Shown here: positions 1 through 64,000 of the stretch, piece after piece | How positions within the stretch are numbered: position 1 is the first letter of the stretch | How the letters are laid out: the number at the start of each line of letters is the position of its first letter | Source: Candidatus Schekmanbacteria bacterium | Lineage (GTDB): Bacteria > CSSED10-310 > JACPHN01 | Reading direction: 5' to 3' | Length of the DNA: 64,000 nucleotides | NCBI GenBank assembly: GCA_016188575.1 | Contig: JACPHN010000061.1 | Span: 62,001 to 126,000, forward strand | Made by a program: the position numbers and the translations under genes | Notes under the pieces: model-generated | Seen by the model: the letters and a program-made list of their open reading frames with translations, nothing else | Told to the model about the DNA's origin: nothing | Databases searched by the model: none

Positions 1-45
1 ATCCAGGACCCGCTGCTCGTCATCCACGAATAACACGCGTCTCAT
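1..45 (-). CDS. Response regulator, N-terminal fragment cut by the window edge
   Basis: Only the first 15 codons are present, reading MRRVLFVDDEQRVLD on the minus strand. A hydrophobic strand followed by an acidic DDE cluster is the standard opening of a CheY-like receiver domain. Its ATG (43-45) overlaps the TGA of the histidine kinase (42-44) in an ATGA arrangement, so the two are translationally coupled as a two-component pair. The phosphoacceptor Asp and the output domain lie outside the window, so the response type is unknown. Confidence 0.8.
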   Translation of the reverse strand, partial: MRRVLFVDDEQRVLD

Positions 46-1850
46 ATTTCCCACTCCGAGCTGTCGCGGCGCGTCGCGCCAGCGATGGGCAGGCGAATGA
101 GGAAGGTCGTTCCCTCGCCCATTCTGGTTTCAAAGGTGAGCGCTCCGCCATGTTTCTCCTTCACGATCGACCAGGCGAGCGCGAGGCCTTGCCCCGTGCC
201 GTTGCCGACCTCTTTGGTCGTAAAAAACTGGTCGAAGATGCGCTGCCGGATGCTCTCGGGAATGCCCGGGCCGGTGTCGCGGATGGAGATGACGACGTCG
301 CCGCCGTCCTGCCGCGTGCGCACCGCCAAAATCCCCTTGTTCCCGCTGTTGCCTACCACGTCGCGGATGGCGTGGGCCGCGTTGACCACGAGGTTGAGCA
401 CCACCTGGTTGATGTCGTTGACGTGACAGGTGACAGGGGGAAGGTCGCCGAAGTCGGTCTCGATCTCCGCGACGTACTTGTATTCATTGCGGGCGATCGT
501 CAGCGTGTTCTCGATGGTCCTGTTGAGGTCGACGGGTGCCATTTCGCGGCGCGCGGGGTGGGCGAATTCCTTCATCGAACGGACGATGGTGCTGACACGC
601 TCGAGGCCGTCGACACAGCGTTCGAACGCCTCTGGAACGTTCTCAAGCGTATAGTCGAGATCCGCTTCTTCCTCCGCTTCGGCGACAGCGGCGAGAGCGT
701 CGCGGAGCTCCGGGCCCGGTGCGCCTTCCGCCGCCAGCCGGCAGGCCTCCCGCATCCGTTCCACCAGCTCGAAGACGGCCGCGGCGGCATCGCGAAGAAA
801 GTGGATGCTGTCGCCCACGAACTGGATCGGCGTATTGATCTCGTGGGCCACGCCTGCGGCGAGCGCTCCCACTGCGGCAAGGCGCTGGGAGGCCGCAAAT
901 TCTACCTGCGTTCGCTTGACCTCGGTCACATCCTGAGCGACGATCACGGCGCTGGCGATGTGGTTGCCGGTGCGCAACGGGCTGATGTGGCTCGAAAACC
1001 ACAGCCTGCGGCCGTCGGGTGCCGGCGAGATCGTTTCGTAGGTTTCCGAGGCTCCCGTATCCAGAACGCGCCGCAGCATGTCCTCGTGGCGCGCATGTTC
1101 CTCCGGGATCACGTACTGCAGCCAGTACGAGCCGAGCACGTCCTCCCTGCGGTAGCTTGGCAGAACCTTGTTGATAAACTGGATGCGCCCGGCCGCGTCC
1201 ACGACCAGAATGAGCGCCGGTGCGCTGTCCATGACGGCGTCGAGCATCGTGCGCGCCGCCGCCTCCGCGGCCAGGACCCGCTGGATGCGGCTTTCGTCGC
1301 GGACGGTGGCCTGCAGGAAACACGCGCCGTCGACGTCCACCCGCGACAGCAACACACTGGCGGGGATCGGCTGACCGTCGAGGCGGCGATGGGTCCACGA
1401 GAAGAAATTGGTACCCTCCCGCATGGCGATGTCAATCATTTCTCGGGAGGCGACATCGGAGCGGCGGCCGTCCTGTTGCAGCTCCGGCGAGTATTCCCAC
1501 GGGGCGCGCGAAACGAAATCCTCCTCGTCGCGAGCGCCGAAGATCGCAATGGCCGCCCGGTTTGCCGACGTGAATCTCCAACTCGGCGGGGCGAGCGTCA
1601 TGAGCGCGTCCCGCGAGCTCTGGAACAATGCCGCGTAGCGCTTGGCGCTTTCGGCCGCCGCGTGCCTCGCGCGCTCCAGCAAGATGTTGGCGACCAGCAC
1701 CCGGCTCGCCGTCGCAAACAGCGCCGAAAGCGCCGGATCCGGGCCGCGCCTCACCTGGCTGTAAATCTCGATCAGCGCCAGCGATTCGCCGTCGGCCGCG
1801 AGAAACAAGGCCACGCCGGAACGGAGCCCACATGTCACCGCTGCCTCCAC
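42..1850 (-). CDS. Sensor histidine kinase, C-terminal part (frame-split)
   Basis: This frame encodes the C-terminal 602 residues of a hybrid-sensing histidine kinase: the end of a GAF domain, two PAS domains (about residues 70-190 and 200-315), a HisKA dimerisation helix with the phosphoacceptor His near residue 336 (GVAHEINTP), and a HATPase_c domain with N box (NLVVNAAHAI), G1 box (DTGPGI) and G2 (GTGQGLAL). It would phosphorylate the response regulator that starts inside its own stop codon. The first codons (GTG at 1848-1850) lie in the second copy of a 19-bp duplication that separates this frame from the N-terminal part. The preceding copy supplies a GGAGG-like stretch, so re-initiation is conceivable. 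Deleting one 19-bp copy restores a single 938-codon protein. Confidence 0.85.
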   Translation of the reverse strand: MEAAVTCGLRSGVALFLAADGESLALIEIYSQVRRGPDPALSALFATASRVLVANILLERARHAAAESAKRYAALFQSSRDALMTLAPPSWRFTSANRAAIAIFGARDEEDFVSRAPWEYSPELQQDGRRSDVASREMIDIAMREGTNFFSWTHRRLDGQPIPASVLLSRVDVDGACFLQATVRDESRIQRVLAAEAAARTMLDAVMDSAPALILVVDAAGRIQFINKVLPSYRREDVLGSYWLQYVIPEEHARHEDMLRRVLDTGASETYETISPAPDGRRLWFSSHISPLRTGNHIASAVIVAQDVTEVKRTQVEFAASQRLAAVGALAAGVAHEINTPIQFVGDSIHFLRDAAAAVFELVERMREACRLAAEGAPGPELRDALAAVAEAEEEADLDYTLENVPEAFERCVDGLERVSTIVRSMKEFAHPARREMAPVDLNRTIENTLTIARNEYKYVAEIETDFGDLPPVTCHVNDINQVVLNLVVNAAHAIRDVVGNSGNKGILAVRTRQDGGDVVISIRDTGPGIPESIRQRIFDQFFTTKEVGNGTGQGLALAWSIVKEKHGGALTFETRMGEGTTFLIRLPIAGATRRDSSEWEI

Positions 1851-2877
1851 ATGTCACCGCTGCCTCCTGCCGCGAATCCCGGAAGTCCACCGCCAGATCC
1901 TCGGACCACACCGTCGTCCCGTTCGCCCACGCTGTCCCGGGAAGGCTGTCCCCGGTGCACAGGTCGAGGTTCCTGGTTTCGCGTTCGAAGGCGTCGACCG
2001 CCAGACGGGGTCGGCTCCAGGTTGCAGCGCAGCGCAGCGGCGCCCCACTGTCGGCGAGCCACACCGCGCCGAAATCCCATTGGAGGCCCTCACACGTCGT
2101 CGCCATGATGGCCTTGCACACGTCGACGAGCGGCAGGCGCTCGGCCAGGGACTGCGCCACCACGCCATGTACCCGCAGTCGCGCCTCGGCCAGGCAGAGA
2201 TCCGTGATGTTCGTGAGCATCAAGAGCGCGGCGTTCTCATCCGGAAGTCGCGCCGCCTCCAGCCGAAACCAGCGCACCTCCACCGGGGAGTGGCAGGGGT
2301 AGACGCGCTGGAAGGTGTCTGTGCGGCCGGCCAGGAGGTCCTGCAGACCGTCTGTCGCCATCCTGGCACACTCCTCACATGCCATACCTACCGCCTCGAG
2401 AAAGCCGCGGCCGAGGCTCTGGACCGCGTCGCCGCCGGCGCCGCTTTCGCGTATGAAACGGCGCCACGCCTCGTTGACGTGGGTGATGCGCCCGTGCCGA
2501 TCCATGCGCACCACGATGGTGGGAGCGCGGTCAAGCTGCGCTTGAACACGCCCCGCCGCGAGGTGTATGAGATGTGCTCGCCGCGTGCGCGCAACGTAGA
2601 TTCCCGCCCACAGGGCGAGGAGCACGGAAGTGGTCGCGGCCCGCAGCCACAGCAGCGGCCGCCAGCGCTCGTCGATGGCGATGCCCAGGCCGCTCAAGGC
2701 GAGCTCCCAGGCCGCCAGCGCCGCGACGAGAATTGCGACAAGGCCGAGAAGCAGGGGTAACCACCACAGCCGGGCCTCAAGGCCCAAGGCTGCTCGTCTG
2801 GATTCCGCATCTGGCTTGGCGGGCATCACCAGTTCGGCCTCCCCTGCCCACGCACGCGTACTTTCAGCTATTGCCAC
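1432..2877 (-). CDS. Sensor histidine kinase, N-terminal part (frame-split, out-of-frame tail)
   Basis: The N-terminal 350 or so residues hold two hydrophobic segments (about residues 38-63 and 75-95), a PAS domain (from about residue 108) and most of a GAF domain ending near DFRDSRQEAAVTCG. They form the membrane sensor part of the kinase continued at 42-1850. After the 19-bp duplication at 1829-1866 the frame changes and the remaining 130 residues are Arg/Gly-rich nonsense lying over the real kinase frame. The listed start is GTG at 2877; an ATG at 2826 preceded by GGGGAGG is an alternative. The gene is either a recent frameshift mutant, a reversible switch, or an assembly artefact. Confidence 0.7.
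   Translation of the reverse strand: MAIAESTRAWAGEAELVMPAKPDAESRRAALGLEARLWWLPLLLGLVAILVAALAAWELALSGLGIAIDERWRPLLWLRAATTSVLLALWAGIYVARTRRAHLIHLAAGRVQAQLDRAPTIVVRMDRHGRITHVNEAWRRFIRESGAGGDAVQSLGRGFLEAVGMACEECARMATDGLQDLLAGRTDTFQRVYPCHSPVEVRWFRLEAARLPDENAALLMLTNITDLCLAEARLRVHGVVAQSLAERLPLVDVCKAIMATTCEGLQWDFGAVWLADSGAPLRCAATWSRPRLAVDAFERETRNLDLCTGDSLPGTAWANGTTVWSEDLAVDFRDSRQEAAVTCGGSGDMWAPFRRGLVSRGRRRIAGADRDLQPGEARPGSGAFGAVCDGEPGAGRQHLAGAREARGGRKRQALRGIVPELAGRAHDARPAELEIHVGKPGGHCDLRRSRRGGFRFARPVGILAGAATGRPPLRCRLPRND
1829..1866. repeat. 19-bp perfect tandem duplication inside the histidine kinase gene
   Basis: Two identical adjacent 19-bp copies occupy 1829-1847 and 1848-1866. Nineteen is not a multiple of three, so the duplication shifts the frame in the GAF domain. 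The total span from start to stop (2,836 bp) minus 19 bp is exactly 939 codons, and the amino-acid sequence joins cleanly (QEAAVTCG then LRSGVALF) when one copy is removed. Confidence 0.95.
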
Positions 2878-3020
2878 CAGCCGCGCAAAGTCAAGCAGGA
2901 TTTACCCACAGTGGGGCGACGTGGCGAGCCGAGCTGCGCGGTCCGCATTGCCAGCAACCAGCGTAGCCCCAGCGGCGATCCGCGTCCGGCGCCCACACGC
3001 GTGTCCGGTCGCTCCGTGGA

Positions 3021-3989
3021 TCACCGCGCTCCGGTCAGCAGGCCGCGCTCCGCGAGCGCTCGCAGGTGCACCTGTGCCGCGGTCCACTGCCCGGTCAACC
3101 ACGGGTTGTATCGCCCCGGAATGCCGACCTTCTCGAGCAGCGCAAAGCCGCTTGCAGGTCGCCGCTCCCAGCGGCCGTCTGCCTGGCGCGCAAGCGTGAC
3201 GTTGCCCCTCCACGCCTGTACGCCGGGAGCTACGCGGCCATCGGGAAACGCCGTCCGCAGGCGCTCGCACGCCTCGGCGACCGCCGCGCTCGGCAACGGC
3301 GCCGCGCCCTGATCCGCCCACGCCACCAGGAAGCGCAGACCGCGCAGCACGTCGTAATCGTAAAAGCGCGGGAAACGGAGCGCCAGCCAGCCCTCGTCGA
3401 TCACTGCCCCCGTGCGCGCGGAGCGGCACAATCGCCGCGTGCTCAAGTAGTCCGCGCCGCGCCGCAGGAAGGCGCTTTCTTGCTCCGTGAGCGGCCGGGG
3501 CGCGTGCCACAGCATCGCCTCCAGAGGGGGTAGCGTGGACACGACGGAGCTGTGGGGCTCCGGGCGCACATAGGCGGCCTCGTCGCAGCTCAAGCCGCCG
3601 TCCGGAAGCTGGTAGCGCACAAACCAGGCGCGCGCCCAGGGGAGCTCAGCGTCGACATCGCACCCGTAGGCGGCCACCATCTGGTAGACGGTTCCGAGAG
3701 CGCAATGACAGACGATCTGCATCCGTGGATCGTAGCCCGCCGGCACGTCCTCGATCCGGAAGGGAAAGACGTGCGCGTAGTGTCGATTCACCGCTGCGAT
3801 GAGCGCTGCGATGATCTGTTCGGGAGCGTCGCGGATGCGCCCGAGCTCGAGCAACGCGGTGAGGTGCCACCAGGGACTATCCCATTTCGGCCAGTAAGGA
3901 TCCACTTCGATGCTCGCGTGGGCGGCGCGCGACGAAAGATAGCGGACGCTATCGCGGATATCCGTTTCGACGTCAGCGCTGGCAGCCAT
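3021..3989 (-). CDS. Prenyltransferase/squalene-oxidase-repeat-like protein (alpha/alpha toroid)
   Basis: About 322 residues from the ATG at 3989. The sequence is rich in Trp and aromatic-Gly turns such as YQLPDGGLSCDE, PYWPKWDSPWWHL and RYNPWLTGQW, resembling the alpha/alpha-toroid repeats of terpene cyclases and related prenyltransferase-fold proteins. No DDTA/DxDD cyclase motif is visible, so it is more likely a non-cyclase member that scans or binds a substrate than an active terpene synthase. A longer reading from 4082 adds about 31 low-complexity residues and would crowd the divergent sulfotransferase gene; the ATG at 3989 is preferred. The 180 bp between the two divergent starts must hold both promoters. 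Function unknown. Confidence 0.6.
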   Translation of the reverse strand: MAASADVETDIRDSVRYLSSRAAHASIEVDPYWPKWDSPWWHLTALLELGRIRDAPEQIIAALIAAVNRHYAHVFPFRIEDVPAGYDPRMQIVCHCALGTVYQMVAAYGCDVDAELPWARAWFVRYQLPDGGLSCDEAAYVRPEPHSSVVSTLPPLEAMLWHAPRPLTEQESAFLRRGADYLSTRRLCRSARTGAVIDEGWLALRFPRFYDYDVLRGLRFLVAWADQGAAPLPSAAVAEACERLRTAFPDGRVAPGVQAWRGNVTLARQADGRWERRPASGFALLEKVGIPGRYNPWLTGQWTAAQVHLRALAERGLLTGAR

Positions 3990-4167
3990 GTCGGAGGTGA
4001 ACCTCACTGCGGCGTTCTCGCGGCCCGGCAGCCGGCGGGATTTCGACTCCTGCGTGTCGTCGAGCTCCGGTTGCCGCTCCAAAGCCTACGGTCGACCGCG
4101 ACGGATGACAAGCCTCGAGCGTGGAGCTAGGGTGACTGCAGCGGTCTTGTGGCGCGCGGAGCAGGCG

Positions 4168-5289
4168 ATGGCCGAGAAGAAAAAGACGATAGCGGAGAGC
4201 CCGTTGGCAGGTTCCACGGTAGGCAATCTGGTGCGGCTCGCCCTCGAAGCCGGCCCCGTCGAGATGCCGTATCTCGGCCGCGCCGGATACGTGGCGGCAA
4301 TGACGCTGCTGTGGAGCCCGTTTCGCCTGGCACAGCGGCTCTTCTTCGACCGCCGGGTGCGCCGCACAGAGCTGCCCCGCGATCCGGTCTTCATCCTGGG
4401 CCACTTCCGCAGCGGCACGACGCACCTGCAAAACCTGCTCGCCCAGGATCGACAGTGGGGATACGTCTCCACCACGCAGGCCGTGGTCCCCGGCATGTTC
4501 CTTCTCGGACCGTGGGTGCGCGCGCTTCTCGGGTTCTTCTTGCCGAAACAACGCCCCATGGACAACATGGCGATGGCGCCGGAGCTGCCCGAGGAACCCG
4601 AGCACGCCATCGGCAACCTGTCCCGCCACTGCTTCTACCACGGGTTCTGCTTCCCGCGCCGCATGCGCGACTATTTCGAGCGCGCCGTCCTGTTCTCGGG
4701 GGCGGACGAGGCCGCGGTCGCAGAGTGGCGCCGGACCTACCGCTGGGTGCTCAAGGCCGCAACGTACGCCAGCTCAGGTCGGCCGCTCCTGGTCAAGAAC
4801 CCCCCCGACACCGCGCGCATCCCCCATCTGCTCGCAGAGTTCCCGCGGGCGAAGTTCATCTTCCTGTATCGCAATCCCTACGTGCTGTACCCGTCCATTC
4901 TGAATTTTTACACGTCGATCTTGAACGACTGGGCACTACAGGAGCACTCGGCCGAGGAGCTCCGCGAGAATATCTTCACCTTTTTCGCGGCGATGCACGC
5001 GCGCTACGACGAGGATCGCGAGCGCATCGCGCCAGGGAACCTCGTGGAGGTGAAATTCGAGGATGTGGAATCGCGGCCTCTGGATGAGCTGCGGCGCATC
5101 TACGAAGAGCTTCGCCTCGACGGGTTTGCCGCCGCGGCGCCGGCCTTCCGCGACTATCTGGCCGCGCAGACCACCTACCGGAAGAATCGCTACGCGCTCG
5201 ACGAGCCGACCGCCGCGGAAATCGCTCGGCGGTGGTCCCGGGAAGTGGAACGGGGAGCCTACGCGCCGCCGGATGGGTTGGTGAGCTGA
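4168..5289 (+). CDS. Sulfotransferase family protein
   Basis: A 373-residue protein with the P-loop-like 5'-phosphosulfate-binding motif GHFRSGTTHLQNLL near residues 78-91 and a 3'-phosphate-binding segment KFIFLYRNPYVLYPS, the two signatures of PAPS-dependent sulfotransferases. It should transfer sulfate from PAPS to an unidentified small molecule or glycan hydroxyl. The usual Lys of the PSB loop is Arg (FRSGTT), which is common in this bacterial group. The ATG at 4168 has GGAG about 7 bases upstream; the frame is open back to 3988 but that stretch is Ser/Arg-rich and poorly protein-like. A sulfatase gene lies 1.6 kb downstream, but nothing else links the two. Confidence 0.8.
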   Translation: MAEKKKTIAESPLAGSTVGNLVRLALEAGPVEMPYLGRAGYVAAMTLLWSPFRLAQRLFFDRRVRRTELPRDPVFILGHFRSGTTHLQNLLAQDRQWGYVSTTQAVVPGMFLLGPWVRALLGFFLPKQRPMDNMAMAPELPEEPEHAIGNLSRHCFYHGFCFPRRMRDYFERAVLFSGADEAAVAEWRRTYRWVLKAATYASSGRPLLVKNPPDTARIPHLLAEFPRAKFIFLYRNPYVLYPSILNFYTSILNDWALQEHSAEELRENIFTFFAAMHARYDEDRERIAPGNLVEVKFEDVESRPLDELRRIYEELRLDGFAAAAPAFRDYLAAQTTYRKNRYALDEPTAAEIARRWSREVERGAYAPPDGLVS

Positions 5290-5347
5290 CGCCGTTCCTC
5301 CTCCCGCCTCGCCGCTCCCCGGCCACTTGCCATTACGGAGGATTTCC

Positions 5348-6829
5348 ATGAGCCAGAGCAACGCGCACAACGAATACCTCGATCAAGTGATCGAGCAACA
5401 ACAGAAGATCGACATGGAGCTGCGACCGAAAAAAGTAGCGCAGCGACAGATGGCGGCCACCGCCTCCACGACCGAGATGGGTGCCGCGCCCGGCCGGCCG
5501 CGCCACGGGCAGGAGGCGATCGGCGTCGCGCCCGGACACGGCGTCGATTACCGCATCACCGGGTTTTGGCGTTGGCGCACAGTAGTAGTGCCGCCGAACG
5601 CGTACGTCGTGCACACGCGGCGCGGCAAGGAAAAGCCGCTGCACCTCGGGATCGGCATGTCCTTCCCCTACAACCCCTTCACCGACGCCTTCCTGGTGAT
5701 TCCCGCGGCGATGCAGACCATCATCATCAACGCCAACTGCATCTGCGCCGAGCGGCAGGGCGTGCTCGTGCAAGCCTACGTCCAGTGGATTGTCCATGAC
5801 CTCGAAACCGCTTACCGGCGTCTCGATTTTTCCGATCCTGAAGACCCGATGCGGGTCGTCAATGTCCAGCTTCGCGAGCAGGCCGAGGCCGCGATCAAAG
5901 ACAAGGTCGCGACGATGGGCATCGACGAGGTGCTCAGCGACAAGCAGCCGATCATCGAGGAGTTGACACTGCGGCTGCGCAGCGTCGCCGAGGGCAACCG
6001 CGATGTCCCGGACGGCCGGCCTTCCGGGCTTGGCCTGAAAATCGTGACCGTCCAGATCAAGGAGGCGGTGGTGAGCTCGACGACGCTCTGGGAGAACCTT
6101 CAGAAGCCGTTTCGCGTCCAGCGCGAGCAAGTCGCCCGGCTCGCCGAGCTGGAGAAGGAGCGCCTGATCGGTGCCCGGCAGCTTCAGGATCGACGCGACC
6201 GCGAACAGGCGGAGCTGCAGACGGCCGCGGTGATCGAGCAGCTTCGCGCCGAGCAGGAGCGCGAACGCTGGAGCCGCGAAACGCAGGAAAAGCAGCGGCG
6301 GCAAAAGCTCGAGCAGGAAGCGCTGCGGGTGGCCGAGCGTGAGCGCGCCGATACTGCGATCGCGCAGCGCGAGCAGGAGCTCCGCCAGGCGCTGGAGGCG
6401 CTGGCGCTCGAGCGGCGGCGCATTGATGGCGAGCTGAGCGCGGCCGAGCTTCGCCGCGCCGGCCAGGCTTCCGGACAGGAGCTGCAGCGGCAGGCGCGCC
6501 AGGGCGAGCTAGACCTGGATGACATGGCCGCCGCCGCAGAGCTCGAGCGGGAGCGCCGCCGCGTCGAGGCATTCCGCCTCCGCCGGGCCGTCGAAAACGA
6601 CCTGTCGGCCGCGCACCTGCACGAGCTGCTGCTACAACACCTGCCTGAAATCGCCAGCGCCCTGCCCGCTCCCCGCGAGCTGCGCGCGCTCTCGATCACC
6701 GGTGATGAGAGCGCCGCGGCGCTTCGCCCGCTCCTCGGGCTCTTCGCCGGCATCGCGGAGCTCCTTGAAGGTAACGGTCGGGGCCGGGCTCCGGCTGCCG
6801 CAAACGAAACGGGTGCGAGCGGCGACTGA
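5348..6829 (+). CDS. SPFH/Band 7 domain protein with long coiled coil
   Basis: A 493-residue protein. Residues 75-260 match an SPFH (stomatin/prohibitin/flotillin) domain, with VVVPPNAYVVHTRRGK followed by PLHLGIGMSFPYNPF and an AEAAIKDKVATMGIDEVL helix. Residues 265-420 are a highly charged Gln/Glu/Arg coiled coil like that of flotillins, ending in an Ala/Pro-rich tail. No transmembrane segment is visible, so membrane attachment, if any, must be peripheral. The start is set by GGAGG (5337-5341) six bases before the ATG. It stands alone between the sulfotransferase and the convergent sulfatase. A scaffold role is inferred from the family. Confidence 0.8.
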   Translation: MSQSNAHNEYLDQVIEQQQKIDMELRPKKVAQRQMAATASTTEMGAAPGRPRHGQEAIGVAPGHGVDYRITGFWRWRTVVVPPNAYVVHTRRGKEKPLHLGIGMSFPYNPFTDAFLVIPAAMQTIIINANCICAERQGVLVQAYVQWIVHDLETAYRRLDFSDPEDPMRVVNVQLREQAEAAIKDKVATMGIDEVLSDKQPIIEELTLRLRSVAEGNRDVPDGRPSGLGLKIVTVQIKEAVVSSTTLWENLQKPFRVQREQVARLAELEKERLIGARQLQDRRDREQAELQTAAVIEQLRAEQERERWSRETQEKQRRQKLEQEALRVAERERADTAIAQREQELRQALEALALERRRIDGELSAAELRRAGQASGQELQRQARQGELDLDDMAAAAELERERRRVEAFRLRRAVENDLSAAHLHELLLQHLPEIASALPAPRELRALSITGDESAAALRPLLGLFAGIAELLEGNGRGRAPAAANETGASGD

Positions 6830-6857
6830 CCGCGCCGCACCCGCTTCCCCCGCGCGC

Positions 6858-8483
6858 CTACTGACACGTCTCTCCCGCGCACCGGGTGAGCTCCTGCATG
6901 CGGCTTTGCATGAGCTCCACCCGCCCTGCGTTCGCCAACCAGCCGGCCGGGGTGCTCAGCAAATTGTTGAGCTGATAGGGATCCTTGCGCAGGTCATAAA
7001 GCTCATACTCCGTCCGCCAATCTTGGGCGAGGTCGTTCTTCCACTCGATGTAGGTGAAACCCTCGGACCGCAACGCCTGATAACCGGGGATATCGGTGGC
7101 AATGACGAGATACCAGAGCGCGTCAGGAATCTCGTTGCCGATGCCGTTGAGCGCTCCCGATACCTTGTACTCGATCAGGAAGTCGTGTCGCCAGGGTCGC
7201 GTCACCGGGCGGCGATGCAGGATGGGCAGCAGCGACCTGCCGTCCATGTCGTTCGGGATCGGGAGGCCGGCCATGTCGAGAAAGGTCGGTGCCAGGTCGA
7301 TGTTCAACGCCATGCGCTCCGCGGTCGATGCGGGCGCGATCCCGGGTCCGGCAATCACCATCGGCACGCGGATCGACTCCTCGTAGGGCGCCATCTTGTG
7401 CAGGAGGCGGTGGGCGCCGAGATTGTAGCCGTTGTCCGAAGAGAAGACGAGGTACGTGTTGTCGAGCTCACCGGCGCGATCCAACGCCGCGATGACCCCC
7501 GCGACCATCTCGTCCACCGCGTATAGCGAGCCCATGCGATTCACGAAGTCCACCTCGTTCCAGCCCATGCGCCGGGCGCGGTTGTCGCCGGAAAGCTGTA
7601 ACCAGTAAGGCTTGTCGCTGAGGTCGGGCTCAATGTAGTTGGGCGACTTCGGGAGCTTGCCCTCCCACTGCTTTGCCAGCTCCTTGTGGCGGCGCGCGGG
7701 TGGAATCGGCAGGTGCGGCGCGGTCGGTGCGAGCACGAGGAAGAACGGCTGGTCGTCGTCGCGCTTTTCGGCGCGCCCGATGAACGACTTGGCGTGACGG
7801 GCGACCACATCCGTGAAATAGTCGGTGGAGCGAACCCCGTACGTCACGAGCTTGCCTGGCATCCCGTCGTCGCTTTCGTGCAGCGTATAACCGTATCCCA
7901 TGTAGAGCTTGAGGCGATCGGAGACGCCGCCGTACCACTCGGACCAGCCCGCTGGGATGTGGTAGGGATCGCTCTCGATACCGTTGAGGTACTTGCCGAT
8001 GAGCGCGGTGCGGTAGCCTTCGTCGTTGAGGTAGCGGGCGATCGTGCGGTCCTCGTTGTTCAGCGGCTGGCCCTGTTCGTCGGTTATCGGGTTGCCTTCG
8101 CGGTCGAGCGGGTTGACGAAGGCTCCCCAGCCGCCATACTCGCCGCCGTTGGTGTATACACCATTATTGTGGGCGTATTTTCCGGTGAGCAGCGCGGCGC
8201 GCGAGGGACAGCAAATCGGATCTGCAACGAAGGCGTTGGCGAAGGTCATGCCGCGGTCGGCGAGCAGCCTCCGGGTTTCCGGCATCGCCTCCCAGTACGG
8301 CGAAGTGCGCTCGTCGAGGTCGTCGACGAGGATGAAGACGATGTGGGGGCGCTGATCTGGGCGCGGAGCCGCGGCGGCCGAGGCTTGCGGGCCGCCGAGC
8401 GCCAGGGCGGCGGCGCCGGCCGCCAGAACGGTCAGCAGCGCGCGGAACCGGGAGGTGGCTGTTGGTTTCTGAAGCGAGCTCAT
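6858..8483 (-). CDS. Exported sulfatase (arylsulfatase family)
   Basis: A 541-residue alkaline-phosphatase-superfamily sulfatase. A signal peptide (about residues 1-37, ending ASAAAA) directs it to the periplasm. The metal-binding strand HIVFILVDDLDE and the formylglycine motif CCPSRAALLTG (Cys near residue 91) are intact, as are GKYLNG, the SSDNGYNLGAH metal ligands and a C-terminal GRSLLP segment. It hydrolyses sulfate esters; the substrate is not predictable. Formylglycine formation needs FGE or an anSME; neither gene is in the window (the radical-SAM gene at 10.1 kb is of the glycyl-radical activase type). The ATG at 8483 has GGAG upstream; the open frame extends to 8807 without support. 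Confidence 0.88.
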   Translation of the reverse strand: MSSLQKPTATSRFRALLTVLAAGAAALALGGPQASAAAAPRPDQRPHIVFILVDDLDERTSPYWEAMPETRRLLADRGMTFANAFVADPICCPSRAALLTGKYAHNNGVYTNGGEYGGWGAFVNPLDREGNPITDEQGQPLNNEDRTIARYLNDEGYRTALIGKYLNGIESDPYHIPAGWSEWYGGVSDRLKLYMGYGYTLHESDDGMPGKLVTYGVRSTDYFTDVVARHAKSFIGRAEKRDDDQPFFLVLAPTAPHLPIPPARRHKELAKQWEGKLPKSPNYIEPDLSDKPYWLQLSGDNRARRMGWNEVDFVNRMGSLYAVDEMVAGVIAALDRAGELDNTYLVFSSDNGYNLGAHRLLHKMAPYEESIRVPMVIAGPGIAPASTAERMALNIDLAPTFLDMAGLPIPNDMDGRSLLPILHRRPVTRPWRHDFLIEYKVSGALNGIGNEIPDALWYLVIATDIPGYQALRSEGFTYIEWKNDLAQDWRTEYELYDLRKDPYQLNNLLSTPAGWLANAGRVELMQSRMQELTRCAGETCQ

Positions 8484-8638
8484 GGGTGTCTCCGGAGTTT
8501 TTGGGTTGAAGGATCGACGGACCCTCACCGAAGAGCAAGGAGCGTGCCACGGCAGCCGCGGCGGGCCGTGGCGTGCTGGAGCGATGGGGTGGGGGAGCGC
8601 CCGGCGGCGGGCGCGCCACGTGGTGGCGCGAGGCGTCA

Positions 8639-10006
8639 TCACGACGCGGATGAGCGCAGCTCCACCCGCGTGATCTCCGCCCGCGTCCCCACCCGCAACG
8701 GCGGACCCCAGTGGCCCGTCCCCGCGCTCACGTAGATCTGCGTCCGTGCCCCATGCACGTGCAGCCCCCTCACGTAGGGTTGCGCTAGCCCTACCACCAG
8801 GTTCCATGGCCAGATCTGGCCCCCGTGCGTGTGACCGCTGAGCACCAGGCCGATATCGTGCGCCGCCGCCTCAGCGATGCAACGCGGTTGGTGCGCCAGG
8901 AGTACCGTCTCTCGCCCCTCGACTCGCCCCGCAAGCGCGCTGGGCAGGTCCGGACCATGGCCCGCCGCCATGCCGCGCGAGCTGTGATCGTCGATCCCCA
9001 CCAGGTCGAATCCGGCGCCCTCAACCTCGATGCTCACCCGTTCATTGCGCAGCACGCGGATGCCCATGGCGCCGAGATGCTCGAGCCAGGGCTCCGCTCC
9101 CGAGTAATATTCGTGGTTGCCGGTCACGAAGAACACGCCGTGGCGAGCGCGGAGCTGTGCGAGCGGCGCGACTTCCGCCGCCAGCCGCGCCACGCTGCCG
9201 TCGACCAGATCGCCGGTGATCGCGACCAGGTCAGCGGCGAGCGCGTTGACGCGGGCCACTACCCCCGCCAGGAACTCGCCTCCGAGGGTCACCCCCAAAT
9301 GCAGATCGGTGATCTGCACGATCGAAAAGCCGCTCAAAGCGCGCGGCAGTCGCGCGAGCGCGACGGGCAGGTGGACGAGCTTCGGTTCCAGCGCGGCGAC
9401 GACCGCGCCGCCACCGGTCAAGCCGACGACGATGCCCGGCGCTCCCAGCGCGGCGACCCGGGACAGGAACAGGCGTCGCGCCACGTCGACCGGCGCCCCT
9501 GATTCCAACAACCAATCATCCGCGGCGCGACCGTGTCCCCCTCCGTCCCTCCTACCGCTTGCGGGGGAACGTGAGGCCGGGTCCCTCCCCCCGCCTGCGG
9601 GGGGAGGTGAGGTGGGGGGTCTTCGTGATGCGCGTTCCACGCAGCTTGTAGTCGACGAGGCGGTGGATTCAGGCGCCGCCTCCCTCTGACCCCAGCCGTA
9701 GACCACCACGGCGGCGCGCACCAAGTCGGTTGCCGCCAGGAGCACGGCGAGCCAGAAGAGCGCCCCGAGCCACACGTACGGCACCGCGACCAGCCACCGC
9801 GCGACCCCAAACGGCAGCGCGCGCGCCCCGATCAGCGCCGCCGGGAGGCTCAACCCCAGGATCGCCAGCGCCGCTGTCGCCGCCCGGCGCACGTTGCGAG
9901 ACAGGCGCGGCGCCGCCACCAGGCGCCGCCAAAGGTAATAGTGGACGACCGCCAACACGGCAGTGCCGCCAAATAGGAACATGACGATATGGGCAGTGCG
10001 GGACAT
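8639..10006 (-). CDS. Membrane-anchored metallophosphoesterase (YkuE-like)
   Basis: The N-terminal 110 residues contain three or four hydrophobic helices. The C-terminal 260 residues are a calcineurin-like phosphoesterase with all metal-binding motifs: DLHLG, GDLVDG, GNHEYY, AHQP and GHTHGGQIWPW, ending GTGHWGPPLRVGTRAEI, as in YkuE/UDP-diacylglucosamine hydrolase-like enzymes. Between them, about 50 Pro/Arg/Gly-rich residues are encoded by an inserted GC-rich repeat (9537-9620) that keeps the frame. A GTG at 10048 is an alternative start. The substrate is unknown; the family acts on phosphoesters, some of them lipids. Confidence 0.8.
   Translation of the reverse strand: MSRTAHIVMFLFGGTAVLAVVHYYLWRRLVAAPRLSRNVRRAATAALAILGLSLPAALIGARALPFGVARWLVAVPYVWLGALFWLAVLLAATDLVRAAVVVYGWGQREAAPESTASSTTSCVERASRRPPTSPPPAGGGRDPASRSPASGRRDGGGHGRAADDWLLESGAPVDVARRLFLSRVAALGAPGIVVGLTGGGAVVAALEPKLVHLPVALARLPRALSGFSIVQITDLHLGVTLGGEFLAGVVARVNALAADLVAITGDLVDGSVARLAAEVAPLAQLRARHGVFFVTGNHEYYSGAEPWLEHLGAMGIRVLRNERVSIEVEGAGFDLVGIDDHSSRGMAAGHGPDLPSALAGRVEGRETVLLAHQPRCIAEAAAHDIGLVLSGHTHGGQIWPWNLVVGLAQPYVRGLHVHGARTQIYVSAGTGHWGPPLRVGTRAEITRVELRSSAS
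9537..9620. repeat. GC-rich palindromic repeat, two units, inside the phosphoesterase gene
   Basis: Two adjacent units of the form CCTCC...CCGCTTGCGGG...GAGG, each a small hairpin with purine-rich and pyrimidine-rich arms. Related copies lie at 11187-11270, 13845-13875 (partial), 19888-19927 and 43736-43773. Here the repeat is read through in frame and encodes a PPTSPPPAGGGRDP-like linker. Confidence 0.75.
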
Positions 10007-10088
10007 CGACACGCGCCAGCCCCCGCTGCGTGCCTCTCGGCGCTGCACGGCGGCGGATTCGGATAGGAGCTAAGCTGTCAGCGCCAGC

Positions 10089-11135
10089 CTACTCCGCAAC
10101 GACTGCCGATTCAACCGCGCGCCGTCGCGACCCGGCCACAATGGTGATGCCGAGCTGCCGGAGCCGGCGCGCCGCCCGCAGGCGCGCAACCGTGGCGTCT
10201 ACCCCCGGCGGCAGGCGGAACGGCGGCCGCGGGAAGCCAAAAACCTCACACTTGCGCTCCCCAACCAGGCTGAGCTCGCGCAGGTCAATGCGCGGAATGC
10301 CGATCTCATGCAACAGCTTCGCCGTGGCGCGCAGGTTGTCCTCGCCGTCGTTGTGCCCTGGCACCACCACCATGCGGAGCTCCACCGGGGCGCCGCTCGC
10401 GGCCAGCCGCCGCGTGTTCCACAGAATGGTGGCGTTGTCCGTGCCGGTAAGCTGCCGGTGCAGGTCTGCATCCATCGCCTTGAGGTCGAGCTGGATAAAG
10501 TCGAACAGACGCGCCTGAGGGGCAAACTCCGACCACGAGAATTCGCCGCACGTCTGTAGCCCGACCGACAGACCGGCATCATGACAGGCGCGCGCGAGAG
10601 CGGCCGCGAACGGAAGCTGCAGCGTGGGCTCGCCTCCCGAGATCGTGACCCCTCCACCGCTATGCGCGAAAATCATCCGGTCACGAGCGATCAACGCCAC
10701 GAGCTCCCGTGCCGAGCAGTCCGTGCCGGCAACGGCCAGCGCTCCGGTCGGACACGCGTGCACGCATTCTCCACAGGCGGTGCATGCGTCGCGTGCGGCA
10801 AGAAAGGCCGGGACGCCACCGACCGGGCGCGGGCAGACGTCCATGCAATAAAAGTCGTGCTCGCAGCGGTCGCTGTAGTACGCGACCTCCGGGCGTGGCG
10901 ATAAACCCTCCGGGGTCTCGCACCACAAACACCGCAGCGGGCAGCCCTTCAGGAACACCGTGGTGCGGATTCCCGGACCATCACGGACCGAGAAGCGCTG
11001 CACGTCGAAGACCGTCCCGCGGCTGTCCAGCGTCTCGCGGGAGACCATCTGGCCGTTGCGTGCACCTGCGAGCGGCGCGCGCCTTTCGAGCTCTCCACCG
11101 GCGGCGGCGCCGGCGGTTTCCTCGACGATCGACAT
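10089..11135 (-). CDS. Glycyl-radical enzyme activating enzyme (radical SAM, PflA family)
   Basis: A 348-residue radical SAM protein. The SAM-cluster motif KGCPLRCLWC (C-x3-C-x2-C, Cys near 65, 69, 72) follows the family signature FSVRDGPGIRTTVFLKGC. A ferredoxin-like insertion carries two more Cys clusters (CEHDFYCMDVC and CTACGECVHAC), typical of activases of the 4-hydroxyphenylacetate/glycerol/benzylsuccinate type rather than short PflA. SGGEPTLQ and QLDLKAMD are also family motifs. It would install a glycyl radical on a partner under anaerobic conditions, but no glycyl-radical enzyme is in this window. An internal ATG at 11048 is an alternative start. A divergent gene begins at 11286. Confidence 0.85.
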   Translation of the reverse strand: MSIVEETAGAAAGGELERRAPLAGARNGQMVSRETLDSRGTVFDVQRFSVRDGPGIRTTVFLKGCPLRCLWCETPEGLSPRPEVAYYSDRCEHDFYCMDVCPRPVGGVPAFLAARDACTACGECVHACPTGALAVAGTDCSARELVALIARDRMIFAHSGGGVTISGGEPTLQLPFAAALARACHDAGLSVGLQTCGEFSWSEFAPQARLFDFIQLDLKAMDADLHRQLTGTDNATILWNTRRLAASGAPVELRMVVVPGHNDGEDNLRATAKLLHEIGIPRIDLRELSLVGERKCEVFGFPRPPFRLPPGVDATVARLRAARRLRQLGITIVAGSRRRAVESAVVAE

Positions 11136-11186
11136 GAGCTATACATAGTGCAGGGTTGCCGGCGATGCAACCGAGGCGACATGCGG

Positions 11187-11270
11187 CCCCCCTCCGTTTC
11201 TCCCCGCGTCAACGGGGCAGGCCTGGAAGCTGGCACCTCCCCCGCTTGCGGGAGGCAGGGAGGGGGGCAT
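11187..11270. repeat. GC-rich palindromic repeat, two units
   Basis: Two tandem hairpin units of the family described at 9537, here between the divergent activase and acyltransferase genes. The second ends CCTCCCCCGCTTGCGGGAGG. It sits just upstream of the acyltransferase ATG at 11286, so the transcript leader of that gene may contain it. Confidence 0.7.
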
Positions 11271-11285
11271 CCCGGAGATCGAGCC

Positions 11286-12629
11286 ATGCAGTCAGACTTG
11301 CGCCGCCCCCTCGGGCCGAATGAGGAGGTTTTCCACCATCTCGACGCCCTGTCGTCGCCTAACTTCGCCATCGTCGCGACGGTGCTCGGCCCACTCGAGG
11401 ACGATGCGATTGTTGGCGCACTCGCCCATCTGCAGCGCCGGCACCCGATCCTGCGCGCGACCATCCATGCCCCCCGCTGGCGCGCGCCACGCTTCGCACC
11501 GGCCAGCACACCGATACCGTATCGGCGCTGCGACGCCGCCGTGCGTGACGCGCACCGCATGGTGGACAATGCTCTGCAATCCTGTTTCCTTCCGGGCACC
11601 CCGCGGCTCGGCGTCCATCGCTTTGCGCACGGCGCGGCCTGCTCCACGATCGCTCTCGTATTGCATCACGCCATCGCGGACGCGAAATCCGGGATCTTTC
11701 TTTTGGCCGATTTACTGCGCGTGCTGCGGGCGATGGCCGAAGGCGCCGCTCCCGACACCGCCAGTCTCCAGCCGCTCCCGTATTTCGAGGAGCTATTTCC
11801 GCGCGAGTATCGCGGCTGGCGCGCCGTGGCGCGCTACGCCTCCGCACTGCCGCAAGTCGCACGGATCATCGGTGGGAACGGTTATCCCGTGCCGCTGCCG
11901 GCTGGGCCCCCGGCGGCGTTTGACCCCGCGCTCCGGCGGCTATTCTCGGTGCGGAGAGTGCTGGAGCCGGACCACACACGGCATCTCGTCGGCCGCTCGC
12001 GACGCGCCGGAACGACCGTTCAGGGGGCGCTCCAGGCCGCCCTCATCCGCGCTGTCGCCGGCGAGCTCCCCGCGGCGCCCGGCCTGCCGGTCGGGTACGG
12101 CGCCGCTGTGGACTTACGGCGGGCGCTGGCACCTCCCGTAGGCGCGGATTGCGGCCTGTTCGTCACGGGTGTGGGCGGCGTCTTGCGCGTGCGCCGGGAT
12201 GATGCCTTCTGGTCGCTGGCGCGCGCCGTGCGCGCTGACCTCGATCGGGCCTTTGAGCGACGGTGGCAGTTCTTCATCGCGCAAGTTCCACACCGCTGGG
12301 CCGCGCCGCTCGGCCGGTGGCTCGGCGCGCGCGGCGCCCGGACCTTCGGGCGTTTTCTCCATCGCAGTCAGTGGCCGATGGTGCTACTGACGAACATCGG
12401 ACAGGTCACGACACCGCTGGCGCATGGACCGTTTCGCGTCACGGAGCTCGGCTTTGCCGTGAACCCTTCGGCGTTTCGCGACCTCGTCGCCACCGCCGCG
12501 ACGCTCGACGGCCGCCTGGCGTTGACGGTCTGCGGCGTCGCTCCGCGCGTGCTCCCCGACGCGGTGAGCCGCATCGCCGATCACACGGTGGCGACGCTGC
12601 TTCGCGAGCTGGCGCCGGCGGAGGATTGA
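11286..12629 (+). CDS. Condensation-domain/PapA-type acyltransferase-like protein
   Basis: A 447-residue protein with the condensation-domain/BAHD-type active site HHAIADAKS (His 127-128, Asp 132), a match to HHxxxD with the final Gly displaced. The opening PNEEVFHHLDALSSPNF and the C-terminal half (LLTNIGQVTTPLAHGPF) resemble stand-alone condensation or PapA5-like acyltransferases that esterify a hydroxyl with an acyl-CoA or acyl-carrier thioester. No carrier protein or synthetase is nearby. The frame is open to 11148 but passes through the repeat at 11187-11270, so the ATG at 11286 is chosen. It is convergent with the SRPBCC gene, with a 9-bp gap. Confidence 0.7.
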   Translation: MQSDLRRPLGPNEEVFHHLDALSSPNFAIVATVLGPLEDDAIVGALAHLQRRHPILRATIHAPRWRAPRFAPASTPIPYRRCDAAVRDAHRMVDNALQSCFLPGTPRLGVHRFAHGAACSTIALVLHHAIADAKSGIFLLADLLRVLRAMAEGAAPDTASLQPLPYFEELFPREYRGWRAVARYASALPQVARIIGGNGYPVPLPAGPPAAFDPALRRLFSVRRVLEPDHTRHLVGRSRRAGTTVQGALQAALIRAVAGELPAAPGLPVGYGAAVDLRRALAPPVGADCGLFVTGVGGVLRVRRDDAFWSLARAVRADLDRAFERRWQFFIAQVPHRWAAPLGRWLGARGARTFGRFLHRSQWPMVLLTNIGQVTTPLAHGPFRVTELGFAVNPSAFRDLVATAATLDGRLALTVCGVAPRVLPDAVSRIADHTVATLLRELAPAED

Positions 12630-12638
12630 GAGGACGCC

Positions 12639-13127
12639 TCACATCATCGTTCGCAGATGCTCGTCCAGGCGTGCAAAGCTCTGCTCCGCGCCTTCCGTCA
12701 TCCCCGTGGCGAATGCCCTGTCGCGCGCCTCCTTCGACTTGTAGAGAATCGTCAAGTGAATCGTCGTCTTGCCCGCATTCTCGGAGAGGCGCAAGGTGTT
12801 GAGCGCTTCCGGCCAGTCGCCGCCCCACTCCTCCGTGCTGACGAGCCGCTCCGGCGGTGCGACTTCTCGATACACGCCGCGCATCTCCATCTCGGAGCCG
12901 TCGGCGCGACGCCACCCGAAGTGCCAGGCGCCGCCGGGCCGGAGGTCGATTTCGCACATCGGCATCGCCCAATCGTCCGGCCCGAGCATCCAGCTCGGCA
13001 CCTGCCGCGGGCTGGTCCACGCCTCGAAGACCAGCCCGCGCGGCGCGCGCACCTCTCGCGTCATGACGATCTCGCGATCCGACGTCATCGTCACCGTCGT
13101 GGCACCCTCCACGTTCCCTGTGGGCAT
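12639..13127 (-). CDS. SRPBCC/AHSA1-type START-fold protein
   Basis: A 162-residue protein beginning MPTGNVEGATTVTM, with the AHSA1-like signature VRAPRGLVFEAWTSPRQVPSWMLGP and the central DLRPGGAWHFGWR, then TEEWGGDWPEALNTLRLSE and AEQSFARLDEHL. It is a ligand-binding helix-grip fold; ligand unknown. The start is supported by GGGAGG eight bases upstream. It lies 17 bp behind the SnoaL-like gene on the same strand, so they are probably one transcript. Confidence 0.8.
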   Translation of the reverse strand: MPTGNVEGATTVTMTSDREIVMTREVRAPRGLVFEAWTSPRQVPSWMLGPDDWAMPMCEIDLRPGGAWHFGWRRADGSEMEMRGVYREVAPPERLVSTEEWGGDWPEALNTLRLSENAGKTTIHLTILYKSKEARDRAFATGMTEGAEQSFARLDEHLRTMM

Positions 13128-13144
13128 GACTGCCCTCCCTTCGA

Positions 13145-13561
13145 CTACGAGCACACCAGCGCGGGCGCTGCTTCCAATTGTTCCATCAGGTGCGCCATGT
13201 CGAAGTACTCGCGCTCGGCGAAAATCTTCTCGTCGCGAATCTCCAACACCTTGCACAGGCGCAGCGAGATTCGACGCAGAGTGGGCGCGATTCCCATCAT
13301 GTCGGCGCGGTGCGTGCCCGTGGCGACCACCTCCACGATGACGGAATCGCCTGCCACGTGGAGCTTCTCGATCTCGGCCTCGAGATCCGGAAACGCGGTG
13401 GTGAACATCGCGCAGCCGGCGATGGCCGCTTCCGCATTCTGTCGCTGCCCGTCGCCACCGGTATACGAATACCGCGGGTGGAAAAGCTGCCGGACCTTGT
13501 CGTAGTCGGCGCGAGGGGCGGCCTCCAGATACTGCCGGGCGATGCTTGCCAGATCGGACAT
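13145..13561 (-). CDS. SnoaL-like/NTF2-fold protein
   Basis: A 138-residue alpha+beta barrel protein of the SnoaL polyketide-cyclase-like family: YDKVRQLFHPRYSYTGG, TTAFPDLEAEIEKLHVAGDSVIVE and RADMMGIAPTLRRI are in the expected order. It probably binds or isomerises a small molecule; the reaction is not predictable. GGAGG eight bases before the ATG at 13561 fixes the start. First gene of a two-gene unit with the SRPBCC gene. Confidence 0.8.
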   Translation of the reverse strand: MSDLASIARQYLEAAPRADYDKVRQLFHPRYSYTGGDGQRQNAEAAIAGCAMFTTAFPDLEAEIEKLHVAGDSVIVEVVATGTHRADMMGIAPTLRRISLRLCKVLEIRDEKIFAEREYFDMAHLMEQLEAAPALVCS

Positions 13562-13752
13562 GGCTGAAGCCTCCTGAGTTGGATCTGCCGAATTGCCAGC
13601 GAAACTCCCGCCCTGCGGCGGGGTTAGACACCATATTGAGCACAGCGCGGCGCGTGTCAAGTATGCCTTACAGCCGACCGATTCAGGACGCGACGGCGTA
13701 GCGGCGCGCTTCATCGCGCCGTTGCCCCAGTGGTCGCGCTCACGGGGCGACG

Positions 13753-14046
13753 GTCGACTTCAAGCGGCTGAGCCGCTCATCCACCCGTGCGGCGGCATCA
13801 GGATGCCGCCGCCGCAGAAGCCTGTGCTCCAAGCGCGCCCGCAGAAGCGGGGAGGTAAGGTGGGGAGCCGCATGCCACGACCACTGCGAGCTCCGCTTCG
13901 ATGCCCCAGGCAGCGCCGGCGAGTTACCGCACCTGATCGACGCCATCACCACCAACAAGACGGGCTTCTTCCGCGAGGCGGAGACTGCCTGCGGCTTCGA
14001 CCCTCCGCTGTCGCGAGTGGCGTCCGCCATCCACCGGAAAACCTGA
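13753..14046 (+). pseudogene. cheR remnant (chemotaxis methyltransferase N-terminus), frameshifted
   Basis: Two frames on the plus strand together resemble the N-terminal region of CheR. The first reads DFKRLSR then, after a shift, LIHPCGGIRMPPPQKPVLQ, like the CheR helix before its RLRRRL segment. The second reads AGELPHLIDAITTNKTGFFREAE, matching the diagnostic TTN-x-T-x-FFRE motif. After that the frame stops at 14044-14046 and the SAM-binding domain is absent. A partial GC-rich repeat (13845-13875) lies between the pieces. The end of this remnant lies antisense to the last codons of the VWA gene. Without an alignment the exact break positions are approximate. Confidence 0.6.
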
Positions 14047-16089
14047 GCTCGCGGCGGCCACTGAACCGTCGAGCCGGGCGGCGATTTCGGCCAGCTCGAC
14101 AAACGCCGACCGCGCCCCAGTCGGATCTGGCCCGAGTCCCGCGCGACCCAGGTCCAATACCTGTTGCCAGCCCGCTCCGCTCAGATTGCCCGCGCCCCGC
14201 AGCAGCATCCCATATTCGGCCACCGCGGCAGCGAACTGAAAATCCTTTCCGGCATCGGCAATTCCCATCCCGCCATCGGTAAGGAATTTCTCGACGTACC
14301 GACTCTGCTTCTCGAGCGGCCGTTTGTATCGTAAACGCACCGCGCCGAGCGCCATTGCTTCATCGGAAGCGCCGGTCGGCGCCGTCACGCGGTCACCATC
14401 CCACGCGGGAACGAGCTCGTAAAAGGCGGTCACCGTGTGGCCCGCACCAATCTCTCCGGCATCCTTGGCGTCGTTGTCGAAGTCGCGATTGGCGAGCGCG
14501 CGGTCCTCATACCCGAGCAGCCGGTACGCCCGCACTCGCTCGCGATCGAATTCCACCTGGATCTTCACATCTTTCGCAATGGTCCTGAGCGTCCCGGCAA
14601 GCTCGCTAGCGAGGACTTTCCGCGCCTCCGCGAGGTCGCCGATATATGCGTAGTTGCCATCGCCGTTATCCGCCAAAGCCTCGAGCGTGCCGTCACGGTA
14701 GTTGCCCATGCCAAAGCCGAGTGCCGTCAAGGCCACGCCCGAATCCGCCTCCCTGCGGATCAAGCTGGTGAGCTCGGAGCGGTCGAAAATACCGACGTTG
14801 AAGTCTCCGTCGGTCGCCAGGATTACCCGGTTGGTCTTTCCTGGCAGAAAATTTTCCCGTGCGATCCCATAGGCGAGTCGGATCCCCGCTTCACCTGCCG
14901 TGAGCCCCCCTGCCTGCAGCCCGTCGATGGCGGCAAGGATGCGGCCCGACCGCGCCGCCGGTGTGGAGTCCAGGACCAGGCCCGCCGTGCCGGCGTAGGT
15001 GACGATGGCGATGCGGTCGGCGGGCTCGAGGTGGCGGACGACCTCCGCCAGGGCTTGCTTCACCAGCGGGAGACGCTCCGGCCCGTCCATGGAGCCCGAC
15101 ACATCGATCAGAAAAACGAGGCTGCAGCCGGACGCCGGTCCGTGCAGCTTGCGCGCTGCTCTTAGCGCGATGCGCAGCAGTCGATGCTCCTCATCCCAGG
15201 GCGTGGCGGCGACGTCGGCATAGATGGCGAACGGTTCCTGCGCGCCCGGCTCGGGGTAGTCATAGGAGAAGTAGTTGATGAGCTCCTCCAGGCGCACGAC
15301 CTCCGGAGGGGGCAGCTCGCCCTGGGACAGGAACTTCCGGACAAGCGAATAGGAAGCGGTGTCGACGTCGATTGAGAACGTGGAAACCGGTTCGACGGCG
15401 GTTTGCACGAAGGAGCGGTCCGGTGTGCGCTCGCGGCGGATGAGCGCGCGCCGCGGCTCCGCGGGCACGGCCGGCGCCGCTGGCAAGGTAGCCGGCGCAG
15501 GCCGGGCGGGCGCTGCAGTGGGAGCGAGCTCGGCGGCCTCTGGGCGCGCTGGTCGCAGCAGAAGCGGCTCCCGCCGTGGGCTCAGCACGGCGACATCGAC
15601 GGGCGCCGGCGGGGCGCTCGGCAGTGGGGCATAAACGGTGCGGCCTGCGCCGCGCGGGTCGCAGCCGCTCCCCTCGCACTGGGAGATGCGCCCCGTGCTG
15701 TCGAGCAGGAAGCTGCGCGCTCCCGTCACGCCGGGGTTCTGCGGCGTCGCCAGGACCTCGTAGGTGCCGTCTGGCCGGCTCGCATACTGGAAGTCGTAGC
15801 CGGACTTGCTGCCGCCTGCGAGCGTCGTGTCGATGAAACCGACGCCGCCGGCGCCCATACCCGAGGCGAGGTCGTCCAGCGATGACGCGTAGAGATGAGG
15901 AGTCGCATTGTTGTTGTAGTCGACGTTAGCGCCGCTGATGGTCCGCAGGCTCCCAAGGGCGGCGGCCTCGTTCGCGCCCTGGCGCGACCGCAGCAGGCTC
16001 GGCGCGGTGATGATCAGGACCAGTGTGCACAGCAGGACGAGGACACCGATTCGCATGCCCCATCGCTTGACGGATCCGAGACTTCGCAT
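13924..16089 (-). CDS. Pilin-like/VWA (YfbK-type) fusion protein
   Basis: A 721-residue protein. Residues 12-30 are a hydrophobic anchor. Residues 35-145 resemble the globular part of type IV pilin-like proteins (RQGANEAAALGSLRTI, then FIDTTLAGGSKSGYDF and TGARSFLLDSTGRI). A Pro/Ala-rich linker (150-215) leads to the YfbK N-terminal domain (STFSIDVDTASYSLVRKFL), a VWA domain with intact MIDAS DVSGS (Asp 329), ATDGDFN and a C-terminal DUF3520-like domain. It is probably an envelope-anchored, metal-dependent adhesion or scaffold protein. The final 45 or so residues, after EIAARL, look unrelated to the family and are antisense to a cheR remnant, so the original end has probably been replaced. 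Confidence 0.8.
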   Translation of the reverse strand: MRSLGSVKRWGMRIGVLVLLCTLVLIITAPSLLRSRQGANEAAALGSLRTISGANVDYNNNATPHLYASSLDDLASGMGAGGVGFIDTTLAGGSKSGYDFQYASRPDGTYEVLATPQNPGVTGARSFLLDSTGRISQCEGSGCDPRGAGRTVYAPLPSAPPAPVDVAVLSPRREPLLLRPARPEAAELAPTAAPARPAPATLPAAPAVPAEPRRALIRRERTPDRSFVQTAVEPVSTFSIDVDTASYSLVRKFLSQGELPPPEVVRLEELINYFSYDYPEPGAQEPFAIYADVAATPWDEEHRLLRIALRAARKLHGPASGCSLVFLIDVSGSMDGPERLPLVKQALAEVVRHLEPADRIAIVTYAGTAGLVLDSTPAARSGRILAAIDGLQAGGLTAGEAGIRLAYGIARENFLPGKTNRVILATDGDFNVGIFDRSELTSLIRREADSGVALTALGFGMGNYRDGTLEALADNGDGNYAYIGDLAEARKVLASELAGTLRTIAKDVKIQVEFDRERVRAYRLLGYEDRALANRDFDNDAKDAGEIGAGHTVTAFYELVPAWDGDRVTAPTGASDEAMALGAVRLRYKRPLEKQSRYVEKFLTDGGMGIADAGKDFQFAAAVAEYGMLLRGAGNLSGAGWQQVLDLGRAGLGPDPTGARSAFVELAEIAARLDGSVAAASSGFPVDGGRHSRQRRVEAAGSLRLAEEARLVGGDGVDQVR

Positions 16090-16779
16090 GATTCCCCTCC
16101 AACGATCTCAGTGGTCACAACGACACGTCGGATGGCCGGTGAGTGCCCTGGCCGTCCGTCTGCGTCAGCAAGCTTGCAGGATTTGTGCCGAGTGCTGGGG
16201 TGGGGCTAGCCGGACGCTGACCCGGGCATCGCCGTAGGCTCGCCGCGGGGCGCGCTCCCACTGCGGCAAGAAACGCACGCTCGCGAATCACCCGCCTACC
16301 CACCGGGAGGCCGCAGCCATCGGCATGCCGGCGGAATGCCTCACGGCACGAGCGGGACCACGCGTGGAGACATGCAGTCCTGGTGCAACCCTATCTGGCC
16401 CCCGCGACTCTGCTCCGCCCCCAGCCTTCGCCAGGAGGAGACCGGCGCCGGCGCCACGTCGGAATGCCTCTCACCGATGATGGCGAGATGTGCGGGTTGA
16501 TCAGCGCCTGGGAACCAGTTCGACACGGAGACACTGGAGCCTGGTCACGGCGCAGGGGTCATGCTCCGCTACCACCGAGCTCCGCAAGGGGCTCGTGGAC
16601 ATCCGGTGGTGCCACGCCCCTACACGGCTCTGTCGACCTTGCTGCCCACCCTTGACCGCTCGGGCATCGGTCGCGAAAGCGCAAGGCCCCACAAACATAA
16701 CAGCTCACCCCCCGCTCCGCCGTCTTACCGGCGCACTTACCGGCCCCGGCTCGCGGTGCGCAGACTACCCGCACGACTC
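16090..16779. other. Long non-coding stretch upstream of the VWA gene
   Basis: Short overlapping open frames occur on both strands but none shows a recognisable domain, a good ribosome-binding site or a sensible composition. The first 100 bp must include the promoter of the VWA gene. The rest is probably degraded sequence belonging to the mobile-element region that follows. Confidence 0.5.
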
Positions 16780-17110
16780 CGCCTGTCATCCCGCAATAGC
16801 TCAAAGCCACCTTCATCCGACCGCTGGCGACTGGCGACGTGGCCGCAAGCGCCGTAGGCCTTCCGGGCGCAAGCCGGGTGGTCAGCCCGGTTACCGCGGC
16901 CATCGGCAGCTCTTCGTTGCCCCGGAGCGGGTCAATCACGCCGTCGAGCTGCATGCTGCCGGCGTGGTGGTGATACCTTTTGGCCCGGCCGCGGATGACG
17001 ACAGGGGCTTTCGCATTTGGCGGTGCCATAATTGGGACCACGATCCCGGCGCCGTCTGGGTGGTCGAGTATCACCGGTGGCGCCGGGCAAAGCCCGGTTG
17101 TTCCGCCGCG
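16780..17110 (+). pseudogene. IS66-type transposase N-terminal remnant
   Basis: The frame from 16780 reads LRLSSRNSSKPPSSD, the hallmark of the IS66 TnpC N-terminal region. After a shift near 16830 the next frame continues SGRKPGGQPGYRGHRQLF and APERVNHAVELHA, the following IS66 segment. Further on, VEYHRWRRAKPGC may be the decayed zinc-finger region. No DDE catalytic core follows. It is a dead fragment on the opposite strand from the second remnant at 18322-18957. Confidence 0.65.
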
Positions 17111-17215
17111 CTGCTTCGCGCGGCAGAGCAACCGGGTGCAGCGGACAGCGCCCTACGATAGTAAGCTACCTCCAGGCGCTGCCGCTGACCCGCGGCGCCG
17201 TTCTGCCTCAAGAGA

Positions 17216-17782
17216 ATGGACAGCAGCGTGCCCGACAACTTCGACAAGCGTGTCTTCTACCACGGGACATCCTTGGAAGCGGCTGAGTCCATAGCCCAGC
17301 ATGGCTTTCGCGTGTTTGGCGATGACGAGTATGGGCCTTACGCTAGCGGCGGGAATCTCGGCCTCGGGATCTACATCACCTGTAACTGGCGAATTGCCCT
17401 GTCGTACGGTGTTACGCTTCTTCGTGTGGCACTCCGCCCAGGCACAAGGCTTCTGAATTCAGCCGTGCCGCCGGATCCCAAAGTCCTTGATACCCTTCAG
17501 AGAGAGCTTGGCCGCGAGATCTTTGCAGAGACTCCATGGAAGGCTCTGCCCAACAACAAGAAGCTGAAGCTTCGTGAGCTGATAGCCCTTTTCCGCTACC
17601 ACTACTGGAACACTTGGGAAAAGCCCTTCTGCAGGGGGCAAGACGGGTGGCGGAGACGCACCGCCCGCCATCGCCGCCGGGCCAGCTCTCGCCCAGGCGG
17701 AGCTCGACCGCGCCGCGGCCAAACGGCCGGCCCCTTCGCGCCCGCCGCGCGACGTGCCGGCGATCTGCTTCGTCAGCGATAG
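17216..17782 (+). pseudogene. PARP/ART-fold (ADP-ribosyltransferase-like) gene, 3' end replaced
   Basis: Residues 1-138 are protein-like: VFYHGTSLEAAESIAQHGF (His 16) and GNLGLGIYITCNWRIALSYG (Tyr 53) are the H and Y elements of the PARP/ART fold, with the expected G-I-Y-I-T strand. A Lys-rich helical section ends at WNTWEKPF. From about 17625 the frame turns into Arg-rich nonsense while another frame becomes protein-like (the receiver fragment), so the 3' end, including the third catalytic residue, has been lost at a junction. The codon use is visibly AT-richer than its neighbours, suggesting transfer. If intact it would modify a protein or nucleic acid with ADP-ribose; alternatively it is a non-catalytic relative. 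Confidence 0.55.
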
Positions 17783-18287
17783 CCCCTACATGCTCCGCAT
17801 GGTCGAAATGCGCCTACACGACCTCGGTGTATCGGTCATCTGCTTCCGCGACGCCGCTGTGGCGCTCCAAGCGGTCGACCGCGGCGACGCGGACATCGTC
17901 ATCATCGACGATCGCTGGAAGGACAATACGCCCTACGATCTCAGCCGGCAGGTAAAGACTCGCGGACCGAATCGCGCTCTTACCCTGCTGCTCACCGAAA
18001 ACTTGACGCGCCGCGAGGTGCAGAGCGCCGCCCAGGCCGGCATTGACCGCATTCTGCTGCGGCCGCAGCCGCTCGGCGTCATCTTGCGGCACGTCAACGA
18101 GGCCTTTCGCAACGCCGGATTCGGCGCGCTGAAGCTCCCCAAGGACCTCGCGGCCGGCGAGCGTGGCGGTTGCCGCGGACGCCGCGCCGTGCTCGACAGG
18201 GTTCGCGCCTTCGACGCCGTCAGCGCTGTGCCCGGTATCGTCTACTCAAGAGCTCGATGCCGCACAGGAGTAGGACCGGCTCAATGA
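17754..18287 (+). CDS. Receiver-domain (REC-like) protein fragment
   Basis: From the GTG at 17754 the frame encodes a CheY-like domain: PAICFVSDSPYMLRMVEMRL, then ADIVIIDDRWKDNTPY with the candidate phosphoacceptor Asp, TLLLTEN with the Thr switch position, and ILLRPQP where the conserved Lys is Arg. The same frame stays protein-like upstream to about 17625 as an Ala/Pro-rich linker (AAGPALAQAELDRAAAK), so the true N-terminus was probably lost where it joins the ART-like gene. The C-terminal 45 residues after ALKLPKDLA are Arg-rich and may be out-of-family. It may be non-phosphorylatable and not expressed. Confidence 0.5.
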   Translation: MPAICFVSDSPYMLRMVEMRLHDLGVSVICFRDAAVALQAVDRGDADIVIIDDRWKDNTPYDLSRQVKTRGPNRALTLLLTENLTRREVQSAAQAGIDRILLRPQPLGVILRHVNEAFRNAGFGALKLPKDLAAGERGGCRGRRAVLDRVRAFDAVSAVPGIVYSRARCRTGVGPAQ

Positions 18288-18321
18288 GTACGATCAACTA
18301 TGTATCCCTACACAAGTTCTC

Positions 18322-18957
18322 TCAAACGCAGCGTGGTGCAGAAAACGCATAATGTTTACGTTCGAGCAGCGAAACGAGAAGACGTTTCGTCCAGGCGTAC
18401 ACGTACCGAGCCATTGACGCCATCGTCAACCTCTGTACCCCCACCTTCGGACCGCACCATTCAAGCTGCTTCCACAAGACGAGCTGGCCGACTTGTGCCT
18501 CGGAGCTGCCGTAACCCGGATCGTGACCCAAGGGATGCAGACACGTGGGGCACCGAGATGGCCAGATCTCGCGTACCTCGTCGAGCTCCTCGGGAGGAGC
18601 CAGGGGACGCGCCCGGCCTGGGTGGCCGGGTTGGCCGCCAGGTCGCCGCGCGGACTTCGGACGCCCCCCGGCACGCTCCCGGCGCGTCGCGTCATCGTCA
18701 GAAGATGGAGATTTGGAGCTGTTTTTGGAGCTCAGCCCCAAGCGGCGCCGCGGCTCTCGCACTTGCTCCCGCAGCTTCTTGATCTCGGCGCCCTGCTGCC
18801 CAACCAGCGAGACGAGCTGTCGAGCTTGCTCGCGGAGCGCCTCGAAGCTGGCAACGAGGTCCGCGAGCAGCCGCGGCTGCAAGCTCACGACATCGAGCAG
18901 CAGCTTTTCGGAAAGGCCTCGATACCAGGGGATTTCGCAGGAGCGTGACATACCCAT
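18322..18957 (-). pseudogene. IS66-type transposase N-terminal remnant
   Basis: Residues 20-140 match IS66 TnpC: a coiled-coil (LVSLVGQQGAEIKKLREQV), LGLSSKNSSKSPSSDD, RRPGGQPGHPGRARPL, then the first half of the zinc finger (SRCPTCLHPLG). The second Cys pair and the DDE transposase domain are missing, replaced by unrelated residues. With the other remnant on the opposite strand this brackets the ART-like and REC-like fragments. Confidence 0.75.
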
Positions 18958-19302
18958 ATCGATAGCACGATGAGCAAAAAGTCGCCCGTGTCATCGTGCC
19001 ACCGTTACAGTCGTTTCGCCTACGGGCAATACGCGGCGCGGGGGGAGGGAGGGTGAACACATACCTCAGATGCGCGCGGAGATCGCGGTTCGGCGGTTGC
19101 CCGTGCCGCTGGCGCCGGCTTCGGCGGCGCTCGGGGTAGGGCTCGCGGTTGGTCTCGCGGCGAGGAGGAACGCGGAACAAATAAGGATGCCGGCTTTCGG
19201 GCCGGGGTTCCGCGGCGATTCCGCCCTGAATGGCGGGGTTTCGGACCGGCTGACGAATGGATGAGCCGGACAAGATCAAGCCTGCCTGAGAGGCGTCCGA
19301 CA
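18958..19302. other. Non-coding stretch between IS66 remnant and repeat array
   Basis: No frame here has a recognisable domain or a good start. It contains a poly-G/A tract near 19041 and no clear hairpins. It probably belongs to the decayed mobile region. Confidence 0.5.
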
Positions 19303-19603
19303 CGTGGCAGGTCCCTGTTTCCCTGAGCTGAGGGGGACAGGTAACAGTCGCAGGTGCCCATTGGCGGCCGGCAATGGGCACCTGCAAGGGTTGCAGGCAC
19401 CATTCCCGACATGCCGGCGGCCACCGTCAACAGTTGCAGGCACATCTGGAAGCGCGCCGAGCAGCATCGGTCATCGTTACCAGTGCCACTTGTCCCGCGC
19501 CAGGGGGCACCTGCAAACCGTGCAGGTGCCTCATCCGACGCGTCGAGGGGCAGCGGTCACGATCGCGCTCGCGTGTCCGGACAGGCCGACAGGCACCTGC
19601 CAT
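19303..19603. repeat. Seven-unit 43-bp periodic palindromic array
   Basis: The sequence divides into seven consecutive 43-bp units starting at 19303, 19346, 19389, 19432, 19475, 19518 and 19561. Each has, with substitutions, GCAGGTGCC (or GCAGGCACC) at unit positions 5-13 and GGGCACCTGCAA at positions 31-42, so each unit is an imperfect inverted repeat and each junction forms a second palindrome. No indel breaks the 43-bp phase: GGCACCTGC occurs at 19377, 19506 and 19592, offsets of 129 and 86. Units are too diverged and the non-palindromic part (about 17 bp) too short for CRISPR. Candidate roles are protein-binding iterons, a recombination site cluster, or a decayed repeat expansion. Confidence 0.75.
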
Positions 19604-19680
19604 CAAGATCCAGGCGCCGGCAAGATGGCGGATGGCGCTCCTTTACAAGCTGAGCGTTCGGAGCTGCCTTGCCTGGGTGC

Positions 19681-19738
19681 GCGGACCTCTGGTCCGCACG
19701 GTCATCCGGCCCAAAGAAGATGCGGGCCGGAGGCCCGC
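19681..19738. repeat. Pair of short REP-like hairpins
   Basis: Two 7-bp-stem palindromes with 3-base loops: GCGGACC/GGTCCGC at 19681-19697 and GCGGGCC/GGCCCGC at 19722-19738. They lie downstream of the 43-bp array and downstream of the 3' end of the kinase gene at 19931. They resemble paired REP elements; a terminator role for the kinase operon is possible but there is no T tract. Confidence 0.55.
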
Positions 19739-19887
19739 GGTCCCAGGTGTCGCACCGCCTTTGACTTCCGGCCAGTGTAAACCACATTCGACCGACGCCG
19801 AAAATCCCGCCGGCCCGGCCTGCCGCACCATGTTCGGGCTCGGAGGCTCGTCCGAAACTGTCGGAGCGCGTCGTTGCGCCATTCCTG

Positions 19888-19927
19888 ATCTCCCCCTCCG
19901 TCCCCCCCGCAAGCGGGGGTCGGGGAA
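19888..19927. repeat. GC-rich palindromic repeat copy
   Basis: One unit of the dispersed family (CCCCCTCCGTCCCCCCCGCAAGCGGGGG) just past the stop codon of the kinase gene that ends at 19931. It could affect the 3' end of that transcript. Confidence 0.65.
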
Positions 19928-19930
19928 CAG

Positions 19931-22900
19931 TTACATCGCGGATGCCCTCGAGCCTTCTTGCTCGCCAGGGCCATCGAGGCCCAGCGGCAGGCTCAGGCCA
20001 GTGCTCTCCGCGATCGCCACAGCCTGGGCGCGATGGTCGGCAGCGCGCGAATCTTCGAGAACGGAGGCGAGGGCGAGGTGGGCTCTGATCTCCTCGAGTG
20101 GCACCTTGAGCGCGCGCGCCGACCGGACGCCGCGCAGCAGGGCGCGGCGAGCGCGCAGCGGTCGACCCGAGATCGCCAGCAGCAAGCCGCGGGACGTCGC
20201 GGCCGCTGCGCGCGCGGGCGGAAAGACCCACGCCATCTGTCGCAGCGCCCGGCAGCTTTGCCCGGCCAGGCGCAGCAGGTCGGGCCTCGACACAGGTCCC
20301 GGTCCCCGTCTCGGATCCAGCAGCGCGCACGTGACCGCGGCAGGCGCCGCAAAGGCGTCGTACATCAGCAGCGACGCCGGCATAAGCGTGCGGCGGGTCA
20401 GTCGCAGCGCCTGTTCGACGGCTTCCACGGCCTTGAGCACATCGTCGAGCCCGAGGTAGGCCAGCGCCCGCAGTCCGCGAGACGTCATGACCAACGTCGC
20501 GTCCATCGCCGCTTCAACGCTGCCGGCAACCGCGCTCAAAGCCGCCGTTGCCGCCTCTGGCTGCCCGCGCAGCAGGTGTCCCTGTGCCTGGATGGCGCCG
20601 CCCCAGCCGATGTGCTGGGCGTCGCCCCGCTCCACGCCTTCCACCTCGATGGCGCGGCCCAGCGTCGCCAGCTCCCCAATCGCCCCGGTGAAGCGGGCAC
20701 AGCAGGCGAGCATGATCATGCTCTCACCGGCGCCCCGCTGGTTTTTCAGGCCGGTCCAGGTCGCGCGGGCCGCCTCCAGCGCCTGCGCTGCTTCAGCCCA
20801 CCGCCCCGCGCCGAGCTCCGCCAGCCCGATCCGCTCCCACACCGACGCCTCCAGCGGTCGCGACCCGATCCGTTCCGCCATCGCGGTGGCCAGGCGCTCG
20901 TACAGCGGGGCAAGCGCGCGAAGCGGACCCGTCCCGACCGCCACGGCGATGTTCGCGAATGCCCGGGCCAGCTCCGCCGATGGGCCCAGGCGCTCCGCAA
21001 GTTGCAGCGTCCGCGCCGCAGCATGAGTCGCAACCAGCGGTCGGTTGGAGTGATAGGCAATCTCGCCAAGGTGCTCGTAGACGCGAATCGTCTCCTGCAG
21101 AATCGCCGGATCGCATCGCCGGACGAGCCGCAGGCGCGTGCCGCCAAGACGCGCCGCGAGCTGGTTGCCGGCGCTCGCCGCCAGACCGCTGATCAGGCGC
21201 AGCGCGCTGGCCGGGGTTGGGGAGCCCAGGAGCCGGGCCGCGCCGGTAAGCTGCTGCTCGGCATCGCGATAGGCCCCGAGTGCCACGTGCGCTTCTCCCA
21301 GCCGCCGCGCCAAGCCTCCGAGGTGACTGTCGTGCGCGCTTGCCGCCGGTTGCTCCCGCCTGAGTCGCATCGCCTCTCCAAGGAAACCGAGCGCTTCGCG
21401 ATTGGAGTAGCTCTGCAACGCCTCGATCCCGGCTCTCTCGAGGTAGTCGGCCGCCTTGTCGGCGCACCCGGCTCGACCCCAATGGTGAGCCATCAGCGCG
21501 TTGTCCATGATCGCCCCAGCGCCGGCCGTGACCTCGTACCACCGCGCCACCGCACCGTGGAGAGCGCGTCTCGCGGCCGGCTCGATGTGCTCGTAGGCGA
21601 TCTCGTGAAGCTTGTCGTGGCGAAATTGAACGTAGCCGGCGGCCACCTCGTCGAGCACATCTCGACACCGCAATTCCTCGAGCGCTCCGAGGAACCGGTG
21701 CTGATCCAACGCCGCCATCTGCTCGAGTAGCGGCACTGGCGAGTCCCGGCCGACTACCGCGGCGCAGCGGCAGAGGTGTCGCGCTTCCTCCGAGAGCAGA
21801 GTGAGGCGTCTGAGCAGCAGATCCCGCACGCTGTGCGGCAGCGGCAAGTCCATAGCCTCCGCCTGCTCGGCCGGGGCCGGGCCGGCGGCCCGCCAGACGC
21901 CGCCGGCATCGCGCTGCAGCAGGCCCTCATGCACCGCCACCAGCAGATACTGGGAGACAAAAAACGGGTTTCCCTCCGCGTGCCGGCAAAGATCGCGGGC
22001 GAGCATCGTCGGCTGCTCGTCGATGCCGAGCATGTCGGACACAATCCTGGTCACGTCCACGTCGCGAAGCGCGCCGACCGACAGAGTGCTGACCTCCCGC
22101 CTGGTCCGAAGCTCCTCGATCTGCGCGGTGACCTCTTCGCTGCGATAGGCCGCGAGGACAAGCATGGCCATCGGCATCGAAGCGGCGCCGCCGCAGAAGA
22201 GCTCGAGCAATCCAGAGGTCAGATCATCCGCCCACTGCAGATCGTCGATGATCAAGAGCACGGGTTCGGCGGCGCTCACGGCCCGAAAGAGGGCGAGCAC
22301 CGCAGCGAGGATCCGTGCCCGCGCCGCCTCGGGAGGCAGCTCGGGCAGCGCCGGGAGCGCTCCAGGGCGGTGCGGTCCCAAGAACACCGGCTCATACCCC
22401 CCGAGCACGGCCATCTCCTGTTGACCGACGCTCGCGCCCAGCGCCCGAGGATCCTCGGCGTGGCGGCCCGCGATCGTGCGCAGCGCGTTACGCAGCGCTC
22501 CCAGTGCCACGCCGCGAGTCGGCGCGCATTCGCCGGTCAGCACCAGCACGCCCCGCTTGTCCGCCGCTCTGCCGATCTCCAGGAGCAGGCGCGTCTTTCC
22601 CGCGCCACTCTCTCCGCCTATCAAGGTCAGTCCGCCCGCGGCTTCGGAGCGAACTTGCTCGAGGGCGCCGCGGAGAGCGCGGAGCTCCTCCTCACGGCCT
22701 GCCATCCGCGAACGGTAGAGATAGGTCCTGGCGGGCGGGGCTCCTGTCCACACCGACGGCGGCAGCTTGTGCCGCTCCAGGGTCGCCGCCACGTCCCCGG
22801 CATGACCCAGCCGCTCGCGCGGCTTTTTGGCGAGCAGCCGGGCGACGAGCTCGTCGAGCCAGTCCGGCACGCCCTCCGCGGTGGCCCGCAGCCGCGGGGG

Positions 22901-23779
22901 CGCCTGGTGCAGATGCGCGGCCACCAGTTGCGACAGCGAGCATCCGTGAAACGGTGGCACGCCGCTGATCAGCTCATGGAGGAGACAGCCCAGGGAGTAG
23001 AGGTCCGCTCGCGGATCGACAATACCTCCGCCAAGCTGCTCCGGAGCCATGTACCAAGGCGTTCCCGCGGCCTCAGCCAGCGCCTGTAGGGTTTCCCGAC
23101 CCGATTCGCCGGCGGCGGTGATCGCGATCCCGAAGTCCACGATCACCGGGCGCCGACCCGGCAAGATCATGACATTCGCCGGTTTCAGGTCGCGGTGAAC
23201 GATACCTTCGCCGTGCATGTAGGCGAGGGGAGCGCAAAGGTCCCGCACCAGTGCCAGAACGTCGCAGAGCCGGTCCGGCGTCAGCGGCGGAGTCTGCGGC
23301 AGGTTGGCTGCTGGGCCGGCCAGCGCGATGTCGCGAGGCAACTCCTCGGGGGCCAGCGTTGCGTAGGCCTCGACGGTCGACGTGAAGGGCGTCGTGCTCG
23401 TCATCTCACTTTCCGCGGACGCGGGTGCCGACGGCGGGGCACCGCTTCGGGCGAATCGCGAGAGCGGTGTGCCCTGCAGCAGCTCCATGGCATACCACGG
23501 ACTGGGGCCGTCGACCCCAACCTCGCGGATCTTCACGATGCCCGGATGAGAGAGGCGCGACAGCGCATAGACTTCGCGGCGAATCGTGTGGCGAGTCGCC
23601 TCGTCTTCGCAGCGGAGCGTCTTTAGAGCCACGCGTTCACCGCTCTCGCGGTGCTCGGCCAGGTACACCACTCCAGCGCCGCCCCGACCGAGCTCCGCAA
23701 GCAGCACGAAAGGTCCTCTCAGGCGCGGGGCGATTTCGCCAGGATCAGGAATGGGACTATCCTCCTGTGACTCGGTCAT
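19931..23779 (-). CDS. Ser/Thr protein kinase with AAA ATPase and TPR region
   Basis: About 1,282 residues. A Hanks-type kinase domain (about 25-335) has the P loop LGRGGAGVVYLAEH, the ATP Lys in VALKTL, HRDLKPANVM, VDFGIA and the activation segment AGTPWYMAPEQ, so it should be active. An insertion of about 50 residues lies between the ATP lobe and HRD. An AAA_16/STAND-like ATPase follows with Walker A GGESGAGKTR (about 388-397) and Walker B VLLIIDDLQWADD, and the C-terminal 600 residues are Ala/Leu-rich TPR-like helices. The ATG at 23779 has GGAAG upstream. It follows the paralogous kinase by 35 bp in the same operon. Its targets are unknown; the architecture fits large signalling kinases of multicellular-type bacteria. 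Confidence 0.88.
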   Translation of the reverse strand: MTESQEDSPIPDPGEIAPRLRGPFVLLAELGRGGAGVVYLAEHRESGERVALKTLRCEDEATRHTIRREVYALSRLSHPGIVKIREVGVDGPSPWYAMELLQGTPLSRFARSGAPPSAPASAESEMTSTTPFTSTVEAYATLAPEELPRDIALAGPAANLPQTPPLTPDRLCDVLALVRDLCAPLAYMHGEGIVHRDLKPANVMILPGRRPVIVDFGIAITAAGESGRETLQALAEAAGTPWYMAPEQLGGGIVDPRADLYSLGCLLHELISGVPPFHGCSLSQLVAAHLHQAPPRLRATAEGVPDWLDELVARLLAKKPRERLGHAGDVAATLERHKLPPSVWTGAPPARTYLYRSRMAGREEELRALRGALEQVRSEAAGGLTLIGGESGAGKTRLLLEIGRAADKRGVLVLTGECAPTRGVALGALRNALRTIAGRHAEDPRALGASVGQQEMAVLGGYEPVFLGPHRPGALPALPELPPEAARARILAAVLALFRAVSAAEPVLLIIDDLQWADDLTSGLLELFCGGAASMPMAMLVLAAYRSEEVTAQIEELRTRREVSTLSVGALRDVDVTRIVSDMLGIDEQPTMLARDLCRHAEGNPFFVSQYLLVAVHEGLLQRDAGGVWRAAGPAPAEQAEAMDLPLPHSVRDLLLRRLTLLSEEARHLCRCAAVVGRDSPVPLLEQMAALDQHRFLGALEELRCRDVLDEVAAGYVQFRHDKLHEIAYEHIEPAARRALHGAVARWYEVTAGAGAIMDNALMAHHWGRAGCADKAADYLERAGIEALQSYSNREALGFLGEAMRLRREQPAASAHDSHLGGLARRLGEAHVALGAYRDAEQQLTGAARLLGSPTPASALRLISGLAASAGNQLAARLGGTRLRLVRRCDPAILQETIRVYEHLGEIAYHSNRPLVATHAAARTLQLAERLGPSAELARAFANIAVAVGTGPLRALAPLYERLATAMAERIGSRPLEASVWERIGLAELGAGRWAEAAQALEAARATWTGLKNQRGAGESMIMLACCARFTGAIGELATLGRAIEVEGVERGDAQHIGWGGAIQAQGHLLRGQPEAATAALSAVAGSVEAAMDATLVMTSRGLRALAYLGLDDVLKAVEAVEQALRLTRRTLMPASLLMYDAFAAPAAVTCALLDPRRGPGPVSRPDLLRLAGQSCRALRQMAWVFPPARAAAATSRGLLLAISGRPLRARRALLRGVRSARALKVPLEEIRAHLALASVLEDSRAADHRAQAVAIAESTGLSLPLGLDGPGEQEGSRASAM

Positions 23780-23814
23780 GCGCTCTACTTCCCGAACCAC
23801 CGGAACGGTACCGC

Positions 23815-26800
23815 CTACGACGGGTCAGTGCAAGGGGCCGCTTGCTCACCATGCTCCTCCTCGATTCGCTCCAGCAGTGCGCTCGGAATGAGCTCTCGCA
23901 GCGTGCCGCGAAGGAGTGGGGCGCCGGCGGCGCGAGCGGCCTCTGCCTGCCGCAGCTCCGCCATGGCCTTGCCGACGTACCCGATGCCGCTGAAGCTCGA
24001 CGTCGTGGCGATTTTCTCGACGCTACCGACGATAGTCGCGGCGCTTTCCCCAAGCGCCAGCCGGCAGTGTCCGAGCTCGCAGAGCGACAGGATGAGGTCG
24101 ATGCGGTCGCCGATTTCCCGCGCCAGATCCACACACCGCCGCGCGATCGTGCTCGGCAGTTTCGCGTCATTGCCGGAAAGTCGCTCCAGCGCGGCAAGCT
24201 CCCGCAGGTTGTCACATAATCGCTGCTTGTCCCCTAATCGCTCCAGAATGGTCGAGGCGCGGGTAAAGAGATCGCGAGCCGTCGCCGTCTGGGCGCGCCG
24301 CTTGGCGAGCATGGCGAGATTGCCCAGGCAGATGGCGCACAATCGCATGTCGCCGACCGCCCGGTTTACCGTCAGGGCCTCCTCGAAGAGTCGCTGTCCG
24401 TGCTCGTGCTCGTTCTCCTGGGTCAGGATCAGCGCGAGATTGATTGCTACCCGAGCCGCGGCGCGCCGATCACCGACCTCGAGGAATCGCTTGTGGGCGC
24501 GGTCGTAAAGCTCTCCCGCGCGCCTGGTCTCTCCCTGCTCATGTAGGGTGACGGCCAGGTCGTTCATCGCCACGGCCTCTCCCCGCTGATCTCCGGACTG
24601 GCGCAGCAGTGCGAGCGCGCGTTCGTGCAGCCGGAAGGCTTTCTTGACGTTGCCGCGAATGCTTTGAATGCCCGCCAGACAGTTGACCGTCAGCGCCTCT
24701 TCGCGCCTGTCGCCGGCACCTCGCAAGAGCAGGAGCGCTTTCTTGAAGAGCGCGTAGGCGTTTTCGGCGGCTTCTTGCGAGACGTGGATCTGTCCCATGA
24801 GGCGCAGCGCCTTGCCTTCGCCGGCGCGGTCCTTGCACCCGGCGTACAGCTCTGCCGCGGTCGTCAGATTCGCGCGGGCCGCCGCCGGGTTCGCCGTTCC
24901 GAACGCCAGACGCCCGAGCTCCAGAAGGCTGGCGGCGCGCAGGCGCGCATCGTCGATGGCGGTGGCGTCGCGCAATGCTTGTGAAAGCTCCGCCGCAGCC
25001 GCCGCCGTGTCGCCGCGGGGATAGAGGACCTCGCGGGCGAGTGTCTGCCGGACACCGATGGCCTCCGCCGACGGGTCGCATTCCAGAGCGAGGTACGCGC
25101 GGAGCGCCGCTTCGGCTTCCTTTATCACGTAGCGCTTCAGGAAACCCCGGCCCGCGGCAAGGTACCAGCTCTTGGCCCGAGGAGCTTCACCGCATCGCTC
25201 CCAGTGGACGGCGATCTCCGCCGCGCGCGCCGGCTCGGCGCCGGCGACGTCGGGCCGCGCCGCCATGCGGCCTTCCAGGAGCTGCGCGGCGCGGCGATGC
25301 AAGTGGACCAGACACGGCGGTAGCAGCGCCCCGTACGCGACTTCCTGCAAGCGGGCGTTGCAAAACGCGGTCGCATCTGGTGGACCGTCTTCGAGAATGT
25401 TGTTGCGCCGCAAGTCACACAGCGCCGCGTAATACTCCTCATCGTTTTGCTCCGAGAGCTCCCGCAGCAGCGCGGTTTCAAAACTGAGCCCCAGGACGGC
25501 GGCGATTTCAAGCAGAGCGCGGCTCGCCGCGCTCACGCGGTCGAGTCTCCGCTCTGCTAGCTCGCGCAGCGACCGCGGCAGCGCCGGGATCTTGAATTCC
25601 GTGTCCTCCGCGCCGCTAGCTGGCTCGGGCACGTCCAGAAACCAGTGGCCGCTCCGGTCCCGTGACAGGGTTCCTTCCGTCATTGCGGCGCGCAGGTATT
25701 CGACAACAAAGAACGGGTTTCCCTCCGCGTGGCGGGCGAGTGCGGCGGCAAACCGCCGCGGGCGCTCGCCCATGCCGAGCATCTCCTGAACGATGGCCCC
25801 GACTGCGTCCGGGCTCAGGTGCTCGAGAGCGAAATGGCGCACGGACTGGCTGGCGCGGAGCTCGCGAAGCAGTGGCGTCTCCTCATCCTCACAGTACGTG
25901 GCGAGCACGGCGAGCGCCTTGTCCTGAAGGACCTCGGATCTCTGCAGGTGCAGCAAAAAGGAACCGGTCAGCTCATCCGCCAGATGCAGGTCGTCCAGGA
26001 GCAGGAGCACGCACGCTTCCTCGGCGATGGCGAGCAACACGTGGGTGAGCGCCGAAAACAGCCGAAGCTGCGCGGCATCCGGCGGCAGCTCCGCGAGCTG
26101 CGGCGTGGCCTCGTCGCCGCGGAGCCATCCCAGTGCGGGCTCATACGCCGCCAACACGTCGAGATGCTCACCCCACGCAACTCGCGCCTCGGCGGGATCG
26201 AGGCGGCGCGAATGGTCCGCCAGCCGCTGCAACAGAGACGTGATGCCCACGGCCGGCCGGCCCTCCGACACCGCGAAGCTCGCTTCGATCACCAGCATGC
26301 GCGCGCGCACCGCGCGCAAGGAAAGCTCCATGGCCAGGCGCGTCTTGCCGGAACCGCCGTCGCCGCTGATCAGAATCATGCCGCCGCGGCCGGAATGTGC
26401 AGCGCGAAGATGATCGATAAGCTGATTCACGATCTCGTCGCGCCCCCAAAAACCCGCCCGGTTCAAGTACAGTCGCGGCGGCGGCGGGTTGCTCCAGCGA
26501 TGCGTGGGCACCGCGAGGTCCTCCAGCTTTCTGGCCAGGTCCTGGGCGTACGCCAGCCGACTTCGCGGGTCCTTTTCCAGCAACGCCAGTACGAGGTGAT
26601 CGACTTCGCGAGGCACACCGACCGCGAAACAGGACGGCGGCAGAGGTGGCCGATTGAGATGCGCGAGGAGCGTCTCGCCCATGGTTTCCTTGCGGAAAGG
26701 CAACCGTCCGGTGAGCAACTGGAACATCATGCACCCGGCGGCATACATGTCCGCGCGGGCGTCGATCAGCTCACCGCGGATCTGCTCCGGAGCCATGTAG

Positions 26801-27480
26801 CTCGCGGTTCCGCCGATGGTGTCCGAAACCCAAAGAGCTTCCCGGTTCGCCTCGCCGGCGAACGGCACCGCAAGGCCGAAGTCGACGATGACGGGCAGGC
26901 TGTCCTGCCCAACCAGCACGTTTCCCGGCTTCAGGTCGCGATGCACCACGCCCTCACCGTGCAGGTATGCAAGCGCGGTTGCGACGGCGTGCATGGTGCC
27001 GAGCACGGCTTCCAGCCCCGCCGGCGAAATGACGTTTCGGGGCATGCGGTCACCGCCGACCTCGGCGATGTCAGCGTGCCGGCTGCCGTCGTGCGGCGCC
27101 GCTCCCGTTTCGGCTCCGGCCGCGGTGGCGTCGATTTTCGTCGGCGTGCCGAATGAGTTGCCCGCGGTCTGCCCAAGCTGCCTTTTCATGCAGTAGGACA
27201 GCAGGTCGACCCCGTTGACCAGCTCCATGGCGTACCACGGCTGTCCCTCACAAACCCCATGCTCGAGAATGCGGACAACGCCCGGATGTCGCAGCGCGGC
27301 AAGTGCCGCGATCTCGCGGCGCACTGCGGATAACGGCGCGCGGCGCTCGGCGATCAGCGTCTTGAGTGCAACTTCCCGTCCGGACTGTTGGTGGCAGGCG
27401 CGGTATACAATTCCCATCCCGCCCTGCCCGAGAACCTCGACAATGAGGTACGGGCCGATGCACTGCGGAAGCGCGTTCAT
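23815..27480 (-). CDS. Ser/Thr protein kinase with AAA ATPase and TPR region (paralogue)
   Basis: About 1,221 residues with the same order as its downstream neighbour: kinase domain (P loop LGQGGMGIVYRACH, Lys 40 in VALKTL, HRDLKPGNVLV, VDFGLAV, GGTASYMAPEQ), AAA_16 ATPase (Walker A ISGDGGSGKTRLAM, Walker B CVLLLLDDLHLADE), then a long TPR array whose repeats (ALTVNCLAGIQSIRGN, AVAMNDLAVTLHEQGE) are clearer than in the neighbour. The ATG at 27480 begins one base after the TGA of the beta-propeller gene (TGACATG), so the two are tightly coupled. The two kinases are probably a tandem duplicate that has diverged. Confidence 0.88.
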   Translation of the reverse strand: MNALPQCIGPYLIVEVLGQGGMGIVYRACHQQSGREVALKTLIAERRAPLSAVRREIAALAALRHPGVVRILEHGVCEGQPWYAMELVNGVDLLSYCMKRQLGQTAGNSFGTPTKIDATAAGAETGAAPHDGSRHADIAEVGGDRMPRNVISPAGLEAVLGTMHAVATALAYLHGEGVVHRDLKPGNVLVGQDSLPVIVDFGLAVPFAGEANREALWVSDTIGGTASYMAPEQIRGELIDARADMYAAGCMMFQLLTGRLPFRKETMGETLLAHLNRPPLPPSCFAVGVPREVDHLVLALLEKDPRSRLAYAQDLARKLEDLAVPTHRWSNPPPPRLYLNRAGFWGRDEIVNQLIDHLRAAHSGRGGMILISGDGGSGKTRLAMELSLRAVRARMLVIEASFAVSEGRPAVGITSLLQRLADHSRRLDPAEARVAWGEHLDVLAAYEPALGWLRGDEATPQLAELPPDAAQLRLFSALTHVLLAIAEEACVLLLLDDLHLADELTGSFLLHLQRSEVLQDKALAVLATYCEDEETPLLRELRASQSVRHFALEHLSPDAVGAIVQEMLGMGERPRRFAAALARHAEGNPFFVVEYLRAAMTEGTLSRDRSGHWFLDVPEPASGAEDTEFKIPALPRSLRELAERRLDRVSAASRALLEIAAVLGLSFETALLRELSEQNDEEYYAALCDLRRNNILEDGPPDATAFCNARLQEVAYGALLPPCLVHLHRRAAQLLEGRMAARPDVAGAEPARAAEIAVHWERCGEAPRAKSWYLAAGRGFLKRYVIKEAEAALRAYLALECDPSAEAIGVRQTLAREVLYPRGDTAAAAAELSQALRDATAIDDARLRAASLLELGRLAFGTANPAAARANLTTAAELYAGCKDRAGEGKALRLMGQIHVSQEAAENAYALFKKALLLLRGAGDRREEALTVNCLAGIQSIRGNVKKAFRLHERALALLRQSGDQRGEAVAMNDLAVTLHEQGETRRAGELYDRAHKRFLEVGDRRAAARVAINLALILTQENEHEHGQRLFEEALTVNRAVGDMRLCAICLGNLAMLAKRRAQTATARDLFTRASTILERLGDKQRLCDNLRELAALERLSGNDAKLPSTIARRCVDLAREIGDRIDLILSLCELGHCRLALGESAATIVGSVEKIATTSSFSGIGYVGKAMAELRQAEAARAAGAPLLRGTLRELIPSALLERIEEEHGEQAAPCTDPS

Positions 27481-27481
27481 G

Positions 27482-29761
27482 TCATCGTGCGGCGCGAATC
27501 CGCCGGCCGCCGCGGCGCGCGGCGAAGGCAATCCCGGCGATCAACGACAGCACTGCGAAGCCCGTGGCCGCGGGAACCTTGCTTGCCGAGACGTCGGCCA
27601 CGTAGAGGCCGTTCATGGTGGCCGCAAAGAACCGCACCGGCCGCAGATCCCGCCAGCTCGACGCCGCCGGCGGCACGACTGCGAGCGCCTGCACCCGCAG
27701 GCCGTTCGGACCCGCGTAGCGCGGCACCGCCGGCAGCGCCGTGGCGGCGAACGCCATGGCGTAGATGTTCGATCCGCACCCAAAGTAGACCTCGCCGTTG
27801 GTATCGTCGATCGTCGCCGCCTCGCATTGCTCCGCCCCCGACAGTTGCGAGGGAACCTCGGTCCACGACGAACCCGCGTCGGTGGATCGGTAGATCTTGT
27901 TGATGCTGGAGGCGGCGTCGAGCACATCGCCCCCCGCCGCGAATGCGAGCTCCGGCGTCGCCCCCGACCGCGCTACCGAAAGAATGACCTGGTTGCCTAC
28001 AGCTCCCGTTGCGGTCACCCACGAAAGCTGCTCGGGAGGTGTGCCCGCGGTGAGATCCAGAAGCCGGACGCCGAATTCCTTGCGCTCACTGCGCGGGATG
28101 CCTCTGTTGCCTACCGCCGCGAGAAGCCGGCGAGGCGTTGATCGCTGTTCCGCCGCAGCCAGCCCGATCACGACATCGTTCACGGACAGGGGCGCCGTCT
28201 CCGGGTGACGCTGCCAGTTGCCGGGGGGTGCGGTCGTGAAGTAGACACCACCTCCGTCTTCCTGGCGCTTGACCGACGCCAGAAAGAACGGCCCGCTGTC
28301 GAGCCCGGCGAATGCCATGAAGTCGGCACTCTGATCGATCATGCTGGTGCTGAGGTCGAGCGTTTGGCCGCCGTCCGTGCTGTGACCGATGACGTTCGTT
28401 GCCGCGTAGACCTCCAGCGGATCCAGCGGATTCAGGCCGAGCGCCGTCACGATGGGAAATCCCGCGCGAAAGCCCGGTGTCCGCTCCCAGGATCCGCCCG
28501 AGTCGTCCGACCGATAGACGCCGCCTTCACCGCCCGCGTAGATGGTGAAGTCGCCGGTTTCCGTTGCCGGCGTCGAGACGCGCAAGGCGGCGACGTTCAG
28601 TGCGTCGAGACCCTCCACGATTTCGATCCACGGATCGAAATCACTGGTGCCACTACGCCGAGCGATGCCGCGGTCGGTGGCCCCGTACAGGATCTGCCCC
28701 GCGGCCCGTCGGCCAACTCTCGATGCGGTGTCCTCGACGAGCATGATGAAGCGCAACGCCGAGCCGGTCGCAGGCGCCGGGAATTGGTGCCAGGTGTCGC
28801 CGAGGTCGTCTGAATAGTGTGGCGCGGCGAATACTCTGCCGGTCGCGTCCACGAATATCTGCCCCACACCTCCGGGAAATCCGGCAAGAGACAAGAAACT
28901 CGTCCCTCCATTATCGCTGCGGTACATGGTCACCCCACGCCCCCCGAGATATACCACGTGCGTCGCAGGGTCGGAGCCCGCCACGCACGACCTGGGGTCG
29001 CACGCCGCCGAGTTGAAGCCCGGTTCGCTGGCCTTGACGTCGATGAATTCCCACGCATAGGTGTTGCCGCCCGACGCCGCGATGCCGCGATACAGGCGCG
29101 ATTCCGCCACGATTTCACCGGGAGGGGCCTGACTCGTCCGTTCCGCGACCACGTACAGGATGCTGCTGCCGGCGTATGACCGCACTTCCAGGATGCGGTG
29201 CAGATCCGGCTGCTCGAAGATCGGCTGGTATGCGGTATCGCCGTCGCCGCGGTAGAGGATTCCGCCACGGCCGACGAGCAGGCCGTTGCTGTCATCCATC
29301 CCCAGGTAGCCGGGCAACGGTCCGGGCCCACCTGGCGTGGCTGCGTCATCCCAGGTGATCCCGCCATCCGTCGACTTGAAGAAACCGTTGCTCGTCTGTT
29401 GTTGCTCCGCGACGAGCTCGAAGACTGTGCCGTCACGCTGGTCGACCACGACCCAGGCGTCTCCGTAGTTGCCGACACTGTGTGCGCCATGCCACACCTG
29501 GTCGCCATCAGCGTCGATCTCGGCGGGCGCGTCGGAGTAAAACAGCTCTTGGGCGCCCTCGACGAGGAGGTAGGTGCGGCCCGGGAATCCCTGCCCTCCC
29601 TGCCCGCTCGTTCGGTCGATGGCCACCGCGCGCACGGAGCCGCCGTACAGTCCCGCGCTCTCCATGCCAGAGAGGACCTGGGCGCCCGCGGCTCTCGCAC
29701 CGGCGGCCAGCGAGGCCATGACCAACACCAACCCGCTCGCGACACGCTGCCCAGTATTCAC
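27482..29761 (-). CDS. Exported beta-propeller protein (BNR/sialidase-like) with C-terminal sorting segment
   Basis: A 759-residue protein. A signal peptide (about 1-27, ending AAGAQV) precedes repeated propeller blades with Asp-box turns such as STDGGITWDD, SDNGGTSFLS, SDDSGGSWER and STDAGSSWTE, typical of sialidase/BNR folds. The C-terminus has VPAATGFAVLSLIAGIAFA followed by RRGGRR, a hydrophobic helix with a basic tail like PEP-CTERM/VPxxTG-type sorting signals. Two Cys pairs in the blades may form disulfides. It heads the operon that continues with the two giant kinases. It may present a ligand or sense a surface cue, but no function is proven by sequence. Confidence 0.8.
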   Translation of the reverse strand: MNTGQRVASGLVLVMASLAAGARAAGAQVLSGMESAGLYGGSVRAVAIDRTSGQGGQGFPGRTYLLVEGAQELFYSDAPAEIDADGDQVWHGAHSVGNYGDAWVVVDQRDGTVFELVAEQQQTSNGFFKSTDGGITWDDAATPGGPGPLPGYLGMDDSNGLLVGRGGILYRGDGDTAYQPIFEQPDLHRILEVRSYAGSSILYVVAERTSQAPPGEIVAESRLYRGIAASGGNTYAWEFIDVKASEPGFNSAACDPRSCVAGSDPATHVVYLGGRGVTMYRSDNGGTSFLSLAGFPGGVGQIFVDATGRVFAAPHYSDDLGDTWHQFPAPATGSALRFIMLVEDTASRVGRRAAGQILYGATDRGIARRSGTSDFDPWIEIVEGLDALNVAALRVSTPATETGDFTIYAGGEGGVYRSDDSGGSWERTPGFRAGFPIVTALGLNPLDPLEVYAATNVIGHSTDGGQTLDLSTSMIDQSADFMAFAGLDSGPFFLASVKRQEDGGGVYFTTAPPGNWQRHPETAPLSVNDVVIGLAAAEQRSTPRRLLAAVGNRGIPRSERKEFGVRLLDLTAGTPPEQLSWVTATGAVGNQVILSVARSGATPELAFAAGGDVLDAASSINKIYRSTDAGSSWTEVPSQLSGAEQCEAATIDDTNGEVYFGCGSNIYAMAFAATALPAVPRYAGPNGLRVQALAVVPPAASSWRDLRPVRFFAATMNGLYVADVSASKVPAATGFAVLSLIAGIAFAARRGGRRIRAAR

Positions 29762-29819
29762 ATCAGGACTCCGATTGAAAGGAACGTCTCCGGGAAAGCT
29801 CCGTGTTTACGAGCAGTGT

Positions 29820-29849
29820 AGTATAGTAGTGGTAAGGGCGCACGATCAA
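29820..29849 (-). promoter_or_regulatory. Candidate sigma-70-type promoter for the propeller/kinase operon
   Basis: On the minus strand, TTGATC (29849-29844) and TATACT (29825-29820) are separated by 18 bp, about 60 bp before the ATG at 29761. Four of six -35 bases and five of six -10 bases match consensus. The same AT-rich patch could serve the divergent rtcA gene. Confidence 0.4.
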
Positions 29850-29895
29850 AAGGTCACCCCTGTGCCGCGGGCACAGCACGGTGCCAGGAAAAGCG

Positions 29896-30921
29896 ATGAT
29901 GATTGAAATCGATGGCGCGGAGGGCGAGGGTGGCGGGCAGATCATCCGCACCGCGCTGGCTCTGTCCATGGTTACCCGGGAACCGTTTCGCATGCGGAAC
30001 GTGCGCGCTGCGAGAGATCGTCCTGGCCTGCGGCCTCAGCACCTGGTCGCCGTGCAGGCCGCAGCGACTGTGAGCAAGGCGGAAGCTCACGGCGCTGTGC
30101 TCGGCAGCACCGAGCTCGTTTTCGTTCCACGCGCCCTGACTGCGGGAGAGTACCGCTTCGACATCGGCACGGCGGGAAGCACGACGCTGGTGCTGCAGAC
30201 GCTGGCCCCGGCGCTCGCATTCGCAGGGGAACCATCCACACTGGTCATTGACGGCGGTACCCACAACGACAAGGCGCCCCCGTTCGATTTTCTCGCCCAG
30301 GCGTTCGCCCCCGTGATCCGCCGCATGGGGTGGTCACTCTCGCTCGAGCTGCATCGCCACGGCTTCTATCCCCGCGGGGGAGGGCGCGTCAGCGCCACCG
30401 TGATGCCGCTTGCCGCGCCGGTTCCGCTGGAGCTGCTAGCGCGAGGACCCATCGCGGCTTGTGTGGCACGGGCGCTGGTTGCTCGCCTACCCCGTCACAT
30501 CGGCGTGCGCGAGGTCAACACCGTGCGCGAATCGTTCTCGCTGCCGATTCAGCGCGCCGCAGTCGAGGAGGTCGGTGGCGTCGGTCCGGGCAATGCGGTG
30601 CTGTTGGAGATCGCCGCGGAGTCCATCACCGAGGTGATCTCCGCGATCGGCAGAAAGGGACTCCCCGCCGAGCTCGTGGCGGCGGAGGCGATACGCCAGG
30701 CCGAGGACTATCTGCGCCTCGGCGCCCCCGTCGGGCCGCACCTGGCTGATCAGTTGCTCTTGCCAATGGCGCTGGCCGCCGGCGGTAGATTCCGCACGTC
30801 GCATCCGTCGTTGCACGCCGTCACCAATGCCAAGGTTATCCGCAAGTTCCTTGCTTGTAGCATCGAGATGACGGAAATCGTGTCGCATCAGTGGGAAGTC
30901 AACGTCACTCCCCGCGCCTGA
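29896..30921 (+). CDS. rtcA: RNA 3'-terminal phosphate cyclase
   Basis: A 341-residue RtcA. The family signatures EGGGQIIRTALALS, RPGLRPQHLVAVQA, AGSTTLVLQTLAPAL and FYPRGGGRV are present, as is the nucleotidylated His region near the C-terminus (ADQLLLPMALA, FRTSHPSLHAVTN). It activates RNA 3'-phosphates through an adenylylated His to make 2',3'-cyclic phosphate. The start is the ATG at 29896 behind AGGAAAAG; the first ATG of two tandem codons. RtcA usually sits with rtcB and rtcR; neither is here, so this is a stand-alone copy. It is divergent from the kinase operon. Confidence 0.9.
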   Translation: MMIEIDGAEGEGGGQIIRTALALSMVTREPFRMRNVRAARDRPGLRPQHLVAVQAAATVSKAEAHGAVLGSTELVFVPRALTAGEYRFDIGTAGSTTLVLQTLAPALAFAGEPSTLVIDGGTHNDKAPPFDFLAQAFAPVIRRMGWSLSLELHRHGFYPRGGGRVSATVMPLAAPVPLELLARGPIAACVARALVARLPRHIGVREVNTVRESFSLPIQRAAVEEVGGVGPGNAVLLEIAAESITEVISAIGRKGLPAELVAAEAIRQAEDYLRLGAPVGPHLADQLLLPMALAAGGRFRTSHPSLHAVTNAKVIRKFLACSIEMTEIVSHQWEVNVTPRA

Positions 30922-31012
30922 TGGAAGCTACGGCCGCCCTTGTGATATCCTCTGCGAGCGACGGTATATTATTCCACCCCGGATATGCCTACCCATTCTC
31001 CTCAGGAAGATC

Positions 31013-31504
31013 ATGGATTTCGAGGTCGAACATCGTTTTTCAGGCCCGAGCGAGCGGGTTATCGCACTATTCAAGGACATCGAGGTGCAATCCCGCATGC
31101 ACCGCGATCTCGGATACGCGGAGTGGCGAGAGCTCGAGCGACAGGACCGCTCCGGAAACCTGACGCGCCGGATTCGCGCGGTCCCTGGCGTGTCCGTACC
31201 ATCGTTTGTGCGCCGAGCGCTGGGCGACTCACCGGGTATCCGCGAAACACAAACGTGGCAGACAGGTGAGCAACGCTACATCTGGGAGGTGTGTTTCGAT
31301 CTCTCGCCTCGCCTCCGGCTCGACGGCACTTGTCGCTATGAGGATGTCTCCGCGCACGTTTGCCGGCGCCGCATGGAGGCCTCGATCGAGGTCGATATCC
31401 CGCTCGTCGGAAAGCGCCTCGAGGCGTTCATCAAGGAAATGATGATGCGGAGCCTGAACGAAGAAGCGGCGTGGATCGAGCGGGAGCTCCGCGGCGCGGA
31501 GTAG
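31013..31504 (+). CDS. DUF2505/SRPBCC-like protein
   Basis: A 163-residue protein starting MDFEVEHRFSGPSERVIALF, with a pattern of alternating strands and a C-terminal helix (GKRLEAFIKEMMMRSLNEEA) that fits DUF2505 and other START-like folds. No catalytic residues are evident; the family probably binds a hydrophobic ligand. It lies 91 bp past rtcA in the same direction and may be cotranscribed; the stop is 66 bp from a convergent gene. Confidence 0.6.
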   Translation: MDFEVEHRFSGPSERVIALFKDIEVQSRMHRDLGYAEWRELERQDRSGNLTRRIRAVPGVSVPSFVRRALGDSPGIRETQTWQTGEQRYIWEVCFDLSPRLRLDGTCRYEDVSAHVCRRRMEASIEVDIPLVGKRLEAFIKEMMMRSLNEEAAWIERELRGAE

Positions 31505-31570
31505 CCGGGTGAGGGACGCAGATGGGCACTGTCACGCCGACGGCGAAAAGGCGGTGAATCCACGGACGCT

Positions 31571-32260
31571 TCACGATTTGTGGCCTTCCAGAACAATTGA
31601 CCCATTGCCGATCTCCAGCTTGTCCACGTGCCACGTTGGATCGAGCGGGAAGAAGTAGCCCCGTCCTTTTTGCGGCTGCCGTCCCGGCTGGCTGACGCGG
31701 GCTTCGAGCTGTCCGCGGATCTGGTTGAGCACGACCTCGGGCAGACTGGTCTGACCAACCGAAATGTTGCTCGCGTCGAACGCCAGTTGTCCGTCTTCCA
31801 GCCACGCCTCGGCCGCCACCTGCAAATACAGCTCGCGCGGGACGCCAGGAATCTCGGCGTCCACGACGACGACAACGGTCGCCTTGCCATCCGCGAGGTG
31901 TGATTGCACGTTTTTCACCCGCAGCGAGGTGCGTGCCTGCTCATCTTGTCCCTGCTGCGATAGCCCGCTGCTGAGCATTTGAAAGAGCTGAGCGCTGACC
32001 TCCTCCTCGGTGAGGTTGAAGCGAAACGTCTTGTCCTCGCCGGCGCTGAGCTTCTTCAGTTCCGTGGTGACTTTCTGCTCGAGCTTGCGCGCCGCGTCCT
32101 CGTTTACCACGATCTCCGGGTTGTAGTCCTTGGGTGGCGTGGAAGCGGCTCGCATCGACTTTTTCCAGAAGTAGAGGCCGCCTCCGGCCAGCGCGGATAC
32201 CAGGAAGAACGCCGCGATTCCGAGCACCAACCCCTTGATCGCTGTTTTTTCTTTCGCCAT
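31571..32260 (-). CDS. Membrane-anchored protein of unknown function
   Basis: A 229-residue protein. An N-terminal helix (about residues 10-33, VLGIAAFFLVSALAGGGLYF) anchors it, leaving the rest outside the membrane on the periplasmic side if it is a simple signal anchor. The exterior is mixed alpha/beta with a helical Leu-rich stretch (FNLTEEEVSAQLFQML) and a C-terminal hairpin ending WHVDKLEIGNGSIVLEGHKS. No family was recognised. It ends the PP2C/kinase operon, 46 bp past PP2C, and may act in that pathway. The start ATG at 32260 is chosen over an upstream frame of Ser-rich nonsense. Confidence 0.6.
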   Translation of the reverse strand: MAKEKTAIKGLVLGIAAFFLVSALAGGGLYFWKKSMRAASTPPKDYNPEIVVNEDAARKLEQKVTTELKKLSAGEDKTFRFNLTEEEVSAQLFQMLSSGLSQQGQDEQARTSLRVKNVQSHLADGKATVVVVVDAEIPGVPRELYLQVAAEAWLEDGQLAFDASNISVGQTSLPEVVLNQIRGQLEARVSQPGRQPQKGRGYFFPLDPTWHVDKLEIGNGSIVLEGHKS

Positions 32261-32306
32261 GGGAAAGACTCCTGAGTCGGATTGAGATGATGAGGCCCGC
32301 CGCACG

Positions 32307-33203
32307 CTACAATGCTGCGGGTTCGCGCTTGTCTTTGGGGCGGGCGATGAGGATGGAGACGTTGTCCGGTGCGCCTGCCCGATTGACCGCCTGCAGGAGC
32401 AGCCGACAGCCACGGCTCATGTCCCCTTTCGCGGACTCCACAATGTGCAGAATCTGGCCGTCAGTCAGCACTCCGCACAGCCCATCCGTGCAGAGGAGCA
32501 GCATTTCGGCCTGTTCCACATCAAAGTCCATGATGTCGATTTCGACGTCTGGATGGTTGCCCAGGCTGCGCGTGATGACGTTGCGAAACGGATGATTGCG
32601 GGCCGCCTCTTCCGTGAGATTGTACTGATCGATGAGATCTTGCAGTCGCGAGTGGTCTCGCGTCACGCGCGTGATCGCTCCCGCCTGCACGCGGTACAGC
32701 CGCGAGTCGCCGGCGTGCGCGACGTAGGCGTGATCATCGTGCACCAGGAGGGCCACAAAGGTCGTTCCCATGCCCTTGAAGCGCGGCTGGGCGCAGGCAT
32801 AGTCGTAAATGTAGCGATTGGCGCTGTACGCCGCGAGCCGCATCGCCCGCGTCCAACGCTTGCGGGGCTCGACCGGCTGCAGCTCGGCGGGCATGGAGCT
32901 GTGCAGCTCGTTGCGAATGAATCGATAAACGTGAATGCACGCCATGCGCGAAGCCCGCTCTCCGGCGCGATGTCCGCCCATACCGTCGGCGATGAGGAAG
33001 ATCCCGTTCTTGGCGTCCATCAGGATGTGATCCTGGTTGCTTGACCGGCGCAGGCCGACGTCGGTCATGCCGGCCACGTCCCACGCGATGAAGCCATTCC
33101 CCTTCGCGCCCTCCTCGTCGGCGATCGGGACGCGCTCCGTGGTCTCTTTCGATCGACCCCGCAGCTCTTCCCGCGGGTCACTTTGGAGCTCTTCCGCCCT
33201 CAT
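32307..33203 (-). CDS. PP2C-family Ser/Thr protein phosphatase
   Basis: A 298-residue PPM/PP2C phosphatase with the metal-binding motifs SSNQDHILM, LIADGMGGHRAGE, AGDSRLYRVQAG, TRDHSRLQDL and LLLCTDGLCGVLTDGQI in order. It should remove phosphate from Ser/Thr kinases or their targets. Its ATG (33203) overlaps the TGA of the kinase-like/sigma-54 activator gene (ATGA), so synthesis is coupled. This pairing and the nearby Hanks kinases make it the obvious opposing phosphatase of the block. Confidence 0.9.
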   Translation of the reverse strand: MRAEELQSDPREELRGRSKETTERVPIADEEGAKGNGFIAWDVAGMTDVGLRRSSNQDHILMDAKNGIFLIADGMGGHRAGERASRMACIHVYRFIRNELHSSMPAELQPVEPRKRWTRAMRLAAYSANRYIYDYACAQPRFKGMGTTFVALLVHDDHAYVAHAGDSRLYRVQAGAITRVTRDHSRLQDLIDQYNLTEEAARNHPFRNVITRSLGNHPDVEIDIMDFDVEQAEMLLLCTDGLCGVLTDGQILHIVESAKGDMSRGCRLLLQAVNRAGAPDNVSILIARPKDKREPAAL

Positions 33204-36200
33204 GCTCGGTCGCACTCTTCAGAGATTGCCAGTCGATGCATTTTCTTCACCAGCGCCTGCCGCGTTACGCCAAGCGCATCTGCCGTCCGCGCCCGGTGCC
33301 ACCCGCACCTGTCCAGTGTCTCGAGGACCGCCTTGCGCTCAAAACGGTCCATTGCTTCCTGCAGGGAGCCGCCCGCATCGGTGGCGGGGAAGCCGGAAAC
33401 GGCCAGCGTCTTCCCACGAACCTCGGAAGGGAGCTGCTCGACGCTCACGATCTCGCCATCATCCGTCAAGTGAATGGCGCGCTCCACGACATTCTGAAGC
33501 TCGCGGACGTTCCCGGGCCAGTGATAGGCCTCGAGTCGCCTCATTGCCTCCTCCGAAAAGCCAGGGATAATCCTTCCCATTCTCTTGATCATCTTACGAA
33601 GGAAATGTGTCGCAAGCAACGGGACGTCGCCCCGGCGCTCGCGCAGGGGCGGGGCCTGCAACGGCATGACGTACAGGCGATAGAAAAGATCTTCGCGAAA
33701 TCGTCCGGAGTCGACTTCTGTGCGCAGGTCCTTGTTCGTCGCGGAGATGACGCGAACATCGACGTGGCGCGTTGTCGGAGATCCCACGGGCCGGATTTCG
33801 CGCTGTTCGAGAAAGCGCAGGATCTTCACCTGCATGGCAGGTGACACGTCGGCGATTTCATCGAGGAAGAGCGTTCCTTTATCGGCCTGCAGTGCCAGCC
33901 CCACGCGGTCGGCGTGGGCACCGGTAAAGGCGCCCCGCACGTGTCCGAAGAGCTCGGATTCGATTATCGTCTCCGCCACGGCCCCGAGCGCCACCGCGAC
34001 GAACGGGCCGTCGCGGCGGTCGGAGTTGTAGTGCAACGCTCTGGCGATGAGCTCCTTACCCGTGCCGCTCTCACCGCCAATGAACACCGTCGTCGAGCTG
34101 TCCTTGATCCGGCGCATAGTCTTGAAGAGATCCTGCATGGGGGAGCTGGCGGCGATGATCTCGCTAAACATGAGGTCCTGGCGAGCTTCGTCGCGAAGTC
34201 GTTGATTCTCGTCCAGCAGCCGCTGGCGAAAGCGCGCGTTGTCCAGTGCGAGCGCGGCCTGCTGGGCGAAGCTCGTCAGGAAGGTGAGATCATCGTCCTC
34301 AAACGCGCGCTCGCGCGTGAGAATGTCGACATATACCGCGCCGATGGTGCGATCGCGCAGGCGTAGCGGTACACATAGCAAGCTTTGAATGCCGTAGACC
34401 GAGACGGAGTGGCGCGAAGCGAACGCCGGGTCGGCCGCGGTATCGCGGACGATGAGCGGCTTGCCCTCGCTCAGGATCTGTGCGACGGCCGAGCTGCTGA
34501 TGGCGGTCGCCTCCTCGACGCGAGCCGGGTCGATGTGGCGCACCGAAGCGATGTCAAACGAATTGGGCTGTTCGGGGATCGCGAGCAGCAGCAACCCGCG
34601 CTCGCCACCGACTGCCGTGATGGCGACGTCGAGGACCACGCTGAAGAGCTCCGCGAGCGAGGTGAGCTCGTTGATGCGCTGGCCGATTTCGACGAGTGCG
34701 ACGAGGTGTCGGCGCGCCGCGGGGAGGTGGCGCCCGGCCAGACGGTTGTCGATCTCCATGCAGTACTCCTCACACGTTTGTGCGGATTTCCACGACTCCG
34801 ATACGCGCAGGCATCTGGCCGCGCGCGCCGCCAATAGCCGCGCCCGCGCCGGTGAACACCACTCCCGCAGCTCCCGTTGCGCCCACGCCATCAGAGTCAA
34901 ACCCTCCTCGAGCGTGGAATCGACTGAGCGCAACCATTTGCGACTCATTCTAAAATGCGATCGGGCAGCTCGCAAGGAACGACTCGCGCTGCCGCGCAGG
35001 CGCTCGACGACCGCCAGACGCCGCTCGTTCACCGGCAGCGTGGCGCGCAAGACGCTTTCGGCTCGTGTGGTCCAGCGCACGACCTCGATCTCGTCGCCAT
35101 CGCCCAGGGCGGCCTCTGCCGAAGCCACGGCGACGGCCGCAACGAGCTGCGGCCGTCCGAGCCGTGCCGCGTCCTCCCGCAGCCGCTCCAGACGTGGCCT
35201 CGCCGCGCGATAATCGCCGATCGCGATGAGCACGGTGCAATAGCCGAGGCGGCTCAGGCAGGACTGGTAGGGGTTCCCGGCCGATTCCCACCTGGTTGCC
35301 GCCTCTCGGATTCGGCGCAGTGCGTCGTCGTGGTTTCCACGCGCGTGTGCGAGCAGGCCCCAGTTGTGCAACACGGCCGCCTGCAGCTCGGCGTCACCCA
35401 GGGCGAAGGAGCGCCGTACCGCCGTTTCCAGGTGCGCTCGCGCCTGCGCGAGCTCGCCCCTGAGCAGCAGCGTCATCGCCAGGTTCGCGCGCATGCGCTC
35501 GTGGCTGATCCGGTCTCGCCGGCGCCCCATTGCCGCCGCGCCCGCCGCCGTGATGGCCCGCGAAAAGGCTGCGGTCGCGGCCGCAAGGTGCCCACCTTCG
35601 TAGCACAACAGAGCGCGCAGGTTGTCGATCGCCGCGCGCTGCCCGCAGTAGGCCGGGCGGTGGGGAAGGCACTCGTCCGCTGCGGCGATCCGTTGGGCAG
35701 CCTCCTGCCCGCGGCCGAGATGGCGCAGCGCCACGGCTTCGGTGCGGAGGAGCTCCGCCACGACTCCGGGACACGCAAGCTCTGCGTCGTGGCGTCCAGC
35801 CCACTCCGTAGCGATCACCTGTAGCGCCTCGGCCGGTTGACCCCCGGCCAGCGCGCACCGTGCGGTCTCCGTAGCGATGCGTGCGAGCTGCGACGTCGGG
35901 CCCGCCCTGGCGGCCGCCAGGGCCGCCGCCTGGCTCAGCAGCGCACGGGCACTGTCGAGCTCGTGCAGCTCTCGCCCGAGCTCGGCAAGCCTCAGCAGCC
36001 GCATGACCGGCAAGGAATCCAGTGCGCGTGCTTCCGCCCGCGATTCCAGCAGCAACCTGTACTCAGCTCGCGCCGTCTCCACGTCGTTGTCGTCCAGGGC
36101 GAGTCGAACCGAAGTTTCCGCCGCCACAGGCCCCAGCTCCGGCCAGCGTTGCACGGCCTCATTCGCCCGTTGCCGGGCGTCCCGCGCCCGCCCCGCCCGG

Positions 36201-37792
36201 CGCAAAGCAATGACGGCACGGGCCGCCATCATGGGCGTCACGGCGCGCGCTGCAGGCGCAGTCCGTGGTGGCAGCGGTGGCGGGCAGGTTCCGGCGCTTT
36301 GCGGCCCTCCGCTGCTGAGCGCGGCGCGGACTTCGATGAAGAGCAGGTCCACAGCTCCCAGCAACGACGCCTCCTCCACCCCCTCCAACCGCCCGGCCGG
36401 CGGTTCAGCGCATTCCACCAAGACGACTGCAGGGGCTTCGGTCGCACTCGGTTCGAGTAGCGCTGCCGTGACCCGCAGCGCTTCGCCCGGGTCGGTCAGG
36501 CGAATGCGGCGTGGCTCGGCACCAAGCACGAGCACGCCAAGCGCCGCGGCGCCGGCCGCCGCGGCGACCGCAGCGTGCTCCCCGTGAATCCACACGAGAC
36601 CCGCGTGGCACATCGTGCTCCGCGGCGTCTGCTCGAAAGCCTCTGCCACCTTACCCCTCCGGTATCGCCGCAAGCACGCGCCGATACCCGCGCCCGGCGA
36701 GCATCCGGGGCAAGCCGCGCCGAGACCAATCCCGCCACCGCCGGCATGCTCGCGAAACCAGCGCCCCAGCGGCAGCACCGCCGCCGGTTCGCGCTCGCGC
36801 TCGCGCTCGCGGCCGCGCGCGATCTCGGTCGCGATCCACCCGGAGAGCCAGGCGAGGCTCGCATCGCCGGGATGGATCGCACCAGCGAGGCGTTGCAAGG
36901 CGTCCAGAGCCGAGCCTGGACGGTCCGCGACCGCGAAGGAAGCCAGACTCGACGCCCACGTCACCCACCAACCCGGAAGGCGAGCCGCCGGGTCTGAGGG
37001 GCAACTTTCGTCGGTCGCGGCGCCCTGCCCCGGCGCCTGCGACGGAAAGATTGCCGCGTCGCGCGGCGCGTGCACCGGAAGCGCCAGCTCGAGCAGGCAG
37101 ACCCCCAAGGAGTACAGGTCTGCCTCGGGTGTCGCCAGCCCGTTGCGCCAATACTCCGGAGGCGCATACCCCACCGTGCCGATGTGTGCTCTTCCTCGAC
37201 CGCCGATGGGTCTGCCCAACGGGGCGGCGTGCGAGAGGTCCATCAGCACCACCCGCGTCCCACTAGCGTCGGCTTCTGCGGCAACGCGAAAGTGGTCCGG
37301 ACGCAGGTCGCCGTGCGCGTACCGGTGGCGATGCAGGTGGTCAAGCGCAAAGAGCAGCTCGACTACCAGGCGCGCGGCGAGCGTCTCGTCGAGGTCCTCG
37401 ACGCGCACGGGAGCACCGAGCAGCTCCTGCACCGTAAACAGGTCGCCGCTCGTGGTCCGACCCGCATCCAGGGCCTCGGGAAACGCGCGATGGGGGCTTC
37501 TGCTCAAGATCAGATGTTCGCGAAGCAGAGCCCGTTCGTGCCGGCGCCGCTCACGGCGATTCTCACCGGCAGCGAGCTTCACCGCTACGCTTCGCCCGGT
37601 CTCCAGGTCCCGCGCCCGTAGCGCTTGTGCAACGCGGCCAGCGCCAAGATTGGCCTCCACGAGATAGCGCGCCGCCAAAATTGCGCCCCGATGCGTTTCC
37701 CCCGGGCTCGGCGGCAGCGAATCCGCAGTTTCACTCTCCTCGTTTTCTGCCGCGCTGCAAATCCTCAACCTCACGCTGAAAGGCTTCCGCAT
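33200..37792 (-). CDS. Kinase-like/TPR/GAF/sigma-54 activator fusion
   Basis: A 1,530-residue protein in one unbroken frame. Residues 40-330 form a protein-kinase-like domain with Lys 72 kept but the catalytic loop altered to HGDLRPDH (Arg to Gly and the metal-binding Asn to His) and DFG altered to DLS, so it may be a pseudokinase or weakly active. A long TPR/helical region follows, then a GAF domain (about 1050-1210), an AAA+ domain with Walker A GESGTGKE (1240), GAFTGA (1288-1293), Walker B GTLFLDEI and a Fis-type HTH (about 1485-1520). It would activate sigma-54 promoters. The start overlaps the end of nrdR by 62 bp; a GTG at 37774 is an alternative. It is coupled to PP2C. Confidence 0.85.
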   Translation of the reverse strand: MRKPFSVRLRICSAAENEESETADSLPPSPGETHRGAILAARYLVEANLGAGRVAQALRARDLETGRSVAVKLAAGENRRERRRHERALLREHLILSRSPHRAFPEALDAGRTTSGDLFTVQELLGAPVRVEDLDETLAARLVVELLFALDHLHRHRYAHGDLRPDHFRVAAEADASGTRVVLMDLSHAAPLGRPIGGRGRAHIGTVGYAPPEYWRNGLATPEADLYSLGVCLLELALPVHAPRDAAIFPSQAPGQGAATDESCPSDPAARLPGWWVTWASSLASFAVADRPGSALDALQRLAGAIHPGDASLAWLSGWIATEIARGREREREREPAAVLPLGRWFREHAGGGGIGLGAACPGCSPGAGIGACLRRYRRGKVAEAFEQTPRSTMCHAGLVWIHGEHAAVAAAAGAAALGVLVLGAEPRRIRLTDPGEALRVTAALLEPSATEAPAVVLVECAEPPAGRLEGVEEASLLGAVDLLFIEVRAALSSGGPQSAGTCPPPLPPRTAPAARAVTPMMAARAVIALRRAGRARDARQRANEAVQRWPELGPVAAETSVRLALDDNDVETARAEYRLLLESRAEARALDSLPVMRLLRLAELGRELHELDSARALLSQAAALAAARAGPTSQLARIATETARCALAGGQPAEALQVIATEWAGRHDAELACPGVVAELLRTEAVALRHLGRGQEAAQRIAAADECLPHRPAYCGQRAAIDNLRALLCYEGGHLAAATAAFSRAITAAGAAAMGRRRDRISHERMRANLAMTLLLRGELAQARAHLETAVRRSFALGDAELQAAVLHNWGLLAHARGNHDDALRRIREAATRWESAGNPYQSCLSRLGYCTVLIAIGDYRAARPRLERLREDAARLGRPQLVAAVAVASAEAALGDGDEIEVVRWTTRAESVLRATLPVNERRLAVVERLRGSASRSLRAARSHFRMSRKWLRSVDSTLEEGLTLMAWAQRELREWCSPARARLLAARAARCLRVSESWKSAQTCEEYCMEIDNRLAGRHLPAARRHLVALVEIGQRINELTSLAELFSVVLDVAITAVGGERGLLLLAIPEQPNSFDIASVRHIDPARVEEATAISSSAVAQILSEGKPLIVRDTAADPAFASRHSVSVYGIQSLLCVPLRLRDRTIGAVYVDILTRERAFEDDDLTFLTSFAQQAALALDNARFRQRLLDENQRLRDEARQDLMFSEIIAASSPMQDLFKTMRRIKDSSTTVFIGGESGTGKELIARALHYNSDRRDGPFVAVALGAVAETIIESELFGHVRGAFTGAHADRVGLALQADKGTLFLDEIADVSPAMQVKILRFLEQREIRPVGSPTTRHVDVRVISATNKDLRTEVDSGRFREDLFYRLYVMPLQAPPLRERRGDVPLLATHFLRKMIKRMGRIIPGFSEEAMRRLEAYHWPGNVRELQNVVERAIHLTDDGEIVSVEQLPSEVRGKTLAVSGFPATDAGGSLQEAMDRFERKAVLETLDRCGWHRARTADALGVTRQALVKKMHRLAISEECDRA

Positions 37793-38198
37793 CCCGGAAG
37801 CGCCGATAGACCGAGGCGAACCGGACGTAGGCGACTTCGTCGAGCAGCCGCAATCGCGACATCACGTACTCTCCTATCGAGCCCGAGGTAAGCTCTCGCG
37901 CCTTGCTGGCATGCAGCATCGTTTCGACCTCGTCGACCATCTCCTCCAGCTCGGTAACCGACACCGGTCGCTTTTCGCAGGCCTTGAGCAGGCCGTCGAG
38001 CAGCTTCTGGCGGCTGAACGCTTCCCGGCGTCCATCGGCTTTGATGACGCGGAACAACTCGGGTTCCACCCGTTCATACGTGGTGAACCGCCGCCGGCAA
38101 GAAAGACACTCCCGGCGGCGGCGGATGCTCTCGCCACCGCGCACCGAGCGCGTATCGATTACCTTGTCCTCGGATCCGTGGCAGTAGGGGCAGATCAT
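37731..38198 (-). CDS. nrdR: NrdR transcriptional repressor
   Basis: A 155-residue NrdR. The zinc ribbon CPYC...CLSC (positions 3-6 and 31-34), the RRRRECLSCRRRFTTYER element, and the ATP-cone domain (VIKADGRREAFSRQKLLDGL) are typical. It represses ribonucleotide reductase genes in response to dATP/ATP. Its ATG overlaps the ribF TGA (ATGA). NrdR next to riboflavin genes is common in proteobacteria. Confidence 0.95.
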   Translation of the reverse strand: MICPYCHGSEDKVIDTRSVRGGESIRRRRECLSCRRRFTTYERVEPELFRVIKADGRREAFSRQKLLDGLLKACEKRPVSVTELEEMVDEVETMLHASKARELTSGSIGEYVMSRLRLLDEVAYVRFASVYRRFRDAEAFQREVEDLQRGRKRGE

Positions 38199-39193
38199 GG
38201 TTTGCAGGGCGCGGTGATTGGTTCGACGTTGAACGGATCGAGCAGGCTTCGGATCGTGGGGAGCACCTCGCGCGCCTTGCCAATATCCGCGGCGATTTGC
38301 CGGACGAGCGCCCCTGGGGAGCTGAATCGCTCCTCGCGGCGGAGTAACGACCACAGCTCGATGCCAAGCGCACACCCGTACAGGTCGCCTGCCCAATCCA
38401 GCAGGTGGGTTTCGACGACGACGCTACTTTCTCCAAACGTCAGATTTCTACCCACATACGTGACGCTGTCCCACCGCTCCCGCGGCGCCTGCGGCGCACC
38501 AATGACCGTGCGCGTCGCGTAGACGCCGTTGGGGACAAGCGGCGGGTAAGACAGCTCCAGGTTGGCGGTCGCGAACCCGAGCTTGTGACCGCGGCCGTTC
38601 CCGCGGACAGTGGTGCCGCACACGATGTAGGGGTGGCCAAGCTGGCTATTGGCGAGCTCGATGGCCCCCTGCGCAAGAGCCTGACGCACCGCCGTGCTGC
38701 GCACCGCCGCCCCGTCCAGGACCAGCTCACCCGCAATCTCGACGTCGACGCCCGCTCTTTTTCCCCAATCCACCAGATGGTCCGGCCCACCTCCGCGGTT
38801 CTTCCCGTACGTGGCGTCCGGACCAATGACAATGTGGCGCGGCGCGATGACACGTCCGACGAGCTCGTCGACGAATTCGTCGGCTGTATAGGCCGCGAAC
38901 TGCTCGTCGAATCGCTGAGCAACCATGATGTCAACGCCTGCGGCTTGCGCCAGCGCGATCTTGACCGGCAGCGGCGTGATCCGGAACGGCGCCGCGGCGG
39001 GATGGAAGAGCTCCTCCGGGTGAGGCTCGAAGGTGAGGAGTAGAGAACGACCCTCCGTCGCGCGACACCAATCTCCGAGTCGCTTGATAATGAACTGATG
39101 CCCGCGGTGCATGCCATCGAAGTTCCCGATGGTCATCCCCACTTGCCGGCGCGGTGCCGGCCGATAGCTTCCCAGAGAATGCAGGAGCTCCAT
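38195..39193 (-). CDS. ribF: Bifunctional riboflavin kinase/FAD synthetase
   Basis: A 332-residue RibF. The FAD synthetase half has GNFDGMHRGHQFII and TFEPHPEELF, then IGPDATYGKNRGG where most homologues have a DFRFG-like element. The kinase half has GHKLGFATANL (consensus GxPTAN; Pro is Ala here), PNGVYA and WDSVTYVGRNLTFGE. It makes FMN and FAD in the cytoplasm. It is the first gene of a coupled ribF-nrdR-(kinase fusion)-PP2C run. Confidence 0.9.
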   Translation of the reverse strand: MELLHSLGSYRPAPRRQVGMTIGNFDGMHRGHQFIIKRLGDWCRATEGRSLLLTFEPHPEELFHPAAAPFRITPLPVKIALAQAAGVDIMVAQRFDEQFAAYTADEFVDELVGRVIAPRHIVIGPDATYGKNRGGGPDHLVDWGKRAGVDVEIAGELVLDGAAVRSTAVRQALAQGAIELANSQLGHPYIVCGTTVRGNGRGHKLGFATANLELSYPPLVPNGVYATRTVIGAPQAPRERWDSVTYVGRNLTFGESSVVVETHLLDWAGDLYGCALGIELWSLLRREERFSSPGALVRQIAADIGKAREVLPTIRSLLDPFNVEPITAPCKP

Positions 39194-39202
39194 CTGCCGC
39201 CG

Positions 39203-40444
39203 TCAGCTCATGGCCCCGAAGAAGCCCACGATGGTTTCCTCGTTGCTCAGCAGCTCGGCGACCACCTCATCCACGTCGTCTCCCCAGAAACCGAGCTCCC
39301 CCAAGGCCACCGGATCCGGGTCAGGCGCGACGGGATCTCCCCATTCGCCGAAACGCGAGCGCATGGCCGCGCAGTCCGCCACGTGCACAATGTTCGTCAG
39401 CAGTGCCTTGCCTCCGCTGCGCGGCTGCGGGCAGTGATGCCAGCGCACAGGCTCCCACGCGAGCTCCGGAAGCCCCCAGCTACTCACCTGCCAGGCTCCC
39501 ACTCTGGCGTGATCGACGCCGAGTACCTCCTGCTCCAGGTCCTGAATCGGCCGGTGTTGCTCATGTGCCTTTTCGACCAGCGCCAGGTATTCGCCGCCGA
39601 GCTTGTGAAAGAGCACGGCCTTGCCGATGTCGTGGAAGAGCCCCGCGAGAAAAGCCGATTCTCCGCCGCCGGGCTGGAGACGTTCCGCAATCGAGCGAGC
39701 GGCAACCGCGGTGGCCACCGAGTGCACCCAGAAGGTACGCATGCTGAACCGGTGCCCCGCCGGCGAGGTGGTGAAGGTCTCGAAAACGGAAGCTGACAGA
39801 ATCACGTTGCGGAGCGAAAGCAAGCCCATCAGGAGAATGGCGTGGTTGATGGAATGAACGCGTTGTCCCACGCCGAAAAAGGCGGAGTTGGCCAGGTTGA
39901 GCAGCTTTGCCGCCATGACCTGATCGTGATGCAGGATGTCCTCCACGTCGGCCAGGGTGGTGGTCGGCCGCTCGATGGCCATGAGCAGGCGAGAGGCGAC
40001 AATCGGCAACGTGGGAAGCTCGTCCAGGCGCCCGATGATACTTTCGAAACGCGACCGATCGAACGGTGAGGCGTCTCTTGGGAGCGGCGGCGGTGAAGCG
40101 TCTGCCTGAGGCATGTCACGCGGTCCGGGAGCGCGCTCTCGCCGCTCGCGGTAGCGCTCGAGGAAAAAATCCTGAAAAGCGCATACGAGCAGGAGGATTT
40201 CCTCCAAGGCGGCGCCGCGCAGACCCTTGCTTTCCAGCTCTCCGCGGTAGCCAGCGCGCGTCTCGCCAGTCGAATGCTGGCTCGGGTCCACGCCCAGTCG
40301 AGTCGCCCAGGCGCTGAATTCCAGGAGGCAGTCGTGAGCCTCCCGGGCCATTCCTACCGGCAATCGGCCGGCAAGCTGCTCATGCTCGATGAACTCGCTC
40401 GTGAGGTCTCGCATGAGCTGATTGGTGCTCTTGTCGTCTGTCAT
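39203..40444 (-). CDS. HDOD-domain signalling protein
   Basis: A 413-residue protein with an N-terminal helical region (1-140) and a C-terminal HDOD domain: LPTLPIVASRLLMAI, NLANSAFFGVGQRVHSINHAI, GLFHDIGKAVLF (the HD pair is kept) and PELAWEPVRWHH. HDOD proteins usually act as non-enzymatic signalling modules, often with two-component or c-di-GMP systems. The preserved HD leaves open a hydrolase role. It ends 9 bp before ribF begins, same strand. Confidence 0.8.
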   Translation of the reverse strand: MTDDKSTNQLMRDLTSEFIEHEQLAGRLPVGMAREAHDCLLEFSAWATRLGVDPSQHSTGETRAGYRGELESKGLRGAALEEILLLVCAFQDFFLERYRERRERAPGPRDMPQADASPPPLPRDASPFDRSRFESIIGRLDELPTLPIVASRLLMAIERPTTTLADVEDILHHDQVMAAKLLNLANSAFFGVGQRVHSINHAILLMGLLSLRNVILSASVFETFTTSPAGHRFSMRTFWVHSVATAVAARSIAERLQPGGGESAFLAGLFHDIGKAVLFHKLGGEYLALVEKAHEQHRPIQDLEQEVLGVDHARVGAWQVSSWGLPELAWEPVRWHHCPQPRSGGKALLTNIVHVADCAAMRSRFGEWGDPVAPDPDPVALGELGFWGDDVDEVVAELLSNEETIVGFFGAMS

Positions 40445-40503
40445 CGGATGGTCGTATGAGGAATCTGGTTTTACATCTATACGTACGAGGTTAAATCGGA
40501 AAA

Positions 40504-41166
40504 GTGAAGGGTCTGCTTCACTACAGGCTCCCTCCCTCCTGGGTACCGGACGCCTTGGTCCAGTTGGCGGCGGCCCATCTGGAGCGGAGCGGCCTGGTTA
40601 TCGCGCCGACGGAGACGTCTTACCTGTTGGGCGCGGGAGCTGACGACTGCACCGCCGTCGACGCGCTCATCGCGCTGAAGGGGCGAGGACAGGACAAGAC
40701 GATGAGCATCGCGGTGCTCGACGCTGCGGCGGCTGCCGTGTGGGGTCGTCTGGACCAACGGGCGATGGCGCTCATCGAGCGATTCTGGCCAGGCCCTTTG
40801 ACGCTCGTCGTGCCGGCGACCGGCGTGGCGCTTGCCCGTCTACACGCCGCGTGCGTGAGCCCTGCGGGCGCTGTGGCGCTGCGGTCGCCGCGGGAGCCCT
40901 TCCTCGCGGCGCTCCTGAGGCGCTATCGACACCCGCTCACCGCGACGTCCGCGAACCGCTCAGGCGGGCCGGAGCCAACGTCAGTTGCCGTGGTCCGCGC
41001 GCTGCTTGCCGCGGATGCGACGGGCAGCGCGATGTTTTTCGACGCCGGGGATCTGCGCGCCGGGCTGCCGTCCACCGTGCTGGATCTCTCGGTCGCCCCA
41101 GCAAGAATCTTGCGCTCCGGTCCGATCGGACGCGAGGAGATCGCCCGAATAGCGGAGTGCCAATAG
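40504..41166 (+). CDS. Threonylcarbamoyl-AMP synthase family (Sua5/YrdC/YciO)
   Basis: A 220-residue YrdC-domain protein: LVIAPTETSYLLGAGA (substrate loop), LKGRGQDKTMSIAVLD, IERFWPGPLTLVVPA, VALRSPREPFLAAL and TATSANRSGGPEPTSV. It would form threonylcarbamoyl-AMP for tRNA t6A37 or be a YciO relative. The start is GTG at 40504 with a weak GGA upstream. The 59 bp to the divergent HDOD start are AT-rich and must carry both promoters. Confidence 0.85.
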   Translation: MKGLLHYRLPPSWVPDALVQLAAAHLERSGLVIAPTETSYLLGAGADDCTAVDALIALKGRGQDKTMSIAVLDAAAAAVWGRLDQRAMALIERFWPGPLTLVVPATGVALARLHAACVSPAGAVALRSPREPFLAALLRRYRHPLTATSANRSGGPEPTSVAVVRALLAADATGSAMFFDAGDLRAGLPSTVLDLSVAPARILRSGPIGREEIARIAECQ

Positions 41167-41479
41167 CGATTGGTGGGCGCCGCCAACTGCGGTTGGCAGC
41201 TCCGCGTAGCGCGCTGAGCGGCGGCATCTGCCGGTCTTTCGGGCAACGCCGCAGGGGTTTGGTTGGCCGCGCCACCGCGAGTTGGCATCGCGCCCCGAAA
41301 CGGGACTCCGGCGCGGAACCCCGTGCGGCGTCAGGAAACGGCGGCGATCTCACGAATTCGGCCAGTCGAACGGTCCCGTCCGAAGATGGCCCATGCCTTG
41401 CAAGTCTCTTGAGCGTGCGGCGACAAGAAACGAGGCCGCCAGCGCGAATAGATCAACCACTACATCCCAGGAGAACACC
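41167..41479. other. Intergenic region upstream of the exported protein
   Basis: No gene is evident. A GCCAAC/GTTGGC hairpin at 41179-41194 follows the YrdC-family stop and may end that transcript. The last 80 bp become AT-richer and end in AGGAG before the next ATG. Confidence 0.5.
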
Positions 41480-42436
41480 ATGAGCACCTCGATGAATGAC
41501 AACCGGCGCCTCAGCTTGGCCGCTGCCGCCCTGTTCGCCTTCCTTATCCTCATCGCCGCATCCGCCGCGTCTGCGGAGTGGCCCTTCGTCTACGGCCCCA
41601 AGGTCATGGTCAAAACCACCGACGCCGAGACCAACCAACTGTTCAGCGAGAACTTTCAGGTCAACCCGCGGCCGGGCGCGACGTATCGCCTGGCTCTGCG
41701 CAACGGCGATCCCCAGCACGAAAACCCCGTCGATTCCGCCACCGTCTACCTCAATGGCCACGAGGTCGTCACCGCCAGCGACTTCACCTCGATGCGCTTC
41801 GACTTCGAAGTGGACGTCAACCTCAATGACGGCGAGAACAACATCGCGATCACGGTAGCCGGTGCGCAGGGAAGCATCCTGACCGCGGCGATTCTCGGTC
41901 GCGAGCTGGAGCAAGGATTCGTCTGGGGTGGTGTCGCGACCATGCCGTGGATCGGCGTCAACGGTGGTGCCGGCGTGGACATCGATGCCCTCGTGCAGCT
42001 CAAGGCCAACTCGGTCGCCGGCCCGACCGCAGTGGTCGTGTCCTTCTGGGACAAGGAAGGAAACCGCGTCTTCCGGACTCGCCCGTTCCTGATGAAGAAC
42101 CACTCCTCGCTGGGCCTCAACGTCGAGGAAATGATTCAGAACATGGGCGAGGACTATGACGGCAGCCTGGACTACATCCTGGCCGGCGGCTGGGGCGAGT
42201 TCAGCGTCGAGGTCCACTGGATCAGCGTGGCGCCCTCGCGGATCACCGGCTCGGGTACCTGGATCCGCTTCGGTGAAAACGGCGTCGGCCTTCACCTGCC
42301 GCTCGAGCTCGTGGGCTGGGGCCGCATCGAGTGCGAGCAGTGCACCGCCGAGGATCCGGACGGCCGCCTCTCCGGGCTGAGCTCCACGACCATCATCGAC
42401 ATGAGCCGCCAGGCGAGCGAGCGCGCCCTGCGCTAG
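41480..42436 (+). CDS. Exported protein of unknown function
   Basis: A 318-residue secreted protein with a clear signal peptide (residues 11-32, LAAAALFAFLILIAASAASA then EWPF). The mature part is beta-rich with repeated Asn-Asp-Gly turns (VNLNDGENNIAITVAG) suggesting Ig-like or beta-sandwich folds, and one CEQC pair near the C-terminus. No family was recognised. AGGAG six bases upstream fixes the ATG at 41480. Two inverted repeats downstream end the transcript. Confidence 0.65.
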   Translation: MSTSMNDNRRLSLAAAALFAFLILIAASAASAEWPFVYGPKVMVKTTDAETNQLFSENFQVNPRPGATYRLALRNGDPQHENPVDSATVYLNGHEVVTASDFTSMRFDFEVDVNLNDGENNIAITVAGAQGSILTAAILGRELEQGFVWGGVATMPWIGVNGGAGVDIDALVQLKANSVAGPTAVVVSFWDKEGNRVFRTRPFLMKNHSSLGLNVEEMIQNMGEDYDGSLDYILAGGWGEFSVEVHWISVAPSRITGSGTWIRFGENGVGLHLPLELVGWGRIECEQCTAEDPDGRLSGLSSTTIIDMSRQASERALR

Positions 42437-42442
42437 GTCTGC

Positions 42443-42480
42443 CGGAGCTCAAGGGCGCGGCCCAGGGCGCGCCCTTGAGC
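42443..42480. repeat. 15-bp perfect inverted repeat after the exported-protein gene
   Basis: GAGCTCAAGGGCGCG (42443-42457) pairs with its complement at 42466-42480 across an 8-base loop. It begins seven bases past the stop codon. It has no T tract, so it is more likely an mRNA 3'-end stabiliser than the terminator itself. Confidence 0.7.
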
Positions 42481-42500
42481 TCCCTTCGAGATCCGCCGTG

Positions 42501-42547
42501 GCTCCGCCGCAACTCCCCCGTGGAGTCGCGGCGGAGCTGTTGTTTTT
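42501..42547 (+). terminator. Rho-independent terminator
   Basis: The stem GCTCCGCCGC (42501-42510) pairs with GCGGCGGAGC (42528-42537), extended by ACT/AGT across one mismatch, and is followed by TGTTGTTTTT. It lies between the exported-protein gene and the convergent Uma2 gene. It ends the plus-strand transcript; the reverse strand lacks a clear T tract. Confidence 0.75.
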
Positions 42548-42593
42548 CGCGCGTCGTCCCGAAAGTGCGCCCCGTGACCCGCTTTCTCGGACC

Positions 42594-43400
42594 TCAATCG
42601 ACGTCACCCCCCAGGGCGCGCAGACGCTCCGCCAAGCGCTCAGCCCGCTCCCGCTCCCGCGCCGCTTCCTCACCGGCGATCTGCGCATGTTCATGCTCGA
42701 GCTCCGCCCGTTCATGCTCCCGCTCCGCCCGCTCCCGCTCGACCTCCGCCTGCTCGGCGCCGGTCAGGATGAGCCGCCCCTCGCTGTCCTGCCACCGCAG
42801 CCATTCGCCCGTCAGCCCCTCGAACGTGCCGCGCCAGATCGTCACGCCGAGCCCCACGCCCGGCAGCAGCTCGGGAGGCACGCGCCGGTAGGTTTCCGCG
42901 CCGCTGACCTCCAAGCATTTCAGTGGCTCGCCCGAAAGGTAGGCCTCGGGGTCGAAGACGATGTAGTAGAGCACCCGCATGCGGCAATAGCGCCGTAACT
43001 TGACGTCAAGCTCCCCACCCATGCGATTCGAGACGATTTCGATCACCACATCCGGCGGCTTTCCGGCCTCCCAGAGGAAGTAGCTGCGGTACCTCTTTTC
43101 GTGAAGGTGCGGCGGGAGGTGGACGTCCAGGCTCAGCAGAACGTCCGGCACCACGGGCGGCTCGCGGACTGAGGTGAAGACTCCGACATTGGCCGTGGCC
43201 TGAAACGTGCGACCCGCACCCGGCCCCGGCCAGCTCGCATACAGCGGCTCGGTGAGCAACCGCATCTGCTTCTCGGAAAAGATGTTGTCCACGGGTACAT
43301 CATCCTCGGTAACCAGATTGTCGATATCGGGCATATCCTCCGGTCGGAGCACCGGGGGCGCGGCGACGGCCGGCGCGGCCGCCATGGCGATATCTGCCAT
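42594..43400 (-). CDS. Uma2-family (DUF820) nuclease-fold protein
   Basis: A 268-residue protein of the Uma2 family (PD-(D/E)XK fold): PDVLLSLDVHLPP, PDVVIEIVSNRMGGE, DVKLRRYCRMRVLYY and GVGLGVTIWRGTFEG are in family order. A C-terminal Glu/Arg-rich coiled coil (EVERERAEREHERAELEHEH) is common in this family. The ATG at 43400 has GAGGTGGAG upstream. Uma2 proteins are abundant and poorly understood; nuclease activity is inferred from fold only. Confidence 0.8.
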   Translation of the reverse strand: MADIAMAAAPAVAAPPVLRPEDMPDIDNLVTEDDVPVDNIFSEKQMRLLTEPLYASWPGPGAGRTFQATANVGVFTSVREPPVVPDVLLSLDVHLPPHLHEKRYRSYFLWEAGKPPDVVIEIVSNRMGGELDVKLRRYCRMRVLYYIVFDPEAYLSGEPLKCLEVSGAETYRRVPPELLPGVGLGVTIWRGTFEGLTGEWLRWQDSEGRLILTGAEQAEVERERAEREHERAELEHEHAQIAGEEAARERERAERLAERLRALGGDVD

Positions 43401-43734
43401 AAGCTCCACCTCCTCTCGGTGATGCGCGTTTCCGGCTCCGCGATTCACGACCCAAAAGCGCGCCGGCGCGGGCGACCCAACCGGTACGGCCACGCCTGTT
43501 CCTTTCAGCCTACCGCACCCGCAGCAGGCCGTCAACGCCGTGCATCCTGGGCGTGGCGGCAATGCGCTGCGCGCCCCGATAGTGGGCGCCTGGTCGCAAT
43601 TTGTGACCCATCTATTGCGGTCGCGCGCAGCGGGACCCGGTTCCACAAGGTGAACCCGCGCTCACCGGGCGGCGAGCCGGTGCACAGCGGCTGCGAATGG
43701 TGAGCCAGTATTTTCTCCTCTTGCGGGTAACTGT
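43401..43734. other. Intergenic region between Uma2 gene and repeat
   Basis: No convincing gene, only short frames without a domain. It must contain the Uma2 promoter near its left end. The right end abuts a GC-rich repeat. Confidence 0.5.
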
Positions 43735-44931
43735 TCACCTCCCGCCGCTTGCGGGGCGAGGCAGGGAGGGGGGCGCCTGCGACACTTGTAAAGGAGCATC
43801 ACCCGACATTCGGCCGACACCCGTATCTGGGGTGCTTGCCGTATCGCCGTAGGGCACGGCGAGCAGGGCACCGCCCTGCCGCGCCGACTCGTGGGCGACG
43901 ATCCCCGGCAACGTCATGGCGAGTGCCGTGGCGAGGCCGATCGCCGGCTCTCGTCCGGCGAGCAGCGCTTCGACGAGCTCCGCGGCCAGGAACGGGTAGC
44001 TTCCGTCGTGGCCGCTCGTGTGGCGCATTGTCGCCGGCAGACGTTGCAAGCGATCATCGCCTACCGCCCACGGCGCAGCTTCGCCGTGGGCGTGGAACCG
44101 CAAGCGCGCGGCGCCCGCCGCCGTCTCCATGAAGCAAGAGAGTTTTTCGCCGAACCACTGGGCGCGCTCGCCCTGGCACGCCAGGCCCCACGAGACGGCG
44201 AAGCGGCAGATGGTTCCCGCCGCGGTGCGGCCGAGCGCTATCTGCGTGTCGAACGGGTTGGCGTACGCGTTCTGTGCGGCCTCAGGGAAGTCACCCAGAA
44301 CGCGCTGTCCGAAGCAGGTGACGTGCGTCAGGCGTTCTCCAGTCACGCCGACGAAAAACCCCAGCGCGTGCGTGGCATAGAGCATCGGTGGAAATCCCAG
44401 CCGCCAGGTGGGCTCTGTACCTCGGTAGGACAGCGGGTGGCCGAACGTGCCGATTGTCGGATGATAGTACTCCGCCTCGCAGTAGCCGATGCGGCCGAGC
44501 TCGCCCGCGGCGAAGAGCTCCCTCGCCGCCATCGTCGGTTGCCGGTAGTAACTGGTCTCGTGCATCATGTACCGGCAACCGCTACGCTCTTTGGCAATGC
44601 GAACCTGCTCGCATTCGGCCTGAGTAATCCCCACGGGGCAAGCGCTCACGACGTGTTTGCCGGCCGCGAAGCAGCGAACGGCGTGCGCGGCGTGGCGCGG
44701 CGCTTCCGTAAAGATCGCGACGGCGTCGAAGTCGTCCTGGGCGCGGGCCAGCATTTCCTCCAGGCTGTGGTAACTCGCGCTGCAGCCATAGGCTTTCTGC
44801 AATCCCGCGCGCCGCGCGGCGTCCTCGTCCGCGACCGCCGTTACCCGGCACCGGGGATGCTCGTGCCAGCACTGTCGGGCTCCGAACCCACCGCCAACCA
44901 CGGCCAGACGGACCTGTGTTTTCAAAGTCAC
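43735..44931 (-). CDS. Gfo/Idh/MocA-family oxidoreductase
   Basis: A 398-residue dehydrogenase. The Rossmann fold starts at VRLAVVGGGFGARQ, with the family's EAPRHAAHAVRCFAAGKHVV and CPVGITQAECEQVR (the usual EKP loop replaced by CPV). The substrate domain has the GYCEAEYYHPTIG and YATHALGFFVGVTGE elements. It probably oxidises or reduces a sugar-like substrate with NAD(P). GGAGA precedes the GTG at 44931. The last 25 or so residues (VGRMSGDAPLQVSQAPPSLP...) are encoded by the 43-bp repeat and a GC-rich repeat, so the original stop has been replaced. The gene is bracketed by inverted repeats (43776 and 45314). Confidence 0.8.
   Translation of the reverse strand: MTLKTQVRLAVVGGGFGARQCWHEHPRCRVTAVADEDAARRAGLQKAYGCSASYHSLEEMLARAQDDFDAVAIFTEAPRHAAHAVRCFAAGKHVVSACPVGITQAECEQVRIAKERSGCRYMMHETSYYRQPTMAARELFAAGELGRIGYCEAEYYHPTIGTFGHPLSYRGTEPTWRLGFPPMLYATHALGFFVGVTGERLTHVTCFGQRVLGDFPEAAQNAYANPFDTQIALGRTAAGTICRFAVSWGLACQGERAQWFGEKLSCFMETAAGAARLRFHAHGEAAPWAVGDDRLQRLPATMRHTSGHDGSYPFLAAELVEALLAGREPAIGLATALAMTLPGIVAHESARQGGALLAVPYGDTASTPDTGVGRMSGDAPLQVSQAPPSLPRPASGGR
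43736..43773. repeat. GC-rich palindromic repeat copy
   Basis: One unit of the dispersed family (CCTCCCGCCGCTTGCGGG then GAGGCAGGGAGG), here forming the very 3' end of the oxidoreductase gene and supplying its stop codon region. Confidence 0.7.
43776..43818. repeat. 43-bp inverted repeat, left copy
   Basis: The reverse complement of this stretch matches 45314-45356 at 41 of 43 positions. The core CTTGTAAAGGAGCATCACCCGA is perfectly kept. It lies inside the 3' end of the oxidoreductase reading frame. The 13-mer GCTCCTTTACAAG of this repeat recurs at 19637-19649, next to the 43-bp array. Confidence 0.9.
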
Positions 44932-45184
44932 CCGAGATTCTCCTGCGTGAGACCGCCGGCTGTGAATGCTGTAGCCGAACGCGCCGCACAGGTGCCGTCG
45001 GCCGCGTCAGCGCCGGCTACCTGCCATCCTCCCTCGAGGCTCATCCGCCACGGCAGCGCTGAGAAGTCACCGGTCTCGAACGACTCGACCGCGCGAGAGC
45101 GACGGTCGGAGCGGCGGTCCCGGCGATGGCGCAAACGCTCGCCGCCACCCCAGGGCAAGACCCCAGAGAGAAAGAGAGAGACAT
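44928..45184 (-). pseudogene. Fragment of an exported protein, frame-disrupted
   Basis: From the ATG at 45184 one frame reads a signal-peptide-like segment (MSLSFSLGSCPGVAASVCAIAG). A second frame then reads ESFETGDFSALPWRMSLEGGWQV, a pattern common at the start of secreted beta-sandwich proteins, and stops at 44928, overlapping the oxidoreductase start. The two frames do not join without a shift. It is probably the broken leftover of a gene inside the inverted-repeat pair. Confidence 0.35.
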
Positions 45185-45313
45185 GACGCGCCGCGGCATT
45201 CGGACCTCCCCGATCAGACCTGGTGCCTTGGATGCTAGCTCGCCCCCGCGAGTGAAGCAAGCTTCGAGCCTACCCCCAGATCCTTCATGCCGTGCGACCA
45301 CCGGAAATGTAAC

Positions 45314-45356
45314 GTCGGCCGATTATCGGGTGATGCTCCTTTACAAGTGTCGCAGG
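45314..45356. repeat. 43-bp inverted repeat, right copy
   Basis: Pairs with 43776-43818 (41 of 43 positions). It continues outward as TCGCAGGTGCATTG, which resembles the left half of a 43-bp unit in the 19.3 kb array (TCGCAGGTGCCCATTG). The two copies face each other and bracket 1.5 kb containing the oxidoreductase gene and the fragment. Confidence 0.9.
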
Positions 45357-45404
45357 TGCATTGCGCTCGCCATGGTGAAAACCACCTTCCGCCGACGCGC
45401 GAAA

Positions 45405-45433
45405 TTGACACGGCGAGGGATTTCTGGTAAGAA
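45405..45433 (+). promoter_or_regulatory. Candidate sigma-70-type promoter for the glycosyltransferase operon
   Basis: TTGACA (45405-45410) and TAAGAA (45428-45433) are separated by 17 bp, about 70 bp before the glycosyltransferase start. The -35 is perfect and the -10 is moderate. It lies just outside the right inverted repeat. Confidence 0.45.
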
Positions 45434-45508
45434 CGCCTGCGCGACCTGCCGGCGGGCCGCTCCTTGGCTGCGGCCGCTCGGCCGGTCACCACGCATCTTT
45501 TCTCAACT

Positions 45509-46531
45509 ATGCCGATGCCAGCCGCTCCGCTCAACTGCGCCGACTCTCCTGCCGCGCCGGATTGCCCCACGGTGGGCACGGCGGTTTACGCATCCGTGGT
45601 TGTTCCGGTCTTCAACAACGCCGCGACGCTCGCCGAGCTGCATCGCAGAATCGTCGCGGTGCTCGAGGCGCGCGGTGTGACTTTTGAGATTCTCATGGTG
45701 GACGATGGCAGTCGCGACGAATCCTGGCGCGTCATCGCGGCGCTGTCGGCGCAGGATGCGCGACTCCGCGGGCTGCGGCTGGCACGCAACTTCGGGCAGC
45801 ACGCCGCAGTTTGCGCTGGCCTGGACCGGATTCGCGGCGCCGTGGTCCTGTCCATCGATGCGGACCTCCAAAACGCCCCTGAGGATTTTCCGGCGCTGCT
45901 CGACGAATTCGAGCGCGGTTTCGAGTTTGTCAGCGGCTACCGGTCCTTTCGGCGCGACTCCTATTTTCGCCGCGTGCTGCCGTCGCTGCTGCTGAACCGA
46001 CTGGTGCAGCGGGTAATCCATGTGCCGCTGCGGGATTACGGATGCGGCATCAATGCGGTCGCCCGCCGCCTGGCTGTGGAAGTCGGCCGGCACGGCGAGA
46101 TGCGGCGGTTCCTCAAACCGCTGTTGGCGCTGCTCGCCGACTCCGCGTCCGAGGTCCCTGTCCGCCACTTGCCGCGCGGTGACGGCAAGTCCAGCTACAG
46201 CCTGACCCGCCTGCTCGCTCTGCAGCTCGACTTCTTCATCAGCTTTACCAGGACGCCCTTTCAACTCGTGGGCGCCACCGGCCTGCTGATGTTCGCCGGG
46301 GGGGCCGTTGGCGGCCTGCTCTACTTGATGATTCTCGGACTGCTCGGGGTCTCGCTCGGGCCTCGCGTGCAGGTTCTCCTACTGCTCGTGCTCGTCATCG
46401 GCCTGCAGCTCTCGGTGCTCGGCTTGCTCGGTGAGTACATCCTTCGCACTTATCACGTTGCTCAGGGCCAACCGCTCTATGTGGTTCGCGACGACTCCGC
46501 CGCGCCGCCACGCGAAGGGATCCAGCCATGA
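45509..46531 (+). CDS. Family 2 glycosyltransferase, polyprenyl-phosphate type
   Basis: A 340-residue GT2 protein resembling ArnC and other undecaprenyl-phosphate glycosyltransferases: VVVPVFNNAATLAELH, MVDDGSRDESW (DxD-like), ARNFGQHAAVCAGLD, SIDADLQNAPED and RDYGCGINAV, then two C-terminal membrane helices (LLMFAGGAVGGLLYLMILG and VLLLLVLVIGLQLSVLGLL). It would attach a sugar to a lipid carrier at the inner membrane. The start at 45509 is the first of two close ATGs. The stop overlaps the next gene (ATGA). With the N-acetyltransferase it suggests modified-sugar transfer to an envelope glycan. Confidence 0.85.
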   Translation: MPMPAAPLNCADSPAAPDCPTVGTAVYASVVVPVFNNAATLAELHRRIVAVLEARGVTFEILMVDDGSRDESWRVIAALSAQDARLRGLRLARNFGQHAAVCAGLDRIRGAVVLSIDADLQNAPEDFPALLDEFERGFEFVSGYRSFRRDSYFRRVLPSLLLNRLVQRVIHVPLRDYGCGINAVARRLAVEVGRHGEMRRFLKPLLALLADSASEVPVRHLPRGDGKSSYSLTRLLALQLDFFISFTRTPFQLVGATGLLMFAGGAVGGLLYLMILGLLGVSLGPRVQVLLLLVLVIGLQLSVLGLLGEYILRTYHVAQGQPLYVVRDDSAAPPREGIQP

Positions 46532-47562
46532 TTGGCTGCGCGACCCGCATGGCGTGCGCGGACGACGCCGCAGCAATCCTGGCGCTTGGAGTGGCATCGC
46601 CGTGCGCTGATTTCACGTTCTATCGGCGATACGGTCACGATTTTGCCGTAGATTATCTGAGCTTCGAGCTGCGCCGCTTCTTGCGCGAAAGCGACGCTGT
46701 TGCCGTGGTGGCCACGGCCGGCGATGAGATCATCGGCTTCGCCGGAGCCCGGCCAAGCCCCTGGGAGAGCGGCCACTTCGCGATCCCGATGGCAACGAGC
46801 GCGTTTCTGCTGAGCGCGGCGCGCGCCGAGCGGGCCGCTACCGTGACGGCTTTGCTGCCGGCGATCGAGCGGCTTCTTCTGGATCGCGGCGTGGCGATGC
46901 TGACCATGCGCATCGACGCCAGCGACCTTGCCGCACACCGCGCCGTCCAGGGCCGCGGCTACTTTCATGCCGATACGATGCTTACCCACCTCCTGGAAGC
47001 GTACCCGGCACCGTGCCGTTACCCACACATCGACCCGGCGTATGTCGCCACGAGCTATGCACCCGACCGCTTTCACGAGGTCGACCGCGACGAGCTTGCG
47101 CCGCTCTCCGACTTCATGAGCAAGGCGTTTCGCACCGACCGCTATCATGCCGACCCGCGGCTGCCCGTGGCACGAAGTGACGCGCTGTACGCGGAGTGGT
47201 TTCGCAACGCGTTCGAGGGCGCGTGGGCCGATGGAATCCACATCGTCCGCAAGCACGGTCGACTGGTGGGCTTCTGCTGCTTCAAGCAGCTCAAGGATGT
47301 GCTCGACCGCTACGGAGTCAACATTGTAGGCCGATATGTGACCTGCGCCCTACCTGATGGCAGGGGGGGGGCCATGTCGTGCCTCGTGGATGCCTGCTAC
47401 CGGTCGTGTCCCTGCGGAAGCGCCTTCTCAGAGTACGACATGGTCGTTCAGAATCTTCCCGCGATCAACACGGCCATCAACCATGGCTGCCACCTGGTCC
47501 GCACGCGTTACACCTATCACTGCTGGCTGCGACCGGCGCGGCGCCGTCGCCGCTCGTCCTGA
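46528..47562 (+). CDS. GNAT-type N-acetyltransferase, possibly sugar-specific
   Basis: A 344-residue protein with two acetyltransferase-like lobes: residues 1-150 (EIIGFAGARPSPWESGHFAIP, RGVAMLTMRIDASDLAAHRAV) and 170-320 (LVGFCCFKQLKDVLDRYG). The first lobe resembles WecD-like transferases that acetylate amino sugars. Its ATG overlaps the glycosyltransferase stop, so the two act together. A run of nine G (47363-47371) inside the gene is in frame here but is a likely slippage point. The acetyl acceptor is not proven. Confidence 0.65.
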   Translation: MIGCATRMACADDAAAILALGVASPCADFTFYRRYGHDFAVDYLSFELRRFLRESDAVAVVATAGDEIIGFAGARPSPWESGHFAIPMATSAFLLSAARAERAATVTALLPAIERLLLDRGVAMLTMRIDASDLAAHRAVQGRGYFHADTMLTHLLEAYPAPCRYPHIDPAYVATSYAPDRFHEVDRDELAPLSDFMSKAFRTDRYHADPRLPVARSDALYAEWFRNAFEGAWADGIHIVRKHGRLVGFCCFKQLKDVLDRYGVNIVGRYVTCALPDGRGGAMSCLVDACYRSCPCGSAFSEYDMVVQNLPAINTAINHGCHLVRTRYTYHCWLRPARRRRRSS

Positions 47563-47593
47563 ACGCAAGCCGGCGCCAATGTAGGGCCGTTAC

Positions 47594-49222
47594 ATGAGCA
47601 AGATCTTTGCGCGGGGCGTGCTGCGAATCCCGCTGCCGGGTCAGTGCGCAGATCTCGAGCAACTGGCTGCGGCAGTGCTGTCCGGGGTGCTCCTCTCGTT
47701 TTCCTTCGCGGGTCCGGCCGTGCATCCACTCGCGTTCGTGGCCTTCGTGCCGTTGCTTTGGAGCTGCGAGCGCCTGCCGCCGCGCGCCGCTTTCATGCAC
47801 GGATGGGCCTGCGGCGTCAGTTTTTTCGCCATTTCGCTTTCCTGGCTTATCGAGACGATTCGCGGCTACACCTCGCTTGACCTGCTTCTCTCCTCCACCC
47901 TCATCCTGCTCCTGGCGCTGGTTCTCGGGGTGTTTCCGGGAGCGGCGACAGTTGCGGCGCAGCTCGTCGCCCGCCGCTTCGCTGCGACCGCCGCCGGGGA
48001 GTCCGCGCACCGCACCGAGACCGTGGTGAGAGCGCTCCTGTTTCCCTGGACGTGGGTGGCATCGGAATATCTGCGCGCCTGGATCATGGGTTTCGGCTGG
48101 AACAGTGTCGGCTACTCACAATACCGTGCGTTGCCCATCATCCAGGTGGCAGACGTCGGCGGCGTCTACCTGGTTTCGGCCGTGCTTGTTTGCGCGAATT
48201 GCGCGCTCTACAGCCTGCTGCGTGTTCCCGGCTGGCGCGCTCGCCTCGGCTCCGCGGCAATTCCCGCGCTGGTCGTCGGCGCGGCCCTCGGATACGGCCA
48301 GTTGCGCCTGCAACAAGTCGTCCGGCAGCTCGAAACAGCGCCTCAGGTAAGCGTTGCCGTGGTGCAGAACAACATCGAGCAGCACACGAAATGGCTGCCG
48401 CAAATGACCAACGTGTGGGTCAGCCGGCAACTTCGCCTGACCAGGACGGTTCTGGCGGAGGCCGCCGCTGCAAAAGCCCGAATCGACGTGATTATCTGGC
48501 CCGAAGGCGCGGTTACCGTTGACCTCGATCGCGACAACGCCGTCCGCCGCAGGGTAACCCGGGAGGTCGCCTCCCTCGGAGCTCATCTCGTTCTCGGAGC
48601 CGGAGCCACCGCGCGGAGCTCGGACGCACCGACCAACACCGTCTTTCATATTTCGCCGGATGGGAGAATCGTGAACCGATACGACAAGATTCGGCTCGTT
48701 CCGTTCGGCGAATACGTCCCCTACCAGTCCATACTCTTCTTTGTAAAGAAGATGGTCTGGCAGCCCGCCGAGTTCGCCGTGGGCGAAGAATTCACCAAGT
48801 TCCACATCAATGGCGCCCGACTCTCTCCCTACATTTGCTACGAGACGGCATTCCCGGAGCTGCTTCGCCAGTTCGTCGCCGGAAAGGAAGGCGCGCGCAT
48901 GCTGGTCAACGTCACCAATGACGCGTGGTTCGGCGCGTCCTGGGGACCCGAGCAGCACTGGGCGATGACGGCGCTACGCGCCGTGGAAAACCGCGTCCCC
49001 ATTGCGCGCGCGGCACAAACAGGGATCTCCGGCTTCGTCTCCGCCACCGGCGAAATTCTGATGCAAGGCCCGCGCTTCGTCGAGGGCGCCTGGTGGGCTC
49101 GTCTCGGTCTCGGTGTCGAACCCTCTCTGTACACGCGCGCCGGAGACGTCTTCGCCATTGTCGTGACCTCCCTGATGCTCGCTGTCACCGGGCTGACCGC
49201 CCTGCGGCGTCCGGCAAATTGA
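47594..49222 (+). CDS. lnt: Apolipoprotein N-acyltransferase
   Basis: A 542-residue Lnt with a membrane N-terminal half (about seven helices) and a C-terminal nitrilase domain. The catalytic Glu (IIWPEGAV), Lys (YDKIRLVPFGEYVP) and Cys (PYICYETAFPEL) are all present, plus NVTNDAWFG. It adds the third acyl chain to lipoproteins on the periplasmic face. It marks the host as Gram-negative. It lies 31 bp past the GNAT gene. The stop is 44 bp from the convergent permease gene. Confidence 0.95.
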   Translation: MSKIFARGVLRIPLPGQCADLEQLAAAVLSGVLLSFSFAGPAVHPLAFVAFVPLLWSCERLPPRAAFMHGWACGVSFFAISLSWLIETIRGYTSLDLLLSSTLILLLALVLGVFPGAATVAAQLVARRFAATAAGESAHRTETVVRALLFPWTWVASEYLRAWIMGFGWNSVGYSQYRALPIIQVADVGGVYLVSAVLVCANCALYSLLRVPGWRARLGSAAIPALVVGAALGYGQLRLQQVVRQLETAPQVSVAVVQNNIEQHTKWLPQMTNVWVSRQLRLTRTVLAEAAAAKARIDVIIWPEGAVTVDLDRDNAVRRRVTREVASLGAHLVLGAGATARSSDAPTNTVFHISPDGRIVNRYDKIRLVPFGEYVPYQSILFFVKKMVWQPAEFAVGEEFTKFHINGARLSPYICYETAFPELLRQFVAGKEGARMLVNVTNDAWFGASWGPEQHWAMTALRAVENRVPIARAAQTGISGFVSATGEILMQGPRFVEGAWWARLGLGVEPSLYTRAGDVFAIVVTSLMLAVTGLTALRRPAN

Positions 49223-49266
49223 GCGGCCAGCTCACGAGCCCCGGCGCGGCGACGCTACGCCTACGC

Positions 49267-50205
49267 CTACGCCAGGCGAATGCGCGGATCGAGCCACGCG
49301 TACACCAGGTCCACGAGGATATTCGCGAGCACCATCAAAGCCGAGGCGAACAGCACCGTTCCCATGATCACCGGCACATCCACGTTGAAGATTCCCTCGA
49401 TCGCGAACTTGCCGATGCCGGGGATCGCAAAGATGCTCTCCGTGACGACCGCACCCCCCATCAGCACGCCCACGTCGAGGCCCAACATGGTGACCACCGG
49501 AATGAGGCTATTGCGCAATACGTGCCGCATGACCACGTCCTGCATCTCGAGGCCCTTGGCCTTGGCAGTGCGGACGTAGTCGAGTCCAAGGACTTCGAGC
49601 ATCTCCGAGCGCAGAATGCGGCTGTAGTACGCCGCCCCGGTGATCCCGAGCGTCAGGCAGGGCAGGATCAGGTGGTGGACGTGCTCGAGAAAGGTGTCAC
49701 CGTAGCCGCCCATGGGAAAGGCGCCGAGCTGGAAAGACAGGAAGTATAGCAGCATGACGCCGAGCCAGAACGTCGGGGCGGAAATCCCGAACAGGGCGCC
49801 CACCATGCCCGTGTGATCGGCCCAGGTGCCCTTCCGGACGGCGTTGAGGATGCCGATCGGGATGCCAATCAGCAGTTGCACCAAGATAGCGCCGACGGCC
49901 AGCGCGGCGGTGCGCGGGAAACGCTCGATCAGGCCATCCAGGACTTCTTCCCGCCGTTGATACGAGCGCCCCAGGTCGAGCTTGACGACGAGCCGCGTGA
50001 TGAAGCGCGCGTACTGAACGACGAGCGGCTCATCCAGCCCCAGGTTGGCGCGGATCTGGCGCACGGTCTCGGGGCGGGCGTGCGGCCCGGCGATCATCTT
50101 GGCCGGGTCGGACGGAATGCTCATCGTCAAGAAGAAGACCGCGGTGGCGACCCCCCAGATCACCAGCAGCCCCCATCCCAGGCGGCGAACGGCGAAGCCG
50201 ATCAT
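49267..50205 (-). CDS. Peptide/nickel-type ABC transporter permease (DppB-like)
   Basis: A 312-residue permease: VRRLGWGLLVIWGVATAVFF, the periplasmic N-terminal part (ANLGLDEPLVVQYARF), then five more helices with the family EAA-like loop (MLEVLGLDYVRTAKAKGL, VMRHVLRNSLIPVVT) that contacts the ATPase. It overlaps the upstream fusion gene by 4 bp (ATGA). Paired with the DppC-like fusion it makes a DppBC-type channel. No ATPase genes are in the operon, so the energy subunits must be encoded elsewhere. Confidence 0.85.
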   Translation of the reverse strand: MIGFAVRRLGWGLLVIWGVATAVFFLTMSIPSDPAKMIAGPHARPETVRQIRANLGLDEPLVVQYARFITRLVVKLDLGRSYQRREEVLDGLIERFPRTAALAVGAILVQLLIGIPIGILNAVRKGTWADHTGMVGALFGISAPTFWLGVMLLYFLSFQLGAFPMGGYGDTFLEHVHHLILPCLTLGITGAAYYSRILRSEMLEVLGLDYVRTAKAKGLEMQDVVMRHVLRNSLIPVVTMLGLDVGVLMGGAVVTESIFAIPGIGKFAIEGIFNVDVPVIMGTVLFASALMVLANILVDLVYAWLDPRIRLA

Positions 50206-52874
50206 GGCACGCTCCTCTGATTCGCGATGGCGACCCCATCGAGCCGCGCCCGCATCGCCACGTCGCGATAGTTGCGTGGCCATACGGGATGAATGTGATA
50301 TCCGTGCTTCCCCTGCACATAGGGCTGGGTCGGCTCGTTCTCGACGGAATGGTACTGAAAGACCCAGTACGCCTCGTCTACGACGATGCGCTCGGCCTCC
50401 TGATAAAGCCGCATGCGGGTCTCATGGTCGAGCTCGCGCGCGGCGCGGTCGAGCAGGTCGTTGAGCACCGGATTGTCCACATAGGTGTCGTTGCTCGAGT
50501 TCTCGTCCGCGATGTAGCGACCGTGGAACTTCGTCTCCAGAAAGTTGCTCGGATCCGGATAGTCTTGAATCCACGCGGTGTAGGCGTATTGCACCGTTTT
50601 CGGCCGGCCGACAGCCGACAGGTAGGCGGGGAAAGTGACCGGCTTGAGGTCGACGCGCACGCCCACGGCAGCAAGGTCGGCCTGGATTGCCTGTGCCGTC
50701 TGGCTGCTGGCTTCGTCGTTCAGATGCCAGTATTCGACCGGCACATCGATCCCGTGCGCGTAGCCGGCCTGCGCGAGGAGCTCGCGCGCCTTCGCGGGAT
50801 CGTAGCCGTAACCCTTCAGGCCGGCATTGAAGCCCGGAACGACCGGCGGGATCACCCCGTTGGCGATGACGGCGCGCCCATTGCGGAGCTTCAGCAGCTT
50901 TTCCTTGTTCACCGCCCAGTTGAATGCCTGGCGCACGAGCTTGTTGTCGAAAGGCGGCATGCGTGTGTTGAGCAGGTCCGCGAAGACGTCGGCCGCCGGA
51001 CGCGTGACCATGGCATCGGACCACTCCGGTGCCGTCTTCATGAAGAGATAGTCCGGTGAGGTGATCCGGTACAGAGTGTCGTATTCCCCCTGCTGAAAAC
51101 GCAGGAAGGAGAGCTCGCGCGAGACGTTTTCGTCGGCCACCACACCGTCGAGGTAGGGCAGCCTTGGATCCCAGTATTGATCGAAACGCTCGAAGCTGAT
51201 GTGCTGACCTTGCTTCCATTCCTTGAGGCGGAAGGGGCCGGTGCCGACGGGGTGCTGCGTGAAGGATTCGCCCCAGCGCTCGACCTCTTCGCGCGGTACG
51301 GCCGCTCCGAAGGGCATGGCGATGATGTTCAGGAAGACGGGGCGCGGCTCCTGCAAATGAAAGATGATCGTCAGCGGGTCGGGGACCTCGATGCCGGATG
51401 CCTCTTGCTGCTCGCCTTTCATGACCGCCTCGGCACCGACGACGACCTCGTAGAAGGGCGCCCCGGGTGAGCCCGTCTGCGGTTTGAGGAGCCGCTCGAT
51501 GCTATATTTGTAGTCCGCGGCCGTGCACGGTCTGCCGTTGTGGAAGCGGACATTGTCGCGGAGGTGAAACGTGTACGTCAGCCCGTCGGCGGAAACCTCC
51601 CAGCGCGTCGCCACTCCGGGAATGAGATTGGCATCCTCGTCGTAGTCGATCAGGGCGTTGTAGAGCAGTCGTTCCGCCATTGCCGATTCGGCGTCGTAGG
51701 CGATCGCCGGGTCCAGGCTGCGGAGCGAGTCGTTAATCGAGGTCCGCAGCACGCCCCCGTACAGCGGCTCGTCCGTAGGCGTGGGACGGATCGGCCGGTA
51801 GTAGGTGTCACTGCCCAGGGCAGATCCGAGCGCGATGGCCACGAGCGTCGCCGGCGCCAGCCACAACCACCGCAGCACCGGCAACGAAATCGTCTCACCG
51901 ACGCGATATTCCCGTGGATCCATCACATCGCGTAGGCCGTCGCCCAGCAGGTTGAAGCCGAGCACCACGAACACGATGCACAGCCCCGGCCAGATGACCA
52001 GCCACGGCGCGTTGCGAAAGTAGGGCTGCCCCTCCTGGATCATGTTGCCCCAGGACGGGATCGGCTGCGGCACGCCCAGCCCGAGATACGACAGAGTTGA
52101 TTCCGCCAGAATCGCTCCGGCGACGCCCATCGTGGCAATCACGGTAAGCGGCCCGATGACGTTTGGCAGCACGTGCCGGACAATGATGTACGAAGAATGT
52201 GCGCCGAGCGCGCGCGCTGCCTCGACGAACTCCTTCTCTCGCAAGGCGAGCGTCTTACCCCGCACCACGCGAGCCGACGTGGTCCAGCCGAGCAGGCCGA
52301 TCGCGAGCAAAACGACGAAGCTCGGCACGAGATTGCCAACAGACTCATGGACGCTGTGGGTCAGCGTCACCCGCAATCGGCTCAGCGCCTGCGTGATGGC
52401 GTCGTTCTGGCGTAGCACCGTGGAGAGCGCAATGACGAAGAGGAGATACGGAAAGGAGAGCACGAAATCCGTGAATCGCTGTAGAATGGCGTCGACGCGT
52501 CCCCCGAAGTAGCCGCTGACAATGCCGATTGTGAGCCCGATCACCACGGAGATCAGCGTGGCCGCCAGGCCCACGACGAGGCTGATCTGGCTTCCCCAGA
52601 GCAGGCGCGAAAGCACGCTTCGCCCCATGCGGTCCGCTCCCAGCGTCAGCCTGCCGGTGTAATGCCGGCCATCCGCCAGCGTCTCATCGACCTGCGTTCC
52701 CGGAGGTGCCGGCGCTCCGAGCTCGGTCAAACCGCTGGAAATGAGCTGAGCGTCGTACGGGATGGGCGCGAGCACGGGTGCCGCCATGCTCACGGCGCAG
52801 ATAACCACCGTCAAGATGAGCCCCACCAGCGCCATACGATTACGGCGGAACTGCCGCCACATTCGGTTTTCCAT
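50202..52874 (-). CDS. DppC-like permease fused to a family-5 solute-binding protein
   Basis: An 890-residue protein. Residues 1-330 are a DppC permease (RRNRMALVGLILTVVIC, GADRMGRSVLSRLLWGSQIS, EKEFVEAARALGAHSSYIIVRHVLPN). A further hydrophobic helix (about 340-360, LRWLWLAPATLVAIALGSALG) leads to a complete SBP_bac_5 domain (YGGVLRTSINDSLRSLDPAI, DGLTYTFHLRDNVRFHNGRPCTA, HPVGTGPFRLKEWKQGQ, AWIQDYPDPSNFLETKF). The binding domain is thus tethered to the channel on the periplasmic side. The ATG at 52874 follows GGAGAAAG; a GTG at 52892 is also possible. No frameshift separates the two parts. Confidence 0.88.
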   Translation of the reverse strand: MENRMWRQFRRNRMALVGLILTVVICAVSMAAPVLAPIPYDAQLISSGLTELGAPAPPGTQVDETLADGRHYTGRLTLGADRMGRSVLSRLLWGSQISLVVGLAATLISVVIGLTIGIVSGYFGGRVDAILQRFTDFVLSFPYLLFVIALSTVLRQNDAITQALSRLRVTLTHSVHESVGNLVPSFVVLLAIGLLGWTTSARVVRGKTLALREKEFVEAARALGAHSSYIIVRHVLPNVIGPLTVIATMGVAGAILAESTLSYLGLGVPQPIPSWGNMIQEGQPYFRNAPWLVIWPGLCIVFVVLGFNLLGDGLRDVMDPREYRVGETISLPVLRWLWLAPATLVAIALGSALGSDTYYRPIRPTPTDEPLYGGVLRTSINDSLRSLDPAIAYDAESAMAERLLYNALIDYDEDANLIPGVATRWEVSADGLTYTFHLRDNVRFHNGRPCTAADYKYSIERLLKPQTGSPGAPFYEVVVGAEAVMKGEQQEASGIEVPDPLTIIFHLQEPRPVFLNIIAMPFGAAVPREEVERWGESFTQHPVGTGPFRLKEWKQGQHISFERFDQYWDPRLPYLDGVVADENVSRELSFLRFQQGEYDTLYRITSPDYLFMKTAPEWSDAMVTRPAADVFADLLNTRMPPFDNKLVRQAFNWAVNKEKLLKLRNGRAVIANGVIPPVVPGFNAGLKGYGYDPAKARELLAQAGYAHGIDVPVEYWHLNDEASSQTAQAIQADLAAVGVRVDLKPVTFPAYLSAVGRPKTVQYAYTAWIQDYPDPSNFLETKFHGRYIADENSSNDTYVDNPVLNDLLDRAARELDHETRMRLYQEAERIVVDEAYWVFQYHSVENEPTQPYVQGKHGYHIHPVWPRNYRDVAMRARLDGVAIANQRSVP

Positions 52875-53000
52875 TTCTTTCTCCGCTACCACCAGTTGCC
52901 GCGCGCCTTCATGCTAGTCCAATGCGCGCTGCCGTCAAGAGCATCGGGCGCTCGCGGCTCGAGCCGCATCTGCTTCCCGTCGTCGCCGCGCCGCGACGAC

Positions 53001-54089
53001 CTAGCGGCGCAGCGTCAGGAAACCCGCATCGATTTCCAGGTAGGCGCTCTTGAGCATGCACACCATCGGCAAGGCGATCAGCATGCCCATCACGCCGAGG
53101 ACTTTCCCGCCGGCGATGATCGTGAGAATGACCGTGAGCGGATGAAGGTCGACGATACGCGCCACCACCAGCGGGACGATGAAGACCATGTCGACGACTT
53201 GGGCGACGAAGTAGACGGCAGACCCGAACCATGCCGCGTCGGGTGTATCCATCACGAATACCGCGACAAGGATGCCGGGAACGGCGCCGATCAGCGGGCC
53301 GATGTACGGGATGAGGTTCATGACCGCCGCAAAGGCGGCGAGAAGCGCGGCGAAGTCAATGGACACGGCGCTCAGGCCGATCCACAGGAGCAGCCCGACG
53401 ACCACGCTCTGTGCGAGCTTGGCGCGGATAAAAGATCCGAGCTGCGTATTGATGCGATGAATGAGCGCCAGCGACGGCTCGAAATAGCGATTGGGCACCA
53501 TTTGCAGCATCGACCGCTGGAACATCGCGGCATCTTTCAGGAGGAAGAAGGCCGTGAGCGGGACGAGGACCAGGATAAGCAGCACCGACGAGGCCACCGA
53601 AAAGGACCCGGCCAGGATCGGTCCGGCTATTTCCGAAAAGGACAGGGACTGCAGCCCGAGGTCGAGATCCGCCATCCATGGAAACCGATCCGCGATGCTC
53701 CAGCGCCACTCCCCGATGCTGCGCTCGACCGCATCCTGAAGCCGCGGCAAAGCCGCCTTCAGCTCCATCGCCTGTTGGACCACCGCGGGAGCCGCCACGC
53801 TGCCGATCACCGCGCAGCCGACGCCGAGGACAGCATAAAGGACAAGAATCGCGACGGCTCGCGAATACCCCCGCCGCTCCAGCCGCGCCACCGCCGGGTT
53901 GAGCACGTAGGCGACGACGATCGCCAGTAACGCGTTGCTCAGCATTCCTGGAACGCTAAAGAGGATCACGCCGACCGCGGCGAGGGCCGCGAGCAATGCG
54001 GCCACGCGCAGCCTGGAGCGGGTTTGCGCCGCCGGCGGCTGGCGCTGCGCGGCGCTCGTAGCACGCGATCGTTTCAGGTCGGCCATCAT
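53001..54089 (-). CDS. AI-2E-family transporter (YdiK/PerM-like)
   Basis: A 362-residue integral membrane protein with about seven helices. SNALLAIVVAYVLNPAV, FLLKDAAMFQRS, IRAKLAQSVVVGLLLWIGL, AAFAAVMNLIPYIGPLIGAVP and the C-terminal VLGVMGMLIALPMVCMLK are family motifs. Members have been linked to autoinducer or ion transport; the substrate is unknown. Two tandem ATG codons occur at the start. The 3' end is about 125 bp from the fusion permease gene on the same strand. Confidence 0.85.
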   Translation of the reverse strand: MMADLKRSRATSAAQRQPPAAQTRSRLRVAALLAALAAVGVILFSVPGMLSNALLAIVVAYVLNPAVARLERRGYSRAVAILVLYAVLGVGCAVIGSVAAPAVVQQAMELKAALPRLQDAVERSIGEWRWSIADRFPWMADLDLGLQSLSFSEIAGPILAGSFSVASSVLLILVLVPLTAFFLLKDAAMFQRSMLQMVPNRYFEPSLALIHRINTQLGSFIRAKLAQSVVVGLLLWIGLSAVSIDFAALLAAFAAVMNLIPYIGPLIGAVPGILVAVFVMDTPDAAWFGSAVYFVAQVVDMVFIVPLVVARIVDLHPLTVILTIIAGGKVLGVMGMLIALPMVCMLKSAYLEIDAGFLTLRR

Positions 54090-54131
54090 CCGGCGGGCAC
54101 CCGTGGCGATTCAGAGCGCGCCGGCATCGGA

Positions 54132-54692
54132 CTACGTTCCTGTAGCTTGGGAGCAGGCATTGGATCCCTTGTCATTTGGCGCGGCCTGTTGCTCGTCGTC
54201 CTCGGCGCCGGCGCACAGGCGCTGTGCCAGCACGCTGGCGATTGCCATCGCGATCTTCACGCCGGCGTGCGGTTTGCGATCAATGAGCTCGAGCAGATCC
54301 GGTTTGAAGAAGCCGATGAGCTGCGTCGGTCGCGCCGCAAGCGCGGTCGCGGATCGCTTTGCATGGTCCTCGACGAGAGCGACTTCCCCGAAGAAGTCGC
54401 CGACCTCGAGCAACGCGACTTCCCTGACCTCGTCTTCCTGGTCCAGGACGATGCGCACCGCGCCTTCGTGGATGACGTACAATCCCAAACCGCGCTCACC
54501 TGTCCGGAAAACGGTCTCGCCGGCGGCATAGTGGCGCAGGTGTACAATACGCTCTACCAAAGAGAGCTCGAGACGCGACAGATCGCGAAAAAGAACCGTT
54601 CCCTGCAGCGTGTCGCGGATGGTTTTCGCTCTGAAACGGCGATCCATGCTGCGGTAGATCGTCAACGCTTTCAGGTATTCCGCAATCGACAC
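54132..54692 (-). CDS. Cyclic-nucleotide-binding (CNB) domain protein
   Basis: A 186-residue protein with an N-terminal helical part (1-35) and a CNB domain: LFRDLSRLELSLVERIV, YAAGETVFRTGERGLGLYVI, EVGDFFGEVALVEDHAKRSATA (the phosphate-binding cassette, with RSATA). There is no HTH, so it is not a CRP-type regulator; it may be a stand-alone cNMP sensor or use partners. It precedes the AI-2E transporter gene by 42 bp on the same strand. Confidence 0.8.
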   Translation of the reverse strand: MSIAEYLKALTIYRSMDRRFRAKTIRDTLQGTVLFRDLSRLELSLVERIVHLRHYAAGETVFRTGERGLGLYVIHEGAVRIVLDQEDEVREVALLEVGDFFGEVALVEDHAKRSATALAARPTQLIGFFKPDLLELIDRKPHAGVKIAMAIASVLAQRLCAGAEDDEQQAAPNDKGSNACSQATGT

Positions 54693-54881
54693 GTCGCTGG
54701 TTTCCAGGGAATGCGCCGGCCGGCCTCGCCAGGCGCTTGCCGGTATCGTATGATCGTTGGTTCGCAGGCGTCAACTGCGGGCGGCACTTTCGCCCCGGCG
54801 CCGGTGATGGTAGGCTCGGCTCCGCGCTTTTTTCGGCCGCCGTGTGGTGGCTGGACGGCTCGTTGCCCTTGGCGAGAAAGC

Positions 54882-55799
54882 ATGACCGAGAACCTTCCGG
54901 AGCTCCGCATCGGAATCGATCTCGGCGGTACAAAAATCGAGGCCTTGGCGCTCGACGGCGGAGGCCGCGAGCGGTATCGGCGCCGAGTGCCGACGCCGCG
55001 GCACGACTACGACGGCACCGTGGCCGCGATCGCCGAGCTCGTTGGCGAAATCGAGCACCACGTGGGCGCGGCCGGAACGGTGGGCGTCGGCATCCCGGGT
55101 GCGATGTCCGCGGCGACGGGCCGGATCAAGAACGCCAACTCGACATGGCTGATTGGCCGCGACCTGGCGGGCGACCTCGCGAAACTCCTCGACCGTCCCG
55201 TGCGGCTCGCCAACGACGCCAACTGTTTGGCGCTGTCCGAAGCGATCGACGGGGCCGGCGCCGGTGCCGAGGTGGTGTTCGGGGTCATCCTGGGGACCGG
55301 GGTCGGCGGCGGTATCGTGGTCCACAACCGGGTGCTCGCGGGAGCCAACGCCATCGCCGGGGAGTGGGGCCACAATCCTCTGCCCTGGCCGAAACCAGAC
55401 GAGATCCCCGGGCCGAGCTGTTATTGCGGGCAGCGAGGTTGTATCGAGACCTTTCTGTCAGGGCCTGGCATGGCCGCCGACTACTCGGTGCTCACGGGCA
55501 GCGACAAGACGGCACTCGAGATCAGCCGCGCTGCGACTGCCGGTGACGCCGCCGCGCAGGCTTGCATCGAGCGCTACGCGGAGCGCCTGGCGCGCGCCCT
55601 GGCCAGTATCGTCAACGTTCTCGATCCCGATGTCATCGTGCTCGGAGGTGGAGTCTCCAGGGTGGCGGGGCTGTACGGCCAGGTTCCCAGGCACTGGGGT
55701 CGCTACGTGTTTTCCGACACCATCGCGACGGTCCTGCGCCCCGCGGCACACGGCGACGCGAGCGGAACGCGTGGAGCCGCCTGGCTCTGGCAGCGCTGA
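54882..55799 (+). CDS. ROK-family sugar kinase
   Basis: A 305-residue ROK kinase. IGIDLGGTKIEALAL (phosphate 1), VGIPGAMSAATGRI, LANDANCLALSEA (catalytic Asp), VILGTGVGGGIVV, GEWGHNPLPW and the zinc motif CYCGQRGCIETF followed by VIVLGGGVS fit N-acetylglucosamine/fructose kinase-type members. It phosphorylates a hexose with ATP. The open frame runs back to 54024 but only from the ATG at 54882 does it match the family. The IscB element begins 120 bp downstream. Confidence 0.88.
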   Translation: MTENLPELRIGIDLGGTKIEALALDGGGRERYRRRVPTPRHDYDGTVAAIAELVGEIEHHVGAAGTVGVGIPGAMSAATGRIKNANSTWLIGRDLAGDLAKLLDRPVRLANDANCLALSEAIDGAGAGAEVVFGVILGTGVGGGIVVHNRVLAGANAIAGEWGHNPLPWPKPDEIPGPSCYCGQRGCIETFLSGPGMAADYSVLTGSDKTALEISRAATAGDAAAQACIERYAERLARALASIVNVLDPDVIVLGGGVSRVAGLYGQVPRHWGRYVFSDTIATVLRPAAHGDASGTRGAAWLWQR

Positions 55800-55840
55800 T
55801 CGCGCGGCGCGAATCCTGGGCAAGAACCAGCCAGGGATGA

Positions 55841-55869
55841 TTGACAACGGCGGCTCTCGGGGGAATAGT
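55841..55869 (+). promoter_or_regulatory. Candidate promoter outside the IscB element
   Basis: TTGACA (55841-55846) and AATAGT (55864-55869) are separated by 17 bp. Transcription would start near 55876, read through the flank (about 55900-55920, the presumed guide position) and into the structured region upstream of iscB. If real, it lets host flanking DNA drive the guide RNA. Confidence 0.45.
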
Positions 55870-55920
55870 GCCGCGTAGATGGAGATCGCCCGCGTGGCCC
55901 GCCCCGAGAAGAAGCGACCG

Positions 55921-56244
55921 TCAACTACCCCGGCCTGAAGGCCGGAGCTTGCTCCGGAGGAAGGTCGCAAGTCGCAAGGCTTGCATTTTGACCAGACCAA
56001 GTTGTTGAGATTGGCAATCGTTGAAACAGATGCGTTGGGCAGAAAGCAGAAGTAACACTCCGAGGTGCTTCCTCAGCCTCGGATACTGCAAGTGCGCGTT
56101 GCAGACAAGTCGTAGGGTCGACACGAAACGGATGTGCACAGAGGGCTGCTGTTCAACAGGGTCGAGGGGAGACCGTCGAGCAAGCCAGCTTGGCGGCGTC
56201 ACAAGCCCTTTACGGGGACCTCTTCGGAGGTATTGGAGGTCACG
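55921..56244 (+). ncRNA. Candidate omega-RNA upstream of iscB
   Basis: The 324 bp before the iscB ATG hold no protein but many hairpins: CCGGCCTGAAGGCCGG (55930-55945) overlapping CCGGAGCTTGCTCCGG (55942-55957); a TCCGAGG/CCTCGGA stem (56059-56083); CTGCAA/TTGCAG (56086-56104); GCCAGCTTGGC (about 56185); and ACCTC-TTCG-GAGGT (56218-56231) just before the ribosome-binding site. In known IscB loci the omega-RNA is encoded directly upstream of the gene and its guide is read from the sequence flanking the element's left end, here probably about 55900-55920. The start of the conserved part (TCAACTACCCCGGCC) is taken as the left end; exact ends are inferred. Confidence 0.6.
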
Positions 56245-57690
56245 ATGGTTTTCGCGCTAGACAAGCGCCAACGGCCGCTGATGCCGTGCACGGAGAAGCG
56301 AGCGCGCAAGCTGCTTGCGGGAGGCCGCGCGCGGGTGCATCGCCTGCATCCCTTCACCATCCGCCTGGTCGATCGCGTCCTCGAGGACAGTGTGGTCGCA
56401 CCGGTGCGCCTGAAACTCGATCCGGGTGCCAAGACGACCGGTGTCGCGATCGTCCGCGACGGAAGAAGTGCCGAGTTTCGAGTGCTGAGCACTGAGAAAG
56501 GCCAAGGCCAAGAGGAAGACCCGCGTCTTTCTTCTTCTTCACTCAGCACTCGGGACTCAGCACTCAGCACTTGCATCGTCCTCCACCTGGCCGAGATCGA
56601 GCATCGCGGTGAAACAGTACGCAAGCACATCGAGCAGCGGAGCAACTATCGGCGGCGCCGGCGATCCGTCAACTTGCGCTATCGAGCTCCGCGGTTCGAC
56701 AACCGACGACGGTGCGAGGGATGGTTGCCACCAAGTCTTCGCTGCCGGCTCGACAACGTGCTCGCTTGGGTCGGCCGCTATCGAAAACTCTGCCCGATCG
56801 GCGCCGTGTCCGTCGAGACCGTGCGGTTCGATACGCAGGCGATGCAGAACCCCGAAATCGCTGGTATCGAGTACCAGCAGGGCGAGCTCGCTGGCTATGA
56901 GCTTCGGGAGCACACATGCTTGCTGGAGAAGTGGGGCCGACATTGTGCCTACTGCGGCGCCGAGAATGTGCCGCTACAAATCGAGCACATCGTGCCCAAG
57001 GCGGGCGGCGGCAGCGACCGCGCGAACAACCTCACCCTGGCGTGCCGGTCGTGCAACGAGCGCAAGGGTCGTCTGGACGTACGGGAGTTTCTTGGGAGCG
57101 ACAGCAATCGACTCGCGCTTGTTCAGGCGAACGCCAAGGCGCCGCTGGCTGCCGCGGCCGCGGTCAATGTTACACGCCGAGTCCTCTGGCAGGCGCTCGA
57201 AAACACGGGGCTGGACCTCGAGGTCAGTAGCGGCGGTCGAACCAAGTGGAATCGCTCGCGGTTCGGCATTCCGAAGACGCATGCCCTCGATGTCGCCTGC
57301 GTAGGGGTGGTCGAACGCGTGGCAGGCTGGCAAAAACCCGTGCTTGCCATGAAGGCCTGTGGCCGCGGCAGTTACCAGCGAACACGTGTCGACAAGTTCG
57401 GCTTCCCGCGCGGCTATTTGATGCGGCAAAAGCGCGTCCACGGTTTTGCAACCGGCGATTTGGTTCGTGCGATAGTGCCACGAGGCAAGAAAGCCGGCAT
57501 GTACGTAGGGCGCGTCGCCGTAAGGGCCTCGGGTAGCTTCAACGTCCAGACAGACGCGGGTACCGTTCAAGGCGTTTCGCACAAACACTGTCGTCTGCTC
57601 CAGCGAGCGGATGGCTACACCTACAGCCAGAGAAAGAGGCGCTTCCTCCACCGGCTGAACCCGGTGGTTTCCGCGCCGGAGATCGGATGA
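56245..57690 (+). CDS. iscB: IscB, RuvC/HNH RNA-guided nuclease
   Basis: A 481-residue IscB. Order: PLMP domain (RPLMPCTEKRARKLLAGGRA, residues 10-29), RuvC-I (LKLDPGAKTTG, Asp 59), Arg-rich bridge helix (NYRRRRRSVNLRYRAPRF, 134-151), RuvC-II (AVSVETVRFDTQ, Glu 191), HNH (CAYCG...QIEHIVPKAGG...CRSC, His 248, Cys 234/237/267/270) and RuvC-III (THALDV, His 346/Asp 349), then a C-terminal domain. All expected nuclease residues are kept. A 33-residue or so segment between RuvC-I and the bridge (about 77-110) is a repeat-derived insertion. Start: ATG 56245 after GGAGGT; an open frame further upstream runs through the omega-RNA and is rejected. No TnpA is near, so it is non-autonomous or domesticated. 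The stop overlaps the gshA start. Confidence 0.92.
   Translation: MVFALDKRQRPLMPCTEKRARKLLAGGRARVHRLHPFTIRLVDRVLEDSVVAPVRLKLDPGAKTTGVAIVRDGRSAEFRVLSTEKGQGQEEDPRLSSSSLSTRDSALSTCIVLHLAEIEHRGETVRKHIEQRSNYRRRRRSVNLRYRAPRFDNRRRCEGWLPPSLRCRLDNVLAWVGRYRKLCPIGAVSVETVRFDTQAMQNPEIAGIEYQQGELAGYELREHTCLLEKWGRHCAYCGAENVPLQIEHIVPKAGGGSDRANNLTLACRSCNERKGRLDVREFLGSDSNRLALVQANAKAPLAAAAAVNVTRRVLWQALENTGLDLEVSSGGRTKWNRSRFGIPKTHALDVACVGVVERVAGWQKPVLAMKACGRGSYQRTRVDKFGFPRGYLMRQKRVHGFATGDLVRAIVPRGKKAGMYVGRVAVRASGSFNVQTDAGTVQGVSHKHCRLLQRADGYTYSQRKRRFLHRLNPVVSAPEIG
56480..56572. repeat. Short palindromic repeat inserted in frame in iscB
   Basis: GAGTGCTGAG (56480-56489) is the inverse of CTCAGCACTC, which occurs at 56542-56551 and again at 56556-56565, so the segment can fold on itself. 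It encodes a Ser-rich stretch (LSTEKGQGQEEDP and SSSSLSTRDSALST) absent from my recollection of other IscB proteins. The length of about 99 bp preserves the frame. Confidence 0.65.
57648..57667 (+). other. Hairpin at the 3' end of iscB, candidate right end of the element
   Basis: CCACCGG (57648-57654) pairs with CCGGTGG (57661-57667) across a 6-base loop inside the last codons of iscB. IS200/IS605-type elements end in subterminal hairpins, so this may mark the right end; if so the element ends within a few tens of bases of the iscB stop, that is, at or inside the gshA start. Confidence 0.4.
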
Positions 57691-59090
57691 GCTTACGACT
57701 GCTCGCAGAAGCTGCCGATACCCCGGCGACGCCGATCACGATCGACGCGTTGACGCAGTATTTTCACCGCTGTGGAAAGCCTCGTGCCGCCTGGAGGGTC
57801 GGAGCGGAAATCGAGCTTATTGCTGTTTCCGGGGCCAGCGGACGGCAACTGCCCTACCTGACCGCCAGTGGAGTCGAGGCGTTGCTCGAGCGCCGCGCGG
57901 CCGACTTTGCCTGGTCCGTCCATCGCGAGGACGGGCACGTCGTGGCGCTGACGCGGGAGACGACGGCGCCCGGCGCGGTGGCAGCCGATCGCAGCGGCCG
58001 CTACGTTATCAGCCTGGAGCCCGGGGCGCAGCTCGAGCTGGCGACCCCGCCGGTAACCCACCTCGCGACTCTTGCCGCGGCGCTCGCGCAACACCGCGCG
58101 GAGCTGCGGGCCGTGGCGGGCACGAGCGCGACCGAGTATCTCGGGATCGGCTTCACACCGTTTTCGTCCGAACCGGACATTGGCATGACGACCCGCGCCC
58201 GCCACCGCATCATGGCCGCCTACTTGCCAACGCGCGGAAACCTGGCGCTGAGCATGATGAAGGGCACCGCCAGCGTGCAGGTAGCGGTCGACTACAGCGA
58301 TGAGGCCGATGCCTGCAAGAAGCTGTGGTGCGCGCTATGCCTGTCGCCACTGTGCACGGCGCTGTTCGCGAACAGCCCCATTGCGGGTGGGCGTGACACC
58401 GGGATGGCGTCCTACCGCGGCCACATCTGGCTCAACACCGATCCCGATCGCGCCGGATTGCTCGGGGATGTCGTGGAGGAAGGCGCGTTTTCTTTTGCCC
58501 GCTGGACGGAATTTCTGCTCGATGTGCCGATGATGTTCTACGCCGTGGGCGATCAGTGGGAACCGGCGCTTGGCCGCACCTTCCGCGACTATATGCGCGC
58601 CGGGTTGCGTGGGACGATGCCCACCCTGGACGATTGGGAGACGCACCTCACTTCGGTGTTTCCCGAAGTTCGCCTCAAGCAGTACATCGAGATCCGCGGC
58701 GCGGATTCGGTGCCGCTGCCCATGGCGGCAGGGGTTCCGGCGCTGTGGAAAGGCGTGATGTACGACGACGCGGCGCTGGCGCAGGCGCAGGGGCTTGCCC
58801 GCGAGCTGTCGCGGGATCGCGCCGCGCTGTTTCACCTGGCGATTCACCAGGGCCTGCGGGGTGTGCATCGCGGGCGCAGCCTGGGACAGTGGGTTCGCGA
58901 GCTACTGGCGATCAGCGCGCGTGGGCTCGCCAATCAGTCCGTCGCCACGGGGCTGGAGGACGAGCGAGCCTTGCTGGAGCCGCTGTTGGCGGCGGCCGAG
59001 GCAGAACGTAGCCCCGCGGAGCAGATTCGCGAGCGCTGCCGCAACGGTGTCATCGAGCCCGCGGCGGTGCTCGAGCTCTGCCGCTTCTGA
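57687..59090 (+). CDS. gshA: Glutamate-cysteine ligase
   Basis: A 467-residue plant/proteobacterial-type (GCS2) ligase. WRVGAEIELIAV (ATP/Glu-binding acidic cluster), SLEPGAQLELATPP, YLGIGFTPF, STMK-like LSMMKGTASVQVAVDYSDE, FANSPIAGGRDTGMASYRGHIW and VRLKQYIEIRGADSVPLPM are family motifs. It makes gamma-glutamylcysteine, the first step to glutathione. Its ATG overlaps the iscB TGA (ATGA), and no separate ribosome-binding site is visible. The normal upstream region has probably been displaced by the IscB element; an ATG in the flank at 55890 (MEIARVARPEKK) could be a leftover of an older start. Confidence 0.88.
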   Translation: MSLRLLAEAADTPATPITIDALTQYFHRCGKPRAAWRVGAEIELIAVSGASGRQLPYLTASGVEALLERRAADFAWSVHREDGHVVALTRETTAPGAVAADRSGRYVISLEPGAQLELATPPVTHLATLAAALAQHRAELRAVAGTSATEYLGIGFTPFSSEPDIGMTTRARHRIMAAYLPTRGNLALSMMKGTASVQVAVDYSDEADACKKLWCALCLSPLCTALFANSPIAGGRDTGMASYRGHIWLNTDPDRAGLLGDVVEEGAFSFARWTEFLLDVPMMFYAVGDQWEPALGRTFRDYMRAGLRGTMPTLDDWETHLTSVFPEVRLKQYIEIRGADSVPLPMAAGVPALWKGVMYDDAALAQAQGLARELSRDRAALFHLAIHQGLRGVHRGRSLGQWVRELLAISARGLANQSVATGLEDERALLEPLLAAAEAERSPAEQIRERCRNGVIEPAAVLELCRF

Positions 59091-59156
59091 GGTATCGGCG
59101 TGCGCGCCGGCTGGGCATCGAGGCACCGCACGGCCGCACCTCGGGAAATCCGACAT

Positions 59157-59185
59157 TTGACATTGCTCGCCGCACGGACTATAGT
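59157..59185 (+). promoter_or_regulatory. Strong sigma-70-type promoter for rplM-rpsI
   Basis: TTGACA (59157-59162) and TATAGT (59180-59185), 17 bp apart, lie 55 bp before the rplM ATG. Both hexamers are near perfect, as expected for a ribosomal-protein operon. Confidence 0.75.
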
Positions 59186-59239
59186 GCTCGTGCTGCAACG
59201 AGGTGGCGCTCCAGAGCGCGATTATTTGGGGAAGTAAAC

Positions 59240-59707
59240 ATGAAGATGACGACCCATGTCGGCCCGACCGACATGAAGGAAACCTGGTACCTGCTCGATG
59301 CCGAGGGAAAAACGCTCGGACGGCTGTCCAGCCAGATCGCCCTGCTCCTGCGTGGCAAGCACCTGCCGTCCTACACGCCATCGTCATCACCGAAGACACA
59401 CTGCATCGTGGTCAATGCGGGGAAGGTGGTGCTGACGGGCGACAAGCTGCACGGAAAGCTATACCACCGATTCACGGGCTACCCCGGCGGGATCCGGACG
59501 AGAACCGCGGGCGAGATTTTCGCCACCAAACCGACCCAGTTGTTTCGTCTCTCCGTCCAGCGGATGCTGCCCAAGAACTCCCTGGGCCGGGCGCTGCTGA
59601 AAAACTTGGTCGTCTACGCCGGCCCGGAGCATCCGCACCAGGCACAAAAGCCAAGTCCGCTGGCGTTGACCGAGAACGGCGAGCTGAAGTATCCGTTTGG
59701 AGCCTAA
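59240..59707 (+). CDS. rplM: 50S ribosomal protein L13
   Basis: A 155-residue L13: TWYLLDAEGKTLGRLSSQIA, GKHLPSYTPSSSPKTHCIVVNA, KLYHRFTGYPGGIRTRTAGE, RMLPKNSLGRALLKNLVVYAG and PHQAQKP are in order. It binds 23S rRNA early in 50S assembly. It is followed by rpsI after 21 bp, the usual pairing. GGGGAAG precedes the ATG at 59240. Confidence 0.95.
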   Translation: MKMTTHVGPTDMKETWYLLDAEGKTLGRLSSQIALLLRGKHLPSYTPSSSPKTHCIVVNAGKVVLTGDKLHGKLYHRFTGYPGGIRTRTAGEIFATKPTQLFRLSVQRMLPKNSLGRALLKNLVVYAGPEHPHQAQKPSPLALTENGELKYPFGA

Positions 59708-59728
59708 TCAATCAATCTGAGGGAAAGC

Positions 59729-60151
59729 ATGGGCAAGCGCGTCAGGTACAATGCACCCGTAGACGAGCCGATCTCCCACGGCGATGGCGGTCGAAAGACG
59801 GCGGTCGCGCGGGTGTGGATGCGACCGGGCAACGGCAAGGTAATGATCAACAATCGGCCGATCGAGGTCTACTTCGGTCGCGACACGCTGCGGACCCGGG
59901 TCAAGCAGCCGCTCGAGCTCGTCGGGCTGCTCACTCATTTCGACATCCGCGTCCGGGTAGCGGGTGGCGGTACGTCCGGCCAGGCCGATGCGATCCGACA
60001 TGGGATCACAAACGCTCTACTGGACTACAACGACGAGCTTCGTAAGGAGCTCAAGCGCGCCGGATTGATCACGCGGGATGCGCGAGAGAAAGAGCGCAAG
60101 AAGTACGGCCAGCGCGGTGCTCGCGCTCGGTTCCAGTTCTCGAAACGGTAG
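59729..60151 (+). CDS. rpsI: 30S ribosomal protein S9
   Basis: A 140-residue S9. [58 protein letters not shown] and the basic tail [17 protein letters not shown] (ending in the tRNA-contacting KR) are conserved. It ends a two-gene operon with rplM. Confidence 0.95.
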
Positions 60152-60310
60152 ACGTGGTCCAAGGCGGCTCCACGTACCAGAAAATCCCGTCCCCCCGGGC
60201 ATGGAAGCGTTGCGAGCGCGCTGCGCTCGTGAGTCAACGCTGCGTTCGCTTGTGGCCGTGGCGCTGTGCAAGCGGATGTGTGTCATGAATGGGAAGTGAA
60301 AGGTCAAGAA

Positions 60311-61162
60311 ATGGCTCAAGTTGCGATGCGTCAATTGCTCGAGGCCGGTGTCCACTTCGGTCACCAGAGCCGGCGCTGGAACCCCAAGATGGGCGCTCAC
60401 ATTCTCGGCGTCCGCAATGGGATCCACGTCATCAATCTACAGCACACGATGAAGGGGCTGGCGAGCGCCCACAACTTTGTGCGCGACATCGCCGCCAACG
60501 GCGGAGAGGTGCTGTTCGTGGGCACCAAGAAGCAGGCGCAAACCGTCATTGAAGAGGAAGCGCGGCGGTGTGAATCGCCCTTCGTGGTGAATCGCTGGCT
60601 CGGTGGCCTGCTCACCAATTGGATCACGGTGCGCCTCAGCGTGGATCGGCTGAAACGCCTCGACGCGATGTTCGAGTCCGATGAGTGGGAGGTGACCACC
60701 AAGAAAGAGAAGCTGGTACTGCAGCGCGAGCGCGACAAGCTCCGCTCGAATCTGTTTGGCTTCGAGAATCTCGATAATCTTCCCGACGCCGTTTTCATCG
60801 TCGATCCGAAGAAAGAACATATCGCAATCAAGGAAGCCAGGCGGCTGACCATTCCGATTGTCGCCATTCTTGATACCAACTGCGATCCGGACGTCGTCGA
60901 CGAGGCGATTCCCGGCAACGATGACGCCATACGCTCCATTCGCCTCATCACGGGTCTGGTCGCGGACGCCGTGAAGGAGGGAAAGACGATATGGCGTGAA
61001 CGCCGCGCGGAAACGGAGAAGACCTCGGCCCAGACGGAAGAGTCGGCGGTTCTTTCCGAGGCGGCGCTCACCGCGGCCACGGAGGTTGCCGAGCAAGAAA
61101 TGGCTGTCGCCACCGGTAGCGACCACGACGCCGACGAACCCGAGGCATCCGACGAAGCCTAG
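60311..61162 (+). CDS. rpsB: 30S ribosomal protein S2
   Basis: A 283-residue S2. [73 protein letters not shown] and [14 protein letters not shown] are family motifs; a Glu/Ala-rich tail (about 250-283) is longer than in E. coli. Start at the ATG 60311; an earlier frame is unsupported. It begins the rpsB-tsf-pyrH-frr-cdsA block. Confidence 0.95.
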
Positions 61163-61230
61163 CCCCCACGCGCCTGCCGTGACCACGCCACGGGCACGGT
61201 CGCGGTACTGCGAGGAAAGAGAGGATAGCG

Positions 61231-61827
61231 ATGGAGATTTCTGCTGACCTGGTGAAGGAGCTCCGGTCGAAGACTGGCGCGGGCATCATGGATTGCAAGG
61301 CGGCGCTGAAGGAAACGCAGGGCGATCTCGCGAAGGCAGTGGACTGGCTGCGGATGAAAGGGCTCAAGACGGCCGAAAAGCGTATCGGCAAGTCTGCCAA
61401 GGAAGGACTGGTAGACTCCTACATCCATCCGGGCGGGCGGATTGGAGTCCTTCTCGAGCTGAATTGCGAAACCGATTTCGTGGCCCGGACCCCGCGTTTT
61501 CAGGAGCTGCAGAAGGACCTGATGCTGCAGGTTGCGGCGTCTTCGCCTCGTTATGTCAACAAGGAGGATGTTCCCGCGGACGTGCTCGGGAAAGAGCGCG
61601 AGATCTTGCGGGCCCAGGTGGCCGAAAGCGGCAAGCCGGCGGCCATCATCGAAAAGATCGTCGAAGGCCGCCTGGAGAAGTTTTACGAGGAGTGGTGCTT
61701 GCTCGAGCAGCTCTTTGTGAAGGACCAGAACACCAAGATCAAGGACGTTGTCAAGCAAGCGATCGCCCAGTTGGGCGAGAACATCGCCGTCCGCAGGTTT
61801 ACTCGCTATCAGCTCGGACAAGAGTGA
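61231..61827 (+). CDS. tsf: Elongation factor Ts
   Basis: A 198-residue EF-Ts: [21 protein letters not shown] (the TDFV-like N-terminal module), [23 protein letters not shown], then a short core and the C-terminal [20 protein letters not shown]. It is shorter than the 283-residue E. coli protein, as in several phyla with a reduced core. It exchanges GDP on EF-Tu. AGAGAGGA precedes the ATG; it lies 68 bp past rpsB. Confidence 0.95.
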
Positions 61828-61867
61828 AGCGAGGGCGCCAGGCAAACCCGCCGAGGATCGGGACGTC

Positions 61868-62641
61868 ATGGATGATGGCAAGGCAGTGACGCACGAGGAA
61901 CCGGCTGCCGGTCGCTCTGGCAATCGTTATAACCGCATCCTGGTCAAACTTTCTGGCGAAGCACTGCTCGGGCGGCAGGCCTTTGGAACTGACCCCGAAG
62001 TGGTGGACTACGTGGCTGGAGAGATCTACGACGTGTGGCAGCACGGCGTGGAAACGGCGCTCGTGATCGGCGGCGGCAACATCTTTCGTGGGGTCAAGGC
62101 CGCGGCCCGCGGCATGGATCGCGCGACCGCCGATTACGTCGGCATGCTCGCCACGGTCATGAACGCGATCACCATTCAGGAGGCGCTCGAAAAGCTGGGC
62201 GTGGTAACCCGCGTGCAGAGCGCGATCTCGATGAGCCAACTGGCGGAACCCTACATCCGGCGGCGCGCCATCCGCCACCTCGAAAAAGGGCGGGTCGTCA
62301 TTTTTGCCGCGGGTACCGGGAACCCCTACTTCACGACCGATACCGCGGCTGCCCTCCGCGCCATGGAGATCGGCGCGGAGATCATGATCAAGGCGACCAA
62401 GGTCGACGGCGTCTACACCGCGGACCCCCAGACGGATCCCGCGGCCCAACGCTTGGAGTCACTGTCGTACGACGATATGATCATTCGCGAGCTAAGGGTG
62501 ATTGATCTCACCGCGGTCACGCTCTGCAAGGATAACGGTCTGCCACTGGTCATTTTCGACCACCGGCAGAAGGGAGCGCTGCGGCGGCTCATTGCCGGCG
62601 AGACGGTCGGCTCTCTCGTCAGTGTGAAGGGAGGAACGTGA
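61868..62641 (+). CDS. pyrH: UMP kinase
   Basis: A 257-residue UMP kinase. [60 protein letters not shown] and [13 protein letters not shown] are diagnostic. It phosphorylates UMP to UDP. An 18-residue N-terminal extension precedes the core; the open frame overlaps tsf further upstream and is not used. The stop overlaps the frr GTG start (GTGA). Confidence 0.95.
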
Positions 62642-63201
62642 GTATGGAGGAAGAGATCCTCTTGGAAATCGAAGATCACATGGAAAACCGCATTGAGGCG
62701 TTCCGTCGTGACCTCGGCACCGTGCGCACCGGTCGGGCAACGACGGCGCTACTCGATAACATCCGTGTTTCCTACTTCGGGACGCCGACACCTCTCAATC
62801 AAATCGCGACTCTCTCGGCTCCAGAGGCCAACCTCCTGGTCGTGCAGCCGTGGGATACCAAGATCCTCGGCGCCATCGAGAAGGCCGTGCAGCAATCCGA
62901 CCTGGGTCTCAACCCAAGCAACGATGGGCGTGTTATTCGCCTCCCCGTCCCGCCGCTGACCGAGGAGCGGCGTATGGACCTGGTCAAACGCGTCAAGCAC
63001 ATCGCTGAAGAGTGCAAGGTCAGCCTGCGAGCAATTCGCCGCGATGGGAACGAACGGCTCAAGAAGGCGGAGAAAGCCAGCGGCCTGCCCGAGGACGCGT
63101 CGCGCCGCGCGCAGGAGAAAGTCCAGGCGGTGACGGAGCGGCAAATCAAGCACGTTGACGATCTCCTGGCGCGGAAATCCAAGGAGATAATGGAGATATG
63201 A
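62638..63201 (+). CDS. frr: Ribosome recycling factor
   Basis: A 187-residue [61 protein letters not shown] and [21 protein letters not shown] are conserved. It splits post-termination ribosomes with EF-G. The GTG at 62638 overlaps the pyrH stop; GGAGG lies just upstream, and an ATG follows two codons later. Confidence 0.95.
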
Positions 63202-63329
63202 ACATGCCGGCCGCGCCTACCCGATGCGGCAGGCGGCCGATGGTCGCGGCGGCAGGCATGAGAGATGCGAGCCATGCGCGGTGAGCTCGCGAATGACTCG
63301 CGGCCTGACCGTGCTGCGGAAGGACTAAC

Positions 63330-64000
63330 GTGACCAGGGCGAAGTACATCACGGCGGCAGTCTTTGTCCCCTTTTTTGCCTATCTCATCCTGGGGGCCCC
63401 GGCCGCCGCGCTCAACGTCTTCGTTGGCGTCGCTCTCAGCCTGGGATTGCTGGAGTTCCTGAGCCTCCTGGGCCTCAAGCGCGATTGGTCGCTGCCGTTC
63501 GGGTCACGCGCCCTGGCCCTGCTGTGCGGGATCATCGTGCTCTGGGTCCAAGGGACAGGCTCGGCCGCCGCCGCCGGAGCCGCCGCCGCGATTTCTCTTG
63601 CCGCGATCGCCATTTTCGAGGTAGCGACCTTCGAAACCCTGGAGCAGGCGCCGGTGCGCATTGCACTGGGCTTCCTGGCGGTTTTCTACGTCTGCTTTCT
63701 CGGCGGACACTTTATCCTGTTACGCAACTTCGGTACCGACGACGTCGGCGCCGGACTGGTGGCCTTTGTATTCGTCGTCGTTTGGCTCGGCGACACCGGC
63801 GCCTTGCATGCCGGCAAGGCGTTCGGAAAGCGCAAGCTGGCGCCGCTGGTGAGCCCGGCCAAGTCAGTGGAGGGGCTGATCGGCGGCCTGCTCACCAATA
63901 TCGTCTCGGCGCTGATCGGGTCCAGGTTTCTCGTCGATGGCATGCCCGCTGTCCACGCCATGGCACTCGGTTTGGCGGTAGGAGTCGTTGCCCACGGCGG
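63330..64000 (+). CDS. cdsA: Phosphatidate cytidylyltransferase, cut by the window edge
   Basis: The first 223 codons of CdsA are present, starting at GTG 63330 with AAGGA about 6 bases upstream. Several membrane helices (FVPFFAYLILGAPAAALNVF, ALALLCGIIVLWVQ, GFLAVFYVCFLGGHFIL) are followed by the CdsA cytoplasmic segment VWLGDTGALHAGKAFGKRKL and SPAKSVEGLIGGLLTN, matching the SPKKTxEG motif. It makes CDP-diacylglycerol. Only 128 bp separate it from frr, with no uppS gene between them. Confidence 0.9.
   Translation, partial: MTRAKYITAAVFVPFFAYLILGAPAAALNVFVGVALSLGLLEFLSLLGLKRDWSLPFGSRALALLCGIIVLWVQGTGSAAAAGAAAAISLAAIAIFEVATFETLEQAPVRIALGFLAVFYVCFLGGHFILLRNFGTDDVGAGLVAFVFVVVWLGDTGALHAGKAFGKRKLAPLVSPAKSVEGLIGGLLTNIVSALIGSRFLVDGMPAVHAMALGLAVGVVAHG

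What the first reader, a model, noticed from the sequence alone, without database searches (positions are those of the whole stretch)
55841..57690. IscB locus with a structured omega-RNA candidate and a promoter in the host flank
The protein has every expected part of IscB, the RuvC/HNH family ancestral to Cas9, with all nuclease residues kept (Asp 59, Glu 191, His 248, His 346/Asp 349). The 324 bp upstream contain a run of hairpins and no protein. In known IscB loci this region makes an omega-RNA whose guide comes from the DNA flanking the left end. A TTGACA-N17-AATAGT promoter candidate lies outside the structured region and would transcribe the guide position. No transposase is near, so the unit may be domesticated or mobilised in trans.
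Basis: partly seen in the sequence, partly recalled or inferred. Interest (0 to 1): 0.9.

Follow-up and report, generated by a model that had tools for sequence, protein, structure and literature searches.

The report
IscB element parked at start codon
A mobile element carrying an IscB RNA-guided DNA cutter (a relative of the ancestor of Cas9) sits exactly between a gene's leader and its start codon, and comparison with relatives in many bacteria suggests that this family habitually lands at start codons, where the host's transcript can supply its guide RNA and the host's ATGA supplies its stop codon.

Summary
56245-57690 encodes IscB with all five nuclease residues, and 55920-56177 is its omega-RNA (Rfam HEARO, E 9e-16; 28 of 39 pairs with compensatory changes in 29 relatives). 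The unit is a multicopy mobile element: the same genome has 15 HEARO matches and about a dozen right ends. Its borders are exact: left end GTCAAC at 55920, right end at 57686. It is followed by ATGA, the start codon of a glutamate-cysteine ligase gene, and the TGA of that ATGA is IscB's stop codon. In the same genome 12 of 13 right ends abut an ATGA that opens a gene. In 67 relatives from many phyla the target is always NTGA. It opens an ORF of at least 100 codons in 47/65 (background 30%) and follows a Shine-Dalgarno-like leader in 33/45 (21%). The IscB frame ends in a stop/start overlap in 32-35/67 (other frames 14-17%). Empty sites in Paraburkholderia pyrB show insertion between Shine-Dalgarno and ATG, with no duplication. 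Best reading: a known kind of element (IscB/HEARO) whose motif doubles as a start codon, so the outside guide is transcribed from the host leader and the host gene can be translated by coupling. Coupling and transcription are inferred.

The parts
55841..55869 (+). promoter candidate TTGACA-N17-AATAGT in the host leader; would transcribe the guide, the omega-RNA and iscB
   Evidence: 1 found, 0.2 expected by chance; function not tested
55904..55919 (+). presumed guide (CCGAGAAGAAGCGACC): host leader immediately left of the element; the length of 16 nt is taken from other IscBs
   Evidence: position from the left end fixed; no exact second target found in the genome
55920..57686 (+). the whole IscB element, left end GTCAACTACCCC, right end GGAGATCGG
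   Evidence: homology between copies in the same genome starts at 55920 and ends at the ATGA
55920..56177 (+). omega-RNA scaffold, HEARO family RF02033
   Evidence: (E 9.4e-16), covariation
56245..57690 (+). iscB, RNA-guided endonuclease (RuvC + HNH); its stop codon TGA (57688-57690) lies in the target ATGA
56468..56572 (+). in-frame insert of about 100 bp (33 aa, heptamer-type inverted repeat) in the RuvC-I linker, absent from the intact C5 and C90 copies
   Evidence: low-confidence loop in the model (76-106)
57648..57667 (+). terminal hairpin CCACCGG-CTGAAC-CCGGTGG of the right end, inside the iscB reading frame
   Evidence: read from sequence, conserved in copies
57678..57681 (+). GGAG five bases before the start codon; a possible Shine-Dalgarno carried by the element (such motifs are not enriched over the whole family)
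   Evidence: sequence
57687..57690 (+). target motif ATGA = presumed TAM = start codon of the next gene = source of the iscB stop codon
57687..59090 (+). host gene whose start codon is the target: glutamate-cysteine ligase family (GCS2)

Best explanation
This is one copy of a multicopy IS200/IS605-type (ISC/HEARO) mobile element that encodes an omega-RNA and IscB and has inserted, without target duplication, between the leader of a glutamate-cysteine ligase gene and its start codon ATGA. The motif NTGA next to the right end serves three roles. It is the insertion motif and, by analogy with IsrB, the TAM. Its NTG is the start codon of the host gene. Its TGA is often the stop codon of iscB. Because the guide is host DNA just left of the element, landing co-directionally in a gene leader would let the host promoter make one transcript: guide, omega-RNA, iscB, host gene. 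The guide then matches the leader of the empty allele and the TAM is its start codon, so IscB can cut empty alleles and favour retention or spread. Ribosomes ending iscB at ATGA can restart on the host gene, so the insertion is tolerated. Shown: borders, copies, omega-RNA, start-codon association, stop/start overlap, empty sites in relatives. Inferred: transcription, cutting, coupling, transposition in trans, and absence of target duplication at the window's own site.
For: Copies with common ends and different flanks. HEARO match and covariation. 12 of 13 right ends in the own genome abut an ATGA opening an ORF of 136-616 codons, among them rhomboid, hybrid kinase, M50 and M64 peptidase and PhnD-like genes. 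67 relatives: target ATGA 58, GTGA 6, TTGA 3; ORF>=100 in 47/65 vs 30% (2e-12); Shine-Dalgarno in the left flank 33/45 vs 21% (5e-14); both 28/45 vs 7.4% (6e-21). Viral contigs: ORF>=60 in 23/36 vs 27% (4e-6). The iscB frame ends in an ATGA or TGATG overlap in 32-35/67 vs 14-17% of other frames (p about 5e-7). Empty pyrB sites, leader joined directly to ATGAACACG or its variant, in L214, L216, L219 and L220. In 7 of 18 annotated plasmid loci the annotated start codon is exactly at the junction. IsrB's TAM is NTGA by experiment (PMC9581776). ATGA/TGATG overlaps are known sites of termination-reinitiation (PMC6728339).
Against: No empty allele of the window's own site could be checked (no relative of the same order is held). 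The window's left flank has only a weak Shine-Dalgarno (GAGAAG). Relatives are not independent samples, and right ends were set by eye from the terminal hairpin. About half of iscB frames stop before the junction. Shine-Dalgarno motifs inside the right end are not enriched overall (17/67; 13/38 vs 22%). This copy carries a 33-aa insert and a 2-aa insert and may be less active. No expression data.
Confidence: 0.75

Rival explanations
1. Pure survivorship: the transposase needs only NTGA, lands anywhere, and insertions inside genes are lost; the start-codon bias and the overlap are by-products without function.
For: A four-base motif explains the insertions mechanically. Of 352 ATGA in the window only 45 are intergenic and about 16 genes have a start-like ATGA, so selection alone would raise the start share to roughly 30%.
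Against: Observed share is 12/13 in the own genome and 47/65 in relatives, above that rough 30%. The iscB frame is fitted to the junction far more often than other frames (odds ratio about 5).
Confidence: 0.35
2. Domesticated IscB that acts as a regulator of the neighbouring gene.
For: No linked transposase; nuclease residues kept.
Against: 15 HEARO matches and many partial and full copies at unrelated genes in one genome, with different flanks, mark a mobile family.
Confidence: 0.05
3. A decaying, inactive copy: it has a 33-aa repeat insert in the RuvC linker, a 2-aa insert before the HNH domain and a lower HEARO score than most of its sisters.
For: the insert is a low-confidence loop.
Against: The frame is open over 481 codons and catalytic residues are kept. 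The truncated C5 copy (L078) shares the first 40 bp of the insert, so the insert-bearing version has moved.
Confidence: 0.35

Closest known systems
IscB/HEARO elements (ISC group, IS200/IS605 superfamily; Rfam RF02033, NCBIfam NF040563)
   Same: Protein family, nuclease residues, omega-RNA family and position, left end at HEARO position 1, guide in the left flank
   Different: Nothing in membership. The start-codon placement and the iscB stop taken from the target were not found described in the papers that could be searched
IsrB (DtIsrB), TAM NTGA (PMC9581776)
   Same: Same motif NTGA, same kind of guide RNA, same orientation
   Different: IsrB lacks HNH and nicks; this is a two-nuclease IscB
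TnpB/IS605 elements
   Same: Ends with subterminal hairpins of the single-strand transposition type, RNA-guided nuclease, retention logic
   Different: In TnpB (own knowledge) the guide lies at the right end and the motif at the left; here the order is reversed, so the guide needs transcription from outside the element
Overlapping gene pairs with termination-reinitiation (PMC6728339)
   Same: ATGA and TGATG stop/start overlaps
   Different: Here the overlap is made by insertion of a mobile element

Membership tests
IscB (RNA-guided endonuclease) | PLMP/RRXRR N-terminus, split RuvC with HNH insert, catalytic residues | tested here: met
   fold match to solved IscB
IscB (RNA-guided endonuclease) | omega-RNA directly upstream | tested here: met
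   HEARO E 9.4e-16, 77.3 bits, below the gathering score of 83; several sister copies above it; covariation
IscB (RNA-guided endonuclease) | RNA-guided cleavage next to a TAM | not testable with these tools
   only the flanking motif NTGA is known
IS200/IS605-type (ISC) mobile element | multiple copies with common ends and different flanks | tested here: met
IS200/IS605-type (ISC) mobile element | insertion at a fixed short motif without target duplication | tested here: met
   (empty sites of relatives, not of the window copy)
IS200/IS605-type (ISC) mobile element | Y1 transposase TnpA in the element | tested here: not met
   none near copies; 8 Y1 matches elsewhere in the genome, so it is at best non-autonomous; many known IscB loci also lack TnpA (PMC9755519)
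HEARO RNA | conserved secondary structure with covariation | tested here: met

The most novel reading that the evidence does not exclude
IscB elements as a family aim at start codons: the TAM is the start codon plus A, the guide is the target gene's own leader, the host promoter makes the guide RNA, and iscB is framed to end in the target's ATGA so that the host gene is translated by reinitiation. The target motif would then have been chosen by the need to have an outside guide transcribed while leaving the host gene working.
Probability: 0.5. Interest if true: 0.78.

Novelty: new member of a known kind. Interest (0 to 1): 0.6.

Why it matters
IscB is the group from which Cas9 arose. How its guide, which lies outside the element, gets transcribed, and why hosts tolerate many copies, are open points. 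A motif that coincides with start codons would answer both in one stroke, and predicts that natural IscB guides are mostly ribosome-binding leaders. It also gives a clean rule for finding element ends and guides in any genome.

Tried and rejected
A portable Shine-Dalgarno carried by the right end looked general at first (GGAG-N5-ATG here, GGAGGTAATTG-ATGA in actinobacteria, AAGGAGTTTAG-ATGA in a viral contig), but it is not enriched over the whole family (17/67; 13/38 vs 22%), so it is not claimed. A shared transposase: the right end, reversed, resembles the left end of the genome's own TnpA elements (hairpin followed by GGAAGCG.CTCTT), but their flank is not TCAT; left as a lead. A single-sequence fold was uninformative (z -1.6). 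An automatic hairpin finder recovered only 23 viral right ends (the script stopped with an error after the ORF test, 13/23 vs 28.5%, p 0.005) and was replaced by reading the ends. Weinberg 2009, Kapitonov 2015 and Altae-Tran 2021 are not held. From memory, Weinberg 2009 already noted HEARO ends next to ATGA or GTGA; this could not be checked.

Full report
What was checked. The open reading frame 56245-57690 (481 aa) is IscB: NCBIfam guided_IscB 402 bits, Pfam RRXRR and HNH, best sequence and fold matches to solved IscB, IsrB and Cas9d chains. The structure model is moderate (mean pLDDT 73).

The RNA. At gathering score the window gives no Rfam match, but the region alone gives HEARO, full length, at 77.3 bits and E 9.4e-16 over 55920-56177. 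HEARO is the IscB omega-RNA (PMC9755519). Several sister copies in the same genome score above the threshold, as do most of the 79 related loci scanned. On 29 aligned RNAs, 28 of 39 predicted pairs have compensatory changes. So the structured region is an omega-RNA, though a single-sequence fold would not have shown it (z -1.6).

Borders and copies. The same genome (9.2 Mb, 275 contigs) holds many copies: 34 DNA matches to the region, 15 HEARO matches and 34 protein matches, many of them pieces at contig ends. Lining them up, homology starts at GTCAAC (55920) and ends at ...GGAGATCGG followed by ATGA in nearly all copies. The element is 55920-57686. It is mobile, not domesticated. A second HEARO subfamily with left end GTCACC is present too (C157, C174, C117). 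At least one copy (C5:79625-80565, L078) is an internal deletion derivative.

The target is a start codon. In the window the bases after the right end are ATGAGCTTACGACTG..., the start of a glutamate-cysteine ligase family gene (GCS2). IscB's frame reads through the right-end hairpin and ends at the TGA of that ATGA. In the own genome 12 of 13 readable right ends abut an ATGA that opens an ORF of 136-616 codons; eight of the ten downstream products scanned match known families, from rhomboid to PhnD, one of them only marginally. The exception is C92 (two codons); C150 has ATGA three bases away.

Family-wide test. 80 related loci from many phyla were fetched and right ends were set from the terminal hairpin, not from the ORF downstream. 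For 67 the target is ATGA 58, GTGA 6, TTGA 3. It opens at least 100 codons in 47 of 65, against 30% of 1494 same-tetramer sites in the flanks (p 2e-12). A Shine-Dalgarno-like tetramer precedes the left end at the right distance in 33 of 45, against 21% (p 5e-14). Both hold in 28 of 45, against 7.4% (p 6e-21). A separate set from viral contigs gives at least 60 codons in 23 of 36, against 27% (p 4e-6). Independently annotated plasmids put a start codon exactly at the junction in 7 of 18 distinct loci. The loci are related to one another, so these p-values overstate independence.

Empty sites. Joined flanks of the Paraburkholderia franconis copy (L107) match uninterrupted pyrB leaders in congeners, with the leader running straight into ATGAA.ACG (L214, L216, L219, L220). 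The element therefore entered between the Shine-Dalgarno sequence and the ATG, with no duplication and no loss, and the ATGA is the host's. A different element (72% identical IscB) sits before pyrB in Trinickia too (L122). No relative of the window's host within its order is held, so its own empty site could not be seen.

Stop/start overlap. The IscB frame ends in an ATGA or TGATG overlap with the target start codon in 32-35 of 67 loci, against 14-17% for the other two frames (p about 5e-7). Such overlaps support termination-reinitiation (PMC6728339). Shine-Dalgarno motifs inside the right end occur in some lineages but are not enriched overall.

How it most likely works. IscB's guide is host DNA left of the element, so it must be transcribed from outside. 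A landing site between leader and start codon, in the direction of the gene, puts the guide in a transcribed leader; here a TTGACA-N17-AATAGT candidate lies at 55841-55869. The guide plus ATGA is the sequence expected of the empty allele, and the NTGA motif is the experimentally known TAM of IsrB (PMC9581776). No exact second copy of the guide target exists in the genome (the best others have two mismatches). The element could thus cut empty alleles, and the host gene could be translated by coupling. Transcription, cleavage and coupling are inference.

Which part is uncertain. Selection alone could give part of the bias: in the window 45 of 352 ATGA are intergenic and about 16 genes have a start-like ATGA (rough gene calls), so about 30% of harmless ATGA would be starts; the observed share is higher. 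The window copy has a 33-aa repeat insert in the RuvC linker and a 2-aa insert and may be weakened. The transposase is unknown: 8 Y1 matches lie elsewhere in the genome, none linked to a copy.

Novelty. Membership in IscB/HEARO is clear, so the object is a new member of a known kind. The ATGA/GTGA neighbour motif is, from memory, already in the 2009 HEARO paper, which is not held. Start-codon placement with a borrowed stop and host-driven guide was not found in the papers searchable here.

Noticed in passing
window 56468-56572: About 105 bp in-frame insert with heptamer-type repeats (ACTCAGCACTC...) in the RuvC linker of IscB; related repeats at C208:35846-35950 and C41:772-842 of the same genome, and its first 40 bp in a second IscB copy (C5:80164-80203).
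   Followed up: partly
L258 and L261: IscB elements sit between parA and parB, at the parB start codon, on plasmids of both Trichormus variabilis and Deinococcus; apparently independent insertions at the same gene junction.
   Followed up: no
L107 and L122: Two different IscB elements (72% identical proteins) sit before the start codon of pyrB in Paraburkholderia and Trinickia.
   Followed up: partly
L078 (C5:79625-80565): Internal-deletion derivative of the element that keeps both ends and still abuts an ATGA start codon, like a non-autonomous miniature element.
   Followed up: partly
L063, L064, L065, L068: TnpA elements (TnpB-like reading frame directly downstream in L063 and L065) whose left end resembles the reverse of the IscB right end (hairpin then GGAAGCG.CTCTT), a candidate source of transposase in trans.
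   Followed up: partly
L287: A viral-contig IscB element whose ATGA lies directly before what looks like an intrinsic terminator rather than a gene: a clear exception to the start-codon rule.
   Followed up: no
L071, L077, L081 (C157, C174, C117): A second HEARO subfamily in the same genome with left end GTCACC; the C174 copy has an IscB only 46% identical to the C90 copy's IscB.
   Followed up: no
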